Shown in pieces: positions 1 to 64,000 of a stretch of DNA of 64,000 nucleotides (its first letter is position 1; every line of letters starts with the position of its first letter). Position numbers and translations under genes: made by a program. The stretch lies in contig JANLFK010000007.1 in the NCBI GenBank assembly GCA_024655945.1, positions 1 through 64,000 on the forward strand. Reading direction: 5' to 3'. This DNA is from a candidate division KSB1 bacterium. Lineage in GTDB: Bacteria > Zhuqueibacterota > Zhuqueibacteria > JANLFK01 > Oleimicrobiaceae. The notes beneath the pieces were generated by a model, which was not told where the DNA came from, ran no database searches, and worked only from the letters and a program-made list of their open reading frames with translations.

Positions 1-452
1 GGAACACATCACCGCACCTATTTTTGCCCCTATCTTCTTAAGTTGCGGCTGCTCGTGCTCCGAGACCAGGTCACCCATTCTACGTGGCATCAGGAATTTA
101 ACTATCTTTTCTATGAATGTCAAGAAAAAAATTTAAGAAAATGTTCGCTCCTCTCCAGAATTCACGCAGGTTGTTCTCCAGGCTACTGCTTGAAGGGCGT
201 GAAGGTGCGCGTAGGCCTTGGGCGCTGCGCAAGAGCCCGACTCGCAAAACCTTTCATGCTGATTGCGAGGATAGCAAAACGGAGCGGATCATTTTGTTGC
301 GATCTTCACCGGCGCCTTGAAGGGTCAGCCTATAAACTATCAGCAAACCCCCGGCGGGCATCGCAAATGTCCGGCTTGCAGGAGCCTTTGTCCCTTGGAG
401 CCCAGGGAAGAGCTGACTGCTCCGGAGGGCTCCTTGTCGCCGGACACAAAGT
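1..452. other. Stretch without a recognised gene
   Basis: Only overlapping short open frames with no recognisable product are present. A locally A-rich patch lies near 120-145. This is probably degenerate flank of the transposase remnant that follows; no complete gene, RNA or repeat could be supported. Confidence 0.5.
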
Positions 453-827
453 TTGGCGAGACCCTTCGCGGGATTGAATCACCGGACCGCCGGCGCTTGG
501 CTGCTTCAGGAGACGCATCCGCCTCTGCGGGAGCAGCCCACTCGCCCTGAGGCAGCGGCGTTCCTGCAGCACTGGATCAGTATGGCCATGGAGTCGCAGC
601 TCCGGCCGATGCAAGAGTTCGCCTCCCTAGTCAGAAGGCATCGCGATGGGGTGCCGGCTTACTTTGAGCTTCCGATAGACAATGGCCTTGTCGAGCCAAT
701 GAATGCCAGTGCCAAGGCGATCCACATGAGGGCGCGGGGGTATCGATCGCGAGCGGTCCTTTCTACCCTGTTACTCCACTGGCTCGGCCGCCGAAAGACG
801 CCCACATTCGTCGACAAATTCGCGTGA
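453..827 (+). pseudogene. ISL3-type transposase, C-terminal remnant
   Basis: The frame reads like the last third of an ISL3-family (DDE) transposase. It has an AWLLQE stretch, a long helical segment, then PIDNGLVEPMN followed by KAIHMRARGYRS, matching the family's NG-x-x-E-x-x-N ... RRARGYR ending that carries the last catalytic acidic residue. ISL3 transposases are normally about 400 residues; here only about 110 are readable and no N-terminal zinc ribbon or first two catalytic Asp residues are found upstream. The open frame also begins without a clear start codon or ribosome site. I read it as a decayed insertion sequence at the edge of the housekeeping block. Terminal inverted repeats were not identified. 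Confidence 0.6.
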
Positions 828-957
828 GGGGCCTCTCATTTGAGGTCCTCAGAAAGGTCAGGCAAAAGGCCTTTCACTCTCCCCGGTGGCTCGAGCGCGT
901 CGCGCACGCCCATGGGGACCTCTTGCCTGACCTCTCCAACTGCTGCCGGAATTTCGC

Positions 958-986
958 TTGACGGCGCAAGGGATTTTTTGTAAATT
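958..986 (+). promoter_or_regulatory. Sigma70-like promoter
   Basis: TTGACG at 958-963, a 17-base spacer, then TAAATT at 981-986. Transcription would start near 993 and run into the terminator at 1135-1163, about 140 bases later, with no obvious ORF between. It could also serve the zinc-ribbon gene by read-through. Confidence 0.45.
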
Positions 987-1134
987 TGCAACGCCTGTCG
1001 GGAGAGCGTGGCCAAGAGGCCGTAGGTGAGTTGAGTGTGTCGTTCTTTCAGAGAGAGACGTTGAGCCACATAAGAAGCAGAAAAGGAAGCGCCTTAGCCT
1101 TGATCCTCTTGGAATTGGACCCCACCTACCAGTG

Positions 1135-1163
1135 AAGTGCACCCCAAAAGGTGCACTTTTTTT
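1135..1163 (+). terminator. Strong intrinsic terminator
   Basis: Perfect 9-bp stem AAGTGCACC (1135-1143) / GGTGCACTT (1150-1158), 6-base loop CCAAAA, followed by a T run to 1163. It faces the plus strand and lies just before the zinc-ribbon gene, so it ends whatever is transcribed from upstream. Confidence 0.85.
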
Positions 1164-1228
1164 GTGAATGGCCGGCGGCAGAGGTCGAGGAAGGTGCAAA
1201 TGGCAGACATGGAGAAGGAGGAAGCCAG

Positions 1229-1942
1229 GTGCGCGAAGAACTTCGGCTTTTGGTCAACTTGCAGGAAATCGACTCCCGCCTCCAGCAACTGGAGGCACGC
1301 AAGGGAGACCTGCCGCAGGTGGTCCAGAAGCTGGAGGGAGAGCGCCTCCAATTGGCCGCCACACTGAACGCCCACACCACGCAGACGCAGCAGTGGCAGA
1401 CGGAGAAGCGCCACGCCGAGGGGAAGCTGGCAATGCTCAGGGAGCAGCTCAAGAAGTACCAGACACAGCTCTATTCACGCGTGACGACCAATCGCGAGTA
1501 CGACGCTATAACCGCCGAGATCGAGGCAACGGAGAAGCAGATCGACGACGTCGAGATGTCCATCTTGGAGTTGGACGACCAAATCGAGAAAGTGGCTGGG
1601 GAAATTGCCGAGTTGCAACAGCGGCTGCAGCAGCTGGACGCTTCGCTCTCCGAGCGCCAAGCGGAGCTCGCGGCGCGCATGAAGGAGACTGAGGAAGAGG
1701 TGGCCCGCCTCAGCGCGCAGCGTGCCGAGCTGGTGGCGCAGCTCAACCAGCGCGTGCTGGCCCGCTACGATCGCATTCGCGCGGCTAAGGGGGGCGTGGC
1801 AGTGGTGCCGGTGCAGAATAGCGCCTGCCGCGGGTGCTTCACGACTATCCCGCCGCAGAGGAGCTTGGAGATCCGGCAGATGAAAGACCTGATCCTCTGC
1901 GAAAGCTGCGGGCGCATTTTGGTGTGGCAGGGGAACGACTGA
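1229..1942 (+). CDS. Coiled-coil protein with C4 zinc ribbon (COG1579 type)
   Basis: About 237 residues. The first ~180 are an almost continuous, Glu/Gln/Arg-rich coiled coil without Pro or Gly breaks. The C-terminus has two CxxC pairs (SACRGC and LCESCGR) about 28 residues apart, forming the C4 zinc ribbon typical of the COG1579/CT398 family. GTG at 1229 is chosen because AAGGAGG sits 7 bases upstream; the frame stays open further 5' but runs into the terminator stem. Function in this family is poorly defined: a cytoplasmic nucleic-acid- or sigma54-linked role has been proposed in other bacteria. It lies just upstream of the RNase P RNA gene. Confidence 0.85.
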   Translation: MREELRLLVNLQEIDSRLQQLEARKGDLPQVVQKLEGERLQLAATLNAHTTQTQQWQTEKRHAEGKLAMLREQLKKYQTQLYSRVTTNREYDAITAEIEATEKQIDDVEMSILELDDQIEKVAGEIAELQQRLQQLDASLSERQAELAARMKETEEEVARLSAQRAELVAQLNQRVLARYDRIRAAKGGVAVVPVQNSACRGCFTTIPPQRSLEIRQMKDLILCESCGRILVWQGND

Positions 1943-1987
1943 GCCCCGTAGGCGTCTCATGATATGGCGAGCCAAGGGAGAAGATGT

Positions 1988-2381
1988 GGGTCCAGGGCGG
2001 GTCAGACGATCGCGTCCCGTGGTAGGGCGGGATGAGGAAAGTCCGAACTCCTCAGGGCAGGATGCCTCGTAACACGAGGGTTCCGCTCTGGCGACGGAGC
2101 GGAAACGGAAAGCGCCACAGAAAACAGACCGTCTCGGCACTGCCGGGACAAGGGTGAAAAGGTGGGGTAAGAGCCCACCGCTTCGCCGGTAACGGCGGAG
2201 GCATGGCAAGCCCCATCCGGAGCAAGACCAAATAGGAGGGATGAGGCGGCCCGTCTCGATTGACCTCCGGGTAGGTCGCTAGAGGTCCGCCGCGAGGCGG
2301 ATCCCAGACAGATGATCGTCGCCCGTGGCGGGGTGACCCGCCTCGGGTACAGAATTCGGCTTATCGATCCGTTCTGGACCC
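1988..2381 (+). ncRNA. rnpB: RNase P RNA, bacterial type A
   Basis: The catalytic RNA that matures tRNA 5' ends. Conserved core blocks are readable in order: GAGGAAAGTCC near 2034, AGAAAACAGACCG near 2118, the AAGGGTGAAAAGG block near 2151 with GGGTAAGAGCCCACC after it, GCAAGCCCC near 2207, AGAGGTC near 2281 and CAGACAGATGATCG near 2307, then ACAGAATTCGGCTTAT near 2349. The ends are set by the P1 helix: 1988-2003 pairs along its whole 16-bp length with 2366-2381 (G-T wobbles included). The length of about 394 bases is normal for type A RNA. No distinct promoter was identified. Confidence 0.96.
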
Positions 2382-2422
2382 CATGACTTTTTCTGGCCGC
2401 AAGGTGGAGTGGCAACATCTTG

Positions 2423-4123
2423 ATGGAACAGAAATGGGTCTTTGAAAGCACTCAGCACAACGAAGAAGCTCGCCAGTTGGCCCGCGCCTTAGATGTGCCC
2501 GAGATTATCGGACGCCTGCTGGTGAACCGGGGCATTACCACACCTGCTGCGGCCCAGCGCTTCTTAGAGCCAAGCTTAGAGTACCTCCATGACCCCTTCC
2601 TCATGAAAGACATGGAGCGCGCGGTCGAGCGGTTGGTTAGGGCCCTGCGCAACCGCGAGCGCATCCTGGTTTATGGCGACTATGACGTGGACGGCATCAC
2701 CGCGGTCTCCATGACCTACCTCCTTCTGCGCAAATTAGGGGCCGACGTGGTCTTCTACATCCCGGATCGCCTGCGCCAAGGATATGGGTTGTCCGAGGTG
2801 GGCGTGCGGGAGGCGCATCGCGGTGGCGCCACGCTCATCGTTTCGGTGGACTGCGGCGTGACGGCCTGCCAGGAAGTGGAGCTGGCCAGTTCGCTTGGCC
2901 TGGACGTGATTATCTGTGACCACCATGAGCCGCGCACCGTCTTGCCCCAGGCCGTGGCGGTCTTGGACCCGAAGCGGTCAGACTGCACCTACCCCTTCAA
3001 AGAGCTGGCCGGCGTCGGGGTGACTTTCAAGCTGCTCCAGGCGCTTTTCACCACGCTTAACTACGACCGGGCGCTGGTCGAGGAGTTCGTGGACTATGTG
3101 GCCATCGGCAGCGCTGCGGACGTTGTGCCGCTGGTAGACGAGAATCGCATCCTGGTGGCTGAGGGGCTGACGCGCCTCAATAGTGGCCCGCGCAAGGTGG
3201 GGTTACAAGCGCTCCTGGAGACAGCTGGCCTGGCAGGCCACGAGATCGGCACCGGGCAGGTGGTCTTCATCATCGCCCCGCGCATCAATGCCGTCGGTCG
3301 CATGGGGGATGCCTTGCGCGCGGTGCGCCTGCTCACCACCGATGTGCCGCAGCAGGCGCGCAACATCGCCGCCATCCTGGAGGCGGAGAACCGCGCGCGC
3401 AAGAACATTGACGAGGACACTTTTGCCCAGGCCCTGCAGATGGTGGAAGCCGACTATGACCCGCAAGGAGACCTGGCCCTGGTGCTGGCGCATGAGGGGT
3501 GGCACCCGGGCGTGATCGGCATCGTGGCCAGTCGCATCGTGGAGCGGTACTACCGTCCCACCGTCATGGTGACGCTGGACGGCGAGGTGGGCAAGGGCTC
3601 TGCGCGCAGCATCCCCGGTTTCGACATCTACGCGGCCTTGAAGCAGTGCGAAGACCTGCTCATCGAATTCGGCGGGCACAAGTACGCCGCCGGCCTGACG
3701 GTGTGCCGGGATAACGTCGAGCGGCTGCGCGCCCGCCTGCGGGAGGTGACTGCCGCCCAGATGGAGGACGACTTGCTGGTGCCCAAGCTGCGGGTGGACG
3801 GGGAGATCCGCCTCAGCCACATCACGCCCAAGACCTTTGCCTTGCTGAAGAAGTTTGCACCTTTCGGCCCGCAGAACATGCGCCCGGTCTTTGTATCGCG
3901 CGGTCTGCAGGTGGTGGGCGAGTCACGCATCGTGGGCAACAATCACCTCAAGCTCAAGGTGCGCCAAGATGGCATCGTCATCGACGCCATAGGGTTCAAC
4001 CTGGGCGAACTCAGCTACCGGGTTGCTCCAGGGGAGGGAAATTTGGACATCGCCTACGTGATCGAAGAGAATGAATACATGGGGCGCCAGATGTTGCAAC
4101 TGCGCCTTAAGGACTTGCGGTGA
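2423..4123 (+). CDS. recJ: Single-stranded-DNA exonuclease RecJ
   Basis: A 5'-3' single-strand exonuclease of recombination and mismatch repair, about 566 residues, normal length. DHH-superfamily motifs are clear: YGDYDVDGITA (residues ~80), VDCG, then CDHHEP binding the two metal ions, and in the DHHA1 domain GGHKYAAG near residue 415. The C-terminal OB fold fits the final ~100 residues. ATG at 2423 is preferred, with AAGGTGGAG about 13 bases upstream; the TTG one codon earlier is also possible. The gene begins only 41 bases after the RNase P RNA and may share its transcript. Confidence 0.95.
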   Translation: MEQKWVFESTQHNEEARQLARALDVPEIIGRLLVNRGITTPAAAQRFLEPSLEYLHDPFLMKDMERAVERLVRALRNRERILVYGDYDVDGITAVSMTYLLLRKLGADVVFYIPDRLRQGYGLSEVGVREAHRGGATLIVSVDCGVTACQEVELASSLGLDVIICDHHEPRTVLPQAVAVLDPKRSDCTYPFKELAGVGVTFKLLQALFTTLNYDRALVEEFVDYVAIGSAADVVPLVDENRILVAEGLTRLNSGPRKVGLQALLETAGLAGHEIGTGQVVFIIAPRINAVGRMGDALRAVRLLTTDVPQQARNIAAILEAENRARKNIDEDTFAQALQMVEADYDPQGDLALVLAHEGWHPGVIGIVASRIVERYYRPTVMVTLDGEVGKGSARSIPGFDIYAALKQCEDLLIEFGGHKYAAGLTVCRDNVERLRARLREVTAAQMEDDLLVPKLRVDGEIRLSHITPKTFALLKKFAPFGPQNMRPVFVSRGLQVVGESRIVGNNHLKLKVRQDGIVIDAIGFNLGELSYRVAPGEGNLDIAYVIEENEYMGRQMLQLRLKDLR

Positions 4124-4207
4124 GCGGCCGCACCTTTTTGCTATGGAAAGGAGAAGTGGACGGACCGGACGTGACCGAAGAGCCTTCACCAGAACCAGGA
4201 GGTGACC

Positions 4208-5134
4208 ATGCACGCAGATGACGAGAAGGGCAAAATCTGGTTCAGTGGCAAGTTTGTCGATTGGAAAGATGCTACTGTGCATGTGATGTCGCACGCTCTG
4301 CACTACGGTTCGAGCGTGTTCGAGGGGGTGCGTTGCTACAAGACTCCGGAAGGGCCGGCAATTTTCCGTCTCAAAGACCACACGCGTCGGCTGTTTGATT
4401 CCGCCAAGATTTGTCGCATGGACATTCCTTTTACGCAGGATCAGATCAACCAGGCTTGCGTGGACGTGATCAAGGTGAATGGCTTAGAGTCCGCATATTT
4501 GCGGCCCATCGTCTTCCGCGGCTATGGGCAGTTGGGGGTGGACCCGCGGGGGTGCCCCATCGAGGTGGCAATCGGCGCCTTGAATTGGGGCAAGTATTTG
4601 GGGGAGGAGGCCATCAATGTCGGGGTAGACGTGCAGGTGTCGAGCTGGAGCCGCATGGCACCCAACACCTTGCCGGCCCTGGCCAAGGCAGGGGCCAACT
4701 ACCTCAATTCGCAACTCATCAAGTTGGAGGCCATCCGCAACGGGTTTGTGGAGGGGATAGCTCTGGATGTGAATGGCTATGTGAGCGAAGGGAGCGGCGA
4801 GAACATCTTCCTGGTCAGGGATGGAGTGCTCTACACCCCGCCGCTGGCAGCCTCGATTCTGCCGGGCATCAGCCGCGACTCGGTGATGGTTTTCGCGCGG
4901 GAAATGGGCATCGAGGTGCGCGAGATGATGATCCCGCGCGAGATGCTGTATGTGGCCGACGAGGTCTTTTTCACCGGCAGCGCCGCCGAAATCAGCCCCA
5001 TCAAGTCCATCGACCGCGTGCCCATCGGCAGTGGTAAACGCGGGCCGATCACGGCGCGTCTGCAGCAGCGCTTCTTCGCCTACGTCAATGGAGAGTGCGA
5101 GGACTGCTACGGCTGGCGGACGGTGGTGCGGTAG
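4208..5134 (+). CDS. ilvE: Branched-chain amino-acid aminotransferase
   Basis: A PLP-dependent fold-type IV enzyme that transaminates the keto acids of Leu, Ile and Val; 308 residues, cytoplasmic. Landmarks: [14 protein letters not shown] near residue 30, the catalytic Lys at about K160 in LAKAGANYL, and the class-IV signature [13 protein letters not shown] near 190, with [12 protein letters not shown] near 255. ATG at 4208 follows AGGAGG (4198-4203); a GTG at 4202 inside that site is less likely. It sits 84 bases after recJ and 36 before nusB, same strand. D-amino-acid aminotransferase and aminodeoxychorismate lyase share the fold, but the length and motifs fit IlvE best. Confidence 0.93.
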
Positions 5135-5170
5135 GGAGTGAAGCTTCGAGCTCTTTGACGGGTAGTGGTC

Positions 5171-5638
5171 ATGGTTCACACACGGCGGGCGGCACGGGAA
5201 TTGGCGCTCCGTGCTCTTTATGCTGCTGAGCTGACCGGCCGCAGCGCCCCCGAGGTGCTGGCTGACCCCTTGGTCATGCGCCGGGTTGACGGGCAACTTG
5301 TAGAGTTCATCAACCGCCTGGTGACCCTGACCTTACAACACCGCGAGGAGCTCGACGCCTACATCATCGCCAAGACCACCAACTGGGATTTTGCCCGGCT
5401 GGCAGTCATCGACAAGATTCTCCTGCGTATGGCTGTGTGCGAATTCCTGCACTTCGAGGACATCCCGCCCAAGGTGAGCATCGATGAGGCCATCGAGATC
5501 TCCCGCAAGTACAGCACCGAAAAGAGCGACAAGTTTGTCAACGGCATCTTGGACGCGGTGCTCAACGAGCTGCAGGCGCGTGACATGATCGTCAAGAGCG
5601 GGCGGGGCCTATTGGACCATTCACCCCATGCGGATTGA
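5171..5638 (+). CDS. nusB: Transcription antitermination protein NusB
   Basis: An all-helical RNA-binding factor that, with NusE/S10, binds boxA for rRNA antitermination; about 155 residues. The start has the family's RRAARELALRALY segment. The C-terminal half has WDFARLAVIDKILLRMA, PPKVSIDEAIEISRKY and SDKFVNGILDAV, the most conserved NusB block. ATG at 5171 is chosen over the GTG two codons upstream; the Shine-Dalgarno is weak. Placement between ilvE and secA on the same strand suggests a housekeeping transcript. Confidence 0.93.
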   Translation: MVHTRRAARELALRALYAAELTGRSAPEVLADPLVMRRVDGQLVEFINRLVTLTLQHREELDAYIIAKTTNWDFARLAVIDKILLRMAVCEFLHFEDIPPKVSIDEAIEISRKYSTEKSDKFVNGILDAVLNELQARDMIVKSGRGLLDHSPHAD

Positions 5639-5711
5639 ACTTCTGCCGCAGAGGGGCGTACAACACCTAGAGCTGCGACGCATTACGGGCAGATCAGGGA
5701 AGTAACTTCGC

Positions 5712-8700
5712 ATGGCGAACCTACTGACAAAGCTATTTGGCGACAAACACACGCGCGATGTGGCGCGCATCATGCCCATCGTGCAGCAGATCAACGCCAT
5801 CTACGAGACCTTGCACGAGCTCGCCGACGAGCAACTGCGCGACAAGACCAACCAGTTCCGCAGGCGCATTCAGGAAGCGACCGCCGAGGTGAGGGCCAAG
5901 CTGAATGAGCGGCGCGCCCTGCTGACCACCGACGCGATGGAGGGCGAGGAAGCGGTGCTCAAGGTGGACGCCGAGTCCTTACGCCAGGAAATCGCGGCCT
6001 TGGAGAAGGAAGAAAACGAGATCATCGCGCGTGTGCTGGATGAGATCCTCCCCGAGGCTTACGCGGTGGTCAAGGAGGCCTGCCGCCGGCTGGTGGGCAA
6101 GACCTGGAAGGTCTGCGACCACGACATCACCTGGGACATGGTGCCCTTTGACGTGCAGCTCATCGGCGCCGTGGTGCTCCACCAGGGCAAAATTGCGGAG
6201 ATGGCCACAGGCGAAGGCAAGACCTTGGTGGCCACGATGCCCCTCTACCTGAACGCCCTGGCCGGCAAAGGGGCGCACCTGGTGACGGTCAACGACTACC
6301 TGGCCAGGCGCGACTGCGAGTGGATGGGCGAAATCTACAAGTTCTTGGGCCTGACGGTACACTACATCGCCAGCGACATGGAGCCAGAGCGGCGGCGGCG
6401 CGCCTACAACTGTGATATCACCTACGGCACCAACAACGAATTTGGCTTCGACTACCTGCGCGACAACATGGCCATCCGCCGCGAGGACCAGGTGCAACGC
6501 GGCCATTACTATGCCATCGTCGACGAGGTGGACTCGGTGCTCATCGACGAGGCGCGCACGCCATTGATCATCTCCGGCGCCGTAGAACATTCCACCAACC
6601 TCTTTGCCGAGCTCAAGCCCCGCGTCGAGCAGTTGGTGAAGAGCCAGACTCTATTGGTCAACCGCCTGGTGGCCGAGGCCGAGCAGCTCCTGGAGAAGGG
6701 GCAAGAATACGAGGCAGGCATCAAGCTGCTGCAGGCGCTGCGCGGCGCGCCGAAAAACAAGCGGCTGGCCAAAATCCTGCAGGAAGTGGGCGTCAGGAGG
6801 CTCATCCAGAAGGTCGAGACCGACCACATGCGCGACAAGCGCATGCACGAGATCGACGAGGAGCTGTACTTCTCCATCGACGAGAAGAGCCATGTGATCG
6901 ACCTCACCGAGAAAGGGCGCCAGGCGCTGTCGCCCAACGACCCGGAGATGTTCGTCCTCCCGGACCTGGCCGAAGGCATGGGGCAGATCGAAAACGATCC
7001 CACGCTGTCGCCGGAAGAGAAGGCGGAGCGGAGGGCGCGTCTCGAGGAGGAGTACGGCATCAAGAGCGAGCGCATCCAGAACATCTCGCAGCTACTGCGT
7101 GCCTACTCCCTCTTCGAACGGGACGTCGAATACGTGGTCTCCGAGGACGGCCGGGTGATCATCGTCGACGAGTTCACCGGCCGGCTGATGCCGGGGCGGC
7201 GCTACAGCGACGGCCTGCACCAGGCCATCGAGGCCAAGGAGGGGGTGCGCATCGAGCGCGAAACGCAGACCCTGGCCACCATCACGCTGCAGAACTTTTT
7301 CCGCCTCTACCACAAATTGGCGGGCATGACCGGCACGGCGGTGACCGAGGCTGCGGAGTTTTGGGAGATCTACAAGCTCGACGTGGTGGTCATCCCCACC
7401 AACGAGCCGGTACGCCGCATCGACTATGAGGACCGCATCTACCGCACCAAGCGGGAGAAGTACAACGCGGTCATCGAGGAGATTGCGGCCATGCATGCGG
7501 CGCGTCGTCCGGTGCTGGTGGGTACCGTCTCGGTGGAGGTGTCCGAGACGCTGAGCCGCATGCTCAAGCGGCGGGGCATCCCGCACAATGTGCTGAACGC
7601 AAAGCATCACCAGCGCGAGGCGGAGATTATCGCCCGTGCCGGGCAGCCGGGGGCCGTCACCATCGCCACCAACATGGCCGGCCGCGGCACGGACATCAAG
7701 CTTGGCGCCGGAGTAGTCAAGCACCCTAATTGCGCGCTGGTGCGCCCGGACCCAGGGTCTGAGCCGTGCCCGTACCTGGAGGAGTACGACTGCTACAACG
7801 AGGTGCCGTGTGGGTTGCACATCCTGGGCACCGAGCGGCACGAGGCACGGCGCATCGATCGCCAGCTGCGCGGGCGGGCGGGTCGGCAAGGCGACCCTGG
7901 CTCCTCTCGCTTCTACTTGTCCTTAGAAGACGATCTCATGCGCCTGTTCGGCTCGGAGCGCATCGCCGGCATCATGGACCGGCTGGGGGTGCAGGAAGGC
8001 GAGGTCATCACCCATCCCATGGTCTCCAAGTCCATCGAGCGGGCGCAAAAGCGGGTGGAGGAGCACAATTTTGACATCCGCAAGCACCTCCTGGAATATG
8101 ACGACGTGATGAACCAGCAGCGCGAAGTGGTCTACAACCGCCGCAACTATGCCCTCGGCGGCCAAAACCTGCGCGAAGACGTCCTGGAGATGATGGAGGA
8201 GGTGATCGAAGACCGCGTCGATGAACACGCCGCGGAGAGCCCATATCCTGAGGACTGGAACTGGAACGGCCTCAACCAGGACTTGCGGCGCGTCTTCTTG
8301 ACCACGGTGACGCGCGAGGAGTTCGAGGGCGATCGCATCAGCCGCGAGGAGCTCATCGACAGGATCCGCGGCAAGACGATGGCCCTCTACGAGGCCAAGG
8401 AGAAGGCCCTGGGTGGAGGCCTCATGCGCCAGTTGGAGCGCTTTGCCATTCTACGTGCCATCGACGAGCAGTGGCGGGACCACCTCTATTCCATGGACGT
8501 GATGAAGGAGGGCATCGGCCTGCGCGCCTACGGGCAGAAGGACCCACTGATCGAGTACAAGAGCGAGGCCTTCAAGATGTTCTCCGAAATGTTGGCGCGT
8601 ACCAACGAGGCGGTCTTGGAGATGGTGTTCAAGGCGCAGGTGCAGGTGGCGCCTCCCCAGCCAGTGCGCCGCATGCCGGCCCAGGTAAGCGCCGTTCACG

Positions 8701-8867
8701 CTGCTACCACCGGCATGGGCTTGCGTCACCCCGCAGGGCCCGAGGGGGCGCCGGAGCCAGGCAAGCGCCAGCCGATCAGAGTGGGCGCAAAGGTGGGTCG
8801 CAATGACCCTTGCCCATGTGGAAGTGGCAAAAAGTACAAAAAGTGCTGCGGAGCGGGCGTGCATTGA
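5712..8867 (+). CDS. secA: Preprotein translocase ATPase SecA
   Basis: The motor ATPase of Sec export. 1051 residues, longer than the ~850-900 of model SecA. Walker A is MATGEGKT near residue 165, the DEAD-like box VDEVDSVLIDEA near 270, and the NBD2 motif GRGTDIKLG starts near 657 with QLRGRAGRQGDPG further on. The C-terminal SEC-C zinc motif (CPCGSGKKYKKCC) is intact and would bind SecB or ribosome. Two inserts explain the length: a helical one at about residues 300-390, and one at 666-700 with four Cys (674, 686, 694, 700) just before GLHILGTE. The start ATG follows GGGAAGTAACTTCGC, a weak ribosome site. The gene stands alone between nusB and the smg-like gene. Confidence 0.97.
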   Translation: MANLLTKLFGDKHTRDVARIMPIVQQINAIYETLHELADEQLRDKTNQFRRRIQEATAEVRAKLNERRALLTTDAMEGEEAVLKVDAESLRQEIAALEKEENEIIARVLDEILPEAYAVVKEACRRLVGKTWKVCDHDITWDMVPFDVQLIGAVVLHQGKIAEMATGEGKTLVATMPLYLNALAGKGAHLVTVNDYLARRDCEWMGEIYKFLGLTVHYIASDMEPERRRRAYNCDITYGTNNEFGFDYLRDNMAIRREDQVQRGHYYAIVDEVDSVLIDEARTPLIISGAVEHSTNLFAELKPRVEQLVKSQTLLVNRLVAEAEQLLEKGQEYEAGIKLLQALRGAPKNKRLAKILQEVGVRRLIQKVETDHMRDKRMHEIDEELYFSIDEKSHVIDLTEKGRQALSPNDPEMFVLPDLAEGMGQIENDPTLSPEEKAERRARLEEEYGIKSERIQNISQLLRAYSLFERDVEYVVSEDGRVIIVDEFTGRLMPGRRYSDGLHQAIEAKEGVRIERETQTLATITLQNFFRLYHKLAGMTGTAVTEAAEFWEIYKLDVVVIPTNEPVRRIDYEDRIYRTKREKYNAVIEEIAAMHAARRPVLVGTVSVEVSETLSRMLKRRGIPHNVLNAKHHQREAEIIARAGQPGAVTIATNMAGRGTDIKLGAGVVKHPNCALVRPDPGSEPCPYLEEYDCYNEVPCGLHILGTERHEARRIDRQLRGRAGRQGDPGSSRFYLSLEDDLMRLFGSERIAGIMDRLGVQEGEVITHPMVSKSIERAQKRVEEHNFDIRKHLLEYDDVMNQQREVVYNRRNYALGGQNLREDVLEMMEEVIEDRVDEHAAESPYPEDWNWNGLNQDLRRVFLTTVTREEFEGDRISREELIDRIRGKTMALYEAKEKALGGGLMRQLERFAILRAIDEQWRDHLYSMDVMKEGIGLRAYGQKDPLIEYKSEAFKMFSEMLARTNEAVLEMVFKAQVQVAPPQPVRRMPAQVSAVHAATTGMGLRHPAGPEGAPEPGKRQPIRVGAKVGRNDPCPCGSGKKYKKCCGAGVH

Positions 8868-8919
8868 CCACCTGCAGGCATGAAGGTTGCGGAGTCAGGC
8901 AGCGGGAACAATAAAGCTC

Positions 8920-8947
8920 TTGTATTTGGCCGAATTTCCTGTATATT
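8920..8947 (+). promoter_or_regulatory. Candidate promoter for smg-like/topA
   Basis: TTGTAT at 8920-8925, 16-base spacer, TATATT at 8942-8947. It falls in the short gap after secA and would start transcription near 8954, which argues for a translation start at GTG 8987 rather than GTG 8957. Confidence 0.4.
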
Positions 8948-8986
8948 TGCAAATGGGTGAAGCATCCCCCCACCTCCGTCGTAATT

Positions 8987-9454
8987 GTGAAAGGACGTGC
9001 CATCGAAAGGTTAGTTGAAATCCTGGTGTACATCATGAGCGAGGCGCGGGGCAGCGGCTTCGGGGTCGAGCGCCTGCGAAGCCTGTCCAGCGACTTGCTC
9101 AAGCAGGGCTACACCGAGAGCGAAATCGACCTTGCTTTCTCCTGGCTGTTCGAGAAGGCGGGCTGTAACTATGAGAACCTCAGTGCCATCCGCACTCCCA
9201 TGTCGCTGTACCGTGTGCTGCATGCCGCAGAAAAAATGGTTATCAGGCCGGAAGCTTACAGCTACCTTTTGCAGTTGCGGCAACTCGGCCTGATCGATGA
9301 CCAGCAGCTGGAAGAAGCAATCGAGCGGGCCATGCAGATGGGCGTCAGCCCCGTGGATACCGAAGACATCAAGGAGATCGCCGCCACCGTCATGTTCGAC
9401 GCCGACTCTTTTACCGGCGGGTATCTGTTCAATGACACGCAAATGGGCAATTGA
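8987..9454 (+). CDS. Smg/DUF494 family protein
   Basis: About 155 residues, all-helical by appearance. It matches the Smg (DUF494) family: an N-terminal ERLVEILVYIM segment, a middle QGYTESEIDLAFSWLF, and a C-terminal block on the family's pattern. The function is not established; in proteobacteria smg lies between smf/dprA and topA, and here it again precedes topA by 21 bases, so the linkage itself supports the call. The frame is open from GTG 8957; GTG 8987 is preferred because of the promoter position, but neither start has a clear Shine-Dalgarno. Confidence 0.8.
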   Translation: MKGRAIERLVEILVYIMSEARGSGFGVERLRSLSSDLLKQGYTESEIDLAFSWLFEKAGCNYENLSAIRTPMSLYRVLHAAEKMVIRPEAYSYLLQLRQLGLIDDQQLEEAIERAMQMGVSPVDTEDIKEIAATVMFDADSFTGGYLFNDTQMGN

Positions 9455-9475
9455 GCCCCGTGAAGCGGACAGGGC

Positions 9476-11752
9476 ATGGCAGGTGACAAGAAATCCCTGG
9501 TAGTTGTCGAGTCCTTTGCCAAGACCAAGACCATCAATGCCTTTCTGGGCGAGCAGTTCACGGTGCTCCCTTCGGCTGGGCACGTGGTGGATTTGCCCAA
9601 GAGCAAGCTTGGCGTGGATATCGACAACGGCTTTGAGCCGCAATACCGGCCTCTGCGCGATCGCCAAAAGGTGGTAAAGCAGCTCAAAGAGGCCGCGGCA
9701 GAAGCTGAGCAGGTCGTCCTGGCCACCGACCCGGACCGCGAAGGCGAGGCTATTGCCTGGCATTTAGGCGAGATCCTCAAGAAAGCCAACCCCCATATCT
9801 CGCGCATCACCTTCAACGAGATCACCCGCGACGCGGTCCTGCGCGCTCTGGAGAGCCCGCGGGCCATCGATCTGAATTTGGTGGAGGCACAGAAGGCGCG
9901 ACGCGTCATGGACCGGCTCGTCGGCTACCAGGTGGGGCCAATTCTTTGGCGCACCGTCTGTGCCGGTCTCAGCGCCGGCCGAGTGCAGTCGGTGGCGCTG
10001 CGCCTCATCTGCGAGCGGGAGGAGGAAATCGAGGCGTTCGTCCCGCAGGAGTATTGGCTCATTGACGGGACCTTTCAGGGACGCCGCACGGCGCCGTTTA
10101 CGGCGCGTCTCACCAAGGTTGCCAACGAGAAACCGCACATCCCTGATGAGCAGTCGGCAGTCACCCTGGTGGAGAATATCCGACGCCAGGAGTGGACGGT
10201 CAAGGATATCCGCAAGAACGAGGTGCAGCGGCAACCTGCGCCGCCGTTCACCACCAGCACCCTTCAGCAAGACGCGGCACGGCGCTTTGGCTTTTCGACC
10301 AAGAGAATCATGGCCATTGCCCAGCAGCTTTACGAGGGCGTGGAAATTGGCCCTGGAGGGCCGGTAGGCCTCATCACCTACATGCGTACCGACTCGGTGC
10401 GGGTGGCCAATGAGGCAGTGGCGGAGGCGCGTACCTTCATCGCCAGCAACTTTGGTGTCGAGTACCTGGCCCCACAGCCGCGGCACTTTGCCGCGCGCAA
10501 GGGCGCCCAGGATGCACACGAGGCCATTCGGCCGACTTCCGTCAAGCGCACCCCTCGGTCGCTGCGCAAGTACCTCAGTGAGGAGCAATACCAGCTCTAC
10601 GAGTTGATCTGGCAGCGATTTGTGGCGAGCCAGATGGCTCCTGCTCGCCTGCTGCAGACGACCGTGGACATTGTGAGCGGCAACGACGAAATGTACCTGT
10701 TCCGGGCAACCGGCTCAGAGGTTTTGTTCAGGGGGTTTCTGCAGGCCTACGAGGAAGCGCCCCGCGAGGAAGAAGACCAGGAGCGCGAACCGACTACCAA
10801 AGTGCCCGAGGAGCTGACAGTGGGCGAGCGGGTGATCCTCTTGGACGTGACCCCGAGCCAGCACTTTACCAAACCGCCGCCGCGCTACACAGAAGCCAGC
10901 CTGGTCAAGGCACTGGACAGTCTGGGCATTGGCAGGCCCAGCACCTACGCAGTCATCGTGAGCACCATCCTTGAGCGCAATTACGTGGAGAAGCGACAGC
11001 GCCAGTTGGTGCCCACCGAGCTGGGCCGCACCGTCAACAAAATCCTGGTGGCCAACTTCCCGGACATCTTCGAGGTCAAGTTCACCGCGCGCATGGAAGC
11101 GGAACTGGACGACATCGAGGGGGGCAAGAAGAACTTCCGGCAAGTAGTGGAGGGCTTCTACGGGCCTTTCCGGCGGGCGCTGGCGGCAGCCGAAGGCAGG
11201 CAGGTCGAGATTCGGGAGAGCCTGCAGGAGAAGACAGAAGAGCGCTGTCCGATCTGTGGGAAGGAGTTGGTCATCCGCTGGGGGCGGCACGGACGCTACA
11301 TGGCCTGCTCTGATTACCCACGTTGCCGCTTTTCCAAGGCGCTCGAACAGGAAGGCCTAGCCAGCACCGAGAGGTGTGAGCTGTGTGGCGGCCCGATGGT
11401 GGTCAAGACCAGTCGTTTCGGGCGCTTTCTGGCCTGTTCCGCGTACCCGAAGTGCAAAAACGCCAAGCCGTTCAAGATCGGCGTCAAATGCCCGAAGCCC
11501 GGCTGCGACGGTGAGGTGGTGGAGCGCAAGTCCCGACGCGGGCGCACCTTCTACGGCTGTAGCCGCTACCCTGAATGTGATTTCGTCTCCTGGCAGGAGC
11601 CTGTAAGCGGGCCATGTCCTTCTTGTGGGAACAATGTGCTCTACAAGCGGTATACAAAAGCAAAGGGAAGCGTGCTCCACTGCGCACAGTGCGAACAGGA
11701 TTTTGCGGCCGACCTGGTGAGGTCGCCGAGCGCGATATCTTCTGATGACTGA
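9476..11752 (+). CDS. topA: DNA topoisomerase I
   Basis: A type IA topoisomerase that relaxes negative supercoils; 758 residues. The TOPRIM domain is at the start (VVVESFAKTKTI, later ATDPDREGEAIAWHL with the metal-binding DxD-type acids). SAGRVQSVALR follows near residue 167, and the catalytic tyrosine is Y302 in LITYMRTDSVRV. After residue ~580 come four cysteine zinc-ribbon repeats (CPIC, CELC, CPKPGC, CPSC, most closed by a CSxYPxC-like half), a usual TopA tail. The start ATG at 9476 lies 21 bases after the smg-like stop. The 3' end overlaps the recombinase gene by 8 bases. Confidence 0.97.
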   Translation: MAGDKKSLVVVESFAKTKTINAFLGEQFTVLPSAGHVVDLPKSKLGVDIDNGFEPQYRPLRDRQKVVKQLKEAAAEAEQVVLATDPDREGEAIAWHLGEILKKANPHISRITFNEITRDAVLRALESPRAIDLNLVEAQKARRVMDRLVGYQVGPILWRTVCAGLSAGRVQSVALRLICEREEEIEAFVPQEYWLIDGTFQGRRTAPFTARLTKVANEKPHIPDEQSAVTLVENIRRQEWTVKDIRKNEVQRQPAPPFTTSTLQQDAARRFGFSTKRIMAIAQQLYEGVEIGPGGPVGLITYMRTDSVRVANEAVAEARTFIASNFGVEYLAPQPRHFAARKGAQDAHEAIRPTSVKRTPRSLRKYLSEEQYQLYELIWQRFVASQMAPARLLQTTVDIVSGNDEMYLFRATGSEVLFRGFLQAYEEAPREEEDQEREPTTKVPEELTVGERVILLDVTPSQHFTKPPPRYTEASLVKALDSLGIGRPSTYAVIVSTILERNYVEKRQRQLVPTELGRTVNKILVANFPDIFEVKFTARMEAELDDIEGGKKNFRQVVEGFYGPFRRALAAAEGRQVEIRESLQEKTEERCPICGKELVIRWGRHGRYMACSDYPRCRFSKALEQEGLASTERCELCGGPMVVKTSRFGRFLACSAYPKCKNAKPFKIGVKCPKPGCDGEVVERKSRRGRTFYGCSRYPECDFVSWQEPVSGPCPSCGNNVLYKRYTKAKGSVLHCAQCEQDFAADLVRSPSAISSDD

Positions 11753-12674
11753 CGACCTTCGCACTCTCGCCATGCAATTTGTGCGCTACCTGCGGCAGGT
11801 GCGGCACTACTCACCGCACTCGGTGGCAGCTTACCGTGGGGATCTCGTGCAGTTTTGCGACTTTGTGGGCGAGATGCTGGACGGCGCACCCCCTACGGTG
11901 CACCGGGTAGAACGCGGCTTTTTCCGCGCTTACATGGGGCGCTTGGCCAGGCGAGGCTACAGTCCACGCAGTGTAGGGCGCAAGCTGGCCGCGTTGCGCG
12001 TCTTCTTCCGCTACCTGGTGGAGCAGCAGATCCTTCCTGCCAACCCCACGGTGGGGCTGCGTGCCCCGCGCGCCGACAAGAGGATCCCCAAACATCTGCC
12101 CGTCAAGGCGGTGCTCAATGCGCTGGAATTGCCTGAGGAGGAGAGCCCGCACGGGCTTCGTGACCGGGCCATTCTCCAACTCTTCTACGCCACGGGCGTA
12201 CGTCTGGGCGAGTTGGCCGCCTTGGACGTGGATGACCTGGACTTTGCCAACGGGGTCATCAAGGTCATGGGCAAGGGAGCAAAAGAGCGGGTGATTCCGC
12301 TTGGGTCGGCCACCGCGGAGCTGCTGCGCCACTATCTGCGACGTCGGGACGAACTCGCGCGCGAGGGGCTGCCGCGCTGTTCAGCGCTCTTGCTCAACGC
12401 CTGCGGCGAACGATACTCCAGGAGTGGCATCGCCCGCACCGTGCGGAGGTACTTAAGCCAGGTGTCGGAGAGCGGCGCGCGCCATCCGCATGTGCTCCGC
12501 CATTCGTTTGCCACCCATCTCCTGGACGCCGGGGCAGACCTGTTGGCGGTCAAAGAGCTGTTGGGGCACTCGCGCCTGTCCACGACGCAGGTGTACACGC
12601 ATGTGTCGGCCGAGAGGATGAAGAGAATCTACCGCCAGGCACATCCGCGAGCCGAGCGGCGCGACAAGGGGTAG
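11745..12674 (+). CDS. xerC: Tyrosine recombinase, XerC/XerD type
   Basis: Site-specific recombinase of the phage-integrase family; 309 residues, the normal Xer length. The N-terminal SAM-like domain covers ~1-100. Catalytic residues are readable: R153 (TGVRLGEL), H249 and R252 in HPHVLRHSFATHL, a second His in LLGHSRL, and nucleophile Y284 (TTQVYTHVS). The start overlaps the end of topA by 8 bases, so translation is probably coupled. It should act with a partner at the dif site to resolve chromosome dimers; whether it is the XerC or the XerD partner cannot be decided from this alone. No phage or integron context is seen, which favours the housekeeping role. Confidence 0.9.
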   Translation: MTDDLRTLAMQFVRYLRQVRHYSPHSVAAYRGDLVQFCDFVGEMLDGAPPTVHRVERGFFRAYMGRLARRGYSPRSVGRKLAALRVFFRYLVEQQILPANPTVGLRAPRADKRIPKHLPVKAVLNALELPEEESPHGLRDRAILQLFYATGVRLGELAALDVDDLDFANGVIKVMGKGAKERVIPLGSATAELLRHYLRRRDELAREGLPRCSALLLNACGERYSRSGIARTVRRYLSQVSESGARHPHVLRHSFATHLLDAGADLLAVKELLGHSRLSTTQVYTHVSAERMKRIYRQAHPRAERRDKG

Positions 12675-12962
12675 ACACTGGTGGGCAGCAATCACCGGCC
12701 CAGCGAGGAATGGAGAGCCGAGGACGAAGTTGGCCGGGGTGCGTCTTGCCTTTGGTTTGCTGCTTCGGCCACACGGCCACGGCGGACGACGTGTCCTGCG
12801 CCGAGGGACTATCGGTTCCCCATAGTCAAGAAGGGCGGGAGACCGCGATGAGCCTGGGCCAGTGAGCCGGCGTGCGCCGTCTTTTGGTGGTAGAGTTCTG
12901 CTACGCTTTGAGGCTATGGTGAAGGCAGTACCTCCGTCAATCTCAAACCATGGGAGGAGCCT

Positions 12963-13283
12963 ATGAGAATCAATATCACTGCACGGCACTTCAACGCGTC
13001 GGATCGTCTGAAGCAGTACACGGAAAAGGAGGTGAGGCGCCTCAAGCGGTATTACGATGGCATCCTCAACTGCGATGTCATCCTGGATTGGGAGAAGCAG
13101 GCACAAGTGGCGGAGATTGTCCTCCATGTGTATGGTACCAAGTTGACCGTGCGGGAGAAGAGCGAGGACATGTACAAGTCCATCAATCTTGCGGTGGACA
13201 AGTTGGAGCGGCAGCTTAAGAAGTACAAAGGGAAGCTGCACACCTTCGACAATACACGGGCTCGCGATTTGATTGCGGAGTAG
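12963..13283 (+). CDS. hpf: Ribosome hibernation promoting factor, short form
   Basis: Binds the 30S subunit in the tRNA/mRNA channel and stabilises inactive ribosomes; 106 residues, so the short HPF/YfiA type without the dimerising C-terminal domain. It starts MRINITARHFNASDRLKQY and has the basic helix DKLERQLKKYKGKL, both characteristic. GGGAGGAG lies 5 bases before the ATG. A 288-base gap separates it from the recombinase gene; I see no RNA gene or repeat in that gap. A hairpin terminator follows, so it may be a one-gene unit, although hprK begins 84 bases later. Confidence 0.9.
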   Translation: MRINITARHFNASDRLKQYTEKEVRRLKRYYDGILNCDVILDWEKQAQVAEIVLHVYGTKLTVREKSEDMYKSINLAVDKLERQLKKYKGKLHTFDNTRARDLIAE

Positions 13284-13292
13284 TGCCACAGC

Positions 13293-13323
13293 AGGGGCTG
13301 CCTGAGCCCGGGCAGCCCCTTTG
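13293..13323 (+). terminator. Intrinsic terminator after hpf
   Basis: Stem AGGGGCTGCC (13293-13302) / GGCAGCCCCT (13311-13320), 8-base loop. The T tract is short (TTT before GC), so termination may be partial and hprK could be reached by read-through. Confidence 0.65.
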
Positions 13324-13367
13324 CTATTGGTTGCCGGGCAAGGTTACCATTGTGTGATGGATGAGCC

Positions 13368-14336
13368 ATGGCCGAACTGACAGTCGAAACTCTCTTCGAA
13401 GAGAACAACGAGACGCTGCACCTCCGGTTGTTGAACCACCGGGGCAGCTTTGGCAAAGTGATCAGCGAAGGCGAGCTGCACCGCCCGGGCTTGGCTCTGA
13501 CTGGTTTCACGGACGTGTTCACCTACCAGCGAGTGCAGATCCTTGGCAACACTGAGCTGGCCTACCTGGAAACCCTCACCGAGGCGCAGCGCCGACAGGC
13601 TATCGAGAAGGTCCTCTCCTTCGACATCCCCTGCATCATCATCACCGACAACAACAAGCCGCCGAGAATTTTGCTGGCAGTGGCGGACAAGCGGCAGATC
13701 AGTATCTTCGGCACACCTCACAACACCACGACGCTTATCCACTTGTTGGGCGACTACCTGGACATGAAGTTCGCCCCCAAGGTGACCATCCACGGCTCGC
13801 TGGTGGATGTGTTTGGCGTGGGGATGCTGTTCACCGGTCGGAGTGGCATCGGCAAGAGCGAGGTGGCGCTGGACCTGGTGGAACGCGGCCATCGACTGGT
13901 GGCCGACGACGTGGTGCACATCACCCGAGCTGCCAAAGGGACGCTCATCGGCACCAGCGACGAGACGCTGCGCGACCATGCCGAGGTCAGGGGCCTGGGG
14001 ATCATCAACGTGCGCCAAATGTTTGGCATCCGGGCCGTGCGCCTGCGCAAGCGGGTGGAAGTCCAGGTCGACCTGCAGGAGTGGTCGGAAGATACTGATT
14101 ATGAACGCGTGGGCATCGACCAGGAGACGACAACCATCCTGGACACCGAGATCCCGCTGGTGCGGCTGCCGATTATCCCGGGTAAGAACATCACGGTCGT
14201 CGCCGAAGTCATCGCACTTCACCATTTGATGCGCATCAGAGGGTACAAGACAGCGGAGGTGTTCAACCAGAGGCTCATCGAACGCATGCGCCGCGCCAGC
14301 AGTTACCCCTACTCTCCGGAAAAGGATTACGAATAG
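13368..14336 (+). CDS. hprK: HPr kinase/phosphorylase
   Basis: Phosphorylates HPr of the phosphotransferase system on a serine using ATP or PPi, and reverses it; hexameric, cytoplasmic. 322 residues, typical. The N-terminal DRTGG-like domain covers ~1-130. The kinase domain has the Walker A loop GRSGIGKS at 157-164, LVADDVVHI near 185 and the HprK signature VRGLGIINV near 209, then ITVVAEVIALHHLMR near the end. The ATG lies just after the hpf terminator. It is followed after 9 bases by PTS IIA and then IIB genes, a grouping known in several proteobacteria and FCB bacteria where the PTS is regulatory. Confidence 0.95.
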   Translation: MAELTVETLFEENNETLHLRLLNHRGSFGKVISEGELHRPGLALTGFTDVFTYQRVQILGNTELAYLETLTEAQRRQAIEKVLSFDIPCIIITDNNKPPRILLAVADKRQISIFGTPHNTTTLIHLLGDYLDMKFAPKVTIHGSLVDVFGVGMLFTGRSGIGKSEVALDLVERGHRLVADDVVHITRAAKGTLIGTSDETLRDHAEVRGLGIINVRQMFGIRAVRLRKRVEVQVDLQEWSEDTDYERVGIDQETTTILDTEIPLVRLPIIPGKNITVVAEVIALHHLMRIRGYKTAEVFNQRLIERMRRASSYPYSPEKDYE

Positions 14337-14345
14337 GCGGGACCC

Positions 14346-14741
14346 ATGGTTATTTGCGTATTAGTCACCCACGGCCCAGTAGCCGAGGCCCTCGCCAAGG
14401 CTGCGCAGTCGGTCATGGGCGACACCCCAGGGGTGTATGCGTTGTCCATATCGCCCCTGTCCCTGGAGACCATTGTGCAGAAGCTGGAGGAGATGGCGGG
14501 CAGCCCAGAGGCGCAGGAGGGGATGCTCGTCATGGCCACCCTCCGTGGCGGCAGCTGCTGGAATGCCGCCTGCAAGGTCGCCAAGCGCCACCCCCATGTG
14601 CGCGTCATATCCGGGGTGAACCTGCCCATGCTCCTTTCGTTCCTCACCAAACGCGACAGGCTCCCCTTCCCTGAGCTGGTGGGGGCCGTCTGCCGCGATG
14701 GCGCCCGCGGCATATCGGCCTACCCGGAAGGGCAAGAATGA
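14346..14741 (+). CDS. PTS EIIA component, mannose family
   Basis: 131 residues. A mannose/fructose-type EIIA domain carries phosphate from HPr on a histidine near the N-terminus, here H9 in VLVTHGPVAEAL. MATLRGGSCWNAA and ISGVNLPMLLSFL match the fold's later conserved segments. It follows hprK by 9 bases and precedes the EIIB gene by 18, so the three are almost certainly one operon. In complete systems EIIA-Man feeds EIIB and the IIC/IID permease; here no permease gene follows, so a regulatory role is plausible. Confidence 0.9.
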   Translation: MVICVLVTHGPVAEALAKAAQSVMGDTPGVYALSISPLSLETIVQKLEEMAGSPEAQEGMLVMATLRGGSCWNAACKVAKRHPHVRVISGVNLPMLLSFLTKRDRLPFPELVGAVCRDGARGISAYPEGQE

Positions 14742-14759
14742 GCAAAACGAGGGCCGCTT

Positions 14760-15242
14760 ATGCCGCTTGTCCTTGTGCGCATTGACGACCGCCTTGTCCA
14801 CGGGCAGGTGGTCATCGGCTGGGGGAATGTGCTCCACCCCGACCGCATCCTGCTGTGCAATGACCAGATTGCCGCCTCCCAGTGGGAACGGGAGCTTTAC
14901 ACCGGCGGCGCCACAGAGGATGTGGCCGTCGAGGTGCTCACGGTCCAGGAGACTGCGCAGAGCCTGGCCGACAATCGCTTCGACGACGAGCGGCTGTTCC
15001 TGTTGGTGGAGTCGCCGCGGGAGGTCTTGGAGCTCCTGGATCGCGGTGTGCCCTTCACCACGGTCAATGTCGGCGGGATGCATCACCGCCCGGGCAAGCA
15101 ACAGGTGGCGCCCTATCTTTTCGTCGACGAGCAGGACCGCGCATGGTTCCAGGAGCTCCATGCGCGGCATGTGGAGCTTGTGGCGCAAGACGTGCCCACC
15201 GGCAAGAAGCTCGACCTTGCCAAGCTGCTCACACTCAAGTAG
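14760..15242 (+). CDS. PTS EIIB component, mannose/sorbose family
   Basis: 160 residues. It matches the sorbose/mannose EIIB family: VLVRIDDRLVHGQVVIGW with the phosphorylated histidine H14, then TVNVGGMHHRPGKQQ in the middle and a C-terminal DVPTGKKLDLAKLL. EIIB takes phosphate from EIIA and hands it to sugar in the IIC/IID channel. The 256 bases downstream hold no IIC or IID frame; the next gene is a peptidase. Confidence 0.9.
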   Translation: MPLVLVRIDDRLVHGQVVIGWGNVLHPDRILLCNDQIAASQWERELYTGGATEDVAVEVLTVQETAQSLADNRFDDERLFLLVESPREVLELLDRGVPFTTVNVGGMHHRPGKQQVAPYLFVDEQDRAWFQELHARHVELVAQDVPTGKKLDLAKLLTLK

Positions 15243-15498
15243 GCAGCGGCCAGGGGGACTGGAGGAGAGGCGGACCGTCGCGACCCAGGACTGCCCGTGC
15301 CCTGCCTGGCTGAGTGAGTGTGCCCATGACGTCTTCCGCAATGAGCGTGGCGAGCAGGTAAAGAACAGCGCCAGACGAAAAGTGAGGACACGTCGCCTGC
15401 GGCAGCTGTGAGCGGGGCATAGACCTTTAGAGCTGGTGGCACGCGGCATAGAGGCGCAGCGGCTGGGTGAGGTGGTACCATTGGCAAGAAGAGGACAG

Positions 15499-16743
15499 AT
15501 GAGCGCACAAGAACTGGTGAACGACTACTTTGCTCGTCACCACGAGCAAGTGAGGCAGGAAATTGTCGAACTCACCTCCCGGATGGTGCGCGAGCGCACG
15601 GTGAACGTTGTCCCGGAGAAACTCGCGGACTTTCCCTACCTGAAGCAGCGGGGAGAGGAGTACCGAGTGGCAGCAATTGTCACTGAGGCGCTCGGGCGCT
15701 GGGGCATCCCATACGAGGTGTACGAGCGAGAGAGCGGGCGCACTAACGTGGTGGGCAGCGTCGGAAGCAGCAAAGCCAAGTGCAGACTGTTGGTGGCCTG
15801 CCACATGGATGTGGTCCCACCCGGCGACGGCTGGGAAACCGATCCGTTTACGCCCGTGGAAAGGGACGGCTTTCTGTACGGGCGAGGCGTACTGGACAAC
15901 AAGGGACCCCTCGCCGCTTCTTTGCTCGCAGCGCGGGTGCTGAAGCAGGTCGTGGGCGATGACGCCCTGGGGGGCCAGTTCCTCGTCGCTGCGCTTGCCG
16001 ACGAAGAGGCCTCTGCCCCAGAAGGAGATTTTGGCATCGGCTACTTGCTTGAGGAGAAGCTCATTCACCCCACCTGTGCCATCATCCCGGACATCGGGGA
16101 GAATATGCGGAGCATCGATGTGGCCGAAAAGGGACGGCTGGTACTGAGAGTCGTGGCACGCGGGGTGCAAGCGCATGGTTCCACCCCGGAGCGAGGAGTG
16201 AACGCCGTCTACAAGATGGCCCGTTTTGTAACCCTGGTGGAAAAGCTGGAACTCCCGCACCAGGTGCATCCCGTCTTAGGCAGCCCAACGGTGAACTTGG
16301 GGGAAATGCACGGTGGCGCCGCGCCGAACATCGTGCCGGGTGAGTCCATTGCCTACATCGATGTGCGCGTGGTCCCCGGACAGACGGTGGAGGGGGTCCG
16401 CCAGGCCTTCGCGGCGCTGGCCAAGCAGATTGCCGACGACTTTGTCGTGGAGGTGCAGTCGGCCAGCGAGCCCCACGCCATCGACCCCAACAACGCGCTG
16501 GTTGCTGCCATTCAGCGCAGCGTGGAGAAGCTCTTAGGGTGGCGGCCGCAGCCCATTGGCATGGGCGGAGGCACCTTTGCCAAGACGCTCAACTTAGCAG
16601 GTATACCGGCAGTGGGATTCGGGCCGGGTGATGATACCGCCTTCCACGTGGCTAACGAGCGCGTGGACATTGAACAGTTGGTGCACTTTGTGCACGTGCT
16701 AAGCCTGGTGGCCATCGATCTTGGAGGCCAGGGTTCAGCGTGA
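15499..16743 (+). CDS. M20-family metallopeptidase/deacylase (ArgE/DapE type)
   Basis: A binuclear zinc amidohydrolase, about 414 residues. Zinc ligands are visible in ACHMDVVPPG (H102), GVLDNKGP, the catalytic/bridging Glu pair in ADEEA, and a late His in AFHVANERV; GSTPERGVNAVY is the dimerisation-domain hinge common to the family. Substrate is uncertain: succinyl-diaminopimelate, N-acetylornithine and dipeptides are all possible. The frame is open from GTG 15436, but ATG 15499 with GAGG just upstream gives the expected N-terminus. It is convergent with rfaE2 and their stops overlap by 9 bases. Confidence 0.85.
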   Translation: MSAQELVNDYFARHHEQVRQEIVELTSRMVRERTVNVVPEKLADFPYLKQRGEEYRVAAIVTEALGRWGIPYEVYERESGRTNVVGSVGSSKAKCRLLVACHMDVVPPGDGWETDPFTPVERDGFLYGRGVLDNKGPLAASLLAARVLKQVVGDDALGGQFLVAALADEEASAPEGDFGIGYLLEEKLIHPTCAIIPDIGENMRSIDVAEKGRLVLRVVARGVQAHGSTPERGVNAVYKMARFVTLVEKLELPHQVHPVLGSPTVNLGEMHGGAAPNIVPGESIAYIDVRVVPGQTVEGVRQAFAALAKQIADDFVVEVQSASEPHAIDPNNALVAAIQRSVEKLLGWRPQPIGMGGGTFAKTLNLAGIPAVGFGPGDDTAFHVANERVDIEQLVHFVHVLSLVAIDLGGQGSA

Positions 16744-17247
16744 GCGTTGGCTGGCGCGCAGCATGACCTCACTCACTCGCTTGGCCAGGTCTGAAGTGGA
16801 CAGCCCTTCCACCTTTGGCAGGATGACGATGCTACCGCCATAGCCTTCCACCACGCGCCGCTCCGTCTGGTCGATGGTGTCGATGGTGTAGTCGCCGCCT
16901 TTCACATACACATCTGGCTGCAGCAAGCGCAGCAGTCGCACAGGAGAGCGCTCATCGAAGAGCACTACATAGTCGACGTAACGGATCGCGGCCAACACTT
17001 CAAGGCGGTACTCCTGGGGAACGAAGGGTCGATCTGGACTCTTCCACTGGGCCACCGAGCGGTCGCTATTGAGGCCGACGATGAGCAGGTCGCCCAGTTC
17101 CTTGGCCTGGCGTAGGTAGCGGATGTGGCCGGCGTGGAGCAAGTCGAAACAGCCATTGGTCCAGACAATCTTGGCACCGGAGGCGCGGGCCGCCCTGACG
17201 ATTGCCACCAGTTGCTCTTCGCTCACTACGGGAAAGGCTGTTGCCAT
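16735..17247 (-). CDS. rfaE2: D-glycero-beta-D-manno-heptose 1-phosphate adenylyltransferase
   Basis: The nucleotidyltransferase half of HldE as a separate protein: it activates heptose 1-phosphate with ATP to ADP-heptose for LPS inner core. 170 residues. NGCFDLLHAGHIRYL has the HxGH motif at H38-H41; GLNSDRSV and VKGGDYTIDTI are further family landmarks. Start ATG at 17247 has GAGG 7 bases upstream; the frame is open 21 codons further. A promoter lies at 17282-17310. Presence of an ADP-heptose enzyme supports an LPS-type outer membrane. The kinase half (rfaE1) is not in this window. Confidence 0.9.
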   Translation of the reverse strand: MATAFPVVSEEQLVAIVRAARASGAKIVWTNGCFDLLHAGHIRYLRQAKELGDLLIVGLNSDRSVAQWKSPDRPFVPQEYRLEVLAAIRYVDYVVLFDERSPVRLLRLLQPDVYVKGGDYTIDTIDQTERRVVEGYGGSIVILPKVEGLSTSDLAKRVSEVMLRASQRSR

Positions 17248-17281
17248 TGCGTGTCCTCGGATTCCAGTTTTAGTCCGTTTA

Positions 17282-17310
17282 ATGATAGTGAATTCTGGGG
17301 ACAATTGCAA
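17282..17310 (-). promoter_or_regulatory. Promoter of rfaE2
   Basis: Read on the minus strand: TTGCAA (17310-17305), 17-base spacer, TATCAT (17287-17282). The start site would be near 17275, about 28 bases before the rfaE2 ATG. Confidence 0.55.
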
Positions 17311-17376
17311 GAGGCGAAAAAGGCCATGGGCATGGGGGGAGCGAGAGCAGGTAGCAGTTTTGTCAAAACTTTATGC

Positions 17377-17405
17377 TTGACTTTTTGCTCTTGGTGATGT
17401 ACATT
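17377..17405 (+). promoter_or_regulatory. Promoter of the AgmX-type gene
   Basis: TTGACT at 17377-17382, 17-base spacer ending in TG, TACATT at 17400-17405. It lies in the divergent gap with rfaE2, 50 bases before the GTG start of the AgmX-type gene. Confidence 0.55.
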
Positions 17406-17455
17406 ACAGCGGCTTTGGACGTTGGAGCTTCGCCTACCTCGCGGCGACGGAGAGC

Positions 17456-18601
17456 GTGAAGCACGGCAAAGGGACATATGCGGCTGGTGCGGCGCCCTGG
17501 GACCCTGCTCCTGGGGGCATGCCCGACGAGCTGAGCAAGCTGCCCAAGGAGTTTCGCAAGAAGCTTTTCAGTGGAGTGGATCGCCTCTTTGCGGTGATCT
17601 TCCTCCTCTCACTCGCATTCCACGTGTTGCTCATCCTCTATTGGCTGGGCCATTTGAAGATGCCGGGGAGGGGACCGGTGGAAGTGGCCATCCCCAAGCC
17701 ATATGTTGATCTCATCGTCAAGTATCGGGCGCGTGAGGAATTCCGCCCACCGGCCGTGCCAACGCCAGGGGAAGAGATCCTGCCCGGGGTGCTGGCCGCG
17801 CGCGAAGCTCCAGTGGCTCCGGGATTTGAGCGGCCCACAACGGAGACCGCAGGACCCGCCGCGGAAAGCATGGCCAGGGGCGCCTATGCCGCCGCCGAAG
17901 GGCGGGCAGACACGCGCGCAGAGCGTGCAACCTCGGTACGCTCCATTGGCGTGTTGCGCCTGATCGGTGGCGGAGGCAGTGGCGTTGTGGATGTGGCGGG
18001 CATGTCAGGGGTTCTTGAGTCTGCGAACGGCAACGTGCGCGAACTGGAAACGGTGCTGACACAACTCGATGGCTTGACCGTGCCTCGCGGTGAACAGGGC
18101 GGTCTGCGCGGTGGGAGGGTGGTGACCTCGGCCGGCAACTTGAAGGGCGGACGTGCAGCCCGGCCCGCCGACGACATCGCGCAATTGGTGGGAGAGGTGG
18201 CACCGCTGGCGCAGGTTGGCGAACGAGCCGTCGAGCGGACGACAAGCTTCGAGAGGGTACAGAGCAACATCGCCGCGCGCCCGCCTGCGGAGCAGCTGCG
18301 CGGAGTGACGCGCACTGCCGAGCAGGTCAGCAGCGTCATCCGCGCCCACCACAGCGCGATTCAAGACTGCTACAAGAGCGTTCTTCGCACCAGACCGGAC
18401 ACGCGGGGTGAGATCTCCATCCGGCTGTGGGTGAACCCTGACGGCGAGGTGGTCGACGCGCAAATCGTTTCCTCTACCGTCAACAATCCAGAGCTCGAAG
18501 AATGTGTCCTGCGCAAGGTGCTGCAGTGGAGCGATTTCGGTTTTGCCGATCCTGAGCGCGGGTTGGCGGTCTATCGGCAGACCTATCAGTTCGGCCAGTA
18601 G
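17456..18601 (+). CDS. AgmX/PglI C-terminal (TonB-like) envelope protein
   Basis: 381 residues. One membrane segment at about 43-64 (FAVIFLLSLAFHVLLIL) follows a short cytoplasmic tail; then comes a Pro/Ala/Gly-rich linker of ~220 residues. The last ~95 residues are the TonB-like AgmX/PglI domain: SSVIRAHHSAIQDCY with the paired Cys later in LEECVLRKV, plus GEISIRLWVNPDGEVV. The architecture is that of a periplasm-spanning TonB-like protein or gliding/adhesion component. No ExbB/ExbD genes are adjacent. The GTG start lies just after a good promoter, but its ribosome site is weak (GACGGAGAGC). Confidence 0.75.
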   Translation: MKHGKGTYAAGAAPWDPAPGGMPDELSKLPKEFRKKLFSGVDRLFAVIFLLSLAFHVLLILYWLGHLKMPGRGPVEVAIPKPYVDLIVKYRAREEFRPPAVPTPGEEILPGVLAAREAPVAPGFERPTTETAGPAAESMARGAYAAAEGRADTRAERATSVRSIGVLRLIGGGGSGVVDVAGMSGVLESANGNVRELETVLTQLDGLTVPRGEQGGLRGGRVVTSAGNLKGGRAARPADDIAQLVGEVAPLAQVGERAVERTTSFERVQSNIAARPPAEQLRGVTRTAEQVSSVIRAHHSAIQDCYKSVLRTRPDTRGEISIRLWVNPDGEVVDAQIVSSTVNNPELEECVLRKVLQWSDFGFADPERGLAVYRQTYQFGQ

Positions 18602-18714
18602 CGCACGTCACACAGCCAGTCATTGCCTTTCACGCAGAGCCGCCTTCGCTCTCATGGGCCCGGCGGCTTTCGCATTCTGGAGCATATAGGCAGGTCAGAC
18701 CAGGAGAGGACGGC

Positions 18715-19479
18715 ATGCAAGGAACGCTCATTGGCCTTTCAGGGAAGGTGGCTCTCATCACCGGGGCCTCGCGGGGTATTGGCGCGGCGGCCGCGGAGCT
18801 CTTTGCGCGGGCGGGCGCGCACGTGGTGGTCAACTATTTCCGTCAGAAAACGGCGGCTGACAAGGTGGTGGAGCGCATCCGCGCGCAAGGCGGCAAGGCG
18901 CTGGCCGTCTGCGCGGACGTCAGCGACCGCCCGCAAGTGGAAGCAATGATCCAGGAAGCCCAACAGGCCTTTGGCACGATGGACGTGTTGGTCAACAACG
19001 CGGGCATCTGGACCTACGGGGCTATTGCAGAGATGGAGGAAGAGGTCTGGCGGGAGACGATGCGCGTCAATCTGGACAGCGTCTTCTACTGCTGCCGGGC
19101 GGTGGTGCCGCTGATGATCGCTCGTGGCGGAGGCCGTATCATCAACGTCTCCTCCACCGCCGGACAGCGCGGCGAGGCCTTTCACTCCCACTACGCGGCT
19201 ACCAAAGGGGCCATCATCAGCTTCACCAAGTCGTTGGCCGCTGAGCTGGCGCCCCATAACATCTTGGTCAACTGCGTGGCCCCTGGCTGGGTGGACACGG
19301 ACATGTCGGCCGAGGCCCTACGGCAGGAGGGCGAAAAGATCTCCGCCACCATCCCTCTGCGCCGTGCTGGCACTGCCATGGAGGTCGCCGGCGCCATCGT
19401 CTTCCTTGCGTCTGACCTTGCCACCTACATCACGGGCGAGATCCTCAACGTGAACGGTGGGTCAGTGTTGTGCGGCTAA
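18715..19479 (+). CDS. SDR-family oxidoreductase (FabG-like)
   Basis: 254 residues, classical short-chain dehydrogenase. NAD(P)-binding TGASRGIG at 16-23, NNAG near 95, active-site Ser in INVSSTAGQ, Tyr/Lys in HYAATKGAI, and a C-terminal NVNGGSVLCG. The sequence resembles 3-oxoacyl-ACP reductases, but the substrate cannot be read from it and no other fatty-acid genes are near. An AGGAGAGG site lies 5 bases before the ATG. A TIGR04076 gene and a HypE-like gene follow closely, suggesting a three-gene operon. Confidence 0.85.
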   Translation: MQGTLIGLSGKVALITGASRGIGAAAAELFARAGAHVVVNYFRQKTAADKVVERIRAQGGKALAVCADVSDRPQVEAMIQEAQQAFGTMDVLVNNAGIWTYGAIAEMEEEVWRETMRVNLDSVFYCCRAVVPLMIARGGGRIINVSSTAGQRGEAFHSHYAATKGAIISFTKSLAAELAPHNILVNCVAPGWVDTDMSAEALRQEGEKISATIPLRRAGTAMEVAGAIVFLASDLATYITGEILNVNGGSVLCG

Positions 19480-19503
19480 CCCGCTACCCGGGAGGTGCAG
19501 CCA

Positions 19504-19800
19504 ATGGCAAAGCAAGGTCTTCGCATCACCGTCCATAGCGTGAAGGGCCACTGCCCGGTATATCGCGAGGGTGAGGACTTCTTTTTGGAGGAAGGTTACA
19601 TTCTTAGGTCTGGTGAGCGGGCGAGCATCTGTCTTCACTCCTTGGCCTCATTGTTGCCCTACCACGTTGCGCTCTTTCAGGGGGTGTCGCCCGTGTCCAT
19701 TGGCCTCGCCAAGGAGGGCACGAGCGCCTACGTACAGTGCTTAGACCCGTGTGAGCTCACCGGCGGCGGCACCGTGACGTTCCGGATCGACAAGGTATGA
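19504..19800 (+). CDS. TIGR04076 family protein
   Basis: 98 residues. It fits the small TIGR04076 family: KVKI-like start (RITVHSVKGHCPVY), a central Gly-Asp segment, ICLHSLASLLPY and a QCLDP motif near the end, with the paired Cys of the family. No biochemical role is known. ATG 19504 has GGAGG 8 bases upstream. The stop overlaps the start of the HypE-like gene as ATGA, so the two are translationally coupled. Confidence 0.7.
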   Translation: MAKQGLRITVHSVKGHCPVYREGEDFFLEEGYILRSGERASICLHSLASLLPYHVALFQGVSPVSIGLAKEGTSAYVQCLDPCELTGGGTVTFRIDKV

Positions 19801-20885
19801 AGGCTCCGCGCGGACACTTCCTACAGGTGGGCAAGCTGCCCCAAGACCTTCTCGCCGGGCTCTTGCATCGCTATACTGGCCGCGATGACCGGATCCTGGT
19901 GGGCCCGGCCATCGGTGTTGATGCCGCCGTGATCGACTTTGGCGCCACCTGCCTGGTGGCCAAGACCGACCCGATCACCTTCGTGAGCGACGAGATCGGG
20001 TTCTATGCGGTGGTGATTAACGCCAATGACGTGGCGTGTATGGGTGCTCGCCCGCGCTGGTTTCTGGCCACAATTCTCCTGCCCGAAGGGAGCGCGACGG
20101 AGCAAATGGCCGAAGCCATCTTTGCCCAACTTGCCGAGGCGTGCCAGAAGCTGGACATCTTGCTCTGTGGGGGCCACACAGAAATCACCGCCGGGCTCGA
20201 CCGTCCCATCGTGGTGGGGCAAATGCTGGGCGAAGTGCCGAAAGAAGGCCTTGTCACCAGTGCCGGTCTGCAGCCTGGGGACCAGATCATTCTGACCAAA
20301 GGCGTGCCCATCGAAGGAGGCTCCATCATCGCCCGCGAGCGCGCCCAGGAGCTGACTGAACTCTTCGGACCCGAGTTAGTGGCCCGCTGCCGGGAGCTGA
20401 TTTTCTCGCCAGGCATCAGCGTGGTGCGCGACGCTGCCATTGCTTGCCAGGCCGGCACCGTGCACGCCCTCCACGACCCGACCGAAGGCGGGCTGGTCAC
20501 TGGCCTGCGCGAGTTGGCTGCTGCCGCCGGGGTAGGCCTGGAAATCGACGAGCAGCGCATCCCCATCCTACCGGAGTGTAAGATTCTCTGCGACCAGTAT
20601 GGCCTTGACCCGCTGGGCACGATCGCCTCGGGGGCTTTGCTGATTGGTGCACCGCCAGGCGACGCCGCGCGTATTGTATCTGGCCTGCAGCGAGCTGGCA
20701 TTCAAGCCCGGCTCATCGGCCGGGTGGTGCCACCGGAAAAAGGCCTCCTTCTCAGGCGAGAAGACGGCTTTGTTGCCCTGCCTCTGTTTGCGCAGGACGA
20801 AATCACTAAACTCTTCGCCGCGGGGACAGGCGGCTTCCACAAGGAGGGCTCCGACGGTGCCGCCGGCTCTCGGCTAAAGGGATGA
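19797..20885 (+). CDS. AIR-synthase-fold protein, HypE/ThiL-like
   Basis: 362 residues with the PurM/HypE fold: GPAIGVDAAVIDFG and AKTDPITFVSDEIG in the N-terminal ATP-binding half, NANDVACMGARP, GGHTEITAGL, and HDPTEGGLVTGL in the C-terminal half. True HypE ends in a Cys that receives the carbamoyl group (PxxC); here the C-terminus ends SRLKG with no Cys, so it is not a hydrogenase-maturation HypE, and no hyp genes are near. It more likely belongs to the AIR-synthase-related proteins of unknown substrate. It starts on the ATGA overlap with the TIGR04076 gene. Confidence 0.75.
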   Translation: MKAPRGHFLQVGKLPQDLLAGLLHRYTGRDDRILVGPAIGVDAAVIDFGATCLVAKTDPITFVSDEIGFYAVVINANDVACMGARPRWFLATILLPEGSATEQMAEAIFAQLAEACQKLDILLCGGHTEITAGLDRPIVVGQMLGEVPKEGLVTSAGLQPGDQIILTKGVPIEGGSIIARERAQELTELFGPELVARCRELIFSPGISVVRDAAIACQAGTVHALHDPTEGGLVTGLRELAAAAGVGLEIDEQRIPILPECKILCDQYGLDPLGTIASGALLIGAPPGDAARIVSGLQRAGIQARLIGRVVPPEKGLLLRREDGFVALPLFAQDEITKLFAAGTGGFHKEGSDGAAGSRLKG

Positions 20886-21012
20886 CCGGTGGCGCCCACG
20901 GCCAACATCGGCTTTGACGCGAAGGCGGCGAGTTCGCAAATTGACAGCAAAGCTGCTGTGTCCAAATCTTTGGTGAACCGAGCGAAGAGATCGGGATGAA
21001 GGGGGTGATCTT

Positions 21013-21393
21013 ATGCGCGAGCGACCGCTGTACCTCGCATGGAGGGGCGTAAGCCTCCTGCTCCTTTCCTTTGCTCTATCGTCCCGCCCTGCTGCTACTT
21101 CTACCGCGGCCAAATTCATCTGTGGGTACCCTTACTATTGGAGCGACAGGGCGCATGCCTGGCTTGTGGCAGCGGGTGCCTTGATGACTGCCTACAAGGG
21201 CGGCCAAGAGTGTGAGCAGCTGACGAGCGACGGCAGCGGCTACTACGACATGTGCCTGGACAGGTGCCGCAAGCCCCAAACCGACCCGGTGTGGATAGAT
21301 GTGGTAGCTGCCTACGACGACATGTACGACTTCTACTCTTTCCTCTGCTACGGACAGGATGAGTGGCATGACTTTTCCCTCTACTATCAGTGA
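21013..21393 (+). CDS. Small exported Cys-containing protein, unknown
   Basis: 126 residues, not recognised. N-terminal signal peptide: RPLYLAWRGVSLLLLSFALSS then a likely cleavage near AATSTA. The mature ~95 residues hold five Cys (FIC, QEC, DMC, DRC, FLC) and many Tyr/Trp/Asp, consistent with a small secreted domain. A TTGACA at 20941 with a poor -10 lies upstream. The next gene starts in the same region, and both products look exported, so they may act together. Confidence 0.55.
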   Translation: MRERPLYLAWRGVSLLLLSFALSSRPAATSTAAKFICGYPYYWSDRAHAWLVAAGALMTAYKGGQECEQLTSDGSGYYDMCLDRCRKPQTDPVWIDVVAAYDDMYDFYSFLCYGQDEWHDFSLYYQ

Positions 21394-21461
21394 CGGCGGG
21401 GGCTCTGGCCACCGAAAAGCGGGTGCGGGGACAGCAGCCCTTTCTCCCACGAGGGAGGCCC

Positions 21462-24233
21462 ATGTCAAGAGAACTACTGAGACAGCAGGCCAGGAGGTCG
21501 TGGTTGTTTTCGGCTCTGCTGGTCGTGGTACCTACCATAGTCCCGTTACGTGCGCAGTGGTGGACGCCGAGCCCGGATTTCTGCTTTGGGGTTATTGACG
21601 TGGGGCGCGTACCAAGGAGGGAATGGCCTAACGGCCACCTGGGATGGAGTGGTGGGGTAAGTCCCTCTCGCCCGAACGGCGTCGGTTTCTGGCATGGCCT
21701 CGATCTTTTGGTCGGGATCCCCGAGGGTCCGTGGACGCCGCGCGTCTTCGACCCAGAGGTTGGCGACACCGTCAGCCTGGGCCCGGCAGTGGCCGAAGGC
21801 TTCTCCGCCACTGCGCCTGAGGGGTTTGAGGCTGGACCAGACTGGGGGCCCTGCCCAGGCGCATTGGGCAACTACTTCTCCGGTGAGGTCTTGACCGGCG
21901 ACCTCTATCCCGATGCCGATTCGCCTCTCGTGCCGATAATGGCCACCTCCACTCTGCCTAACACCTGGCCCTTGGACCCTTACGACCGCCCTCGCTGGCC
22001 GGGCTCGTGGGCCAAGGACCCCACCACCGGCAAGAAAATCCCAGGAGTATTCGCTGCGGACCAGGAGCTTTTTTTCTGTTTCACCGATCCCTACGCCGAA
22101 CGTGTGTATCTCGGGGCACGCAGTTACCGAATCGGCGCCAAGGTGGAGTGCCAGGTCCGCGCCTGCGCCGATAGCTACCTGGAAGATGTGGTTTTCTACG
22201 AACTCCACCCGATCAACACTCCTGCCTTTTCCTACGGCGGTGTGCAGGTGGGGCTGATCTGCGACGTGCGGTGGGTTCTGAACCCGTGGGAGGGGGATGC
22301 GGTGAGCTTCATCCGCAGAGAGCCGGGCATAGGCACAAGCGGCACGCTTTACGATCTGGGCTATTGGTACAAGCGCCCGGAGGCGGTGGAGCGGATCCGC
22401 GCCAGAGAAGGCAAGCGCGATTTGGTAGTTCCTTCCATCGGGGTCATGCTCCTTGACACCCCTTCGGCTCCTCCCACCGACGGCATCGACAACGACTGTG
22501 ACGGTGACGTCGATGAAGCGGAAGGGGAAAAGACGGGCATGAGCGGCTTCCACCTCTGTCAGGGTCGCGGCTTGGATCGTTTCGGGAGACCATTTGATTT
22601 CTTCAAGCGGAAGGACAGGGATCTCTGGCAGTACAAGGTGCTGAGCGGTGACACGTCTGGCTTGCCACCAGACCTGCGGGACCATTTTTTCATTCCTGAT
22701 AGGACGGGCGCGCTCGATCCTCATTTTGACTCTCCCCAGGGGATTGCCAGAAGGTACCCGGAAAAGCTCCGCGACGCGACGTTGTTGCTCTCGAGCGGTC
22801 CCTTCAACTGGGCCAGGGGGGACACACTGCGCTTTGTGGCTGCCGTGCTCGTCGGCGAGGACCTGAAGGATCTCAAGCTCAACGCCGGCACAGCCCGGCG
22901 AATCTATGAGCTCGGCTACCAGCGCTCCGGGCCGCCGCCGGCGCCCAAGGTCTTTGCCGTGCCGGGCGACCGCCGGGTGACCCTCTACTGGGACCGCCGG
23001 GCCCAGGAGGCGCGCGACCTGATCTTCGGCTACCAGGAGTTTGAGGGCTACCGGATCTACCGCACTACCGTCGACCCCAAGCTCCACCAGCCGGGCAGAA
23101 ACGGGCGGCAAAGCGCCGGTTGGCACCTCATGGCGCAGTTTGATCTGAGAGACGGTTACTACGGGCTTGACCCCGAGTATCCCCATGCCGACCTGGGCTC
23201 CGAGAGCGGGCTCGCCCACGCCTGGACCGACACCACCGTCACCAACGGGGTCACCTACTGGTACGGCGTCTGCTCCTACGACCGGCGGGTGCGGTCCGAT
23301 CCGCAGTACAATCCCGAGGGCTGGCCGCCATTTCGCTCGTCAGACAGCTCCAAGGGGACAGACCCCGACAGAGACTCCAACTTAGCAAGGGTGGTCCCTG
23401 GGGTGGTGCCGAGCAACTACCTGGGACCCACGGCGGCAATCAGACCGCTGCCGGGTACACTGGGCAACGGCTCGATCCTAGTGGAGGTGGTGGACGAATT
23501 TCTGGTCACCGGCCATACGTACACCATCGCCTTCGATGACACGAGCAGGCCGGGCAGTATGTGTTACTGGGTGGACGACCAAGATCGGAGGGCAATGGTG
23601 CTTGCCCAGGTGCCGGAGACGCGCTGCCAGGAGGGGCCGGTGTTCGACGGAGTGCGGCTATGGGTGTGCGGTTTTGACACGCAAGGGGTTTGGCACGATA
23701 GCAGTGGATGCTGGCACGGCCAAGACAGGTCCCCCTGCACCTGGAGGATCACCGGGCGACGCGTAGGTAGCCCGCCGCGCGCCAGCTATGAGATTCGATT
23801 TGGCAGCGAGCACGAAAAGGGGTATGCCACCGGCAAGACTGCGCCGTTTACCATCTGGAACATTACCAGTGGCGAAAAAGTGGAGTGGGACATTTTCTAC
23901 GATTCCCGCCAAGATACGACCGGAGCGATGAAGGCCACCTGGACCAGTGGCGATTGCATCTCTTTCCGGGAGAAGGTAGGGGACAGAAAGGTCAACACCT
24001 GGACGATCGTGCTGCGCAGGCCGCAGGGGGGGCAGGACGTGCCGCCTGGGGTGGGGGATGTGGCGCGGATAGTGACGACCAAGCCGTTTCGGGTGGGGGA
24101 TCGGTACTTGGTGGTGACGGAGGGGATGCGGGCGCGGGTGGCTGAGGGGGAGGATTTAGCGCGCATTCGGGTGGTGCCGAATCCGTACGTGGCGGGGGCG
24201 GGATGGGAGAGGGGCCGGAGGATCGGCGGGTGA
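21462..24233 (+). CDS. Large secreted protein with FnIII domain, frame-broken C-terminus
   Basis: About 923 residues in this frame. Signal peptide: RRSWLFSALLVVVPTIVPLRA then QWW. Residues ~340-352 read DGIDNDCDGDVDE, a MopE-like acidic Cys motif. A fibronectin type III-like domain begins near 491 (PPPAPKVFAVPGDRRVTLYWD). The end reads IRVVPNPYVAGAGWERG, the usual start of a T9SS-like C-terminal module, but then runs to a stop at 24233, while the rest of that module is in the -1 frame at 24203-24448. One G missing from the GGGG run near 24213 would explain it. From about 24020 the codons switch to G/T endings. ATG 21462 has GAGGGAGG just upstream; the frame is open to 21390. Confidence 0.75.
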   Translation: MSRELLRQQARRSWLFSALLVVVPTIVPLRAQWWTPSPDFCFGVIDVGRVPRREWPNGHLGWSGGVSPSRPNGVGFWHGLDLLVGIPEGPWTPRVFDPEVGDTVSLGPAVAEGFSATAPEGFEAGPDWGPCPGALGNYFSGEVLTGDLYPDADSPLVPIMATSTLPNTWPLDPYDRPRWPGSWAKDPTTGKKIPGVFAADQELFFCFTDPYAERVYLGARSYRIGAKVECQVRACADSYLEDVVFYELHPINTPAFSYGGVQVGLICDVRWVLNPWEGDAVSFIRREPGIGTSGTLYDLGYWYKRPEAVERIRAREGKRDLVVPSIGVMLLDTPSAPPTDGIDNDCDGDVDEAEGEKTGMSGFHLCQGRGLDRFGRPFDFFKRKDRDLWQYKVLSGDTSGLPPDLRDHFFIPDRTGALDPHFDSPQGIARRYPEKLRDATLLLSSGPFNWARGDTLRFVAAVLVGEDLKDLKLNAGTARRIYELGYQRSGPPPAPKVFAVPGDRRVTLYWDRRAQEARDLIFGYQEFEGYRIYRTTVDPKLHQPGRNGRQSAGWHLMAQFDLRDGYYGLDPEYPHADLGSESGLAHAWTDTTVTNGVTYWYGVCSYDRRVRSDPQYNPEGWPPFRSSDSSKGTDPDRDSNLARVVPGVVPSNYLGPTAAIRPLPGTLGNGSILVEVVDEFLVTGHTYTIAFDDTSRPGSMCYWVDDQDRRAMVLAQVPETRCQEGPVFDGVRLWVCGFDTQGVWHDSSGCWHGQDRSPCTWRITGRRVGSPPRASYEIRFGSEHEKGYATGKTAPFTIWNITSGEKVEWDIFYDSRQDTTGAMKATWTSGDCISFREKVGDRKVNTWTIVLRRPQGGQDVPPGVGDVARIVTTKPFRVGDRYLVVTEGMRARVAEGEDLARIRVVPNPYVAGAGWERGRRIGG

Positions 24234-24448
24234 GTTTTGTGAATGTGCCGGCGCGGTGTGAGGTGCGGGTGTACACGGTGGGTGGTGATCATGTGGTGAC
24301 GCTTCATCATGACAGTGTGGGGCGGGGGTATTGTTGGTGGGATTTGCGGAACAAGGAGGGTTTGCCGGTGGCGTATGGGTTGTACCTGTATGTGGTGGAG
24401 ACGCCGGAGGGCAGGAGCCATCGGGGCAAGTTTGCGGTGGTCAGGTAG
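24203..24448 (+). pseudogene. Detached C-terminal sorting-like module of the preceding gene
   Basis: About 80 residues: FVNVPARCEVRVYTVGGDHV, then WWDLRNKEG, VAYGLYLYVVETPEG and the end GKFAVVR. This is the Ig-like/FlgD-like module that ends secreted proteins of FCB bacteria and directs or anchors them. It continues the preceding protein after a -1 shift near 24213, so it is not an independent gene; the internal ATG has no ribosome site. Codon third positions here are nearly all G or T, unlike the upstream part of the gene. Confidence 0.75.
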
Positions 24449-24538
24449 GGGTGGCCCCTCCGCGCGCCAGGTTCTCCTCGCTTGTGATGTCGAGCGCGGG
24501 CTTGGCAAGAAAGCTCTTTGTTCAGGAGGGCACTGGCA

Positions 24539-25552
24539 ATGAAAAAGGTCTGTTTGCTCCTCGTCCTGGGCGGTATTGCAAGCTTCGGCGCAGCTCAGGA
24601 AATCAGTCGCGTCGGTACCTCGGCGGCGCAATTCCTGAAGCTGGGTGCCGGAGCACGCGCAGCGGCGTTAGGGGATGCCTTTGTCGCCTTTTCCGGGGAC
24701 GTCAGCAGCCTCTATTGGAACCCCGCAGGGGCCGCTGCCGTCCAACACCGCACGTTGCAGGTCTCCTATAGCGATCTTTACCTAGATTTGAACTACGGTT
24801 TCGTGGGCTACATAGAGCCTCTGGGCCCATATGGCGCCCTGGGACTACACGCCTGTTACCTGCACGCCGGCGATATTGAGATTACCACGCTGCAGGAGCC
24901 CAACGGCACGGGAGAATTCTACGGCGTACGCAGCTTGGCATTGGGCCTCAGCTACGCCCGTGCCATCACCGACCGCTTGGCGGTCGGCATCACGGGCAAG
25001 TTTGTCCAAGAAGGCATCTACAATGAGACCGCGCATGCTCTGGCCTTCGATGGCGGCATGCAGTTCGCCACTGGATTGTTCGGCACCACCTTAGGGGTGT
25101 GCCTGTCGAACTTTGGCGGGAAACTGCAGATGTACGGAGAAGACCTCCTGGTGGATGTGACCCCTGTGCCAGGCGAAGGCAGTGGTGGCCAGTATCAGCT
25201 GCGTACGGAGAGGTGGCCCTTGCCGGCCGCCATCCGCTTGGGTGCGATGAGCGAGCTGGTGGGCCCGGCGGGGCAACTGCTGGCGCGCGCCGACCACAGG
25301 CTGCTGGTCGGCGCAGACCTGGTGGACGCGAATGACGCACCCATCAGAGCCAATTTCGGTGCCGAATATCTGTGGCGGCAGACGCTCGCCTTCCGCCTTG
25401 GCTATCACTACGGCTACGACACGCCCCGCCTCAGCTTGGGAGGCGGCCTGCTCTACCGTCTGAGCAGTTGGGCCCTGCAAGTCGATTATGCCTTTGTCGA
25501 CCACAAAGACCTGGGGGGCACAAACCGGTTCACCATAGGAGTCGCCTTTTGA
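24539..25552 (+). CDS. PorV/PorQ-family outer-membrane barrel protein
   Basis: 337 residues with a signal peptide (KKVCLLLVLGGIASFGAA). After it comes AAQFLKLGAGARAAALGDAFVA and SSLYWNPAGAA, the hallmark N-terminal pattern of PorV/PorQ (FadL-like) proteins; the rest alternates short hydrophobic strands, ending in Phe (FTIGVAF) as outer-membrane barrels do. PorV shuttles substrates of the type IX secretion system. AGGAGGG lies 8 bases before ATG 24539. It directly follows the protein with the T9SS-like tail, and the lipoprotein gene begins 5 bases after it. Confidence 0.85.
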   Translation: MKKVCLLLVLGGIASFGAAQEISRVGTSAAQFLKLGAGARAAALGDAFVAFSGDVSSLYWNPAGAAAVQHRTLQVSYSDLYLDLNYGFVGYIEPLGPYGALGLHACYLHAGDIEITTLQEPNGTGEFYGVRSLALGLSYARAITDRLAVGITGKFVQEGIYNETAHALAFDGGMQFATGLFGTTLGVCLSNFGGKLQMYGEDLLVDVTPVPGEGSGGQYQLRTERWPLPAAIRLGAMSELVGPAGQLLARADHRLLVGADLVDANDAPIRANFGAEYLWRQTLAFRLGYHYGYDTPRLSLGGGLLYRLSSWALQVDYAFVDHKDLGGTNRFTIGVAF

Positions 25553-25557
25553 AGAAC

Positions 25558-26316
25558 ATGCGCACATGGCTGGTGTGGACGTTGCCGGTGACGCTTGCCC
25601 TGGCCTGCGAAGAAAAGATCCCGGAAGGGCCGCCGCGGGGCGAGGTGCTCAAGGCTCACCTCCATACCACGTTCGGCCAAACCGCTTTCCCACAACCACC
25701 GGACTTTGAAGACCGCTACAAGATGGACAAAGTCCCTCCGGAGGAGATGGCACTTTTCAGGCAATGGCAGGTCTTCTTTCGTATAGCGGTAGAAAACGTG
25801 TTCGACGAGACCATTGATGGAACCAAGTGGATAAAGGTCACCCTGCGCATCTGGCCACGCGACGGAGGCGGGTGGAGTAAGACGCTCACTTACGCGGATA
25901 CCACCGGCAACGAGAGCCTGGTCATCCACCCCGGGCACACCACCGTGCTGTTCACAGAAAACAAGCTCATCTGGGACCAGACAGACGACCAGGGTAAATC
26001 CATCCATCGGTATGAGCCCTATCAGCTGACCATCGTCCTCAGCAGAATGGTGGACCGCATCGTGTACGACCCAGAGACGCGAGAGAAGAAGATTGTGCCG
26101 TGGATCTATTGCCGGACCCTGCGCACGGTGACCTTGGACTCGCTCGTTGCTTTCGACCCACCGGTAGTGGTGAGGGCCAAGGCCAGTGTGCAACTCTTCC
26201 GCGAGTATCCGCCCATAGAGAGCAACGAGTTTGAACTGACCATCTTCTACCTATTTCCCCACGGCATGACCCCGAAGTACTCGTGCGCAGAAGGGCCGGC
26301 CTCAGCAGGAGGATGA
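25558..26316 (+). CDS. Lipoprotein of unknown function
   Basis: 252 residues. N-terminus WLVWTLPVTLALAC gives a lipobox with the lipidated Cys at C17, then EEKIPEGPPRG. The remainder is beta-rich with no recognised domain; a segment near 65-150 (IWPRDGGGWSKTL, HPGHTTVLFTENKLIWDQ) looks like an immunoglobulin-type fold, which is only an impression. It is wedged between the PorV-like and the TonB-receptor genes (gaps of 5 and 1 bases), so it probably belongs to the same surface complex. Confidence 0.65.
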   Translation: MRTWLVWTLPVTLALACEEKIPEGPPRGEVLKAHLHTTFGQTAFPQPPDFEDRYKMDKVPPEEMALFRQWQVFFRIAVENVFDETIDGTKWIKVTLRIWPRDGGGWSKTLTYADTTGNESLVIHPGHTTVLFTENKLIWDQTDDQGKSIHRYEPYQLTIVLSRMVDRIVYDPETREKKIVPWIYCRTLRTVTLDSLVAFDPPVVVRAKASVQLFREYPPIESNEFELTIFYLFPHGMTPKYSCAEGPASAGG

Positions 26317-26317
26317 G

Positions 26318-28834
26318 ATGCGCGGGCGTTGCCTCTTGCTTGCGGCGCAGTTCGTGCTCCCGGGAGCCTCCCTCCTTGCAGGGACTACAGGGACACTCAC
26401 TGGCACGGTGGTGGACAAGACTACCAAGGAGCCGCTCGCAGGGGTCAACGTCGTCCTCGTGAGCACGCGCTATGGCGCGGCCACCAACAGCGAGGGCCGT
26501 TTCTTCGTCTACCACCTGCCCGCGGGGACCTATACCGTGCGGGTGAGCATGATTGGCTATGTGCCCTGCGAGGTGCGCGACGTGCGCATCATCATGGACC
26601 TGAAGACCTCCCTTGAGGTGGAGCTCGAACCGCAAGTTCTCGACCTCGGGCAGATCGTTGTGGCAACGGCCGAGCGACCTCTCATACAGCGGGATGTGAC
26701 CGGAAGCACGCACCTGGTGGCCGGCTCCAAGTTGGACGACCTGCCGGTGGACTCCTTCCGTGACCTGCTCGTGCTGCAGCCCGGCGTGACTGCTGACGGG
26801 CACATTCGCGGGGGCAGGGACACCGAGGTGCTCTACCTGGTCGACGGCCTGCCCATCCAGGACGCCATGATGGGTGGCCAGAGTAGCGACCTGCCCAACG
26901 CCTCGGTAGTAGAACTGACTGTGCAGACCGGCGGGTTCAACGCCGAGTATGGGAACGCCATGTCCGGCATCGTCAACGTCGTGACCAAGAGTGGGAGCGA
27001 TCGCTTCGAGGCGTGGCTGCGCGCACTGGACGACCGCCTGGGCGTTGAGGAATCCAACCACCTGCGTGAGTATGAGGTGTTGGCCTCTGGTCCCCTCAAG
27101 AGGGAGCGGGCAACCTATTTCGTTAGTTCCAACCTGCGCCTGTCAGACACGCGCTGGTGGCAGGACATGGTGCCGGTGTTTGGCTCTCCCATAGAGAAGA
27201 ACCTCAACCTGGTAGCGAAGGTGAAGGCCGACCTGACGCGAGACCTGCGCACCGTCTACCAAGTTCTCTACTCGGACTGGGATTGGCACGACTACGAATA
27301 CCGCTGGCGCTACAACCTTGCTGGCCTACCCCCGCGCTGGAAGCAGTCCTATCGCCTCAGCGCCACACTGACCCACACGCCCAGAAAGTGGCTTTTCTGC
27401 ACCGTGAACTTGGGCCGTTATTTTGTGCACCATCGCATGGGCCAGGGGGACAAGAGCCAGGTAGACCCGTCGCAGGCATTTCAATATGAACTACCATGGT
27501 ACTACTTCATCATCTCCGGCAGACGGCTCTGGTGGCAGGAGGCGCGCCAGACCACCTATGTGGCAAAGGCCGACCTCACCGCGCAGCTCGGGGAGATTCA
27601 CCAGGTCAAATGTGGGGGCGAATTGCAGTACTTTGACTTGTACAACGACCTGGTCAAGTATGAACCGCAGAAAACATTCTGGGGTCGTCCTTTGATTGAC
27701 CGCCCGCTTTTGAATTTCAGTAGCACTTACCGCTACCAGCCCTGGCAGGCGGCCCTCTATGCACAGGACAAAATCGATAACGGCATCTTTGTCGCCAACG
27801 TCGGCGTGCGCTACGACGTGCTCAATCCCCGCGCCGAGCGCCCGGTGGTGGAGTGGATTCCGGTCACCCAGGAGGAGTTTCGTCAGGAGGTCAAGACCTG
27901 GGTGCCCGCCTCGATCAAGCACCAGCTCTCGCCGCGCGTCGGCCTGGCTTTCCCAGTGGGTAGCTCCGGGTTTTTCTTCGTCAACTTTGGCTACTTCTTC
28001 CAGGTGCCTCTCTTTGACTACATGTACACCGGCCTTCACTTTGACCTGAAGAAGGGGATTCGTCTCCTGTACGGCAATCCCGACCTGAAGCCGGAACGCA
28101 CCAAGGCCTATGAGTTCAGCTATAAGCACAGTTTGCGGCAGGACGTGCTCTTGTCGCTGACCTATTTTCAGAAGGAGATGAGCGGGTTGGTGGACACGAA
28201 GACCTTCCTGGCCACCGATTCCAAAGCAGAAGATGACGGATTTACGCAGTATGTGAATTTGCCTGCGGCCCGCTCCAGCGGCCTGGAGGTGGTGGTAGAA
28301 AAGCGCTACAGTGCCTATTGCTCCGGCAAGGTCAGCTACACCTACATGCTCGCGCGCGGCTACAGTGGGAACGCGCAGCAGGGGCTGAACTACTTCATGT
28401 GGGGCTTCGAGGTTCCCAATCAGGAATACTATCTGAGCTGGGACCAGCGGCACACGCTGGTCGTGGAGGGATTCGTGGGAAAACTACGCCGCTGGGGTGT
28501 CAATGTCGTTTGGCGCTGGAATTCGCCACGACCGTACACCTACTATCCTTCGCGTACGGGCATTCTGCCGGACCTCACCACGAAGCTCATCCCCAACAAC
28601 AGACGGATGAGCGAAGTCTCTTGCCTGGACGTCAAGTTCTCCACAGAGCTGCGTTTGGCCAGGTGGGCGACCTTGGGCTGCTATCTGGACGTGCGCAACA
28701 TTTTGGACCGGGCCAACATCCTGTGGGTGGCCTCCGATGGCAAGCCAGGCGGCGAGCTGGGCGACTGCAGCGCCTGGGATGTTGGCCGGCGAGTCAACCT
28801 CGGCGTGCGGCTGGTGTTGGGGGCGCAGCGGTAG
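26318..28834 (+). CDS. TonB-dependent receptor with carboxypeptidase-regulatory-like domain
   Basis: 838 residues. Signal peptide, then a CarboxypepD_reg-like domain at ~24-110 (GTVVDKTTKEPLAGVNVVL ... GTYTVRVSMIGY), a plug domain (residues ~125-230: LPVDSFRDLLVLQPGV, LYLVDGLPIQD, GIVNVVTKSG) and a ~600-residue barrel. The layout is that of Bacteroidota-type TonB receptors (SusC-like end of the family), but it lacks a SusD partner. AGGAGG lies 5 bases before ATG 26318, one base after the lipoprotein stop. The ligand is unknown. The downstream gap of 293 bases to polX, which is convergent, holds no gene I can support. Confidence 0.88.
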   Translation: MRGRCLLLAAQFVLPGASLLAGTTGTLTGTVVDKTTKEPLAGVNVVLVSTRYGAATNSEGRFFVYHLPAGTYTVRVSMIGYVPCEVRDVRIIMDLKTSLEVELEPQVLDLGQIVVATAERPLIQRDVTGSTHLVAGSKLDDLPVDSFRDLLVLQPGVTADGHIRGGRDTEVLYLVDGLPIQDAMMGGQSSDLPNASVVELTVQTGGFNAEYGNAMSGIVNVVTKSGSDRFEAWLRALDDRLGVEESNHLREYEVLASGPLKRERATYFVSSNLRLSDTRWWQDMVPVFGSPIEKNLNLVAKVKADLTRDLRTVYQVLYSDWDWHDYEYRWRYNLAGLPPRWKQSYRLSATLTHTPRKWLFCTVNLGRYFVHHRMGQGDKSQVDPSQAFQYELPWYYFIISGRRLWWQEARQTTYVAKADLTAQLGEIHQVKCGGELQYFDLYNDLVKYEPQKTFWGRPLIDRPLLNFSSTYRYQPWQAALYAQDKIDNGIFVANVGVRYDVLNPRAERPVVEWIPVTQEEFRQEVKTWVPASIKHQLSPRVGLAFPVGSSGFFFVNFGYFFQVPLFDYMYTGLHFDLKKGIRLLYGNPDLKPERTKAYEFSYKHSLRQDVLLSLTYFQKEMSGLVDTKTFLATDSKAEDDGFTQYVNLPAARSSGLEVVVEKRYSAYCSGKVSYTYMLARGYSGNAQQGLNYFMWGFEVPNQEYYLSWDQRHTLVVEGFVGKLRRWGVNVVWRWNSPRPYTYYPSRTGILPDLTTKLIPNNRRMSEVSCLDVKFSTELRLARWATLGCYLDVRNILDRANILWVASDGKPGGELGDCSAWDVGRRVNLGVRLVLGAQR

Positions 28835-29127
28835 GTGGCGAGGCTAAAGTGCCGCTGCGCAAGCCACGGAAGAACCGCCTCCCGGCATGCTGCAAGGCTA
28901 AAGTGCTGATGGACACTGACAGGCAGTCGACTGCTCGCCAGCAGGGAAAACAGGGGGCACTCGCTTGACCGGCTGCCTTGCGGCGACAGGGCTGGCTGTC
29001 CTCGCCGCCGCGCCTGTCCGGCGGCATTGGCTATCACCGCATTCCCCGTGGTCGCCCTTGCCTGACGCAGTTCCTTTCGTTGCTGGCAGTTGGATGGTCG
29101 CGTGGGCCAAAGGAGGCCGCCGTCACC

Positions 29128-30849
29128 CTATCGTTGCAGCCAGGCCATGAGCTCGTCCAGAGAGAGGCAGTTCAGCACATATTGCGGCTCCAACCAGCCA
29201 CGGCGAGCCGTTGCCACCCCGTAGGCCATCCACTCCAAGTTGCCCACCCGATGCGCGTCGGTGGAAATGGCTACTTTCACGCCCTTCTCTTTTGCCTTCC
29301 GGCAGTGCAGGTCGGAGAGGTCCAGCCGCTCCGGATAGGCGTTGAGTTCCAAAGCCTTATTGCAGGCGCGACAGGCCTCGATGAGTGCGTCAACATCCAC
29401 CTGGTAGGCCTCTCGTCGCCCGATCAGCCTGCCGGTGGGATGGGCGATGACGTCCACCACCGGGTTTTCGATGGCGCGGACGATGCGCTCGGTCATCTCC
29501 TCGGCGCTCAGATTGAAGCGGGTGTGGACGGCGGCCACGACGATGTCCAACCGGGCCAGGAGGTCATCAGGCAAGTCGAGTGTGCCGTCCGGCTTGATGT
29601 CCACCTCGATGCCCTTGAGGAGGCGGAAGGGGTTTCCTGCGGCGGCAAGGCGTTGGTTCAGGCTGTCGATTTCGGCCATTTGCGCCAAGAGGCGCTCTGG
29701 GGTCAGGCCGTTGGTGATGCCCACGGTGGGCGAGTGGTCGCAGACGGCGAGATAAGCGTAACCCTTCGCTTGGGCAGCTGCGGCCATGTCGGCAATCGGG
29801 TCGGCGCCATCGGTCCAGTTGCTGTGCACGTGGAGGTCGCCGCGCAAGTCTTCCTGGCTCAGTAGACGTGGCAGGCGTCCCTGCGCCGCCGCCTCGATCT
29901 CGCCCTGGTCCTCGCGCAACTCCGGTGGTATCCAGGGCAGGCCGACGGCGGCGAAGACCTCCTCTTCGCTTGCCCCGCCCAGCAGCTCCTCACCCTTGAA
30001 CACGCCGTACTCGTTGATCTTGAGTCCCCTGTCGACGCCCAAGGAGCGGATGTGGATGTAGTGCGCCTTGGAGCCCGTGAAGTAGTGCTGTGCCGCACCA
30101 AAGCTCTCAGGCGGCACCACGCGCAGGTCCACCTGGAAGCCGTCCTTGCTCAGGATGCTGGACTTTGTGCTCCCTTTGCTCAGCACCTTCTCGACCTGTG
30201 GCAGGTGGGTGAAGGCCTCCATGACCGGCTCGGGTTGCGAGGAGGCGACCAGGATATCGACGTCGGCGACCGTCTCCTTCATGCGCCGCAGGGAGCCCGC
30301 AAGTGAGGCCTGCTGCACCTCGTTGACTTTCTGCAGGCTCTCCACCATGGCCTTTGCCTGGGGCAGGACGTAACCGAGAGGCAGACGCTCCTGGAACCTG
30401 AGGACCTGTTGAATGCCTTCCAGAATTTTTTGCTCGGACTTTTCGCTCAGGCCAGGCAGGCCGCGCAGCTTCCCTTGCTCGGCGGCCTCCTTGAGCTGCT
30501 CGATGGTGCTGACCCCCAGCTCATCGTACACCAGCCTCACATGCTTGGGCCCCATGCCGGGGATGCGCAGCAGATCGGTGAGCTTGGCGTAGGGCGATTG
30601 TTTGAGCTCTTCGTAGTAGCGAAGCGTGCCGGTGGTCACCAGCTCGTGGATCTTCTTGGCGATTGCCTCGCCGATGCCCGGCAGCTCGCGCAGTTGCGCC
30701 GGGTCGCTCATGGTGCTCACCTCATAGGTGAGTCCGTCCAGTGTCTGAGCGGCCCGGACGTAGGCGCGAACCTTGAAGGGGTTTTCCCCCTGGATGTCGA
30801 GGATGTCGGCGATGTGCAACAGGATCCGCGCGATCTCCTGATTGGTCAT
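29128..30849 (-). CDS. polX: DNA polymerase/3'-5' exonuclease PolX
   Basis: Family X repair polymerase; about 573 residues. The helix-hairpin-helix/lyase domain is at the start (ELPGIGEAIAKKIHEL, RIPGMGPKHVRLVYDELG). The polymerase domain has GSLRRMKETVADVDILV with the catalytic DxD, and the C-terminal PHP domain carries LRGDLHVHSNWTDG, AVCDHS, EVDIKPDG, AHPTGR and STDAHR metal ligands, giving the nuclease. ATG 30849 is chosen over 30855: GAGGAG abuts the first ATG but lies 6 bases before the second. Transcribed from the minus strand, after the sialidase-like gene. Confidence 0.94.
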   Translation of the reverse strand: MTNQEIARILLHIADILDIQGENPFKVRAYVRAAQTLDGLTYEVSTMSDPAQLRELPGIGEAIAKKIHELVTTGTLRYYEELKQSPYAKLTDLLRIPGMGPKHVRLVYDELGVSTIEQLKEAAEQGKLRGLPGLSEKSEQKILEGIQQVLRFQERLPLGYVLPQAKAMVESLQKVNEVQQASLAGSLRRMKETVADVDILVASSQPEPVMEAFTHLPQVEKVLSKGSTKSSILSKDGFQVDLRVVPPESFGAAQHYFTGSKAHYIHIRSLGVDRGLKINEYGVFKGEELLGGASEEEVFAAVGLPWIPPELREDQGEIEAAAQGRLPRLLSQEDLRGDLHVHSNWTDGADPIADMAAAAQAKGYAYLAVCDHSPTVGITNGLTPERLLAQMAEIDSLNQRLAAAGNPFRLLKGIEVDIKPDGTLDLPDDLLARLDIVVAAVHTRFNLSAEEMTERIVRAIENPVVDVIAHPTGRLIGRREAYQVDVDALIEACRACNKALELNAYPERLDLSDLHCRKAKEKGVKVAISTDAHRVGNLEWMAYGVATARRGWLEPQYVLNCLSLDELMAWLQR

Positions 30850-30948
30850 GGCCATCTCCTCGTGCCAGGCCGTGCGTTGTCGATCGCCCAGGGCGGCCTT
30901 GGCGCAGTGCTCTCTGACAGGCCCCAGCCGATGGGACCTGCGGATGTG

Positions 30949-31962
30949 CTATTCGCCCCCAATGGCCAACGTCACTTCTGCCAAATAGACGGCGGTCTTT
31001 TCCTCGTGGGTTGAGTAGTAGCTGACCCACAGCCTCTTCTTGTGCCAGACCAGTCCCGGGTAGCTGGTGTCCCCGCCGGAGGGAAGAGTCAGGAGCTCCT
31101 CCAGCGTGCCCTGCTGGCGATTGACCCAGCAGAGTGCGGTGCGCATGCGCTGGTCGTAGAGGCGCACGGCAGCCAGCAGGCGTCCGTCAGGGAGGCGCAG
31201 CATGCAGGGCCCGCCGATGCGCACGCCAAGGGGCAACCAGCGCCACTGGCTGTAGGGTGGCCCGGCTATGCCCAGCAGCCCCTGTTCTGGATCCCGCCGC
31301 AGCAGGCAGAGCATTGTGTCGCCCTCGACGAAAACCAGCGACGACTCGTTGGCGTAGTCGAGGTCGTACACCCTGGGCACCAGTGTCGTAAACGTCCTGC
31401 CATCGCGGCTGGCGTACAGCCTGGTGTTGTGCTCTGGTCCGCATGAGTAGCCAAGGCCGTAGCAGATACCCTTGTGCCAGGTCACCCGCCACAGCCAGTA
31501 GTCTGGGTCTGCGACCTGTGTCGGACCGCTCCAGTGGTGCCCGTCGCCAGAGAACCAGACGAGCGATGCAAAGTTGGCGGGCTCTGTCCCACGTCGCGCG
31601 CCGGCGATGAGCATGAGGGACTCAGCAGGTGTGAGCGAGAATTTGCCGTCGCGCAGGTCGGCCTCCGGGACGGCCAGCAAGGCCGCAGATTGCCAGCGAC
31701 GACCATCCTTGGAGGTGAGGACGCGCAGAACGCCGTCAAAGGAGATGTGGTCTTGCCCTTCCCGGCAGACGCAGAACCAATGGCCCCGGAAGCGGATAAG
31801 GTCCGTGAACGCATGGTGCGGCGCCTTGTCCCAGATGCGCTCTACGCGAAGCAATTGCGCCGCGGCCTGCGGCTGAGGCCCCTTCCGGTCGCACCTCGAA
31901 ACGAGGCAGTACAAGACCACGCCGGCAACCAAGAGGAACAGGAAGCGAAAAGGTCGTTTCAT
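30949..31962 (-). CDS. Exported sialidase-like beta-propeller protein
   Basis: 337 residues. Hydrophobic N-terminal segment FRFLFLLVAGVVLYCLVS would export or anchor it. The rest resembles the exo-alpha-sialidase superfamily: HHAFTDLIRFRGHWFCVCRE near 50, then repeated Asp-box-like SKDGRRW, SGDGHHW, SRDGRTF turns, and ESSLVF plus GGPCMLRLPDGRLL later. The family includes many proteins without proven sialidase activity, and the full Arg triad and catalytic residues cannot be confirmed. A GGAGAGGG site precedes the ATG. Divergent from the NHL gene. Confidence 0.6.
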   Translation of the reverse strand: MKRPFRFLFLLVAGVVLYCLVSRCDRKGPQPQAAAQLLRVERIWDKAPHHAFTDLIRFRGHWFCVCREGQDHISFDGVLRVLTSKDGRRWQSAALLAVPEADLRDGKFSLTPAESLMLIAGARRGTEPANFASLVWFSGDGHHWSGPTQVADPDYWLWRVTWHKGICYGLGYSCGPEHNTRLYASRDGRTFTTLVPRVYDLDYANESSLVFVEGDTMLCLLRRDPEQGLLGIAGPPYSQWRWLPLGVRIGGPCMLRLPDGRLLAAVRLYDQRMRTALCWVNRQQGTLEELLTLPSGGDTSYPGLVWHKKRLWVSYYSTHEEKTAVYLAEVTLAIGGE

Positions 31963-32092
31963 TCCCTCTCCAGACAGGCTTCAGTGCTGAATTCGCCATA
32001 TACGCGGGACCGACTTCTGCGCAATATTATGCATTCTTGGGCTGAAAATCAAGAGGAATGGCAGGGGGACTGCCTTGCAAGGCAAAAAGGCA

Positions 32093-32121
32093 TTGACAAT
32101 GTTGCCGTAATGGCGTATCTT
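32093..32121 (+). promoter_or_regulatory. Consensus-like sigma70 promoter of the NHL/barrel/Omp85 set
   Basis: TTGACA at 32093-32098, 17-base spacer, TATCTT at 32116-32121, start near 32128. It lies 56 bases before the NHL gene start. The three genes that follow (NHL, large barrel, Omp85) are closely spaced, so one transcript is likely. Confidence 0.65.
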
Positions 32122-32176
32122 TTGGACGAAGACATCGCAGAGGCAGCGGTGACGTATGTGGAGGGGCGTGATCGGC

Positions 32177-33106
32177 ATGCGGTCTCTGGTCGGTATCAGC
32201 CTTCTGATGGTGGCGGCGGCGGTGGGTGAGGCGGTTGGGCAGTCCCTTCCTGGCGCTCCTGAGCTCCGTCTGCTCTTTGCCTTTGGCAGCGAAGGCGACC
32301 AACCTGGGCAGTTCCGCAATCCCATGGGCCTTGCCATTGACTTGGATGGCAACGTCTACGTCGCCGACACCGGCAACAATCGCATCCAGAAATTCGATCG
32401 CCACGGCCGTTTCCTCAAGCAGATCGGCGGTTTTGGTTGGGGGCGCGAGCAGTTCGACCGTCCGGTCGACATCTGTGCCTCGGCCGGCCTCGATGTGTTT
32501 GTGGCCGACTACAACAACGAGCGCATCGAGCGCTATGACAGCCACCTCAACTACATCTCTTCCTACTACGCGGACGAAAGCCAGGACGAGACGCTCCGCT
32601 TCGGCTTCCCGCTGAGCGTGGCCCTTTCGCGACACGGGGAACTTTTCCTTGTCGATGGCGAGAATAGGCGGCTGCTGAAGATCAACTCCTTCGGCGTGCC
32701 GGAGTTGAGCTTCGGGGACTTTCGTTGGGCACAGGGCAGACTGGAGCGACCGGCGCAGGTCGCGCTGAGCACAAAGGACCTGGTCTACGTGGGTGACGCA
32801 GGAGCCGGGTGCGTGCTTGTGTACGATTACTCCGGCAACTTTATCCGCAAGCTGGGCGTCGAGCTGCTCCGTGCTCCGACAGGGGTGAGCGTCGATAGCC
32901 GCGGACGCGTCTGGGTCGCCGACACAGGGAACGACCGTATCGTCGCTTTCTCCCCAGAAGGAAACCTCCTCGGCCAGTGGGGGGCGCGCGGCGACAAGTT
33001 GGGCGCCTTCAAACGACCCAGCGACGTGGCGGTGGGCGCCGGACGGGTGTATGTGCTGGATGGGGGCAACTGTCGGGTGCAGGTCTTTGAACTTTCTGGC
33101 CAATAG
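32177..33106 (+). CDS. Exported NHL-repeat beta-propeller protein
   Basis: 309 residues. Signal peptide SLVGISLLMVAAAVGEAVG. At least five NHL-type repeats are visible with the pattern RNPMGLAIDLDGNVYVADTGN, PVDICASAGLDVFVADYNN, PLSVALSRHGELFLVDGEN, APTGVSVDSRGRVWVADTGN and RPSDVAVGAGRVYVLDGGN; each ends with an R/I-x-x-F strand. NHL propellers are scaffolds or ligand binders; a periplasmic or surface role is likely. GAGGGG lies 10 bases before ATG 32177. Its end is followed after 25 bases by the large barrel gene. Confidence 0.8.
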   Translation: MRSLVGISLLMVAAAVGEAVGQSLPGAPELRLLFAFGSEGDQPGQFRNPMGLAIDLDGNVYVADTGNNRIQKFDRHGRFLKQIGGFGWGREQFDRPVDICASAGLDVFVADYNNERIERYDSHLNYISSYYADESQDETLRFGFPLSVALSRHGELFLVDGENRRLLKINSFGVPELSFGDFRWAQGRLERPAQVALSTKDLVYVGDAGAGCVLVYDYSGNFIRKLGVELLRAPTGVSVDSRGRVWVADTGNDRIVAFSPEGNLLGQWGARGDKLGAFKRPSDVAVGAGRVYVLDGGNCRVQVFELSGQ

Positions 33107-33131
33107 CAGGCGCGCCTTTTCTCCTCGAGAA

Positions 33132-36100
33132 GTGGCGAAGAGGCGCTGCTCCACTTTAGCTTTTGGGCTGCTATTGCTGGTGGTGGCAGCGAGGCAGAGC
33201 GTAGCGCAACAGCCCCGCCCACAAAGCATAAGCCTCTACGAAAAGGACGTGCTGCTGGTAGCGGACGGCACGCAGTTGGCCATTCGCCTTCCCGATAGCC
33301 TGCTCGTGCCGGGCACCGACAGTGTGTGGCTCGACGGCCGAGCACTGCAGCGAGCCACCGACTACCAGATCGACTATGGCTCTGGGACCCTCTACCTGAG
33401 GCAACTCCCCGCCCCAGGCGCCCAGGTTCGTCTCCTCTATCAGCGCTTCCCTTATGAGCTGCCGCGCGTCTATCGACGACGCCCTCTGCATCGTCTACCT
33501 GCCGACACCTCCTCGGCAGCATTGCCCCAAGGGTTTGTCGCGCGCCCTGCCCCTTCGCAGACCTACGGCGCAGACTTGCAAAAGAGCGGCAGCATCGTGC
33601 GCGGCATCACCATCGGCTCCAACCGCGGCCTGAAAGTCGACTCTGGTCTGCGCATGCAAGTGGCCGGCAGGGTGAGCGAGAACCTGGAAGTAGTGGCCTC
33701 CCTCACCGACCAAAACACGCCCATTCAGCCCGAGGGCAACACCCAGACGCTGCAGGAGATCGACAAAGTCTTTGTCGAGCTGAAAGGGCGTGACGTGCAG
33801 GTGACCATGGGCGACTACTACTTGGAGCTCACCGGGACGGAGTTCGCCGGCTATGCGCGCAAGCTGCAGGGCGCCATGGCCACGGTTCGCCACGGCGGGG
33901 TGGCTGCGACCGCCTCAGGAGCCGTGTCCAGGGGACAGTTCCGCACGCAGTACTTCCTGGGGCAAGAAGGGTATCAAGGTCCCTACCAGCTCAAAGGGGA
34001 GCGGGGGCAGATCGACATCATCGTGCTGGCCGGCACGGAGAAAGTCTGGGTGGATGGCGAGCTGATGGTGCGCGGGGAGACGAACGACTATGTCATCGAC
34101 TACAGCACCGCGCAGATTACCTTCACCAGGCGCCGGCTGATCACTGCCGATTCGCGCATCACCGTGGACTTTCAGTACTCGGACGAGCGCTTCCGTCGCA
34201 ACATCTATGCGCTGCGCACCACCGCCAACCCGTGGGCGGACAAGCTGCAGGTGGGACTTAGCTACCTGCGCGAGGCGGACGCCAAGGACCATCCTTTGGA
34301 CTTTTCCCTCACAGAGCAGCGGCTGGCCCTGCTTCGCGCCGCCGGCGATGACCCCGCAAAGGCAGTGGAAGACGGTGCCACCTACGTGGGGCCTGGAAAG
34401 GGACGCTACCAGCTCGACGCCTCTGGGGTATTCCGCTACGTCGGACCCGACTCGGGTGCCTACAACGTCTCCTTTGCCGATGTAGGCGAAGGAAAGGGTG
34501 ACTACGCTTACGAAGGAGGAGGGGTATACCGCTTTGTGGGGCATGGCGCAGGCCGCTACTCCCCGGTGGTGCTGCTGCCGGTGGCGCGCAGCCACGACCT
34601 GTTCGGCGCAGACCTGAGCTTCTCGCCGCACCCCTTTCTGAAAGTGCGCGCCGAGGGGGCAATGAGCCGCTTTGACGCCAACAGCTACTCTGAGCTGGAT
34701 GACGATGACAATCGCGGCCTCGCTTCCGGCCTGAGCATCGAGCTCAAGCCGGAGCGCCTCCGCCTGTTTGGCGCCATCCTGGGCACTGGGCAGCTCACGG
34801 CCCGCTTGCGACGGGTGGATAGCCACTTTGCCGACATCGACCGTACCACAGCAGTGGAATACGAGCGCCGCTGGGACCTGCCGGATTCCCTCACGCGCCA
34901 GGAGGTAGTTCATGAGCTGGTCGGGCAGTACAGCCCAGGAACCGGCCTGGAGTTCCGTGGAGAATATGGGGGCATCCGCAAAGGGTCTGCCTTTGCCGCA
35001 AGCCGGGTGGAACTGCAGTCGAGCCTTGCAAGGCCGCGTTTGCCGCGTGCCTCCTATCGCTTCGAATTCATCGATCGCGCGCAGGCGTCCCTAAACAAGG
35101 CGGGAACCTGGCTCAGGCAGCGCGGCAGCGTCGACTACCAGTGGTGGAAGCTCAGGCCAATGCTGGGCTACGAGAACGAGGTCCGTAAGGAGCAACTTGC
35201 GGATACCTTGAGTTCCGGTTTCCGGTTTGACCTCTACCAGGCGGGGCTGGAGCTGGTGAACCTGGGCAGGATGAGCGGCGCGGCAAAGTTGTCCTATCGC
35301 GACGATCGCGACTATCGTGGAGGCGCGTTCACGCGCAAGTCGGTGGCCACCACGCAGACATACCAGTGGTCAATCCAGCGCTGGCGGAGCCTTTCGGCAA
35401 GCGCAGAATTCACCCACCGCGAGCGCTCCTATGCCGATCCCCAGATAAGCGACCAGAGGACCGACTTGGCAGAGGTGAAGGCGAGCTTCTCCCCATGGCG
35501 GCAGGCCCTGAGCAGCGAGTGGCACTACCAGGTGGCCAACACGGCCGTCGCCAAAAAGGAACGCGTCTACCTGAAGGTGAGCCCCGGCGACGGCAACTAC
35601 CGGTTTGACGCGCAGCTCAACGAGTACGTGCCTGACCCCTTGGGCGACTATGTGCTGCGCACCTTCACCACCGACCAATTTGTGCCGGTTGTCGAGCTGC
35701 GGACCAGCGGCAAAATACGGCTCGACCCCCGCCAGTTTTTCTCGAGGAGCCTCGCCGAGGGGCGAAAATCACGCTGGGGGGAGCGCGTGCTCTCAGCCTT
35801 GGCTACGGAGACATTGGTGCGCATTGAGGAAAAGAGTCGGGAACCTGACCCGTGGCAGATTTACCGCCTCAACCTCGCCCGCTTTCAGAGAGACGAGACG
35901 ACGATGTTCGGCCTGATGACCTTGCGTCAGGATCTCTACGTGCTGCAGAACAGCCGCAAGGCCTCCGTGCGCCTGCGGTACCAGGGGCGGAAGGAGAAGA
36001 ACAACCAGTACCTGGAGGGAGGACAAGACCAGCGCTTGCAGGAGTGGTCGGCGCGAGTGACCTCCCAGTTGAGTCCCCAGGTCGGCCTGCAGGTGGATGC

Positions 36101-36560
36101 AGCGCAAGAGCGGAATGTGCGTGCTTTCCGCTTCGCCGGACGGCAGAATCGCGACATACGGTCGCACGGCGCGACTGTGGCGCTCTCCTACCGGCCGAAG
36201 CCCATTCTCGAACTCGCGCTCAAAGCCAAGATGGCCTTGCAGAAGGACGTCGCCTTCACCCCGGCGACCAACGCGCGCTTTGCGGCCCTCCAACCCGCGG
36301 TGGTGTACTCCCTGCCCGGGAAGGGCCAAGTCCGCGCGGACATAGAGTGGGTGAACGTCGGCGTGGAACAGGCAGGGCGTGCCATCCCCTATGAACTTGC
36401 CGAGGGGAATCAGCCAGGGACCACCTTGCGCTGGAACATCGCGGCAGAGTACCGGGTGAGCGACAATGTGCGCGCCTCGCTGACCTACTCCGGGCGCAGC
36501 GAGCCCCAGAGGCCGGAGCCCGTGCACATCGCCAAGGCAGAGATGCGTGCCTTTTTCTGA
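33132..36560 (+). CDS. Large outer-membrane beta-barrel protein, unknown role
   Basis: About 1142 residues. GTG 33132 gives a good signal peptide, MAKRRCSTLAFGLLLLVVAA with cleavage near SVAQQ; the frame is open to 33051. The region KSGSIVRGITIGSNRGLKVD, then ASLTDQNTPIQPEGNTQTLQ, resembles conserved repeats in large SprA-like outer-membrane proteins of FCB bacteria (gliding/T9SS translocon). The remainder is alternating strands rich in Arg/Tyr and ends in Phe. SprA itself is about 2400 residues, so this is a shorter relative or a different family. A 14-base overlap of the next open frame and the shared promoter link it to the Omp85 gene. Confidence 0.65.
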   Translation: MAKRRCSTLAFGLLLLVVAARQSVAQQPRPQSISLYEKDVLLVADGTQLAIRLPDSLLVPGTDSVWLDGRALQRATDYQIDYGSGTLYLRQLPAPGAQVRLLYQRFPYELPRVYRRRPLHRLPADTSSAALPQGFVARPAPSQTYGADLQKSGSIVRGITIGSNRGLKVDSGLRMQVAGRVSENLEVVASLTDQNTPIQPEGNTQTLQEIDKVFVELKGRDVQVTMGDYYLELTGTEFAGYARKLQGAMATVRHGGVAATASGAVSRGQFRTQYFLGQEGYQGPYQLKGERGQIDIIVLAGTEKVWVDGELMVRGETNDYVIDYSTAQITFTRRRLITADSRITVDFQYSDERFRRNIYALRTTANPWADKLQVGLSYLREADAKDHPLDFSLTEQRLALLRAAGDDPAKAVEDGATYVGPGKGRYQLDASGVFRYVGPDSGAYNVSFADVGEGKGDYAYEGGGVYRFVGHGAGRYSPVVLLPVARSHDLFGADLSFSPHPFLKVRAEGAMSRFDANSYSELDDDDNRGLASGLSIELKPERLRLFGAILGTGQLTARLRRVDSHFADIDRTTAVEYERRWDLPDSLTRQEVVHELVGQYSPGTGLEFRGEYGGIRKGSAFAASRVELQSSLARPRLPRASYRFEFIDRAQASLNKAGTWLRQRGSVDYQWWKLRPMLGYENEVRKEQLADTLSSGFRFDLYQAGLELVNLGRMSGAAKLSYRDDRDYRGGAFTRKSVATTQTYQWSIQRWRSLSASAEFTHRERSYADPQISDQRTDLAEVKASFSPWRQALSSEWHYQVANTAVAKKERVYLKVSPGDGNYRFDAQLNEYVPDPLGDYVLRTFTTDQFVPVVELRTSGKIRLDPRQFFSRSLAEGRKSRWGERVLSALATETLVRIEEKSREPDPWQIYRLNLARFQRDETTMFGLMTLRQDLYVLQNSRKASVRLRYQGRKEKNNQYLEGGQDQRLQEWSARVTSQLSPQVGLQVDAAQERNVRAFRFAGRQNRDIRSHGATVALSYRPKPILELALKAKMALQKDVAFTPATNARFAALQPAVVYSLPGKGQVRADIEWVNVGVEQAGRAIPYELAEGNQPGTTLRWNIAAEYRVSDNVRASLTYSGRSEPQRPEPVHIAKAEMRAFF

Positions 36561-36567
36561 CAAACAG

Positions 36568-38451
36568 ATGCCTCTTAGGATAGACAAAGCAATCGCTTCG
36601 CTCGCTGCTTTGTTCCTCGTGTTTGGGTCGTGGCGAGTCGTTTGGGCCGGCCCGGCGGGCACCAGCGGCCGAGGAATTGCACCTGCGCGAGAGGTCGAAG
36701 GGCCCCCGCGCGCCGCGATGACCGCTCCGCAGGCTGACAAGAGCGGGAGCGATGGGCGAGCGAGGGTGCGGTCGCTGCGGATTGTCGGCACCCACGCCGT
36801 CAGCGAGGAGCAGGCCCTGCAGTGGGCCAATATCCGGCCAGGCGCACCTTGGGCAGCGCACGAGGCACAGGAAAGCAGCCGGGCGCTTCTGGAATCCTAC
36901 CGGCGCGAGGGTTACCCTTGGGCGCGCGTCGACTCGGTAGTGGCCCGCTTTAGCGGCGACAGCAGCGGCGTGGAGGTGAGCCTTTGGATACAGGAAGGTC
37001 CTCTGGCGCGCATCGGCACCATCGCCATCAACGGCGTAGATGACCAGTGGCGTGCCCTGCTGCTGGCGCGCTTCGACAGTCGCCCCGGTAGGCGGTTTTT
37101 CGAGGACGTGCTCCGCCGCGACCTCCAGGAAGCACTCAGCGAGTTCGAAAACCGCGGCCACCCCTTTGCTTACCTGGTGCTGGATAGCCTCTCCCTGCGC
37201 GACCAGGAGGGGGCGCGCCAGCTCGACATCTGCCTCAGCGCGTTTCCTGGGCCACAGGTGCGCATCGACGAAGTGCGGGTGGTAGGAGCGGTCACCACCA
37301 AGCGGCAGGTTATCGCCAGGGCGGCCGGCTTCAGGTCAGGACAGCTGTACAACCAGCGCGCCATGGAGCGCGTGCCGGCGCGCCTCAAGAGACTGCCATT
37401 CATCGCAAGCGTCGACACACCCGTGCCCTTTGTGAGTGAGCAGGGGGCCAGCGGGGTGCTGCTCGCCGTGCGCGAGCGGAAGGCCAGCTCGATCGACGGT
37501 GTGCTCGGCTACAATCCCGGGGTAGGCAGCGAAAAGGGCTACCTCACCGGCCTCTTGGACCTGTCACTGGGTAACCTCTTTGGGACTGCCCGCGCCCTCC
37601 AGGCCCGCTGGCAGAAGCGCGATCAGAAGACGCAGGAGTTGCGCTTCTCCTACCGCGAGCCATGGGTTCTGGGCTCCCCAGTGAGCCTGGCTTTCACCTT
37701 CGAGCAACTGGTGCAGGACACCACCTACGTGCGGCGGGATCTCGCCCTGGAGCTCTCGCTGCCCCTGGCTGACCGGCTCAATGCCAGGGTGCAAATTGGG
37801 CGGGGCGAAGTGCTGCCGGACTCCTTGGCCACCGCATTGCTGGGTATGCCGCGCAGCCGCTCCTTGACCGCTGCGCTGGGGGTGGAGTACGATACGCGCG
37901 ACGACCTCCTCAATCCGCGCTCTGGCTTCTTCTACCAGACGGCGCTGTCGGTGGACCGCAAGAAGCAGTTTGTCTCGTCCGACCAGGAGGCCCTCTACGG
38001 CCTGCGCCCCAAAGTGGACAACAGGCGGGTGATAGTCGACGCGGAACTCTATGTGCAGCCCCTGCGCTACCAGGTGGTAGCCATTACCGTGCATGGTCGA
38101 CAGGTGACCAGCACCCAGGGGAGGATCCCCATAGAGGATCAGTTCCGCTTTGGCGGGGCACGCACCCTGCGCGGCTACCGGGAGCACGAGTTCCGCGGCA
38201 GCAAGGTGGCGTGGTCAAATCTTGAATATCGCTACCTCTTGGGCAGAAGGTCCCGCGCCTTTGTCTTCATAGACGGCGGCTACTATTGGCGCGACGATGT
38301 GCACCAGACGAGCGAAGGCTACCGCATCGGCTACGGCTTTGGCGTGCGCATCGAGACTGGACTGGGGATCGTCGGCGTGGACTTGGGGCTCGGCAAGGGC
38401 GACAGCCTCATGGAGAGCAAAGTGCATGTGGGCCTGGTGAACGAATTCTGA
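36568..38451 (+). CDS. Omp85-superfamily outer-membrane protein (BamA/TamA-like)
   Basis: About 627 residues. Signal peptide IASLAALFLVFGSWRVVWA. Three POTRA domains fit residues ~65-300 (RVRSLRIVGTHAVSEEQAL, RIGTIAINGV, RIDEVRVVGAVTTKRQVIAR). The barrel carries the Omp85 signature FGGARTLRGYREHEF, whose RGY motif sits in loop 6, and the C-terminus ends in Phe. BamA usually has five POTRA domains and TamA three, so TamA-like is a better fit by count. It follows the large barrel gene by 8 bases. An accessory assembly or export role for the neighbouring barrel is plausible inference. Confidence 0.82.
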   Translation: MPLRIDKAIASLAALFLVFGSWRVVWAGPAGTSGRGIAPAREVEGPPRAAMTAPQADKSGSDGRARVRSLRIVGTHAVSEEQALQWANIRPGAPWAAHEAQESSRALLESYRREGYPWARVDSVVARFSGDSSGVEVSLWIQEGPLARIGTIAINGVDDQWRALLLARFDSRPGRRFFEDVLRRDLQEALSEFENRGHPFAYLVLDSLSLRDQEGARQLDICLSAFPGPQVRIDEVRVVGAVTTKRQVIARAAGFRSGQLYNQRAMERVPARLKRLPFIASVDTPVPFVSEQGASGVLLAVRERKASSIDGVLGYNPGVGSEKGYLTGLLDLSLGNLFGTARALQARWQKRDQKTQELRFSYREPWVLGSPVSLAFTFEQLVQDTTYVRRDLALELSLPLADRLNARVQIGRGEVLPDSLATALLGMPRSRSLTAALGVEYDTRDDLLNPRSGFFYQTALSVDRKKQFVSSDQEALYGLRPKVDNRRVIVDAELYVQPLRYQVVAITVHGRQVTSTQGRIPIEDQFRFGGARTLRGYREHEFRGSKVAWSNLEYRYLLGRRSRAFVFIDGGYYWRDDVHQTSEGYRIGYGFGVRIETGLGIVGVDLGLGKGDSLMESKVHVGLVNEF

Positions 38452-38573
38452 CTGGCCGCCGGCCGCCGGGACTCTACGCCTCTGAGGCGCGTCGCCCGCG
38501 CTTCCGAATCTTCTTAGGCCCACAGAGGCTGACGCCGGGTCGCGGCGCCTGAAAGTTGTGTGAAAGGAAGGAA

Positions 38574-39016
38574 ATGCGAGACCTCCTATACCTCCCGCGC
38601 AGATGGGCCTTGCTCCTCTACGCCCTTGCCGACATTTTCTGCCTTGGCATGGGAATGGGTGTGCCGATCTTTTGCATCGTGCTGGGCCTGCCCGCCGGCT
38701 GGCGGCGCGCTCCCTCCGCCTGAACATGCTCCTCGACAGGATGTTCTTCTGGGCGGCAGTGACTTCGGCACTGACCTTGGTGTGCATGCTGGTGCTCTGG
38801 GGGCTACAGGCGCTCAAGCTGGGCGCCCCAGAGGCAGAGTTGGCCAACTTTGGCATCCCCATGATTCTCTACCGCCCCAGGGCGAGCTTTGTTGGCTGGT
38901 TGCTGCTCATGATCGTTGTTTCGCCCTTTCTCCAGGTCCTCTGTACCCTCTTTGGCGCCCAGCCGGGCGTGCGCTGGCAGATGAGAGCGCGCTCGCAAGA
39001 GACCAACACGGCCTAA
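38574..39016 (+). pseudogene. Small membrane-protein gene with a frameshift
   Basis: ATG 38574 (AAGGAAGG upstream) reads LLLYALADIFCLGMGMGVPIFCIVLGLPAGW then stops at 38723. From about 38700 the -1 frame continues RLAARSLRLNMLLDRMFFWA and two more hydrophobic stretches to a stop at 39016. Joined, they give a ~145-residue protein with three or four membrane segments that looks like one family. A single missing base near 38700 accounts for the break. No function recognised. Confidence 0.55.
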
Positions 39017-39378
39017 CGCACGAGGGCGAAGGAGGGCTCTTGGCGGACAAGCCGGGCGCCCATGGCGGGCGAGAACTGCGGCAGGGGATTGGCGACCGTG
39101 CAAGAGGCAAGGAAGCCCTTCCATCGCCGCCCATGCCATGGCTCGTAGCCCACGAGCGCAAGGCAGAGCCGCCGGGCGGTGGCGGGTCGGGCGATCCTGA
39201 CTGACCTTTCAGACACGGGCGAGAGTCGGCGACAAGGACAGAGCCAAGGTGCACCGCTCCCCTTGGCTGCTCCCACATGCCAAGCTCATGGCCATGTTAG
39301 GGCAGTTGGATAACGAGTGACCTCATACAGCTGGATCGCTGCGGCTACTATCTCTTCCTCGGGCTGGGTGACTTTGAC
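39017..39378. other. Stretch without a supported gene
   Basis: Short frames exist on both strands, but none carries recognisable motifs. The frame of the following gene is open back to 39301 without a start codon, so part of a 5' coding region may have been lost here. Confidence 0.4.
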
Positions 39379-40380
39379 ATGCCGCCAGTCCTCGGCCCTG
39401 AGTGGACCTGTACCTGGGACCTGCGCACCTGGCGGGAGCGTCTCGACCGCCTCGTGAACTTGGGCGCCAGCACCCTGTTCATCTACCTGATGGGCCATGC
39501 TCTGCCCTATGCGAGCAAGAGGTTCCCGGAATGGGTGGAGGCGCGGCATCCGAATGTCGAAGTAGAGTTTTTCCAGCAGGTGGTGGACTGGTGTGTGGAC
39601 AGGGGTATCTATCTCGTCGACGTCTTTTCGACCACTGGGCATGCCAAGGGATACACCTCGCGCCACCCCGAACTGGCCATCTGCGACCGAGAGGGGCACC
39701 CCCAGGTGCAATCGGGCATCATGTGCCACCACAAGGAAGGTGCGCGCGGGTATTGCTTCGGGGTCATCGAGGAATGCCTTGCACGGTATCGCGGCTTTGC
39801 CGGCGTGATTCTGCACCCGCCCGAATTTGCGCGCCCGTGCTTTTGCGAAGCATGTCAGCAGCATTTCCGCGCGGCTCACGGGAAGAGCCTGCTCTCGGCC
39901 ACCAACCAGGAGGCAAAGCGATTCTTCATGGCCACCAACCTCCGTTTTCAACGCTCGACACTGGAAGCCCTGATTCGCCCACAGGCGCCTGAACTGCGCC
40001 TTCTCACTTTCACCATCCCCTGGGTGTTTGAAAAGGAGTTTGAACAGATCGCCAAGGAAATCGACTTGGACACCGTCATTGTCGACTGGGACTATGACCA
40101 GCATGAGGAGCGAATTGCGAGACTCCCTGCGCGATTGCGACGGCAGCAACAATTTGGTCACAAGGTCTGGTTCATGCTCACCTCAGGCTTTGCCTTCTCT
40201 AACGAACGCAGTGCCAGTGAGCAGGCCGACCTGGTTTTGCGGCAGGTTGAGGCGGCATTGGCGGTCGGCGTCAGGGACATCATCTACTTCATCGGGCCTG
40301 CCTGGTGGCCGACCGTCGAGCAGACCAGCTACTATCTTCACAAAATGAGAGGGCCGGGGAGGCTGGGGAGGGGAGGGTGA
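39379..40380 (+). CDS. Glycosidase-like TIM-barrel protein, possibly truncated
   Basis: 333 residues. The pattern LRTWRERLDRLVNLGASTLFIYLMGHALPY, then FFQQVVDWCVDRGIYLVDVF, RGFAGVILHPPEFARPCFCEACQQHF and a later VIVDWDYDQH fits a glycoside-hydrolase (alpha/beta)8 barrel of the kind seen in uncharacterised GH families. The ATG lacks a ribosome site, and readable frame extends 5' to 39301. The last ten residues (GPGRLGRGG) look like run-on into non-coding DNA, so the true end may be missing too. No signal peptide. A decayed or transferred gene is possible. Confidence 0.45.
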   Translation: MPPVLGPEWTCTWDLRTWRERLDRLVNLGASTLFIYLMGHALPYASKRFPEWVEARHPNVEVEFFQQVVDWCVDRGIYLVDVFSTTGHAKGYTSRHPELAICDREGHPQVQSGIMCHHKEGARGYCFGVIEECLARYRGFAGVILHPPEFARPCFCEACQQHFRAAHGKSLLSATNQEAKRFFMATNLRFQRSTLEALIRPQAPELRLLTFTIPWVFEKEFEQIAKEIDLDTVIVDWDYDQHEERIARLPARLRRQQQFGHKVWFMLTSGFAFSNERSASEQADLVLRQVEAALAVGVRDIIYFIGPAWWPTVEQTSYYLHKMRGPGRLGRGG

Positions 40381-40452
40381 AGGTGTGAGGGAACGAGGAG
40401 CGCGCCGGGGAGAGGAGAGCGTCCGACCTTTCCCTCCGCTCCCATTTGCCCC

Positions 40453-40481
40453 TTGATTTTCCTGCACCATATCGCTATATT
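40453..40481 (+). promoter_or_regulatory. Sigma70-like promoter upstream of UbiA gene
   Basis: TTGATT at 40453-40458, 17-base spacer, TATATT at 40476-40481; start near 40488, about 87 bases before the UbiA GTG. Confidence 0.55.
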
Positions 40482-40574
40482 TCTATGTCCGCGAATCACG
40501 CAAGAAGATGGCGCGCTGCCGAAGAGGCAGTGCTTGCGCATAGAGATGGACCCTCAGCAGGCTGGAAATGATCT

Positions 40575-41495
40575 GTGCCAAGTAGGAGAGATGCCCCGTC
40601 ACGCGCTTTGCGCCCGCACCAAGAGCAAAGGCCGCACCAGGAGGCCACAGGTTCCAGCACGTGCTTCTCGCGAATTTGGTCGTATGTCATCCTCACCCGT
40701 CCGCTGAATGTTGTCATCGGCGGGTTGTCCATCTTCGTAGGGGCGCTGGTGACCGGCACCATCCACCCCCTGCGCCACGTGCTCATCGCTTGCGCCTCCG
40801 GTAGCCTAGTGGCTGCGGGCGCAAATGCCATCAATGATTATTTTGACGTGGAGATAGACCGGCGCAACAAGCCATATCGGCTGCTGCCCGCGGGAAAAAT
40901 TGCGCGGCGCAAAGCTCGGGTATTCGCTCTTGCGCTCCTCCTCGGCAGCCTCCTTGGCGCAGCTATCGGGCCGGTTCCCCTGCTGGTGGCCGCTTCTACC
41001 GCAACGCTCCTCTACGTGTACAGCTGGCGACTGAAGCGCACGGTGTTGTGGGGCAACATAGCGGTGAGCGTAGCCACGGCCTTGGCGTTCATCTACGGCG
41101 GGCTGGCGGTGGGACGACCGGCTGCCGCCCTCATTCCGGCCGGTTTCGCGTTTCTCTTCCACCTCGGGCGCGAGATCATCAAGGATGTGGAGGACATGCA
41201 CGGCGACCGGCTGGAGGGCGTGGTGACGCTGCCCATCCGCCATGGCCGGCGCACGGCACTGGTAGTTGCTACTGCCGTGTACGCGCTGGTCGTTGCGGTG
41301 ACGCCGCTGCCGTATGTCGGGGGGGTGTATGACTTGGCATACCTTCTTGTGGTGGTCGCCGGCGTGGACACCGTCGTTGCCTACGTGGTCGTGCAGATGT
41401 GGCGGCGGCCAGACCCGCCTACCTTGCACCGCCTTAGTGAGCTCCTCAAGGCGGATATGTTTGTGGGGCTGGTGGCGATTTATGTGGGGCGTTAG
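40575..41495 (+). CDS. UbiA-family prenyltransferase, geranylgeranylglycerol-phosphate type
   Basis: 306 residues with eight or nine membrane segments. The two Asp-rich prenyl-diphosphate motifs are present: NDYFDVEIDRRNKP near 90 and KDVEDMHGDR near 205. The pattern, including YRLLPAGKI, resembles digeranylgeranylglyceryl-phosphate synthase-like enzymes that make ether lipids in archaea and occur in Bacteroidota and relatives; menaquinone or heme-type UbiA enzymes are alternatives. The N-terminal ~30 residues (PSRRDAPSRALRP...) are unusual, and the real start may be TTG 40608. A promoter lies just upstream. Confidence 0.8.
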   Translation: MPSRRDAPSRALRPHQEQRPHQEATGSSTCFSRIWSYVILTRPLNVVIGGLSIFVGALVTGTIHPLRHVLIACASGSLVAAGANAINDYFDVEIDRRNKPYRLLPAGKIARRKARVFALALLLGSLLGAAIGPVPLLVAASTATLLYVYSWRLKRTVLWGNIAVSVATALAFIYGGLAVGRPAAALIPAGFAFLFHLGREIIKDVEDMHGDRLEGVVTLPIRHGRRTALVVATAVYALVVAVTPLPYVGGVYDLAYLLVVVAGVDTVVAYVVVQMWRRPDPPTLHRLSELLKADMFVGLVAIYVGR

Positions 41496-41529
41496 TCGGC
41501 TTTGACGTCCACATGGGAGGGAAGTTGCC

Positions 41530-42408
41530 GTGCCAGGAATCACTGCCAGTCGCAGGGGAGAATTAATGAGAGGAGTGTTCAAGCTGCTCTTGGACCATCC
41601 TGAGGGCCTTCCTGCAAGGACAGTACTGGAGAGGCTGCCGCAGGTGGTCCCGCCCACCGATTTCGAAAAGACCACCTACCCGGGCCGGCCAACAGTCCGA
41701 CGGTACGAAAGGATAGTGAGGTTTTCCACCATTGGGCCCGCTAAGGCTGGCTGGCTTGTGAAAACTCGGGGGACATGGTCGCTCACCGAGGCAGGTCGAC
41801 AGGCTTATGAACGGTTTACCGACCCCGAGGAATTCACGCGGGAATCCGACAGGCTTTACCGCAAATGGAAGGAAGAAAGAGAGCCGGATGTGGTAGCCGA
41901 GGAGAGCTCACCGGATGCCGCCACCACCCTCGAGGAGGCAGAAGAAGCGGCGTGGACGGAGATAGAGGAACATCTCGAGCGGATGGACCCCTACGACTTC
42001 CAGGAGCTTGTCGCGGGACTCCTTCGCGCCATGGGCTACCACGTCTCGTGGGTCGCACCGCCTGGCCCGGACAAGAGCATCGACATCATTGCCCACACCG
42101 ACCCTCTGGGCATTCAGGGCCCGCGCATCAAGGTGCAGGTGAAGCGACGCAGCGAGAAGGCCACCATCGAAGGCATCCGCTCGCTTCTCGCCCTGCTTGG
42201 CGAGGGCGATGTCGGGCTCTTCATCTCCACTGGCGGGTTCACGCGGGAAGCTGAAGACGAGGCCAGACGGCAGGAGAAGCGAAGGATTATCCTCCTTGAT
42301 CTGAGTCGACTTTTCGACCTCTGGGTGGAACATTACGACAAGATTCCCGAAGTGCAGCGACGGCTACTGCCCATTCGACCGGTCTATTTCCTGATCCCCG
42401 AGGACTGA
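41530..42408 (+). CDS. Mrr-type restriction endonuclease with winged-helix N-terminus
   Basis: 292 residues. N-terminal ~110 residues form a winged-helix-like domain (MRGVFKLLLDHPEGLPARTVLE). The C-terminal half is the Mrr/PD-(D/E)xK nuclease: LERMDPYDFQELVAGLLRAMGY, PGPDKSIDIIAHT with D185 and KVQVKRR with Q203-V204-K205. Mrr enzymes cut modified DNA and are often solitary (type IV). No methyltransferase or specificity gene is next to it. GGGAGGGAAG precedes the GTG start. It lies 34 bases after UbiA and 76 before dtd, same strand. Confidence 0.8.
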   Translation: MPGITASRRGELMRGVFKLLLDHPEGLPARTVLERLPQVVPPTDFEKTTYPGRPTVRRYERIVRFSTIGPAKAGWLVKTRGTWSLTEAGRQAYERFTDPEEFTRESDRLYRKWKEEREPDVVAEESSPDAATTLEEAEEAAWTEIEEHLERMDPYDFQELVAGLLRAMGYHVSWVAPPGPDKSIDIIAHTDPLGIQGPRIKVQVKRRSEKATIEGIRSLLALLGEGDVGLFISTGGFTREAEDEARRQEKRRIILLDLSRLFDLWVEHYDKIPEVQRRLLPIRPVYFLIPED

Positions 42409-42484
42409 GCCGGGCCAGAGGCTGGCGACGGGGGTGTCGCACGCGATTTGGGATGCTTGCCCTTGAGCTGCAGAACGGGGGCAA

Positions 42485-42952
42485 ATGCCAGGAGAGTCTG
42501 TGCGCGCAGTGTTGCAACGAGTGACATCGGCGTCCGTCGAAATAGATGGCGCCGTCAGCGGCTCTATCGGCCGTGGACTGGTGGTGCTGGTGGGGGTACG
42601 CAACGGCGACACGAGAGCGGATGCTGAATTCCTTGCGCAAAAGTGCGTCAATCTCCGTATATTTGCCGACCAGCAAGGCAAGTTCAATCTCTCCGCCTTG
42701 GACGTGGGCGCCGAGCTCTTGGTGGTCTCGCAATTCACCCTGTATGCAGACTGTCGGCGCGGGCGCCGTCCTGGATTCACCGAGGCGGCACCGCCAGAGG
42801 TTTCCAAACCGTTGTACGACCATTTCGTCCAAGCGCTGCGTGGCTACGGTCTCCCGGTGGCCGAAGGAGTCTTCGGGGCGCATATGGTGGTGCACATCAA
42901 TAATGACGGCCCGGTCACGGTGATTGTGGATACTCCTCCAGGCCAACAGTGA
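42485..42952 (+). CDS. dtd: D-aminoacyl-tRNA deacylase
   Basis: Hydrolyses D-amino acids mischarged on tRNA; 155 residues, cytoplasmic dimer. Motifs: [17 protein letters not shown] at the start, [16 protein letters not shown] with the SQFTL active-site stretch, and [12 protein letters not shown] with the cross-subunit Gly-cisPro. The final 4 bases overlap the maf start as GTGA, so the pair is coupled. Confidence 0.93.
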
Positions 42953-43572
42953 CAGCGTGGGAACAGGGCGTGGCACTCGAGTTGCCGTCTTTGCGGGACA
43001 GGCGCCTGGTCCTTGCCTCTGCCTCGGCAAGACGTGCCCAGCTTTTGCGTCTGCTGGGCCTGGAGTTTGACGTCATCCCCAGCAGCATCGTCGAGGAAAA
43101 TGGCGGCGTCGAGGATCCGGTGCGCCACGTGCGCGAGCTTGCCCTGGCCAAGGCGCGAGAAGTTGCCGCGCAGGTGGATTGTGGGCTGGTAATCGGCGCT
43201 GACACTGTGGTGGTGCTGGCTGGCCGCTTGCTGGGCAAGCCGGCCGATGCAGATGAAGCGCGCGCCATGTTGGCCCTGCTCAGCGGCAAGACGCACGAGG
43301 TCTACACCGGCTTTGCGCTGGTGGAGAGGCCGAGCGGGCGTGAACTGGTGGAGCATGAGCTGACCAGAGTCCACTTCCGCGACCTGAGCAATGAGGAGAT
43401 CGAGGCGTACGTGGCCACAGGCAGCCCACTGGACAAGGCGGGCGCCTACGGCATCCAGGATCTGAGCGCCATCTTTGTGGACCGCATCGAAGGGTGTTTC
43501 TACAACGTGGTTGGCTTCCCACTGGCCAAGTTCTACCAGGCCTACAGGGAGTTCTGTCGGGCAAAGGAGTGA
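42949..43572 (+). CDS. maf: Maf-family nucleotide pyrophosphatase
   Basis: 207 residues. A nucleoside-triphosphate pyrophosphatase active on dTTP/UTP or modified nucleotides. Motifs: [19 protein letters not shown], then [35 protein letters not shown] and [10 protein letters not shown] near 170. GTG start overlaps dtd by 4 bases. It is followed after 3 bases by rodZ, part of a cell-division and wall operon. Confidence 0.9.
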
Positions 43573-43575
43573 GGC

Positions 43576-44439
43576 GTGACTGTTGACGAGACGGCCGGCG
43601 TCAAAGGGATCTGCCGGGCCATTGGCGATGAGCTGAAGCGGGCACGGGAGCGCAAGAAGGCTTCGCTGGCCGACGTGGCCAAGAAGACCAAAATCAACCC
43701 GAAATACTTGCAGAGCATCGAAGAGGGCGAATTCGGCTTTCTGCCGGAGCCGTACGTGCGCGCCTTCATCCGCGCCTATGCCCAGGAGGTGGGCTTGGAG
43801 CCTTCCACCATGCTCAAGCCTCTCGACCGCGTGCGGGAGCGACTTCAGGAGGCAAGGCCGGTTCTCCCTGTGCAGAGCCCGTCAAGCACATCGTGGGTCA
43901 AGTCTCTACTGGCCAGGCTAAAGTCGCTCGTCAGCAGGGAGAAACAGGCTGCGACTTTGGTGATCGGCGGCGCCATGGTTGTGCTCGCGCTCTCGGCCAT
44001 TTACGCGCGCAACTACCACACGCTGTTCGGCAGCGGCAAGAAGCCGGCGCACCCATCCGTGAGCCAGGTGGCGACTGGTGCGCAGGGTGCGACGGAACTT
44101 CGGCTCGATATGGAGGTGGTGGACAATACTTGGGTGCAGGTCGTGGCGGACGATAGTACGCTCAGCCAGGCCACCTATGCCGTCGGCGAGCGCCGGAGCT
44201 GGCGCGCACGCCATAGCTTCTCGCTCAAGGTAGCCGACGCAGGAGCGGTCATGCTCACCCTCGATGGCAGACCACTGGGCCGCTTGGGCGAAAAGGGGGA
44301 GGAACTGGCCCTCCGCATCGATCGCACGGGGATCGTTACCAGGACGGGCATAGCAAACAAGGGGAAGGCCAGCCCCGTTGACTTGGAACAGTCTACAGTG
44401 GAGCAGTACCGCGGCGGGCTGCGCAGGAGGGAGCTATGA
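43576..44439 (+). CDS. rodZ: RodZ-like cytoskeleton protein
   Basis: 287 residues in the RodZ order: cytoplasmic HTH_25 domain (IGDELKRARERKKASLADVA, INPKYLQSIEEGEF, LPEPYVRAFIRAYAQEVGL), a linker, one membrane segment near 125-145, and a periplasmic DUF4115-like beta domain (LRLDMEVVDNTWVQVVADDS ... HSFSLKVADAGAVMLTLDG). RodZ anchors MreB and supports rod shape. GTG 43576 start, three bases after maf. The next gene overlaps as ATGA. Confidence 0.85.
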   Translation: MTVDETAGVKGICRAIGDELKRARERKKASLADVAKKTKINPKYLQSIEEGEFGFLPEPYVRAFIRAYAQEVGLEPSTMLKPLDRVRERLQEARPVLPVQSPSSTSWVKSLLARLKSLVSREKQAATLVIGGAMVVLALSAIYARNYHTLFGSGKKPAHPSVSQVATGAQGATELRLDMEVVDNTWVQVVADDSTLSQATYAVGERRSWRARHSFSLKVADAGAVMLTLDGRPLGRLGEKGEELALRIDRTGIVTRTGIANKGKASPVDLEQSTVEQYRGGLRRREL

Positions 44440-44936
44440 GTCGGAAAGCACACCTGCCGCTGCTCCTGTTGGGCGTGGTGCTCCTTCTTCTGGGCTGTGG
44501 CAAGAAGCAGGAAGGCCCCAAGATTCTCACCGGCTGGCTTACCCAGGACAAACTCCTCATGGAAATGGACAACTACCGGGCTGACTTTGACAATTACCAG
44601 CCCAACGAGGAGGCGGTGGCGGTTCTGCGCAGCTACGAGCACGACGTGGACCTTTTGGTCTTCCTGGGCACCTGGTGTCCAGATTGTGCCCGCGAGGTGC
44701 CACGCTTCCTGAAGAGCATCTATGCTGCCGCCAACCCGCGCCTCCATGTGAAGTTGCTGGCGCTGGACCGCAGCAAGCGCGACCCCGGAGGCGTCGCCGA
44801 ACGATTCGCGATCGACCACGTACCCACCTTCGTCGTGATGGTCGACGGCGTGGAGCTCGGGCGCATCGTGGAGACACCCTCGCTGACCATAGAACAAGAC
44901 ATCGCCCTTCTGTTGCTGGGAAGGTCTGGCACATGA
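44436..44936 (+). CDS. Thioredoxin-fold lipoprotein with CPDC motif
   Basis: 166 residues. Lipobox LLLLGC puts the lipidated Cys at C21. A thioredoxin-like fold follows, with the redox motif WCPDC at C81-C84, VKLLALDR strands, and a cis-Pro in HVPTFVV. It would act at the periplasmic face, reducing or relaying disulfides. Coupled by ATGA overlaps to rodZ and mpl on either side. CPDC is unusual compared with CGPC or CxPC of standard periplasmic reductases. Confidence 0.8.
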   Translation: MSRKAHLPLLLLGVVLLLLGCGKKQEGPKILTGWLTQDKLLMEMDNYRADFDNYQPNEEAVAVLRSYEHDVDLLVFLGTWCPDCAREVPRFLKSIYAAANPRLHVKLLALDRSKRDPGGVAERFAIDHVPTFVVMVDGVELGRIVETPSLTIEQDIALLLLGRSGT

Positions 44937-46372
44937 GACGCCTTGACCCTGGCTCTGACATTTACTTCATCGCCATTTGCGGCACGGCCATGGCCGCGCT
45001 GGCGGCGATGCTCAAGAACCTCGGCTACCGGGTGCGCGGCTCGGACAAGGACGTCTATCCGCCCATGAGCACCTTCCTGGCCGCGCAGGGCATCCCCGTG
45101 TACGAGGGCTTTGACGCTGCCCATCTCGAGCCGGCCCCGGACTTGGTGGTCATAGGCAACGCCATGTCGCGCGGCAATCCAGAGGTGGAAGCGGTGTTGG
45201 CGCGCAAGCTCCACTACACCTCGATGCCTGAGGCTCTCAAGGAGTTTGTGCTGCGCGATCGCTATTCGGTGGTGGTCACTGGCACCCATGGCAAGACGAC
45301 CACCAGCTCAATGATTGCCTGGGCCTTGGAGTGTGCGGGCCGTGATCCCGGCTTTCTCATCGGCGGGGTGCCGTGCAACTTCCAGCAAGGGTTCAAGTGC
45401 GGCTCGGGCCGGCACTTTGTCGTGGAAGGGGACGAGTACGACACCGCCTTCTTCGACAAGGGGCCCAAGTTCATGCACTATCTGCCCGACGTGGCAGTCA
45501 TCAACAACATCGAGTTCGACCACGCCGACATCTACCCCGGCCTGGACGAGATCAAGTTGGCGTTCCGCCGTTTCATCAACATCATCCCTGGCAATGGCCT
45601 GCTGGTGGCCGCTGCCGACGACCCGGTGGTGATGGAGCTGGCGCCGCGGGCGCTGTGTGCGGTGCACACCTTTGGCTTGCGAGCGGAGGCGACCTGGCGC
45701 GCGCTGGACATCGCCTTTGCAGACGGCGGCACTCGCTTTGTCGCCACCTACCAGGGGAAAAAGGAGGGAGAGTTCCACACGAAGCTGACAGGCATGCACA
45801 ACGTGCGCAACGCGCTGGCTGCTATCGCCACGTGCCGCTTCTTGGGTCTGAGCTTTCAGGAGATCGCCGCCGCGCTGGCCACCTTCGAGGGTGTCAGGAA
45901 GAGGCTGGAACTGCGTGCGGAAGTCAACGGTATCAAAATCTACGACGATTTTGCGCATCATCCCACGGCCATCAGGGAGACGCTGAACGGGGTGCGCGCC
46001 CTACAGCCCGGAGCAAGTATCTGGGCGCTCTACGAGCCACGGACGGCCACGGCGCGGCGCAAGGTCTTTCAGAAAGAATTCGCCCAAAGCTTTGCTGCAG
46101 CAGAACATGTGGTGGTGGCGCCGGTACATCGCCCCGACAAAGTGCGGCCGGAGGAGCTGTTCTCCGTGCCGGAACTGGTGGCCGACCTGCGGGCGCGCGG
46201 CAAGGACGCCTATCACTTCCCAGAGGTGGACGCCATCGTGACATTCGTGGCTGCGCACGCCCGCCCTGGCGATGTCATTGTGACCTTGAGCAACGGTGAC
46301 TTTGAGGGCATTCCCGACAAGCTGAAAACTGCTCTGGAGAGGAAGTACGACGATGGGGCAAGGCAGCGGTGA
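44933..46372 (+). CDS. mpl: UDP-N-acetylmuramate:tripeptide ligase Mpl
   Basis: Mur-ligase family member that reattaches recycled L-Ala-D-Glu-mDAP tripeptide to UDP-MurNAc; 479 residues. P-loop VVTGTHGKTTTSSM at about 115-128, nucleotide- and substrate-binding VVEGDEYDTAFFDKGPKF, NIEFDHADIYPG, KLTGMHNVRNALAA, DDFAHHPTAIRETL and YEPRTATARRKVF, which fit Mpl better than MurC. ATG 44933 overlaps the thioredoxin-lipoprotein stop; the same frame is open 86 codons further 5', inside that gene. The end overlaps the R3H gene. Confidence 0.9.
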   Translation: MRRLDPGSDIYFIAICGTAMAALAAMLKNLGYRVRGSDKDVYPPMSTFLAAQGIPVYEGFDAAHLEPAPDLVVIGNAMSRGNPEVEAVLARKLHYTSMPEALKEFVLRDRYSVVVTGTHGKTTTSSMIAWALECAGRDPGFLIGGVPCNFQQGFKCGSGRHFVVEGDEYDTAFFDKGPKFMHYLPDVAVINNIEFDHADIYPGLDEIKLAFRRFINIIPGNGLLVAAADDPVVMELAPRALCAVHTFGLRAEATWRALDIAFADGGTRFVATYQGKKEGEFHTKLTGMHNVRNALAAIATCRFLGLSFQEIAAALATFEGVRKRLELRAEVNGIKIYDDFAHHPTAIRETLNGVRALQPGASIWALYEPRTATARRKVFQKEFAQSFAAAEHVVVAPVHRPDKVRPEELFSVPELVADLRARGKDAYHFPEVDAIVTFVAAHARPGDVIVTLSNGDFEGIPDKLKTALERKYDDGARQR

Positions 46373-46829
46373 GAAGAAGGGGGAGGGAAAACTACGTCCC
46401 AAGATGAGCAAAATCGACCGCATCTTGATCGAGGTGCAGCGCAACCTGCGCGACTCATGCGTTCCGGCGACGCTGAAGGACCTAACGGCGTTTGAGCGCA
46501 AGCGCATCCATCGCTTCTTCGACGGCAATCCGGACTTTGAAACCAAGACCTACCGCAACGACGGCGACTATGTGCTCAAAGTCTTTCCGGTGGGGAACAT
46601 CCGCCGGCTCGCCGAACAAAAGGCTGAAGAGGCACGGCGGAAGCAGTGCGTGGTGGCCTTGCCACCCATGGGGAGTTTCGAACGTTTTGTCGTGCACAAC
46701 GCACTGAAGCAGTACACCGACTTAGAGACCACCAGCGTGGGCGAGGGCCCAGACCGCCACGTGGAAATCCGACCGGTGCACTACGGCCGTGGCTTGAAAA
46801 GGATTATCAAGAGAATCAAATTGCTCTGA
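46353..46829 (+). CDS. Protein with two R3H-like domains
   Basis: 158 residues. Two copies of an R3H-like pattern: LTAFERKRIHRFFDGNPDFE near 45-65 and GSFERFVVHNALKQYTDLET near 105-125, each with R-x3-H. The second reads on to VGEGPDRHVEIRP, like the R3H domain of KhpB/Jag; R3H domains bind single-stranded nucleic acid. A basic C-terminus (GLKRIIKRIKLL) fits that. The ATG lies inside the end of mpl (20-base overlap), so it is the last gene of the dtd-maf-rodZ operon. A short inverted repeat without T tract follows. Confidence 0.7.
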   Translation: MGQGSGEKKGEGKLRPKMSKIDRILIEVQRNLRDSCVPATLKDLTAFERKRIHRFFDGNPDFETKTYRNDGDYVLKVFPVGNIRRLAEQKAEEARRKQCVVALPPMGSFERFVVHNALKQYTDLETTSVGEGPDRHVEIRPVHYGRGLKRIIKRIKLL

Positions 46830-46849
46830 CGCCGGCAGCTCAGCGCCGG

Positions 46850-48451
46850 TCACGCGGTGAGCCAGATCGGGTTGGTGTAGCAGGCGTGCTCCCCACCGGG
46901 CCCGCGGGAGTAGAGTTCCCCTCGCACGTAGAGGTCGTCCGCCTGTCTCCGCACCGTGAGCTCGATGCGGTGACGGAACACCTCTGGGAAACGATGGCAG
47001 TCCCACAAAATCTCTTCCCGCCGTGCCCCTTTCTTGCCCAGACAAATAGTCGCCCGGTGGAGTGGGCCAAACTCCGCAGTAGACTTGGCGCTCACCACCA
47101 GTCGCGCGGGTGAGCCGGAGAGAGTCCCGCCGATGTGCGTGGTGCCTGCAGGTGTTTCTGCCCGCAGCTCCAGAAAAGGCCCAGTGGTGACCAGAGTCCT
47201 TCCTTGGCGCAGCGCGGCCTTGAGGGAAGCTATGGTCAATTGTCCCTCAACAAACACGGCCGTGCGCGCGGCTCCAAAGATCTGGCGGAGGTGCTCCCGC
47301 ATGGTGAGGAACGGCAGGCCAATCTGCCGGAACCGGGCAAAGTTGCCATGGCCGTCGTTGCCGGCCACAATGCTCAGGCGTTGGCCGCCGAGAAGGAGGC
47401 TGACCCAACGACGGAGTGTCCTGCTGGCGGCTGCATCCATGTGGCCGTTGAGGAGCTGTAGGCCGTTGAGTCGTGGGTGGCGATAGTCCGCCCTGGGCCA
47501 CCTGCCGCGGCGGATGAGCAGCCACTGCAGCAGCGGCGTGCGATCCTCCGGGTGGGCAGCATAGGCCAGCGCCCCGGGATGGAGCCGCGCCAGCGCCTGG
47601 GCCACGGTCAACTCCGGCCTCGTTCGCAACCACCTTTCCGCGCTATCCCCCGAACCCTGCAAGAAGTCAGGATTGTCCAGCACTAACAGGTGCACGTTGC
47701 GGCGGTAGCGGTTGCCACAGGAGAGCTCCTCGCCGGGGATAACCACGCAGCCTGTGGCCTCTGCGTTGAGCCTTGCCACCTCTGCCTGCATCTGGTGCCA
47801 TTTGGGCAATCTGTGCTCGTTGCGCAGAGCGCTATCCGGGCTATCGTCGAGGTCATAGGAGTGATCAGTGATGGCGAGGAAGTTCAGGCCTTGGGCTTTG
47901 GCCATGGCCAGCGTCGCCGCGATGGGCGCCCCAAATTCCACCTGGTCGCTGGTGAACGCGCTGTGGCAGTGGAGGTCACCAAAGTGCCACCCGTCGGCCC
48001 TGGGGAGGGGCTGGTCGGCAAAGTAGCACGGCAGCGGCGCATGACTGGAGAGCCGGTAGTTGTCGCTCACATAGGTTCGCCGTTCGCCGTCTGCCACCAG
48101 CGAGAACGCCACGCGCACCTGGCAGGGACCGCTAAGGCCCTCCGGAGGTGGCAGGTAGAGGACCGTGTGCCACCATGGTGCTCTGAGTTCCTGCCGCGGA
48201 AAGGTGACGGGTAGCCTCAGCGTCTCTTTGCGGGGCGTGATCAGCTCCACCCCGACGTCACATAGCTCGATGGGAAACAGGTGGGCGTCTTTCACCAAGA
48301 GGAGCACGGGGAGCCTCTGCCCAGGCTCCAGGCGATGTGGCACGTCCGCCACCACCTCCGGCTCGCACTTGCGCAGCCGGGAGGGGAAGAAGCGAAAAGA
48401 ATAGTGCGTTTCGGCATACGAAAGGGAGGGGAGGAAAGGGAAAAGACGCAT
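46850..48451 (-). CDS. PHP-domain metallohydrolase, CehA/McbA type
   Basis: 533 residues. An N-terminal beta domain (~1-150) precedes a PHP-type phosphoesterase: HFGDLHCHSAFTSD with H161-C-H163, AITDHSYDLD (D196/H197), VVIPGEELSCG, and AYAAHPED and AGNDGHGNF further on. The CehA/McbA arrangement is known, but natural substrates are mostly unknown. No signal peptide. ATG 48451 has AGGAG about 10 bases upstream; the frame runs open 106 codons further, over the preceding gene. It ends the minus-strand glycan operon. Confidence 0.78.
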   Translation of the reverse strand: MRLFPFLPSLSYAETHYSFRFFPSRLRKCEPEVVADVPHRLEPGQRLPVLLLVKDAHLFPIELCDVGVELITPRKETLRLPVTFPRQELRAPWWHTVLYLPPPEGLSGPCQVRVAFSLVADGERRTYVSDNYRLSSHAPLPCYFADQPLPRADGWHFGDLHCHSAFTSDQVEFGAPIAATLAMAKAQGLNFLAITDHSYDLDDSPDSALRNEHRLPKWHQMQAEVARLNAEATGCVVIPGEELSCGNRYRRNVHLLVLDNPDFLQGSGDSAERWLRTRPELTVAQALARLHPGALAYAAHPEDRTPLLQWLLIRRGRWPRADYRHPRLNGLQLLNGHMDAAASRTLRRWVSLLLGGQRLSIVAGNDGHGNFARFRQIGLPFLTMREHLRQIFGAARTAVFVEGQLTIASLKAALRQGRTLVTTGPFLELRAETPAGTTHIGGTLSGSPARLVVSAKSTAEFGPLHRATICLGKKGARREEILWDCHRFPEVFRHRIELTVRRQADDLYVRGELYSRGPGGEHACYTNPIWLTA

Positions 48452-48455
48452 CTGC

Positions 48456-49466
48456 TCACACTCCTGGCCGTCGGGTTCGTCTTGGGAAGGGCGCGCGTGC
48501 CCGGAGGTATTTGTCCAGCCCGTAGCGCAACTTACTGAACTGGCTCTCCACGAAAAAGGCGTCGATGCGCCAGAGGAACGACGGGTCAAAGTAGCAGTTG
48601 ATAGTGCAGCCCTGGCAAAAGTCGAGCCGTCCCTGCAGGCGAGCGAACCGCTGATGCAAGGGCGAGGAAAGGGCCGCGCGCACATCGCCGGCAATGGGCA
48701 GCCGCGCACGCGCGTGATGAAAGCAGGGCAGGAGAAGGTTGTTGTCCGGGGAAATGACCACGGTGGCACTCACCGCACGGCAACGGGACGCCCGCGTCGA
48801 ATTGCCTCCCTCCCGGCGCAGGCGCTGGAAGGCCCTATTCAGGTAGACGAAGGGCGCAGCGCGAAAGCGCTCGAGCGCAGCCAGCGCCGGCTCGTCCAAC
48901 GCATGCTCGGGCGAGGCACAGAAGACTTGATTGACGATGAGCTCGCAGCGCAGCTCAGCGGCGAGCCGGGCCAAAGAGGGGAGCTCCCGATACGACTCCT
49001 TGGTAGCGGTGAAGAGGAGGTCAGGGGCTTCGCCCAAGGCCTTGGCCATGCGCACCGAGTCGAGGACGTGCTCCGGATCGGGTCCCTTGCGCCAGGTGCG
49101 CTGCTTGGCGCGATCCAGCGTGTCCAAAGAAAAATGCAGGAAATCCACTACCCCGCGCAGCTCACGGGCGCGGCGGGGGTAGAGCCGCGTGTTGGTGGTC
49201 ACGGTGGTGTAGAGGCCTACGGCTTTCGCCTCGCGCAGCACCTCTGGCAGCGGCTCGTAAAGCAGCGGCTCGCCTCCGGTAAAGTCCACAAAGCGTACGC
49301 CTGCCGCCCTCAGCTGGCGCAGGTTGCTGACCACGTCACGCGGCTTGGCATCGCGCACGCCGCGCAAATCCTCCCGTTGCCAGATGTCGCAGTACCGGCA
49401 GCCGGCGTTGCAGCGGTAGGTGACGTAGTAGAGACACAGCAAGGGGGCACTGCGCCAGGAGAGCAT
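48456..49466 (-). CDS. Radical SAM enzyme with extra C-terminal Cys cluster
   Basis: 336 residues. TYRCNAGCRYCDIW holds the CxxxCxxC cluster (C19, C23, C26), followed by DFTGGEPLL (SAM-binding GGE) and TTVTTNTRLY. The C-terminus has DFCQGCTINCYFDPSFLW with CxxCxxxC, which could ligate a second iron-sulfur cluster. It lies between a PHP hydrolase and a GT2 gene with gaps of 3-4 bases. What it modifies is unknown; a role in a glycan or lipid pathway is inferred only from the operon. Confidence 0.8.
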   Translation of the reverse strand: MLSWRSAPLLCLYYVTYRCNAGCRYCDIWQREDLRGVRDAKPRDVVSNLRQLRAAGVRFVDFTGGEPLLYEPLPEVLREAKAVGLYTTVTTNTRLYPRRARELRGVVDFLHFSLDTLDRAKQRTWRKGPDPEHVLDSVRMAKALGEAPDLLFTATKESYRELPSLARLAAELRCELIVNQVFCASPEHALDEPALAALERFRAAPFVYLNRAFQRLRREGGNSTRASRCRAVSATVVISPDNNLLLPCFHHARARLPIAGDVRAALSSPLHQRFARLQGRLDFCQGCTINCYFDPSFLWRIDAFFVESQFSKLRYGLDKYLRARAPFPRRTRRPGV

Positions 49467-49469
49467 GGT

Positions 49470-50678
49470 TCAGCTCCAGGATTCTTGCTCGACCGCGGCG
49501 AGAGAGCCGTCGGCAAGGGCCCCTTGCGGCGCAACCCTATGTGGTGAGCTTGGGGCGCGCAACGGGTAGGAAATGCCTTTCCAGGTGAGCACGCGCAGAA
49601 ACGGGAGCAGGGCCGCGCCTGCGCCCACGTAGCTGGCAAACAGAGCCTCAAAGGCAATGATGGCCCCAAGGATTCTCCTTTGGCCCAAGGCTGCGCAGGT
49701 GCTGCCGAGAAGAACAAGGTCGGTGCAAATGACGGCAAGCGGCAGGGCCGCCGCCGCTGGATGATGCACCGCAAGAATCATCGCTAAGGGCAGCAAGAGA
49801 CGCGCGCCACCGCCAAGTGCCAGCAACACCTTACCTGGCGGTGCTACCGACCTGCCGCCCACTGCCCAGCGCAGGCGCTGGTGCAACAGTTCGCGCCAGC
49901 TCCTGGCCGGCTGGGTGAGCACCAACGCACGGCGATCGCGTACGAAGCGTACTTTCCAGGCCGTGGAGCCGCAAATCGCCTTGAAGAGGGCGAAATCCTC
50001 AGTCAGACTGAAGCCCACTCCACGATAGCCTCCCACTTCGTCATAGGCCTGACGCCGAAAGGCCAAATTGTTGCCCACCCAGGTCAACGGCATGCCCACG
50101 AGCCCTGCTCCCGAGGCGGCGGCAAGGAGGAACAACCAGTCCAAAGCCTGCGCGCGCACGAAAAGCCCGCGTGCACCTCTGGCGCGGGCTGTCACGGTAG
50201 TGAAGCTGCAGACCATCCCTGTGTCCCGGTCGAAGTGACTGACCATAGCTCGTACCCACGTGGGCGGTACCAGGCAGTCGGCGTCGGTCATGAGCACGAT
50301 TGCCCCGCTGCTGCGCTCGATGCCGGCGGCCACGGCCGCAGCCTTGCCGCACAGGGCAGTGGTTCCGTCCCGAACCCGCACCAGATGGGCGTGGCGGTGC
50401 CGCGCGCAGAAGTCAGCAAGAAGCTCCCCGCTGCGGTCGCGACTGGCGTGGTCCACCAGGATGATCTCCATTCTCTCCTGCGGATAGTCTAAGCTTGCCA
50501 AGGAAGCCAAGCACTGAGGCAGGTTGGCCTCCTCGTCGCGCGCGGCGACCACGATACTGACGCGCGGCAGTTCCCTGCTGCAGCGTTCATATCTGCGCCT
50601 GCCGGCCAGCGCCAGCACTGTCCCGGCGCCCACATAGGCAGAGGCGACTAGCAGCAGTAGGCTTACCAAAGCCACCAT
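49470..50678 (-). CDS. Membrane GT2 glycosyltransferase A
   Basis: 402 residues. One N-terminal membrane segment, a GT-A domain (RVSIVVAARDEEANLPQCLA, ILVDHASRDRSGE, VLMTDADCLVPPTWVRAM with the metal-binding DAD, then a TED), motif HQRLRWAVGG (QxxRW), and two or three C-terminal membrane helices. This is the layout of processive or carotenoid/lipid-type GT2 enzymes. ATG 50678 overlaps the DUF3108 stop by one base (TGATG), so the two are coupled. Confidence 0.85.
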   Translation of the reverse strand: MVALVSLLLLVASAYVGAGTVLALAGRRRYERCSRELPRVSIVVAARDEEANLPQCLASLASLDYPQERMEIILVDHASRDRSGELLADFCARHRHAHLVRVRDGTTALCGKAAAVAAGIERSSGAIVLMTDADCLVPPTWVRAMVSHFDRDTGMVCSFTTVTARARGARGLFVRAQALDWLFLLAAASGAGLVGMPLTWVGNNLAFRRQAYDEVGGYRGVGFSLTEDFALFKAICGSTAWKVRFVRDRRALVLTQPARSWRELLHQRLRWAVGGRSVAPPGKVLLALGGGARLLLPLAMILAVHHPAAAALPLAVICTDLVLLGSTCAALGQRRILGAIIAFEALFASYVGAGAALLPFLRVLTWKGISYPLRAPSSPHRVAPQGALADGSLAAVEQESWS

Positions 50679-51454
50679 CAGCGCTCCCCACCGGTGAGTG
50701 ATGCCCCTTCGCACTTCTTAAGGTTCATGCGCAGATCAAAGGGGGAGGCACGAAAGACCATCTGCACGGGCACTCTTGTGCCTCCCGCGCTGAACCAGAT
50801 GAGCACTCCGGAGCCCATTGCCGAAAGGCGGTTAGTGAGAATGTCGGTTTTCCACGCCCGCCACCGGGAAGAAGCGCTCTTGGTGCGCAGCAGCACCTTA
50901 TCTGCACGGCACATGCCGGCTGGGGTCTCCACCTCCTCTTGGCCAATGTTCTCGGCGATCACTTCCCAGGTCAGACCCTCGCCGTCGAGCCTGTCAGTGC
51001 GCTTTTCCTTTGGCGCCAGAGGGAAGGCGCGAAGGTGGTAGACGAGGGAAAGGATGTCGTACGTCCCCGCCGGGGCCTCCCAGGTGCGCCCGTCCGTGGT
51101 GCGCGCCACCCCTGCCTCTTGGTCAAAGGTGATGTCCATGGTGTGGGAGAGATTCTTCTGACGGATCTCCTTGACGAGCCGGCGCAGCAGCAGCTCGGCG
51201 TCTAAGTGGGCCAGGTACACATTGTCCACCCAGAAGAACCTGTGGTAGAGGGGCGAGGTCTGCATGGTCGCTTGCAACGTAAGAGCGCCGTTTTCCCCGG
51301 GCAAGACTTCCGTGCGAAAGCTCCCGACCTGGAAGCCCCCATACTGCATCTCGTAGGTGAGCCTTTCATGCTCGGTGTCGGCCGGTTGCGCATCCCCCGC
51401 GCCCGCAGACCAACAGCAGCAGAGCACGGAGAGCAAAGTGAGCGAAAGCGTCAT
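50678..51454 (-). CDS. DUF3108-family exported protein
   Basis: 258 residues. Signal peptide LSLTLLSVLCCCWSAGAG. The mature part begins ERLTYEMQYGGFQVGSFRTEV and contains RWEA/GTYDILSLVYHLRAFPL and VETPAGMCRADKVLL, all matching DUF3108, a periplasmic family of beta-rich proteins of unknown role, often linked to envelope lipid genes. ATG 51454 follows the previous stop by 4 bases with AGGGG nearby. Being inside a GT2 operon hints at handling of the product. Confidence 0.78.
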   Translation of the reverse strand: MTLSLTLLSVLCCCWSAGAGDAQPADTEHERLTYEMQYGGFQVGSFRTEVLPGENGALTLQATMQTSPLYHRFFWVDNVYLAHLDAELLLRRLVKEIRQKNLSHTMDITFDQEAGVARTTDGRTWEAPAGTYDILSLVYHLRAFPLAPKEKRTDRLDGEGLTWEVIAENIGQEEVETPAGMCRADKVLLRTKSASSRWRAWKTDILTNRLSAMGSGVLIWFSAGGTRVPVQMVFRASPFDLRMNLKKCEGASLTGGER

Positions 51455-51458
51455 GGTT

Positions 51459-52700
51459 TTACCCCTGATCGACAACGGCTGGCCCTCCCTCCGGTTCTTC
51501 CGTTACGGAGCCACCCTCCACATGTTCCGGCCGCTCGTCGGCTTGCTGGCTGGTGAGCGCACTGTTCATCTTTCGTCCCTTCCAACTGAAGTTGCCAAAG
51601 GTGCCCACCAACCCAACGACCACCACGTAGGGGACCTCCAACAGTGTCCAAAGCGGAAAATAGACCAGCAGGTCGCGGCGGTGAAAGAAGAGCGCACCGC
51701 GCACCAAGAGCGAGAGCTCAGCCACCGCCTTGGCCGCAAACGAGGCCGCTACCGCCATTCCCAACCCCGGCAGGAGCGGCACGAGCGCCACACCGGCGAG
51801 CAGGGCGAGGTTGAACAGGTAGACGCTCAGCAGAGAGCCGAAGAAGATGAGGTTCTGTTTCGTCTGGAAGGCGCCGTTGGAAGCCCATCTTACCCGCTGA
51901 TGGAAAAAGCGCCGCAGGTTGGGCTCGGGCAGGCTGGAATTGTAGGCGCGGGGCGTTGCCGCAAAACGCAGCCGCCAGCGGGTGCGACCGCGCACGAGCT
52001 GCACCAGAAGCACATCGTCCCCGGAGACGCGATGGCCAATGTGCCGAAAGCCGCCAACCTCCTCGTACACGCACCGACGGTACGCCAAGTTCTGCCCGGA
52101 GGCCGCCAGGGGAAAGCCCAGATTGCACGAACCTGCCGCCGCAGACATGAGCGCCAGAAAGTCCACCGCCTGCAGCTGCTCAAACAGACTGCGCTGCTCG
52201 CCTGGTCGGCCCAACTGCGAAAAGCCCAGCACCATGCCGACGCGCGGCAAAAAGTAGGACACCATCGTTTCGATCCAGGTAGAGCGCACGCGGCAGTCGG
52301 CATCGGTGGTCAAAATGAGTTCGCCGCTACTGTGGGCAATGCCGGTGGCCAAGGCCTGCTTCTTGGGGCTCAACGTGCCGTCGCCAGCCTCCGGCCGCAA
52401 GTAGTGGAAGTTGGGATACGCTCGCACGTAGCGCTGCACGATCTCTGCCGTGCGGTCCACCGAGCCGTCGTCCACCACGATCACCTCGTACTTATCCCTT
52501 GGGTAAGTCTGGTGCACCAAGTCTTGCAGCAGTGGCTCAATGGTGCCCTCTTCGTTGCGCGCAGCGATCACCACCGACACGCGATACTGGCGCTTATTCA
52601 GTCCTTGCCTGGGAAAGAACAGGCCCAGCAGAAAGAACAGCACCACGCCCACATAGATGGCAGTCAACGCGCAGAGAACAGGGGGGAACCAGACGGTCAT
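51459..52700 (-). CDS. Membrane GT2 glycosyltransferase B
   Basis: 413 residues. N-terminal membrane segment, RVSVVIAARNEEGTIEPLLQ, IVVDDGSVDRTAE, LTTDADCRVRSTWIE (DAD), VSGDDVLLVQL, and FFHQRVRWASNG with intact QxxRW; C-terminal membrane segments. ATG 52700 overlaps gene C by 4 bases (ATGA). A Lys/Glu/Pro-rich tail follows the last helix. It is clearly paralogous to genes C and D. Confidence 0.85.
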   Translation of the reverse strand: MTVWFPPVLCALTAIYVGVVLFFLLGLFFPRQGLNKRQYRVSVVIAARNEEGTIEPLLQDLVHQTYPRDKYEVIVVDDGSVDRTAEIVQRYVRAYPNFHYLRPEAGDGTLSPKKQALATGIAHSSGELILTTDADCRVRSTWIETMVSYFLPRVGMVLGFSQLGRPGEQRSLFEQLQAVDFLALMSAAAGSCNLGFPLAASGQNLAYRRCVYEEVGGFRHIGHRVSGDDVLLVQLVRGRTRWRLRFAATPRAYNSSLPEPNLRRFFHQRVRWASNGAFQTKQNLIFFGSLLSVYLFNLALLAGVALVPLLPGLGMAVAASFAAKAVAELSLLVRGALFFHRRDLLVYFPLWTLLEVPYVVVVGLVGTFGNFSWKGRKMNSALTSQQADERPEHVEGGSVTEEPEGGPAVVDQG

Positions 52701-53854
52701 GCCTCGACCTCGTTGACCCGGTAGCCGCGATGTGCCACGGCTCCTTTCCAGGCAAACTTGCCGAAGGTGCCCCATACGGCAAAGACCACGACGTACGGAA
52801 TGTAGAGCAGCGCAGCCAATGGCACGTAGGGACACAGGCGCTTTCGCCGGAAAAGGGCGGCCCCGTAGCCCACCAAAAGGAATTCCGGCACAAAGGCCGT
52901 AGCAAAAGCGAGCGCCACCACGCGCGGGGCAATTACGCCCAACAGGGCCATGGGCACCGCCGCCATCAGGCCGCAATGGAACAAGTAGATGAGGATGAGG
53001 AGCGTGGTTAGCCAGGCGGGATAGAAGAAGCCTTTGGAGGCGTGCCTGGTGCGCTGGTGGCGGAACTGCCGGAAGCTCTCCGGACCGCCGGAGGGCACGA
53101 TGGTCGCCGCATCGCGCGCATAGCGACAACGCCAAGAGGTCGCCCGCACCTTGTGCAGGAACAGATCGTCGTCGCCGGAGAGCAGGTGCTCCACACCTGA
53201 GAACCCGCCCACCTCCTCGTAGACCTCCTTGCGGTAGGCCAGATTGGCCCCGCTACAGGTGAGCGGCACGCCGATGCCGATGCTTCCGGCGGCCACGCAG
53301 GCTAAGGCCAAATCGTCCATCTCCATGAGGCGCAGGAGAAGCCGCGAGCGCGGCCCCCAGCTGCCCGGCGAAAACCCTGCCACCAGGCCGACACCCGGCG
53401 TGAAGTAGGACACCATCCCTGATACCCAACCTGGAGGCGGCACGCAGTCGGCATCGGTGCAGAGAATGACCTCCCCCCGACAACGTGCGACACCCGCCGC
53501 AATGGCGTGTTTCTTCGGCGACCAGTTGCTCGGGCACGAGCTGAGGCGCACCAGCTCGAGATGCTCCTGGCCCGCCGCCATCCTCTCCACTATGGCGGCC
53601 GTTGCGTCATCCGAGCGGTCGTCCACGATGACGATCTGCAGCCTATGGCGGGGATAGTCCTGCGCCAACAAGGCTGCCGCGCAGCGGCCGATCTGCCGCT
53701 CCTCGTTCCGCGCGGCCACTACCACCGACACCGTCGGCCGATCCTGGCAGCGCGCTCCCTCCTTCCGCAACAGCCCGACAAGCAGCCCCAGCAGGAAAAG
53801 GGCAAACACCCCTCCCAGGGCAATCAGGGCGATGGAGAAGACCGTTCCTGCCAC
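52697..53854 (-). CDS. Membrane GT2 glycosyltransferase C
   Basis: 385 residues. Same layout: TVSVVVAARNEERQIGRCA, VIVDDRSDDATAA, LCTDADCVPPPGWV, LLSGDDDLFLHK. The motif that should read QxxRW is QRTRH here (HQRTRHASKG). Membrane helices at the C-terminus (TTLLILIYLFHCG...). GTG 53854 has AGGAGG 8 bases upstream. It follows the Wzi-like gene by 12 bases. Confidence 0.85.
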   Translation of the reverse strand: MAGTVFSIALIALGGVFALFLLGLLVGLLRKEGARCQDRPTVSVVVAARNEERQIGRCAAALLAQDYPRHRLQIVIVDDRSDDATAAIVERMAAGQEHLELVRLSSCPSNWSPKKHAIAAGVARCRGEVILCTDADCVPPPGWVSGMVSYFTPGVGLVAGFSPGSWGPRSRLLLRLMEMDDLALACVAAGSIGIGVPLTCSGANLAYRKEVYEEVGGFSGVEHLLSGDDDLFLHKVRATSWRCRYARDAATIVPSGGPESFRQFRHQRTRHASKGFFYPAWLTTLLILIYLFHCGLMAAVPMALLGVIAPRVVALAFATAFVPEFLLVGYGAALFRRKRLCPYVPLAALLYIPYVVVFAVWGTFGKFAWKGAVAHRGYRVNEVEA

Positions 53855-53866
53855 GCAGCGGGCCTC

Positions 53867-55444
53867 CTAATAGTTGACCGCCACCTGGATGCTCGCCTGC
53901 CGCTCGAAACCGCGCGCTCCAGCCACATGAGCCCGGTTGCGCAGCGCCGTGTGCACGTAAGCGAAGCTCACAAAGATGTCCTTGCGCACCTGGTCGCTGA
54001 CCTGCGCGCCCCAGGTGGTGGCCGACTCCACGGTGCCGGCCAGAAAGCTCTTTCGCTCCGAGCCGTCTTCCGGATACGGAGTCCACACATCCCCCTTGCC
54101 GTGGCGCCGCCATTGCGCCCAGAGTTGCGTGAAAATATCCCGGCTCCACTGGTACTCCGCTGCTAAGGTTAAACAGTCGGCGTCCGGGCCTAACCAATGG
54201 CCGATGATGCGGTCGTAGTGCAGGTAGACGTTGAGCGAGTCATAGTGCGTGTACACAAACGGCTCGATGCGCGTGTACTCCGCGCGCAGGGCGGCCTCCT
54301 GCAGGCCAATAGGCGCCACCCAATGGCCGCCGAGAGTGAAGCCGAACTTGTCGCCGTAGTAGCGCAGCGGGTTCTTGGTCAGGGTCATGTCGTCCAACAG
54401 GAGTTCGGCATAGGCCTTCACGTTGCGCAGGGGAAATGCCACCACGTCGAAGCTCATCATGTTGTTGTCCCGATCTCCGAGGTGATGTTCAGCCACGTGG
54501 TAAGGCATGAGCGGGTTGAGGTAGCTGAACTCGACGTCCCTGCGGCCGTAGAGCACGCTCTCGGTGCCGGCCAACATCAGCCAATCGGCCAGGCGCACCT
54601 CCAGGCGATGCCCTGCCAGGTAGCGTGGCCTGCCCAGTCCGGTGAGAAACGCGTGCAATGCCGAAAAGGAAAAGCGCTTGAACGGCACGGTCAGGCGAAA
54701 GGCGTCGAACAGAGGGGCGTTGCGCGAAAGGAGGAGTCCACCCCGCCACCCAGGACCCCAGTGCGCCTGCATGCGCCCTGCCTGGAGATGGACTCGCCAG
54801 AACTGCACCGCCGCATAGGCCTCCGCCTGGTCGGAATAGACATTCCTCCCGGAGGTAACCACTGGCAGGCCGTGCCGTGGGTCAAAGCTCTCCTCGGGCA
54901 CCTTGCCCCCGCGGCGCATGGTGTTGCGCGCGTCTAAGTAAAAGCCGAGCTTGCCCTCGATGGCGCCGCGCACGATCGTGCCGGCCATGGTGCGCCATTG
55001 CCGCTCCCCTGTGGCCATGGTGTCCGCAGCATGGGCATCCACTGCCTGGGCGAAGAGCGCGTCGACAAAGGCGTAGCTTTCCCCTTCTTGCCAGCGCAAA
55101 AGATGCCGCTCGCGATAGCGCGGCTGCACCTCGAGCCCGGCGACCGGCGGGTCATCGCAAAACTCGCCCTTCAGCTGCTCCAGGAGCGCGCGTTCGCTAC
55201 GACTGAAGGCGGAAGGATGGTCCCGGAGCGCTCGATCGGCAGCGGCGATGAGCTCTGCCACCTGCTGGCGGGACAGGGGCAGCGCCCGCAGGCCAACTTC
55301 CCTGACCAGGCCTTTGGTCTCCAAACGTTCGAGAAGGCGATAGGCCCAATGGTCCAACGGCAGGTTGACCGACTGGCCGGCGACGGGGAGGACACCGCAC
55401 AGTAGGATCGTTCCGGTCACGAGCAGACATGTGGCTTTGGACAC
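53867..55444 (-). CDS. Capsule-assembly Wzi-like outer-membrane barrel
   Basis: 525 residues. GTG 55444 gives a signal peptide (KATCLLVTGTILLCGVLPVAGQ); then an N-terminal helical segment like that of the Wzi/GumC-linked family (PLDHWAYRLLERLETKGLV), and many beta-strand repeats to VAVNY. Wzi organises capsule at the cell surface, and relatives occur in exopolysaccharide systems. A promoter lies at 55513-55540, so this is the first gene of the GT2 operon. Confidence 0.8.
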   Translation of the reverse strand: MSKATCLLVTGTILLCGVLPVAGQSVNLPLDHWAYRLLERLETKGLVREVGLRALPLSRQQVAELIAAADRALRDHPSAFSRSERALLEQLKGEFCDDPPVAGLEVQPRYRERHLLRWQEGESYAFVDALFAQAVDAHAADTMATGERQWRTMAGTIVRGAIEGKLGFYLDARNTMRRGGKVPEESFDPRHGLPVVTSGRNVYSDQAEAYAAVQFWRVHLQAGRMQAHWGPGWRGGLLLSRNAPLFDAFRLTVPFKRFSFSALHAFLTGLGRPRYLAGHRLEVRLADWLMLAGTESVLYGRRDVEFSYLNPLMPYHVAEHHLGDRDNNMMSFDVVAFPLRNVKAYAELLLDDMTLTKNPLRYYGDKFGFTLGGHWVAPIGLQEAALRAEYTRIEPFVYTHYDSLNVYLHYDRIIGHWLGPDADCLTLAAEYQWSRDIFTQLWAQWRRHGKGDVWTPYPEDGSERKSFLAGTVESATTWGAQVSDQVRKDIFVSFAYVHTALRNRAHVAGARGFERQASIQVAVNY

Positions 55445-55814
55445 GCGACTCCCTCGCACAGTTCTGGTCCGGCAGTGCCCTTGGTCCTTTGTGGAGTGCA
55501 GGGCTGTGCAACAATTTAGCAAATCGCAGGCAAAATTCAAGGCCTTTTTTGCCAAGGTGCTGGAACAGGCGGAGAAATGGCGAGGAGCGTCGCGGAGAGG
55601 AGAGCGATGGGGCGGCAGCGCCGGCACAAACCGGCCGGACTGAAGACAGGGCCTGCGGCTGCCGTGGGATCGCCCCGGACTCTTGCCAGTCGCTCCAGGG
55701 CAGGTTTCCTCCTCGCCCCGAGGAGAGGAGACTTCCCTGTGCCGCAACCCAAAGGGGCCCATCGGCGCGACGCCATGCGGCGGCAGCCGCCTTTCACAAA
55801 CCGTGGCCGGTCGT
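55445..55814. other. Intergenic stretch with promoter only
   Basis: Between the Wzi-like gene and the deacetylase gene; no coding frame is supported on either strand. It contains the minus-strand promoter above and the 3' end of the deacetylase transcript. Confidence 0.5.
55513..55540 (-). promoter_or_regulatory. Promoter of the Wzi/GT2 operon
   Basis: Minus strand: TTGAAT (55540-55535), 16-base spacer, TAAATT (55518-55513). Start near 55506, about 60 bases before the GTG. Confidence 0.5.
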
Positions 55815-56471
55815 TTACGCAGCCGGAGCTGGAGCCGGGGGAAGAGCCATGGGCAGCGCCCTGGCCCGCAGGCCAAGGGCTGGCAGTTGGGGGAGCAAGA
55901 GTGCCAACACATGTGCCGTGCGTGCGGCATGGGGGAGGCCGTCATGCAGAAGCACGATGTCGCCGCCGCGCATGTGGCGGAGGAGCCAGCGGGCCATGCG
56001 CTCCGGATCAGCGTCGGGGCGGTAGTCGCCGGCGCTTATGGTCCAGAGGACGATGCGCTTGTCGGCAGCCGAGGCTGCTTTGACCAGAGTCAGACTGAGG
56101 GAGCCGTACGGCGGGCGAAGGCAGCGGGGCGCCCAGCCCGCGGCCAACGCCACCGCCTCGTCGGTGCGCGACAGGTCCCGGCGGATGGCGCCAAAGCTGA
56201 GCCGCGACAGCCGGGCGTGGTCGAAGGAGTGGGTGCCCAGGCCATGGCCGGCGCGGACTACGCGCCGCACCAGATCCGGATAGGCAGCCGCCCTCTGGCC
56301 GGTGACGAAGAAGGTCGCCTGACAGCCATGGGCGGCCAGAAGCTCGAGAACCAGCGGGGTGCCTTCTGGGTCAGGGCCGTCGTCGAAGGTGAGGTAGACT
56401 TCCTCGCGATGCGGTCCGCGCCACGTGACCCACGGGATGACCTTGTTGAGTATCCAGGGTATGCGGTACAT
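55815..56471 (-). CDS. Polysaccharide deacetylase (NodB homology)
   Basis: 218 residues. All five NodB motifs can be seen: TFDDGPD (catalytic base and metal Asp), HSFDH (metal His pair), RPPYG, W..SAGDYRP region, and IVLLHDG near the end. It removes N- or O-acetyl groups from a glycan. No signal peptide is visible, so it may act in the cytoplasm or on a lipid-linked intermediate, or the N-terminus may be shortened. Its 5' region abuts the REPIN repeats (first copy 40 bases upstream of the ATG). Confidence 0.85.
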   Translation of the reverse strand: MYRIPWILNKVIPWVTWRGPHREEVYLTFDDGPDPEGTPLVLELLAAHGCQATFFVTGQRAAAYPDLVRRVVRAGHGLGTHSFDHARLSRLSFGAIRRDLSRTDEAVALAAGWAPRCLRPPYGSLSLTLVKAASAADKRIVLWTISAGDYRPDADPERMARWLLRHMRGGDIVLLHDGLPHAARTAHVLALLLPQLPALGLRARALPMALPPAPAPAA

Positions 56472-56510
56472 GTTCGAGCGATCCCTCTAACGTCTCCGGC
56501 CTCTCTCCAA

Positions 56511-56586
56511 AACCTCCGGGAGGTTGGCCCACCACGCCAGCTTGGCCTGATGTCCCCTACCGGGCTCGCAAGAACCTCCCGGAGGT
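56511..56586 (+). repeat. REPIN-like repeat, copy 1
   Basis: AACCTCCGGGAGGTT (56511-56525), 47-base core, AACCTCCCGGAGGT (56573-56586). The two ends are reverse complements of each other and each is nearly palindromic. Confidence 0.85.
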
Positions 56587-56617
56587 CGGGCCTCCCCCCA
56601 AAGTCCCTGCAGCTTAC

Positions 56618-56693
56618 ACCTCCGGGAGGTTGGCCGACCACGCCAACGTGGCCCAATCCCTGCTGGCGAGCCCACAAGAACCTCCCGGAGGTT
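56618..56693 (+). repeat. REPIN-like repeat, copy 2
   Basis: Left end ACCTCCGGGAGGTT (56618-56631), 47-base core, right end AACCTCCCGGAGGTT (56679-56693). The core contains CCACG-CCAA-CGTGG, a small internal stem. Confidence 0.85.
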
Positions 56694-56712
56694 TCTCCCT
56701 TGCGTCACCGAA

Positions 56713-56789
56713 AACCTCGTGGAGGTTGCTCCACCACGTCAACTTCGCGCAGTGTCTCCTGGCGAGCCTGCGAGAGCCTCCCGGAGCTT
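56713..56789 (+). repeat. REPIN-like repeat, copy 3 (divergent)
   Basis: AACCTCGTGGAGGTT (56713-56727), 47-base core, AGCCTCCCGGAGCTT (56775-56789). Substitutions in both ends and core. A half-unit AACCTCCAAG follows at 56805-56814. Confidence 0.8.
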
Positions 56790-56879
56790 CCCACGCGCCC
56801 CCAGAACCTCCAAGAAGAGTTCAGTCGATGAAATACCGCCGGACTCCGTCGCGAGCCGCTTTGTCAACTGGGTACTCCT

Positions 56880-57398
56880 TCACAAACCGCTCATAGTCCT
56901 CCGGACGCGGGAAGTAGTAAGCGATAAAGGCCCGGTCCTGCAAGGTGCCCTCCCGTTACCTACGCACTCCAGGTAGTTGGAAAAGGCCCAGTCCTCGGGG
57001 TTCCTGACGAGGCCGGCAACCACCGGGTTCAGGTGGATGTAGCGACAGAGATGGACGAGGTATTCCTCCCTTTCGACTTGCACGTGGAGGAATCTCCCCT
57101 GAAAGAGCGTTCCGGAACGCCCGAGTTGTCGATTAACAGCCTGGACGTAGGTGTTGAAGACCACGCTGATGAAACGCGAGACGGCTGCTTGCCCGTCCTG
57201 ACGCACGAGGAGGTGGTAGTGGTTCGGCATGAGGCAGTAGGCGATGACGGCGATGAGATGGGCGCGGGCGTACTTTTCTATGAGCCTGGTACAGAACAGG
57301 AAGTTTTCGTCGGAAAAGAAGATGTTCTGGCGGCTGACGCCGCGGTTGTAGAGATGGTAATAGTTCCCTGGTGCAAAGACTCCGTGGCGGACAGGCAT
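56880..57398 (-). CDS. REP-associated tyrosine transposase (RAYT), frame-broken
   Basis: 172 residues in this frame. Y1/HUH transposase of the IS200/RAYT group: metal-binding HYH at H60/H62 in CLMPNHYHLLV, catalytic Tyr Y120 in CRYIHLNPVVAGL, and NPEDWAFSNYLE. RAYT enzymes bind and mobilise REP palindromes; here REPIN-like repeats flank the gene. After about residue 147 the frame loses similarity; the next frame down continues EGTLQDRAFIAYYFPRPEDY and on to a stop at 56821, an expected RAYT tail. One base missing near 56957 explains this, so intact extent would be 56821-57398. Start ATG 57398; the ribosome site is weak. Confidence 0.85.
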   Translation of the reverse strand: MPVRHGVFAPGNYYHLYNRGVSRQNIFFSDENFLFCTRLIEKYARAHLIAVIAYCLMPNHYHLLVRQDGQAAVSRFISVVFNTYVQAVNRQLGRSGTLFQGRFLHVQVEREEYLVHLCRYIHLNPVVAGLVRNPEDWAFSNYLECVGNGRAPCRTGPLSLTTSRVRRTMSGL

Positions 57399-57484
57399 GT
57401 GGAAAACCTCCGTATTGTCTCAACGCCCCTCGTGGGGTACACCACCGCCCCAAGAACTGCGAGAGGTCCGCCCCCGCCGCCCAC

Positions 57485-57560
57485 ACCTCCGGGAGGTTGG
57501 CCGACTACGCCAACGTGGCCCAATGTCTGCTGGCGGGCCCGCAAGAACCTCCCGGAGGTT
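57485..57560 (+). repeat. REPIN-like repeat, copy 4
   Basis: ACCTCCGGGAGGTT (57485-57498), 47-base core, AACCTCCCGGAGGTT (57546-57560). Same orientation as copies 1-3 and closest to copy 2 in the core; it lies on the other side of the RAYT gene. Confidence 0.85.
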
Positions 57561-57577
57561 CGGGCCCGCGGCGCTCC

Positions 57578-58528
57578 TCACGAACTGCCAAGACCGCCGT
57601 TGGATAGCTTCTCGCGCAGGATGAATCCTAACCCGAAAAGACTGGGAAGCAGCACGTTGATAACAAAGAGCATAAGCGAGGCATTGAAGGCAGTGGTGTC
57701 TTGCACGTGGACGTACGAGAAAAACTCCACCGCCGCGCGCTCACGCACGCCAAGATCGCCTAAAGAGATGGGCACGAGGGTCTTGACAAAGAGCGTGGCG
57801 GTGGCGGCCTGCACCCCTGCCAACACCCGTACAGGCTCAAACGCCAGCGTCAGAATGCAAAACTGCGCGATGTAGACCACGTAGAAACCAGCGCACAGAC
57901 CCAACAGAACCCACGCCTGCCTGCGCCCGAAGTAGTCAAATGTGGCAATGAGCTGTTTGATCTTCTCCCGAAACGGCAAGGTGATGTTGATGCTGTACAG
58001 CAGCGTGCGCATGGCCTCCGGGTGGAAGACAAAGTAGTACAGCAAAAAGAGCACCACCGCCGCAAAGAGCACCAGTGGCCACAGCACCAGCGGCTGCCGC
58101 AGGCGTGCAGCCAGAAACAGCAGCAGACTCGCGGTCCCTCCCAGGTAGAGAATCGCGGCAGCGTACAGCTTGTCCAACAAGGCAAAGCCCAACAGGGTGA
58201 CCCATGGTCGATCCTTTACAAAGACCACGCGGCCGAACTCCCCCACCCGGCCTGGGGTGATGAAGCCCAAGGTGAACCCGGCAAAAAGGGAGGCGAGCAG
58301 TTCACGCAGCGACACCTCAGGCTTGATGAGGCGCACCAGGTAACGCCATTTGCAGAACTGGAGGTAGAGATTGAGCACAGACAGAGCCAGAGCTACCCCA
58401 AAATAGCCCAGGCGTGCATTGCCCAGCGCCTGCCCAATGCGCACCGGTTGGATGCGCCGGACCAATACGGTCATCACCAAGAGGGCGACCAGAAGCTTGG
58501 CGATGAAAAGCACTCGCCGTCTAGACAA
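57578..58528 (-). CDS. Lysylphosphatidylglycerol-synthase-like flippase-type membrane protein
   Basis: 316 residues, about eight membrane helices. Matches the YbhN/AglD/UPF0104 family (LPG synthase membrane domain): LLASLFAGFTLGFITPGRVGEFGRV, LLDKLYAAAILYLGG, and LVPISLGDLGVRERAAV. Family members flip or transfer lipid-linked groups. TTG 58528 is chosen: GGAGGGG about 10 bases upstream and an 8-base overlap with the preceding stop; the frame is open to 58705 inside the upstream gene. Its stop is 17 bases from REPIN copy 4. Confidence 0.8.
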   Translation of the reverse strand: MSRRRVLFIAKLLVALLVMTVLVRRIQPVRIGQALGNARLGYFGVALALSVLNLYLQFCKWRYLVRLIKPEVSLRELLASLFAGFTLGFITPGRVGEFGRVVFVKDRPWVTLLGFALLDKLYAAAILYLGGTASLLLFLAARLRQPLVLWPLVLFAAVVLFLLYYFVFHPEAMRTLLYSINITLPFREKIKQLIATFDYFGRRQAWVLLGLCAGFYVVYIAQFCILTLAFEPVRVLAGVQAATATLFVKTLVPISLGDLGVRERAAVEFFSYVHVQDTTAFNASLMLFVINVLLPSLFGLGFILREKLSNGGLGSS

Positions 58529-59534
58529 AAACGCGCGTCCCCTCCGTGCAAGTGCGGCAGATGTCGATGTCTTCTCCATGCAAGATCCGTTCACGAAAGT
58601 CATTGTACTCAGGCGAACGCCAGATGGCGCGCAATGGCGCCTCGGCAATATTGCCCACCGCGTAGCGGCCATCCTTGTCAAAGCAACAGGGCGAAACTCT
58701 GCCATCGCTGTTCACCACCGTGCTGAACCAGGGACGGCGGCACGGCAATCTGCGGCTCCCCTTGATGAGGAGGCGCCCCTGGTCGATGCGGTAGCGCCGG
58801 TAACGTTCTTGGCGAGGGAGGAACTGCTCTGCTTCGGCTGGGGTCTCTACCTGCGCAGTCTTGAGCAAGACACGGTCGGCACCCAGCTCCTTAGCTAAGG
58901 AGCAAATCTCCTGCAGCTGGTGTTCGTTGTGCCGCAGCAGGAGGAACTGCACGAACACCAAGGGAGTCGGCGACTTGAGCCGCCTGCGAGCGGCGACGAT
59001 GTTCCTAACGCCTTGGGTGACCTTTTCAAAGTCACCTCCGCAACGGTACCTCAGGTAGGTCTCTTTGTCTGCCCCGTCCAGGGATACGACGAGGGTGTCC
59101 AGGCCGGATGTGACCGTACGCTCCACCACCTGGGGGGCATCAAAGAAGTGGCCGTTGGTGCTGGTGGTCACGTAGATGCGGCGGCTCTTGGCATACTCGA
59201 CCAGATCCAAAAACTCCGGGTGCAGGTACGGCTCGCCCTGGTTGAAAAGGAGCAGGTAGACGAGGCTCTCCCCGAGCTCGTCGATTATGGCCCGAAACTG
59301 TTGCGGTGACAAGCGGGCATAGGGACGATTGATTCTCCCTGAGCCGGTGTGGCACTGCGGGCAGCGCAGGTTGCAGCGGTTGGTGGGTTCCACCATGAGG
59401 ATGGCGGGCTCTGCCCAGACCAGAGGTCGCCGGCCGGCCAGCGAGGCTACGTAGGAGCCCGTGGCCAGCGCCACGTTGTACACACGCCATGGCGACAGGG
59501 CACGCAGCAGGTTGCGCGGGACGACTTCCTTCAT
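58521..59534 (-). CDS. Radical SAM protein with SPASM-like domain
   Basis: 337 residues. PTNRCNLRCPQCHTG has C54, C58 and C61; LFNQGEPYLHP, VTTSTNGHFF and VVSLDGADKETYLRYR are usual for radical SAM/SPASM enzymes. The C-terminus has VSPCCFDKDGRYAVGN and DICRTCTEG, SPASM cluster ligands. Similar enzymes act in glycan or peptide modification. ATG 59534 overlaps the methyltransferase stop by 4 bases (ATGA). Confidence 0.85.
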   Translation of the reverse strand: MKEVVPRNLLRALSPWRVYNVALATGSYVASLAGRRPLVWAEPAILMVEPTNRCNLRCPQCHTGSGRINRPYARLSPQQFRAIIDELGESLVYLLLFNQGEPYLHPEFLDLVEYAKSRRIYVTTSTNGHFFDAPQVVERTVTSGLDTLVVSLDGADKETYLRYRCGGDFEKVTQGVRNIVAARRRLKSPTPLVFVQFLLLRHNEHQLQEICSLAKELGADRVLLKTAQVETPAEAEQFLPRQERYRRYRIDQGRLLIKGSRRLPCRRPWFSTVVNSDGRVSPCCFDKDGRYAVGNIAEAPLRAIWRSPEYNDFRERILHGEDIDICRTCTEGTRVFV

Positions 59535-60385
59535 CTCTTCTCAGCCATGATGTACCAATTTGGGTTGAGCCACCAATTGAACAGGCCCAGGCGGTCGTTG
59601 ACGATGCCCGGGAGCCACTTGAGGAGCTTGAGTCTACGTACCCATGCCGCCATGCGAAGGTGAAAAGGCGCACAGAACGCAGCGCGTGGCTCTGCGGCGA
59701 TGTGGCGCGCTGCAGCACGATTGGCAAACGACATGACCAGTCCGGCCATCTCCATGAGCCGCCGCAGACGACGCAGGGATAGCAATGCTGGTGCCGGAAG
59801 GGGCGCCGCTGCGCCTCCTCGCGCCTTCATGAACCGCTCGACCAGCCGCCGTGGCAGCACGGCCACGCCAGGCAATCCCCAGTGGGGGTCGGCAAGCGCG
59901 TTGAAGGGCGAGCAACGATTCGGCGTCGACACAAAGGCCACGCCTCCTGGCCTGAGTACACGCGCCGCTTCGCGCAGGAGTCGCTCCGGCGACACTACGT
60001 GTTCGAGCACATCCTGCAGGACCACAGCGTGGCACGTCTGTTCGCAGCATGGCAAGGCGCAGCCGTCCGCGAGCACGAGCCGGACGGGCACACCTGCGGC
60101 GGCCGCCAATGCCCGTGTGGCCTTGAGGCGGGCCACATCCACCTCCACGGCGAGGACGGTGGCCCCCTTGGCCGCCAACGCTACGCTGGCGCCGCCGGTG
60201 CCGCAGCCAATGTCCAACACCACAGCATGCGGCGGCAGCAAGGGGCCAAGCATGTTTTCTACCAGCTCACCCCGCCAACGCCCGCTCTCGTGGTAGGCCC
60301 GCCAGCGCAGAAAGTTGGGGTGCCTGGGGTCTGGGAGCACGTGCTCCAGCGCCTCGGGCCAGACGCCCCGGCCAGGGACGGTCAC
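59531..60385 (-). CDS. Class I SAM-dependent methyltransferase
   Basis: 284 residues from GTG 60385. VVLDIGCGTGGASVALA at about 56-72 is motif I; VLADGCALPCCEQTCHAVVLQDVLEHV includes motifs II-III, and PGGVAFVSTPN follows. GTGA overlap with the stop of GT D supports the start; the frame is open to 60478. The methylated substrate is unknown, perhaps a lipid or glycan in this operon. Confidence 0.82.
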   Translation of the reverse strand: MTVPGRGVWPEALEHVLPDPRHPNFLRWRAYHESGRWRGELVENMLGPLLPPHAVVLDIGCGTGGASVALAAKGATVLAVEVDVARLKATRALAAAAGVPVRLVLADGCALPCCEQTCHAVVLQDVLEHVVSPERLLREAARVLRPGGVAFVSTPNRCSPFNALADPHWGLPGVAVLPRRLVERFMKARGGAAAPLPAPALLSLRRLRRLMEMAGLVMSFANRAAARHIAAEPRAAFCAPFHLRMAAWVRRLKLLKWLPGIVNDRLGLFNWWLNPNWYIMAEKR

Positions 60386-61479
60386 TCGCGCCAACGGATT
60401 CTCCCCAGCCAACTCAGCGGCCCCAGAAGGACATTTGTCAGCACAAAGTACATTTCCCATAAACAAAACGCCCACCAAGAGAATCTCTGCGCGAAGGCGC
60501 GCCCGGCCAGAAGCAACGCTTTCAGGTCAACGGCAACTTTTGCACAGAGCAAGAGGCTGCAGAGTGGCAGCCCAGAGCCGCCCAGCGCCGCCCAAACTGG
60601 GGCGACGAACAGGCAGAGGTTGCACAGGTGAAGCAGTGCGTACCTCGCCTTCACACCCGCAGGGTAGTAGCGCCCTGCCGAAAGGTGACGCCGGCGCTGA
60701 GCGAGCAATTGCCGGAGAGTTCTCGGCGCCGCGCTGGGCACGAACGTGGCCGGTGAGACGGCATACTGCACCTGCCAGTCGGTCCGTTGGCTCACCTGAT
60801 GAAGAAGCAGGTCGTCGTCGCCAGACACGGCGTACATGAACTTTTGGTAGCCCTCGACCTCTGCATATGCCTGGCGCCGAAAGGCGAGGTTGCGCCCGGT
60901 GCAAGTCGTGGGCCGATGTAGCCCGACTCCTCCGGCAGCGACGAGCGCCGAGGCTAAAGTGTCGACCGCCACAACCCCTGCCAGCACGCCCTCACCCAAG
61001 AGCGGGGCAAAGCCCGCCACCAGGCCCACCTCGGCAGCAAAGTGTCCTACCATCTCCTCTGCCCAGCGGGGCGAGGGCCGGCAGTCCGCGTCAGTGAGCA
61101 GCAGGATCTCGCCGGTTGCGGCGGCAATGCCGTGCGCCAAGGCGTTCTTCTTAGCGCCGATCCCTGGTCCCAGCTCCTCTAGGTGCACGACCTTGACGCG
61201 AGGGTGAGCTGCACGCCAACGAGCCAGAAGCGCGGCGCTCCCGTCACTGGAGCGATCGTCGACTATCACGACCTCCAGGAGTTCCGGCGGGTACGACTGC
61301 GCCATGAGGCAAGAAAGCAAGGCGTCCAGGTTATGGGCCTCATTTCTGGCTGCGCAGACCACGGAGACCCGCGGGCGGGCGGCATGAACCTGCGGACGCA
61401 ACGCGCGCAGACCGTGCAGGAGGCGGCAGACCACGGCCGCGTAGACAAGTAGAGCAGTCAGCGCCACGAGCGCAATCAC
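60382..61479 (-). CDS. Membrane GT2 glycosyltransferase D
   Basis: 365 residues. N-terminal helix, RVSVVCAARNEAHNLDALLS, VIVDDRSSDGSAAL, LLTDADCRPSPRWAEE, VSGDDDLLLHQV, then AQRRRHLSAGRYYP where QxxRW would be (QRRRH). Most like gene C. Start GTG 61479; first gene of this minus-strand half. Divergent from larA. Confidence 0.85.
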   Translation of the reverse strand: MIALVALTALLVYAAVVCRLLHGLRALRPQVHAARPRVSVVCAARNEAHNLDALLSCLMAQSYPPELLEVVIVDDRSSDGSAALLARWRAAHPRVKVVHLEELGPGIGAKKNALAHGIAAATGEILLLTDADCRPSPRWAEEMVGHFAAEVGLVAGFAPLLGEGVLAGVVAVDTLASALVAAGGVGLHRPTTCTGRNLAFRRQAYAEVEGYQKFMYAVSGDDDLLLHQVSQRTDWQVQYAVSPATFVPSAAPRTLRQLLAQRRRHLSAGRYYPAGVKARYALLHLCNLCLFVAPVWAALGGSGLPLCSLLLCAKVAVDLKALLLAGRAFAQRFSWWAFCLWEMYFVLTNVLLGPLSWLGRIRWRE

Positions 61480-61584
61480 CGTTTCTTACCTGGGGTCGTG
61501 ACTAATCCACGTTTTGTGGAAAAGTAGGCAAAAACCGCGAAACAAGCAAGGCTTTTGCTACCCGTGGGCCACGCCAAAAAGCGG

Positions 61585-61613
61585 TTGACAATGAGGATTT
61601 TTTCCGTTATTTT
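61585..61613 (+). promoter_or_regulatory. Promoter of larA
   Basis: TTGACA at 61585-61590, 17-base spacer, TATTTT at 61608-61613; start near 61620. Lies in the divergent gap with GT D. Confidence 0.6.
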
Positions 61614-61654
61614 CTATCCCCTAACTGGCCGGAGTGACTAACGCGGCAGGAGTC

Positions 61655-62932
61655 ATGCAGCTGAGACTGGCCTATGGACGATCATCCCTCACAGTAGAGC
61701 TCCCCGACGAGCGGGTGCTGGCAGTGGTGGATATTGGGGACGACCTCCCTGCTGCCGAAGAGGACACCATCAAGGCGGCGTTGAGCAAGCCGCTGGGTGC
61801 CCCACCCTTGGAACGACTGGTGCGGCGCGGAGAGCGCACGACGATCGTCATTCCCGATGCCTCCCGGCGCTGCGGTGCCCGTGTTTTCCTCCCCCTGTTG
61901 ATCGATCTCCTCAACCGCAAGGGCATTCACGATCGGGATATCACCGTCCTGTTTGCCACCGGGAGCCATGGGCTGCAGGTCGAATCCGAGCGGCAGGAGG
62001 TGGTGGGTCCGGAGCTCTACCGGCGTGTGCGCACTGTTGACCACGACTGCCGGCAGCTCGCGGACCTTGTGCGCCTTGGGGAGACGGTCAATGGCACGCC
62101 GGTGTGGCTCCACAAGTACGTGGTGAAGGCAGAGCGGCTACTCGTGGCAGGAGGCACCAGCCACCACCCGCTGACCGGCTATGCGGGCGGCCCGAAGCTG
62201 CTAAATCCCGGGTGCGCTGGGCTGGAGACTGTGCTGCGCTGCCACGCACTGGGGGTGGATGTGACGCGTGGTGGACTGGTGGCCACCTGTGCCCCAGGGG
62301 TCGCAGCGGGTAACCCCATTTACCAGGACATCGTGGACTCCACGAAGTTCGTGCAGGTGGACTTTGCCTTGCACCTGATCGTGGACGCGCATGGCAGGGT
62401 ACGACAGGCGTGCGCAGGAGCGCTGGCGCCCAGTTGGGAGAGGGCGCGTCAGCTAGCCGATAGCTTCTACAAGGTACCTGTGGCGCAACGTGTGCCTCTG
62501 GTCATTGCCAGCTGCGGGGGGGCGCCCTTCGACGACGACTTTGTCAAGAGCTTTCGCGCCGTGCGGAACGCTGCGCTGCTGGTCAGCGACGGTGGCCATC
62601 TCCTCCTGATTGCCGAGTGCCGCGCAGGACTCGGCTGCGAGCATTTCTTAGACTTTTTCGCCACCTCCACGCCGCACGAGCTGGCCAGCAAGCTCCGACA
62701 GGATTACCGTTCGTTCGGCACCACTGCCCTTGGATTGCGCGAACTGCTGCGCCGGATCAGGGTGACGGTGGTGGGAATGCTCCCGCCAGCAGCCCCCTCG
62801 GCCATGGGCATTCGCGTGGAGCCCTCTGCCCAAGTGGCGGTGGAACAGGCCCTGTCTGAACTGCCGCCCGGGGCGAAATTGGCGGTGCTCCCCCACGCAC
62901 ATTTCACGCTGCCAGTAGTGGAGAGAGGATGA
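61655..62932 (+). CDS. larA: Nickel-dependent lactate-racemase-family protein LarA
   Basis: 425 residues. LarA motifs: IVIPDASRRC, LFATGSHGLQ, GGTSHHPLTGYAGGPKLLNPG with the Lys that holds the pincer cofactor in true LarA, and later SCGGAPFDDDFVKS. No larB, larC or larE genes for cofactor synthesis are nearby, so whether it carries the nickel-pincer cofactor is open; the family includes other racemases and epimerases. ATG 61655 matches the usual N-terminus; GTG 61634 is the alternative. The stop overlaps the NlpC/P60 gene as ATGA. Confidence 0.82.
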   Translation: MQLRLAYGRSSLTVELPDERVLAVVDIGDDLPAAEEDTIKAALSKPLGAPPLERLVRRGERTTIVIPDASRRCGARVFLPLLIDLLNRKGIHDRDITVLFATGSHGLQVESERQEVVGPELYRRVRTVDHDCRQLADLVRLGETVNGTPVWLHKYVVKAERLLVAGGTSHHPLTGYAGGPKLLNPGCAGLETVLRCHALGVDVTRGGLVATCAPGVAAGNPIYQDIVDSTKFVQVDFALHLIVDAHGRVRQACAGALAPSWERARQLADSFYKVPVAQRVPLVIASCGGAPFDDDFVKSFRAVRNAALLVSDGGHLLLIAECRAGLGCEHFLDFFATSTPHELASKLRQDYRSFGTTALGLRELLRRIRVTVVGMLPPAAPSAMGIRVEPSAQVAVEQALSELPPGAKLAVLPHAHFTLPVVERG

Positions 62933-63549
62933 AGTTTCGGTGCGTCGTCTGGATGGCTCTGGTGGTCTTGAGTGGCTGCAGTTATTTGCATCCAACGCCT
63001 CGCCCCTTCGGCGGAGGCAATGAGCAGGCGGGGTTTGCTGGAAAATGCCCGGGCGCTGACGCTTCCGCTGGAGTTGGCCGTGACGGAGGCGTCGACTCTG
63101 TGGGTGAACCGCGGCGCGGTGGCCCTTCCCGTCAGCGGCGCACCTGGACTGGATTGACCGATGAGCAGATCCTTGCCTTGGCAGAAGAGATCAAGGCCTT
63201 CCTCAATGCCCCCTACGTGTGGGGAGGGTCCTCGCCCGAAGGGACCGACTGCTCAGGCTTTGTTTACGCCGTGTTCCGTCGCGCCTGGGGGTTGACCCTG
63301 CCGCGCTCCGCAGAGGGCATGTACCGGATCGGCGAGCCAGTGGAGCGGGACTCCCTGCGTTTTTCAGACTTGGTCTTCTTCGAGGCAGCCGGGGTGGGTG
63401 AGGTTGCCCATGTCGGCATCTACGTGGCAAAGGGGCGCTTTGTCCATGCCAGCCCGACTAAGGGGGTGATAATCTCTGAACTTGACGAGAGCTATTTTCG
63501 CCAGCACTACGTGGGCGCGCGCCGCCTCGTCGGGTATGTCGTACGCTGA
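62929..63549 (+). CDS. NlpC/P60 lipoprotein, peptidoglycan hydrolase
   Basis: 206 residues. Lipobox LVVLSGC with the lipidated Cys at C17, a low-complexity linker to ~75, then a NlpC/P60 domain: PYVWGGSSPEGTDCSGFV with catalytic C108, and VAHVGIYV with H161. It cleaves D-gamma-glutamyl-DAP-type bonds in peptidoglycan at the outer-membrane-facing side. ATGA overlap with larA. A terminator follows. Confidence 0.85.
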   Translation: MKFRCVVWMALVVLSGCSYLHPTPRPFGGGNEQAGFAGKCPGADASAGVGRDGGVDSVGEPRRGGPSRQRRTWTGLTDEQILALAEEIKAFLNAPYVWGGSSPEGTDCSGFVYAVFRRAWGLTLPRSAEGMYRIGEPVERDSLRFSDLVFFEAAGVGEVAHVGIYVAKGRFVHASPTKGVIISELDESYFRQHYVGARRLVGYVVR

Positions 63550-63577
63550 CACGGTGCTGAGCAGAGGAGCAGTCTCG

Positions 63578-63611
63578 GAGCCGGCTCGGCACGCCGCCGG
63601 CTCTTCTTTTT
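63578..63611 (+). terminator. Intrinsic terminator after NlpC/P60 gene
   Basis: Stem GAGCCGGC (63578-63585) / GCCGGCTC (63596-63603), 10-base loop, then TTCTTTTT. Ends the larA-NlpC/P60 transcript. Confidence 0.8.
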
Positions 63612-63627
63612 GCTCGAGGGAAACAAA

Positions 63628-64000
63628 GTGAGCGCACAGCCAATGAGCCTGGAAAAGGGCGCGGAAATAGAGGTGCAGGTTCTTTCTCTTGCCTTCGGTG
63701 GCAAAGGCGTGGCAAGGGTTAACGACCTGGTCGTCTTTGTGGAGGGGGGCCTGCCAGAGCAGATTGTCCGGGTGCACATCACGCGCCGCAAGCGCACGTT
63801 TGCTGAGGCGCGCATCGTCGAGGTGGTGCGGCAATCGCCTCTGGCAACCGCACCACGTTGTCTTCACTTTCCGGACTGTGGCGGCTGCCAATTGCAGCAC
63901 CTCCGCTACGGTGCCCAGCTCGAGGTGAAGCGCCAGCACGTGGTTGACTGCCTCGAGCGCCTAGGCGGCATCCAGTCGCCGCCGGTGACCCCCGCGTTGC
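63628..64000 (+). CDS. RlmD/TrmA-family RNA (uracil-5-)methyltransferase, partial
   Basis: The window ends inside it, after about 124 residues. Residues ~8-65 form a TRAM domain (EIEVQVLSLAFGGKGVARV), and CLHFPDCGGCQLQHL is the N-terminal 4Fe-4S cluster motif of RlmD/RlmC-type enzymes. The catalytic Cys and SAM site would lie beyond the window. GTG 63628 has GAGGG 8 bases upstream. The exact target (U1939 or U747 of 23S, or U54 of tRNA) cannot be decided here. Confidence 0.85.
   Translation, partial: MSAQPMSLEKGAEIEVQVLSLAFGGKGVARVNDLVVFVEGGLPEQIVRVHITRRKRTFAEARIVEVVRQSPLATAPRCLHFPDCGGCQLQHLRYGAQLEVKRQHVVDCLERLGGIQSPPVTPAL

Follow-up and report, generated by a model that had tools for sequence, protein, structure and literature searches.

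Few transposases are thought to have turned into single-copy host genes; RAYTs count among them. In gammaproteobacteria and Nostoc, a single-copy RAYT is accompanied by REPINs, i.e. palindromes arranged as inverted doublets with near-fixed spacing, which are dispersed between genes, cluster at the RAYT and carry a palindrome that differs with the RAYT (PMC3116915; PMC2817692). RAYTs or REPs have already been reported in Cyanobacteria, Bacteroidetes, Chloroflexi and Planctomycetes as well (PMC6006769; PMC3733652); contrary to what the preliminary description of the locus treated here had implied, the occurrence of such a system outside gammaproteobacteria is thus not new in itself. The second largest RAYT subclass has no REP partner in published classifications: this is TnpAY1 subclass 2.1, equivalent to RAYT group 1 of Bertels, whose 2.1.2 part occurs in a wide range of phyla and for which no REP-like sequences were found in a search that required GTAG or GTGG and was complemented by manual inspection (PMC6006769). 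Its members average 238 aa, end in an HTH tail and share a motif set comprising NH[YF]H, FQ in place of WQ, and YIHLNP (Table 1 of PMC6006769). A recent survey of REPs (PMC12306157) did not treat RAYTs.

Two other described arrangements invite comparison. TIRtrons, in which a RAYT-like gene (TIRYT) is flanked by non-GTAG repeats that are in some cases self-complementary and sometimes form a moderately abundant family, are described as HTH-bearing proteins enclosed by long terminal inverted repeats in which a GGGGWSAS motif is frequent (PMC3733652). Elements of the IS200/IS605 family, such as IS608 and ISDra2, share with the present case the HUH Y1 fold, palindromic (here putative) recognition hairpins and the lack of a target duplication. 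How does a RAYT that carries the motifs of the REP-less subclass, and nevertheless sits among palindromic doublets, compare with these systems?

The RAYT gene and its flanking units

Within the window, i.e. the whole stretch of 64,000 nt that was analysed, a Y1 transposase ORF (56880-57398, minus strand, an open frame of 172 aa) is flanked by four REPIN-like units of 77 nt, each consisting of 15 + 47 + 15 nt, which lie in one shared orientation on both sides of the gene:

56511 to 56587, plus strand: REPIN-like unit 1, with arm AACCTCCGGGAGGTT at 56511-56525, a 47-nt core and arm AACCTCCCGGAGGTC at 56573-56587; DNA fold z = -4.1; covariance model E 9.5e-19
56617 to 56693, plus strand: REPIN-like unit 2, with arms at 56617-56631 and 56679-56693 and a 47-nt core; fold z = -6.4
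56713 to 56789, plus strand: REPIN-like unit 3, with degenerate arms (2 + 2 mismatches) and a 47-nt core; fold z = -0.6; covariance model E 4e-14
57484 to 57560, plus strand: REPIN-like unit 4, with arms at 57484-57498 and 57546-57560 and a 47-nt core; fold z = -4.3; covariance model E 1.9e-18
56952 to 57398, minus strand: RAYT catalytic core, 149 aa, with HUH motif NHYH (H60, H62) and Y motif YIHLNP (Y120); Pfam Y1_Tnp 39.4 bits
56824 to 56955, minus strand: RAYT C-terminal tail, 44 aa (REGTLQD...RRYFID), in another reading frame, delineated with a profile of relatives

The four copies, their common orientation and their position on both sides of the RAYT gene had all been noted before and are confirmed, with coordinates that now delimit 77-nt units with 15-nt arms. 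Each unit is composed of a left arm AACCTCC(G)GGAGGTT, the 47-nt core and a right arm AACCTCC(C)GGAGGTT; every arm is an odd palindrome of 15 nt, and its central base (G on the left, C on the right) is the sole difference between left and right. A single arm can fold alone into a 6-bp stem with a 3-nt loop, or else the left arm can pair with the right one. Compared with shuffled sequences, units 1, 2 and 4 fold far better as DNA, whereas the degenerate unit 3 has lost its hairpin and folds no better. Unit 4 lies 85 bp upstream of the RAYT start and shares 90% identity with unit 2 across 89 nt. The block formed by the RAYT and the repeats has a polysaccharide deacetylase gene on one side and an LPG-synthase-TM gene on the other, and a search of the region for intrinsic terminators and Rfam families returned no terminator-like site and no significant family, only weak matches to microRNA models far under the cut-off.

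The gene product is a RAYT, i.e. a Y1_Tnp protein with the HUH motif and a single catalytic tyrosine that is nearer to TnpAREP than to IS200 by profile, fold and tree. The best NCBIfam model is REP_Tyr_transpos (NF047646; 78.6-79.2 bits, E 4e-22, just under the curated cut-off of 80), as against an E value of only 0.04 for the IS200 model, and a profile search of the PDB with the family profile gave E 1e-8 for E. coli TnpAREP (4er8) and 0.01 for ISDra2. An AF2 model of the 149-aa core (pLDDT 93.5) again finds its best match in 4er8 (TM 0.82), with IS608 and ISDra2 at 0.60 or less, and H60, H62 and Y120 are invariant across the alignments. An IQ-TREE phylogeny groups the window RAYT with others in a 99-sequence clade (UFBoot 99) that excludes both IS200 and E. 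coli RayT (TnpAREP). This bears out both its identification as a RAYT, for which phylogenetic placement had been proposed as the check, and the earlier suggestion of a separate lineage, here one apart from TnpAREP and IS200. An IS200/IS605 origin is ruled out by tree and fold; unlike genes of that family, moreover, this one occurs outside any repeated IS and is the only Y1_Tnp in the genome.

Most members of the clade are about 190 aa long and are devoid of the HTH tail of the RAYTs adjoining them in the tree; the window RAYT has a short tail without HTH, and no HTH domain was detected in a full-length relative, whereas an outgroup RAYT has one. The branching order inside the clade is poorly resolved, and its position as sister to HTH-bearing RAYTs has a support of only 44. 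The subclass 2.1 motifs are represented here by NHYH, FQ and YIHLNP, but with a length of about 190 aa, no HTH and REPIN-like doublets alongside. The window RAYT thus appears 2.1-like at the motif level only, and membership in 2.1 is not claimed, given the missing HTH tail and a tree that does not include the reference sequences of PMC6006769.

When aligned to the profile of relatives, positions 1-148 match the main frame and positions 149-191 match 56955-56824 in another frame (E 1e-8), which places a frame break near 56955; the open frame continues past the break to 56880. Judging from these matches, either the RAYT would be frame-broken or the draft assembly carries an error.

A dispersed population of units

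The host genome is a draft of 3.94 Mb in 26 contigs (97.7% complete). With at most one mismatch the palindrome occurs 32 times in it, as against 0 for a reversed control pattern, and with at most two mismatches 48 times as against 8, so its abundance is not due to chance. Pairing of arms yields 17 full units over eight contigs, and a covariance model built from them recovers all 17 and, in addition, C9:3457-3535 (E 3e-8), i.e. 18 units at E<1e-7, besides three further weak candidates. The whole-genome search for the unit, which had been recommended at the outset, has thus uncovered a REPIN-like population of 18 dispersed units with a single-copy RAYT. The core length of 47 nt that had been regarded as invariant is exact in the four window copies and two others, but does not hold genome-wide: among the 17 units, the core measures 46 nt in two, 47 in six, 48 in seven, 49 in one and 50 in one, with whole units of 76-80 nt and arm starts 61-65 nt apart. 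The core sequence is homologous between units. Several units are degenerate and many arms perfect; covariation between the arms is not significant within this genome, because the arms barely vary.

All copies on C3 lie between genes. At the other loci, the ORFs that overlap most units lack the coding periodicity or base-position bias of adjacent genes, and the C19 unit overlaps the final 14 bases of a gene; as far as examined, the units therefore look extragenic and situated in non-coding stretches. Target-site duplications of 2 bp or more were found at 0 of 17 units (shuffled expectation 1.2), in keeping with an HUH Y1 enzyme. A consistent GT[AG]G foot is lacking among the 17 units (GTAG or GTGG lies within 8 nt outside the arm in only 3 of 34 arms), and the CGTC/TGTC/CCTC end tag, a criterion for CGTC REPs, occurs in only 2 of 34 outer flanks. 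The preliminary description mentions neither the missing GTAG foot nor the break in the RAYT frame. A stretch C-R-A-R located 5' of the right arm is conserved, its C and A being present in 17/17 units; it may represent a guide-like foot, though merely as a lead, since the left arm has no counterpart.

Compared with the REPINs of gammaproteobacteria and Nostoc, then, the present system resembles them in its layout but differs in lacking the GT[AG]G foot, in having perfect odd palindromes of 15 nt, in belonging to another RAYT lineage and in counting about 18 copies rather than hundreds. As for TIRtrons, the doublets here are repeated, inverted and in the same orientation on both sides of the gene, and their arms lack GGGGWSAS, so the locus does not qualify as one; TIRYTs are nonetheless the nearest described arrangement, and part of the present finding is foreshadowed by them.

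A second palindromic repeat, CAGGCC.GAGGCCTG, embedded in GCAGGCC.GAGGCCTGCG.ACCCAGG, was seen in L018 (G000:C3) at 5747-5761, 10037-10051 and 10165-10179; it adjoins AACCTCC units in the C3 cluster only, with no exact copies in the other regions examined.

Origin of the units and rival explanations

Two sister genomes offer a view of the locus in other states. In one of the same genus (G002, about 73% identical here), only 143 bp separate the two flanking genes, as opposed to 1132 bp in the window, none of these palindromes occur in the genome, and a RAYT search returned only a distant match; this short form is an alternative allele of the RAYT locus in a sister species. In the other (G001), where no RAYT match was found, three of the C3-cluster units are missing and a fourth is present as a decayed copy, with eight weak matches to the covariance model (best E 1.4e-6). 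At these loci both share 70-88% identity with this genome, too little for junctions to be resolved at single-base precision, and with two sister species gain and loss at the RAYT locus are inseparable. The pattern would fit units that spread alongside a RAYT and decay without it.

These observations are best explained by a single-copy RAYT with its own REPIN-like population, the units being non-autonomous mobile repeats, a reading that we hold with good confidence. By its sequence features it is a RAYT/REPIN system, albeit a non-canonical one, with no GT[AG]G foot, with perfect odd palindromes and with a RAYT that has the 2.1 motifs but no C-terminal HTH, and the unit is probably spread by that RAYT. 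We infer that the RAYT recognises, cleaves and transposes the units, and that it does so by a single-strand route. In single-stranded DNA, each of the two inverted copies of the 15-nt palindrome that enclose the near-fixed-length core of the 76-80-nt unit can form a 6-bp hairpin with a 3-nt loop (AACCTC-CGG/CCG-GAGGTT), or the arms can pair into a stem of 14-15 bp. The RAYT, an HUH nuclease with one catalytic tyrosine, would bind the palindrome hairpins, cut single strands at the borders of a unit and join them again, whereby units would be copied or moved to new intergenic sites. It would act in trans, its own gene not being moved as an IS; the alternative allele and the decay of units in a genome without a RAYT bear on such mobilisation only indirectly.

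Could the hairpins rather serve the host, as terminators, stabilisers of mRNA 3' ends or protein-binding sites maintained by selection, with the RAYT among them by coincidence? The intergenic position and mostly strong folding of the units would suit such roles, which REPs have acquired elsewhere (general knowledge; PMC3733652). Yet the lack of any terminator-like site or significant Rfam family in the region, the position of units on either side of the RAYT, their clustering, their absence or decay in sister species without this RAYT, and the different palindrome that accompanies each RAYT lineage among the relatives (see below) all speak against selection for host hairpins, which we regard as improbable. 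We give still less credence to a MITE family moved by another, DDE-type transposase, for which the 15-bp inverted arms would be terminal inverted repeats and the RAYT a bystander. Unit size, inverted ends and conserved core would accommodate it equally well, but the count of 0 in 17 for target-site duplications, the palindromic nature of the arms themselves, for which DDE ends have no need, and the recurrence of the RAYT association over phyla with changed arms do not.

A somewhat different matter is whether the locus is a relic, i.e. an extinct RAYT/REPIN system with a RAYT pseudogene and repeats that decay neutrally. The question here is one of activity today, and a relic would not conflict with the preferred explanation as to origin, so that the confidences placed in the two overlap; we consider it a genuine possibility, if a rather doubtful one. 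The frame break in the RAYT tail, the several degenerate units and the low copy number point towards it, whereas the intact catalytic core with its high-confidence predicted fold, as well as the 90% identity of units 2 and 4 and the many perfect arms, which suggest recent activity, point away from it, and the frame break may be an assembly error in the MAG. Unless it is such an error, the activity of the RAYT and its REPIN-like units may have ended already, because the tail is out of frame.

Related RAYTs with doublets of their own

Relatives were sought in 99 related genomes and a named genome collection, all of the genomes being drafts. The closest RAYTs, at 43-62% identity, belong to KSB1-type genomes and to Planctomycetota, Cyanobacteria, Chloroflexota, Ignavibacteria, Bacteroidota, Cloacimonadota and others; a KSB1 MAG (L129) has a RAYT fragment that agrees in position and identity with that of a same-class genome (G024), which makes a KSB1 affiliation of the genome under study likely, though short of proof. 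The FCB-type host envisaged in the preliminary description is plausible, the KSB1 MAG appearing to be one of the same-class genomes.

The 540 kb of sequence around 109 related RAYTs contained 209 inverted pairs, compared with 3 after shuffling. Under a strict definition, which placed the doublet within 1 kb of the RAYT and demanded that the arm itself form a hairpin (shuffle rate 0.5%), doublets accompany 33 of the 83 short RAYTs in the clade, compared with 3 of 36 Y1 genes of other types (p = 4e-4, an optimistic value given that clade members are non-independent); the comparison is descriptive rather than blind, as neighbourhoods were chosen in the wake of the RAYT search and the definition of a doublet was fixed once examples had been seen. 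The palindromes beside related RAYTs differ by RAYT lineage within an analogous doublet layout, and their similarity declines with RAYT distance (20 of 2000 permutations were as extreme). Amplification of the three palindromes tested genome-wide is seen chiefly where they also flank the RAYT of the genome: GGTGCGWCGCACC, which flanks the RAYT in both G061 (226 copies vs 0 in the control) and G005 (49 vs 2); AACCTCSGAGGTT in G099 (55 vs 0), with a variant in G105 (39 vs 4); and AACCTCCSGGAGGTT, amplified in the genome under study and also in G057 and G077. Cognacy is inexact: G105 carries many AGTGCGTCGCACC copies, yet its RAYT is flanked by AAACCTCCGAGGTCT; matches to the first of the patterns above number 50 there (9 in the control). 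Cores measure 48 nt in G052, 47-48 in G057 and 53 in G005. For G061, 20 pairs were listed, among them overlapping pairs and pairs formed between units; the core is exactly 51 nt long in 13 of these, and some of the 13 cores are unrelated in sequence. Against the reading of the window locus as a RAYT with its own REPIN-like units stand the frame break in the RAYT, the non-significant covariation of the arms, this inexact cognacy, the strict doublets in only 33 of 83 clade members and the 18 copies, a low number for a REPIN population.

It is conceivable, and in our judgement nearly an even matter, that the short HTH-less RAYT clade is a RAYT/REPIN lineage in its own right that extends across many phyla (KSB1, Ignavibacteria/Bacteroidota, Cyanobacteria, Chloroflexota, Neomarinimicrobiota and others) and recognises perfect odd palindromes without a GTAG guide. 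In its units, length would be under tighter constraint (core 47-53 nt across KSB1-class genomes whose palindromes are unrelated) than the sequence of the core. If so, an overlooked REPIN world would accompany RAYTs so far classed as REP-less. The present case and its relatives offer a REPIN partner, in several phyla, for a lineage with the motifs of that subclass, and show that systems of this sort need not have the GTAG guide. The differing palindromes of related RAYTs lend themselves, as natural pairs, to tests of enzyme recognition, and how far REPINs depend on a RAYT can be gauged by comparing sister genomes that have one with those that do not.

Several further arrays were encountered among the relatives. 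In an Ignavibacteria MAG (L154, 2636-3752) and in G099, tandem AACCTCCGAGGTT doublets with alternating short spacers surround a related RAYT; these palindromes number 55 genome-wide vs 0 in the control, many pairs being just 5 nt apart. In three Cyanobacteria (L112, L114, L098), doublet arrays of AGAAACC(G/C)GGTTTCT lie beside related RAYTs and may connect the abundant palindromes of cyanobacteria with RAYTs of this lineage. In G061, many palindrome copies are situated 40-56 bases from contig ends (e.g. C23:43-55, C28:40-52, C60:40-52), as if the assembly had broken at repeats, so their number is probably underestimated. The G061 units in L226, L231, L232, L235 and L236 are conserved outside the arms as well (TGGGAYAGAAYC ... 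TTCCACCCATAA), and the repeated unit there thus extends past the palindromes, unlike that of the window genome.
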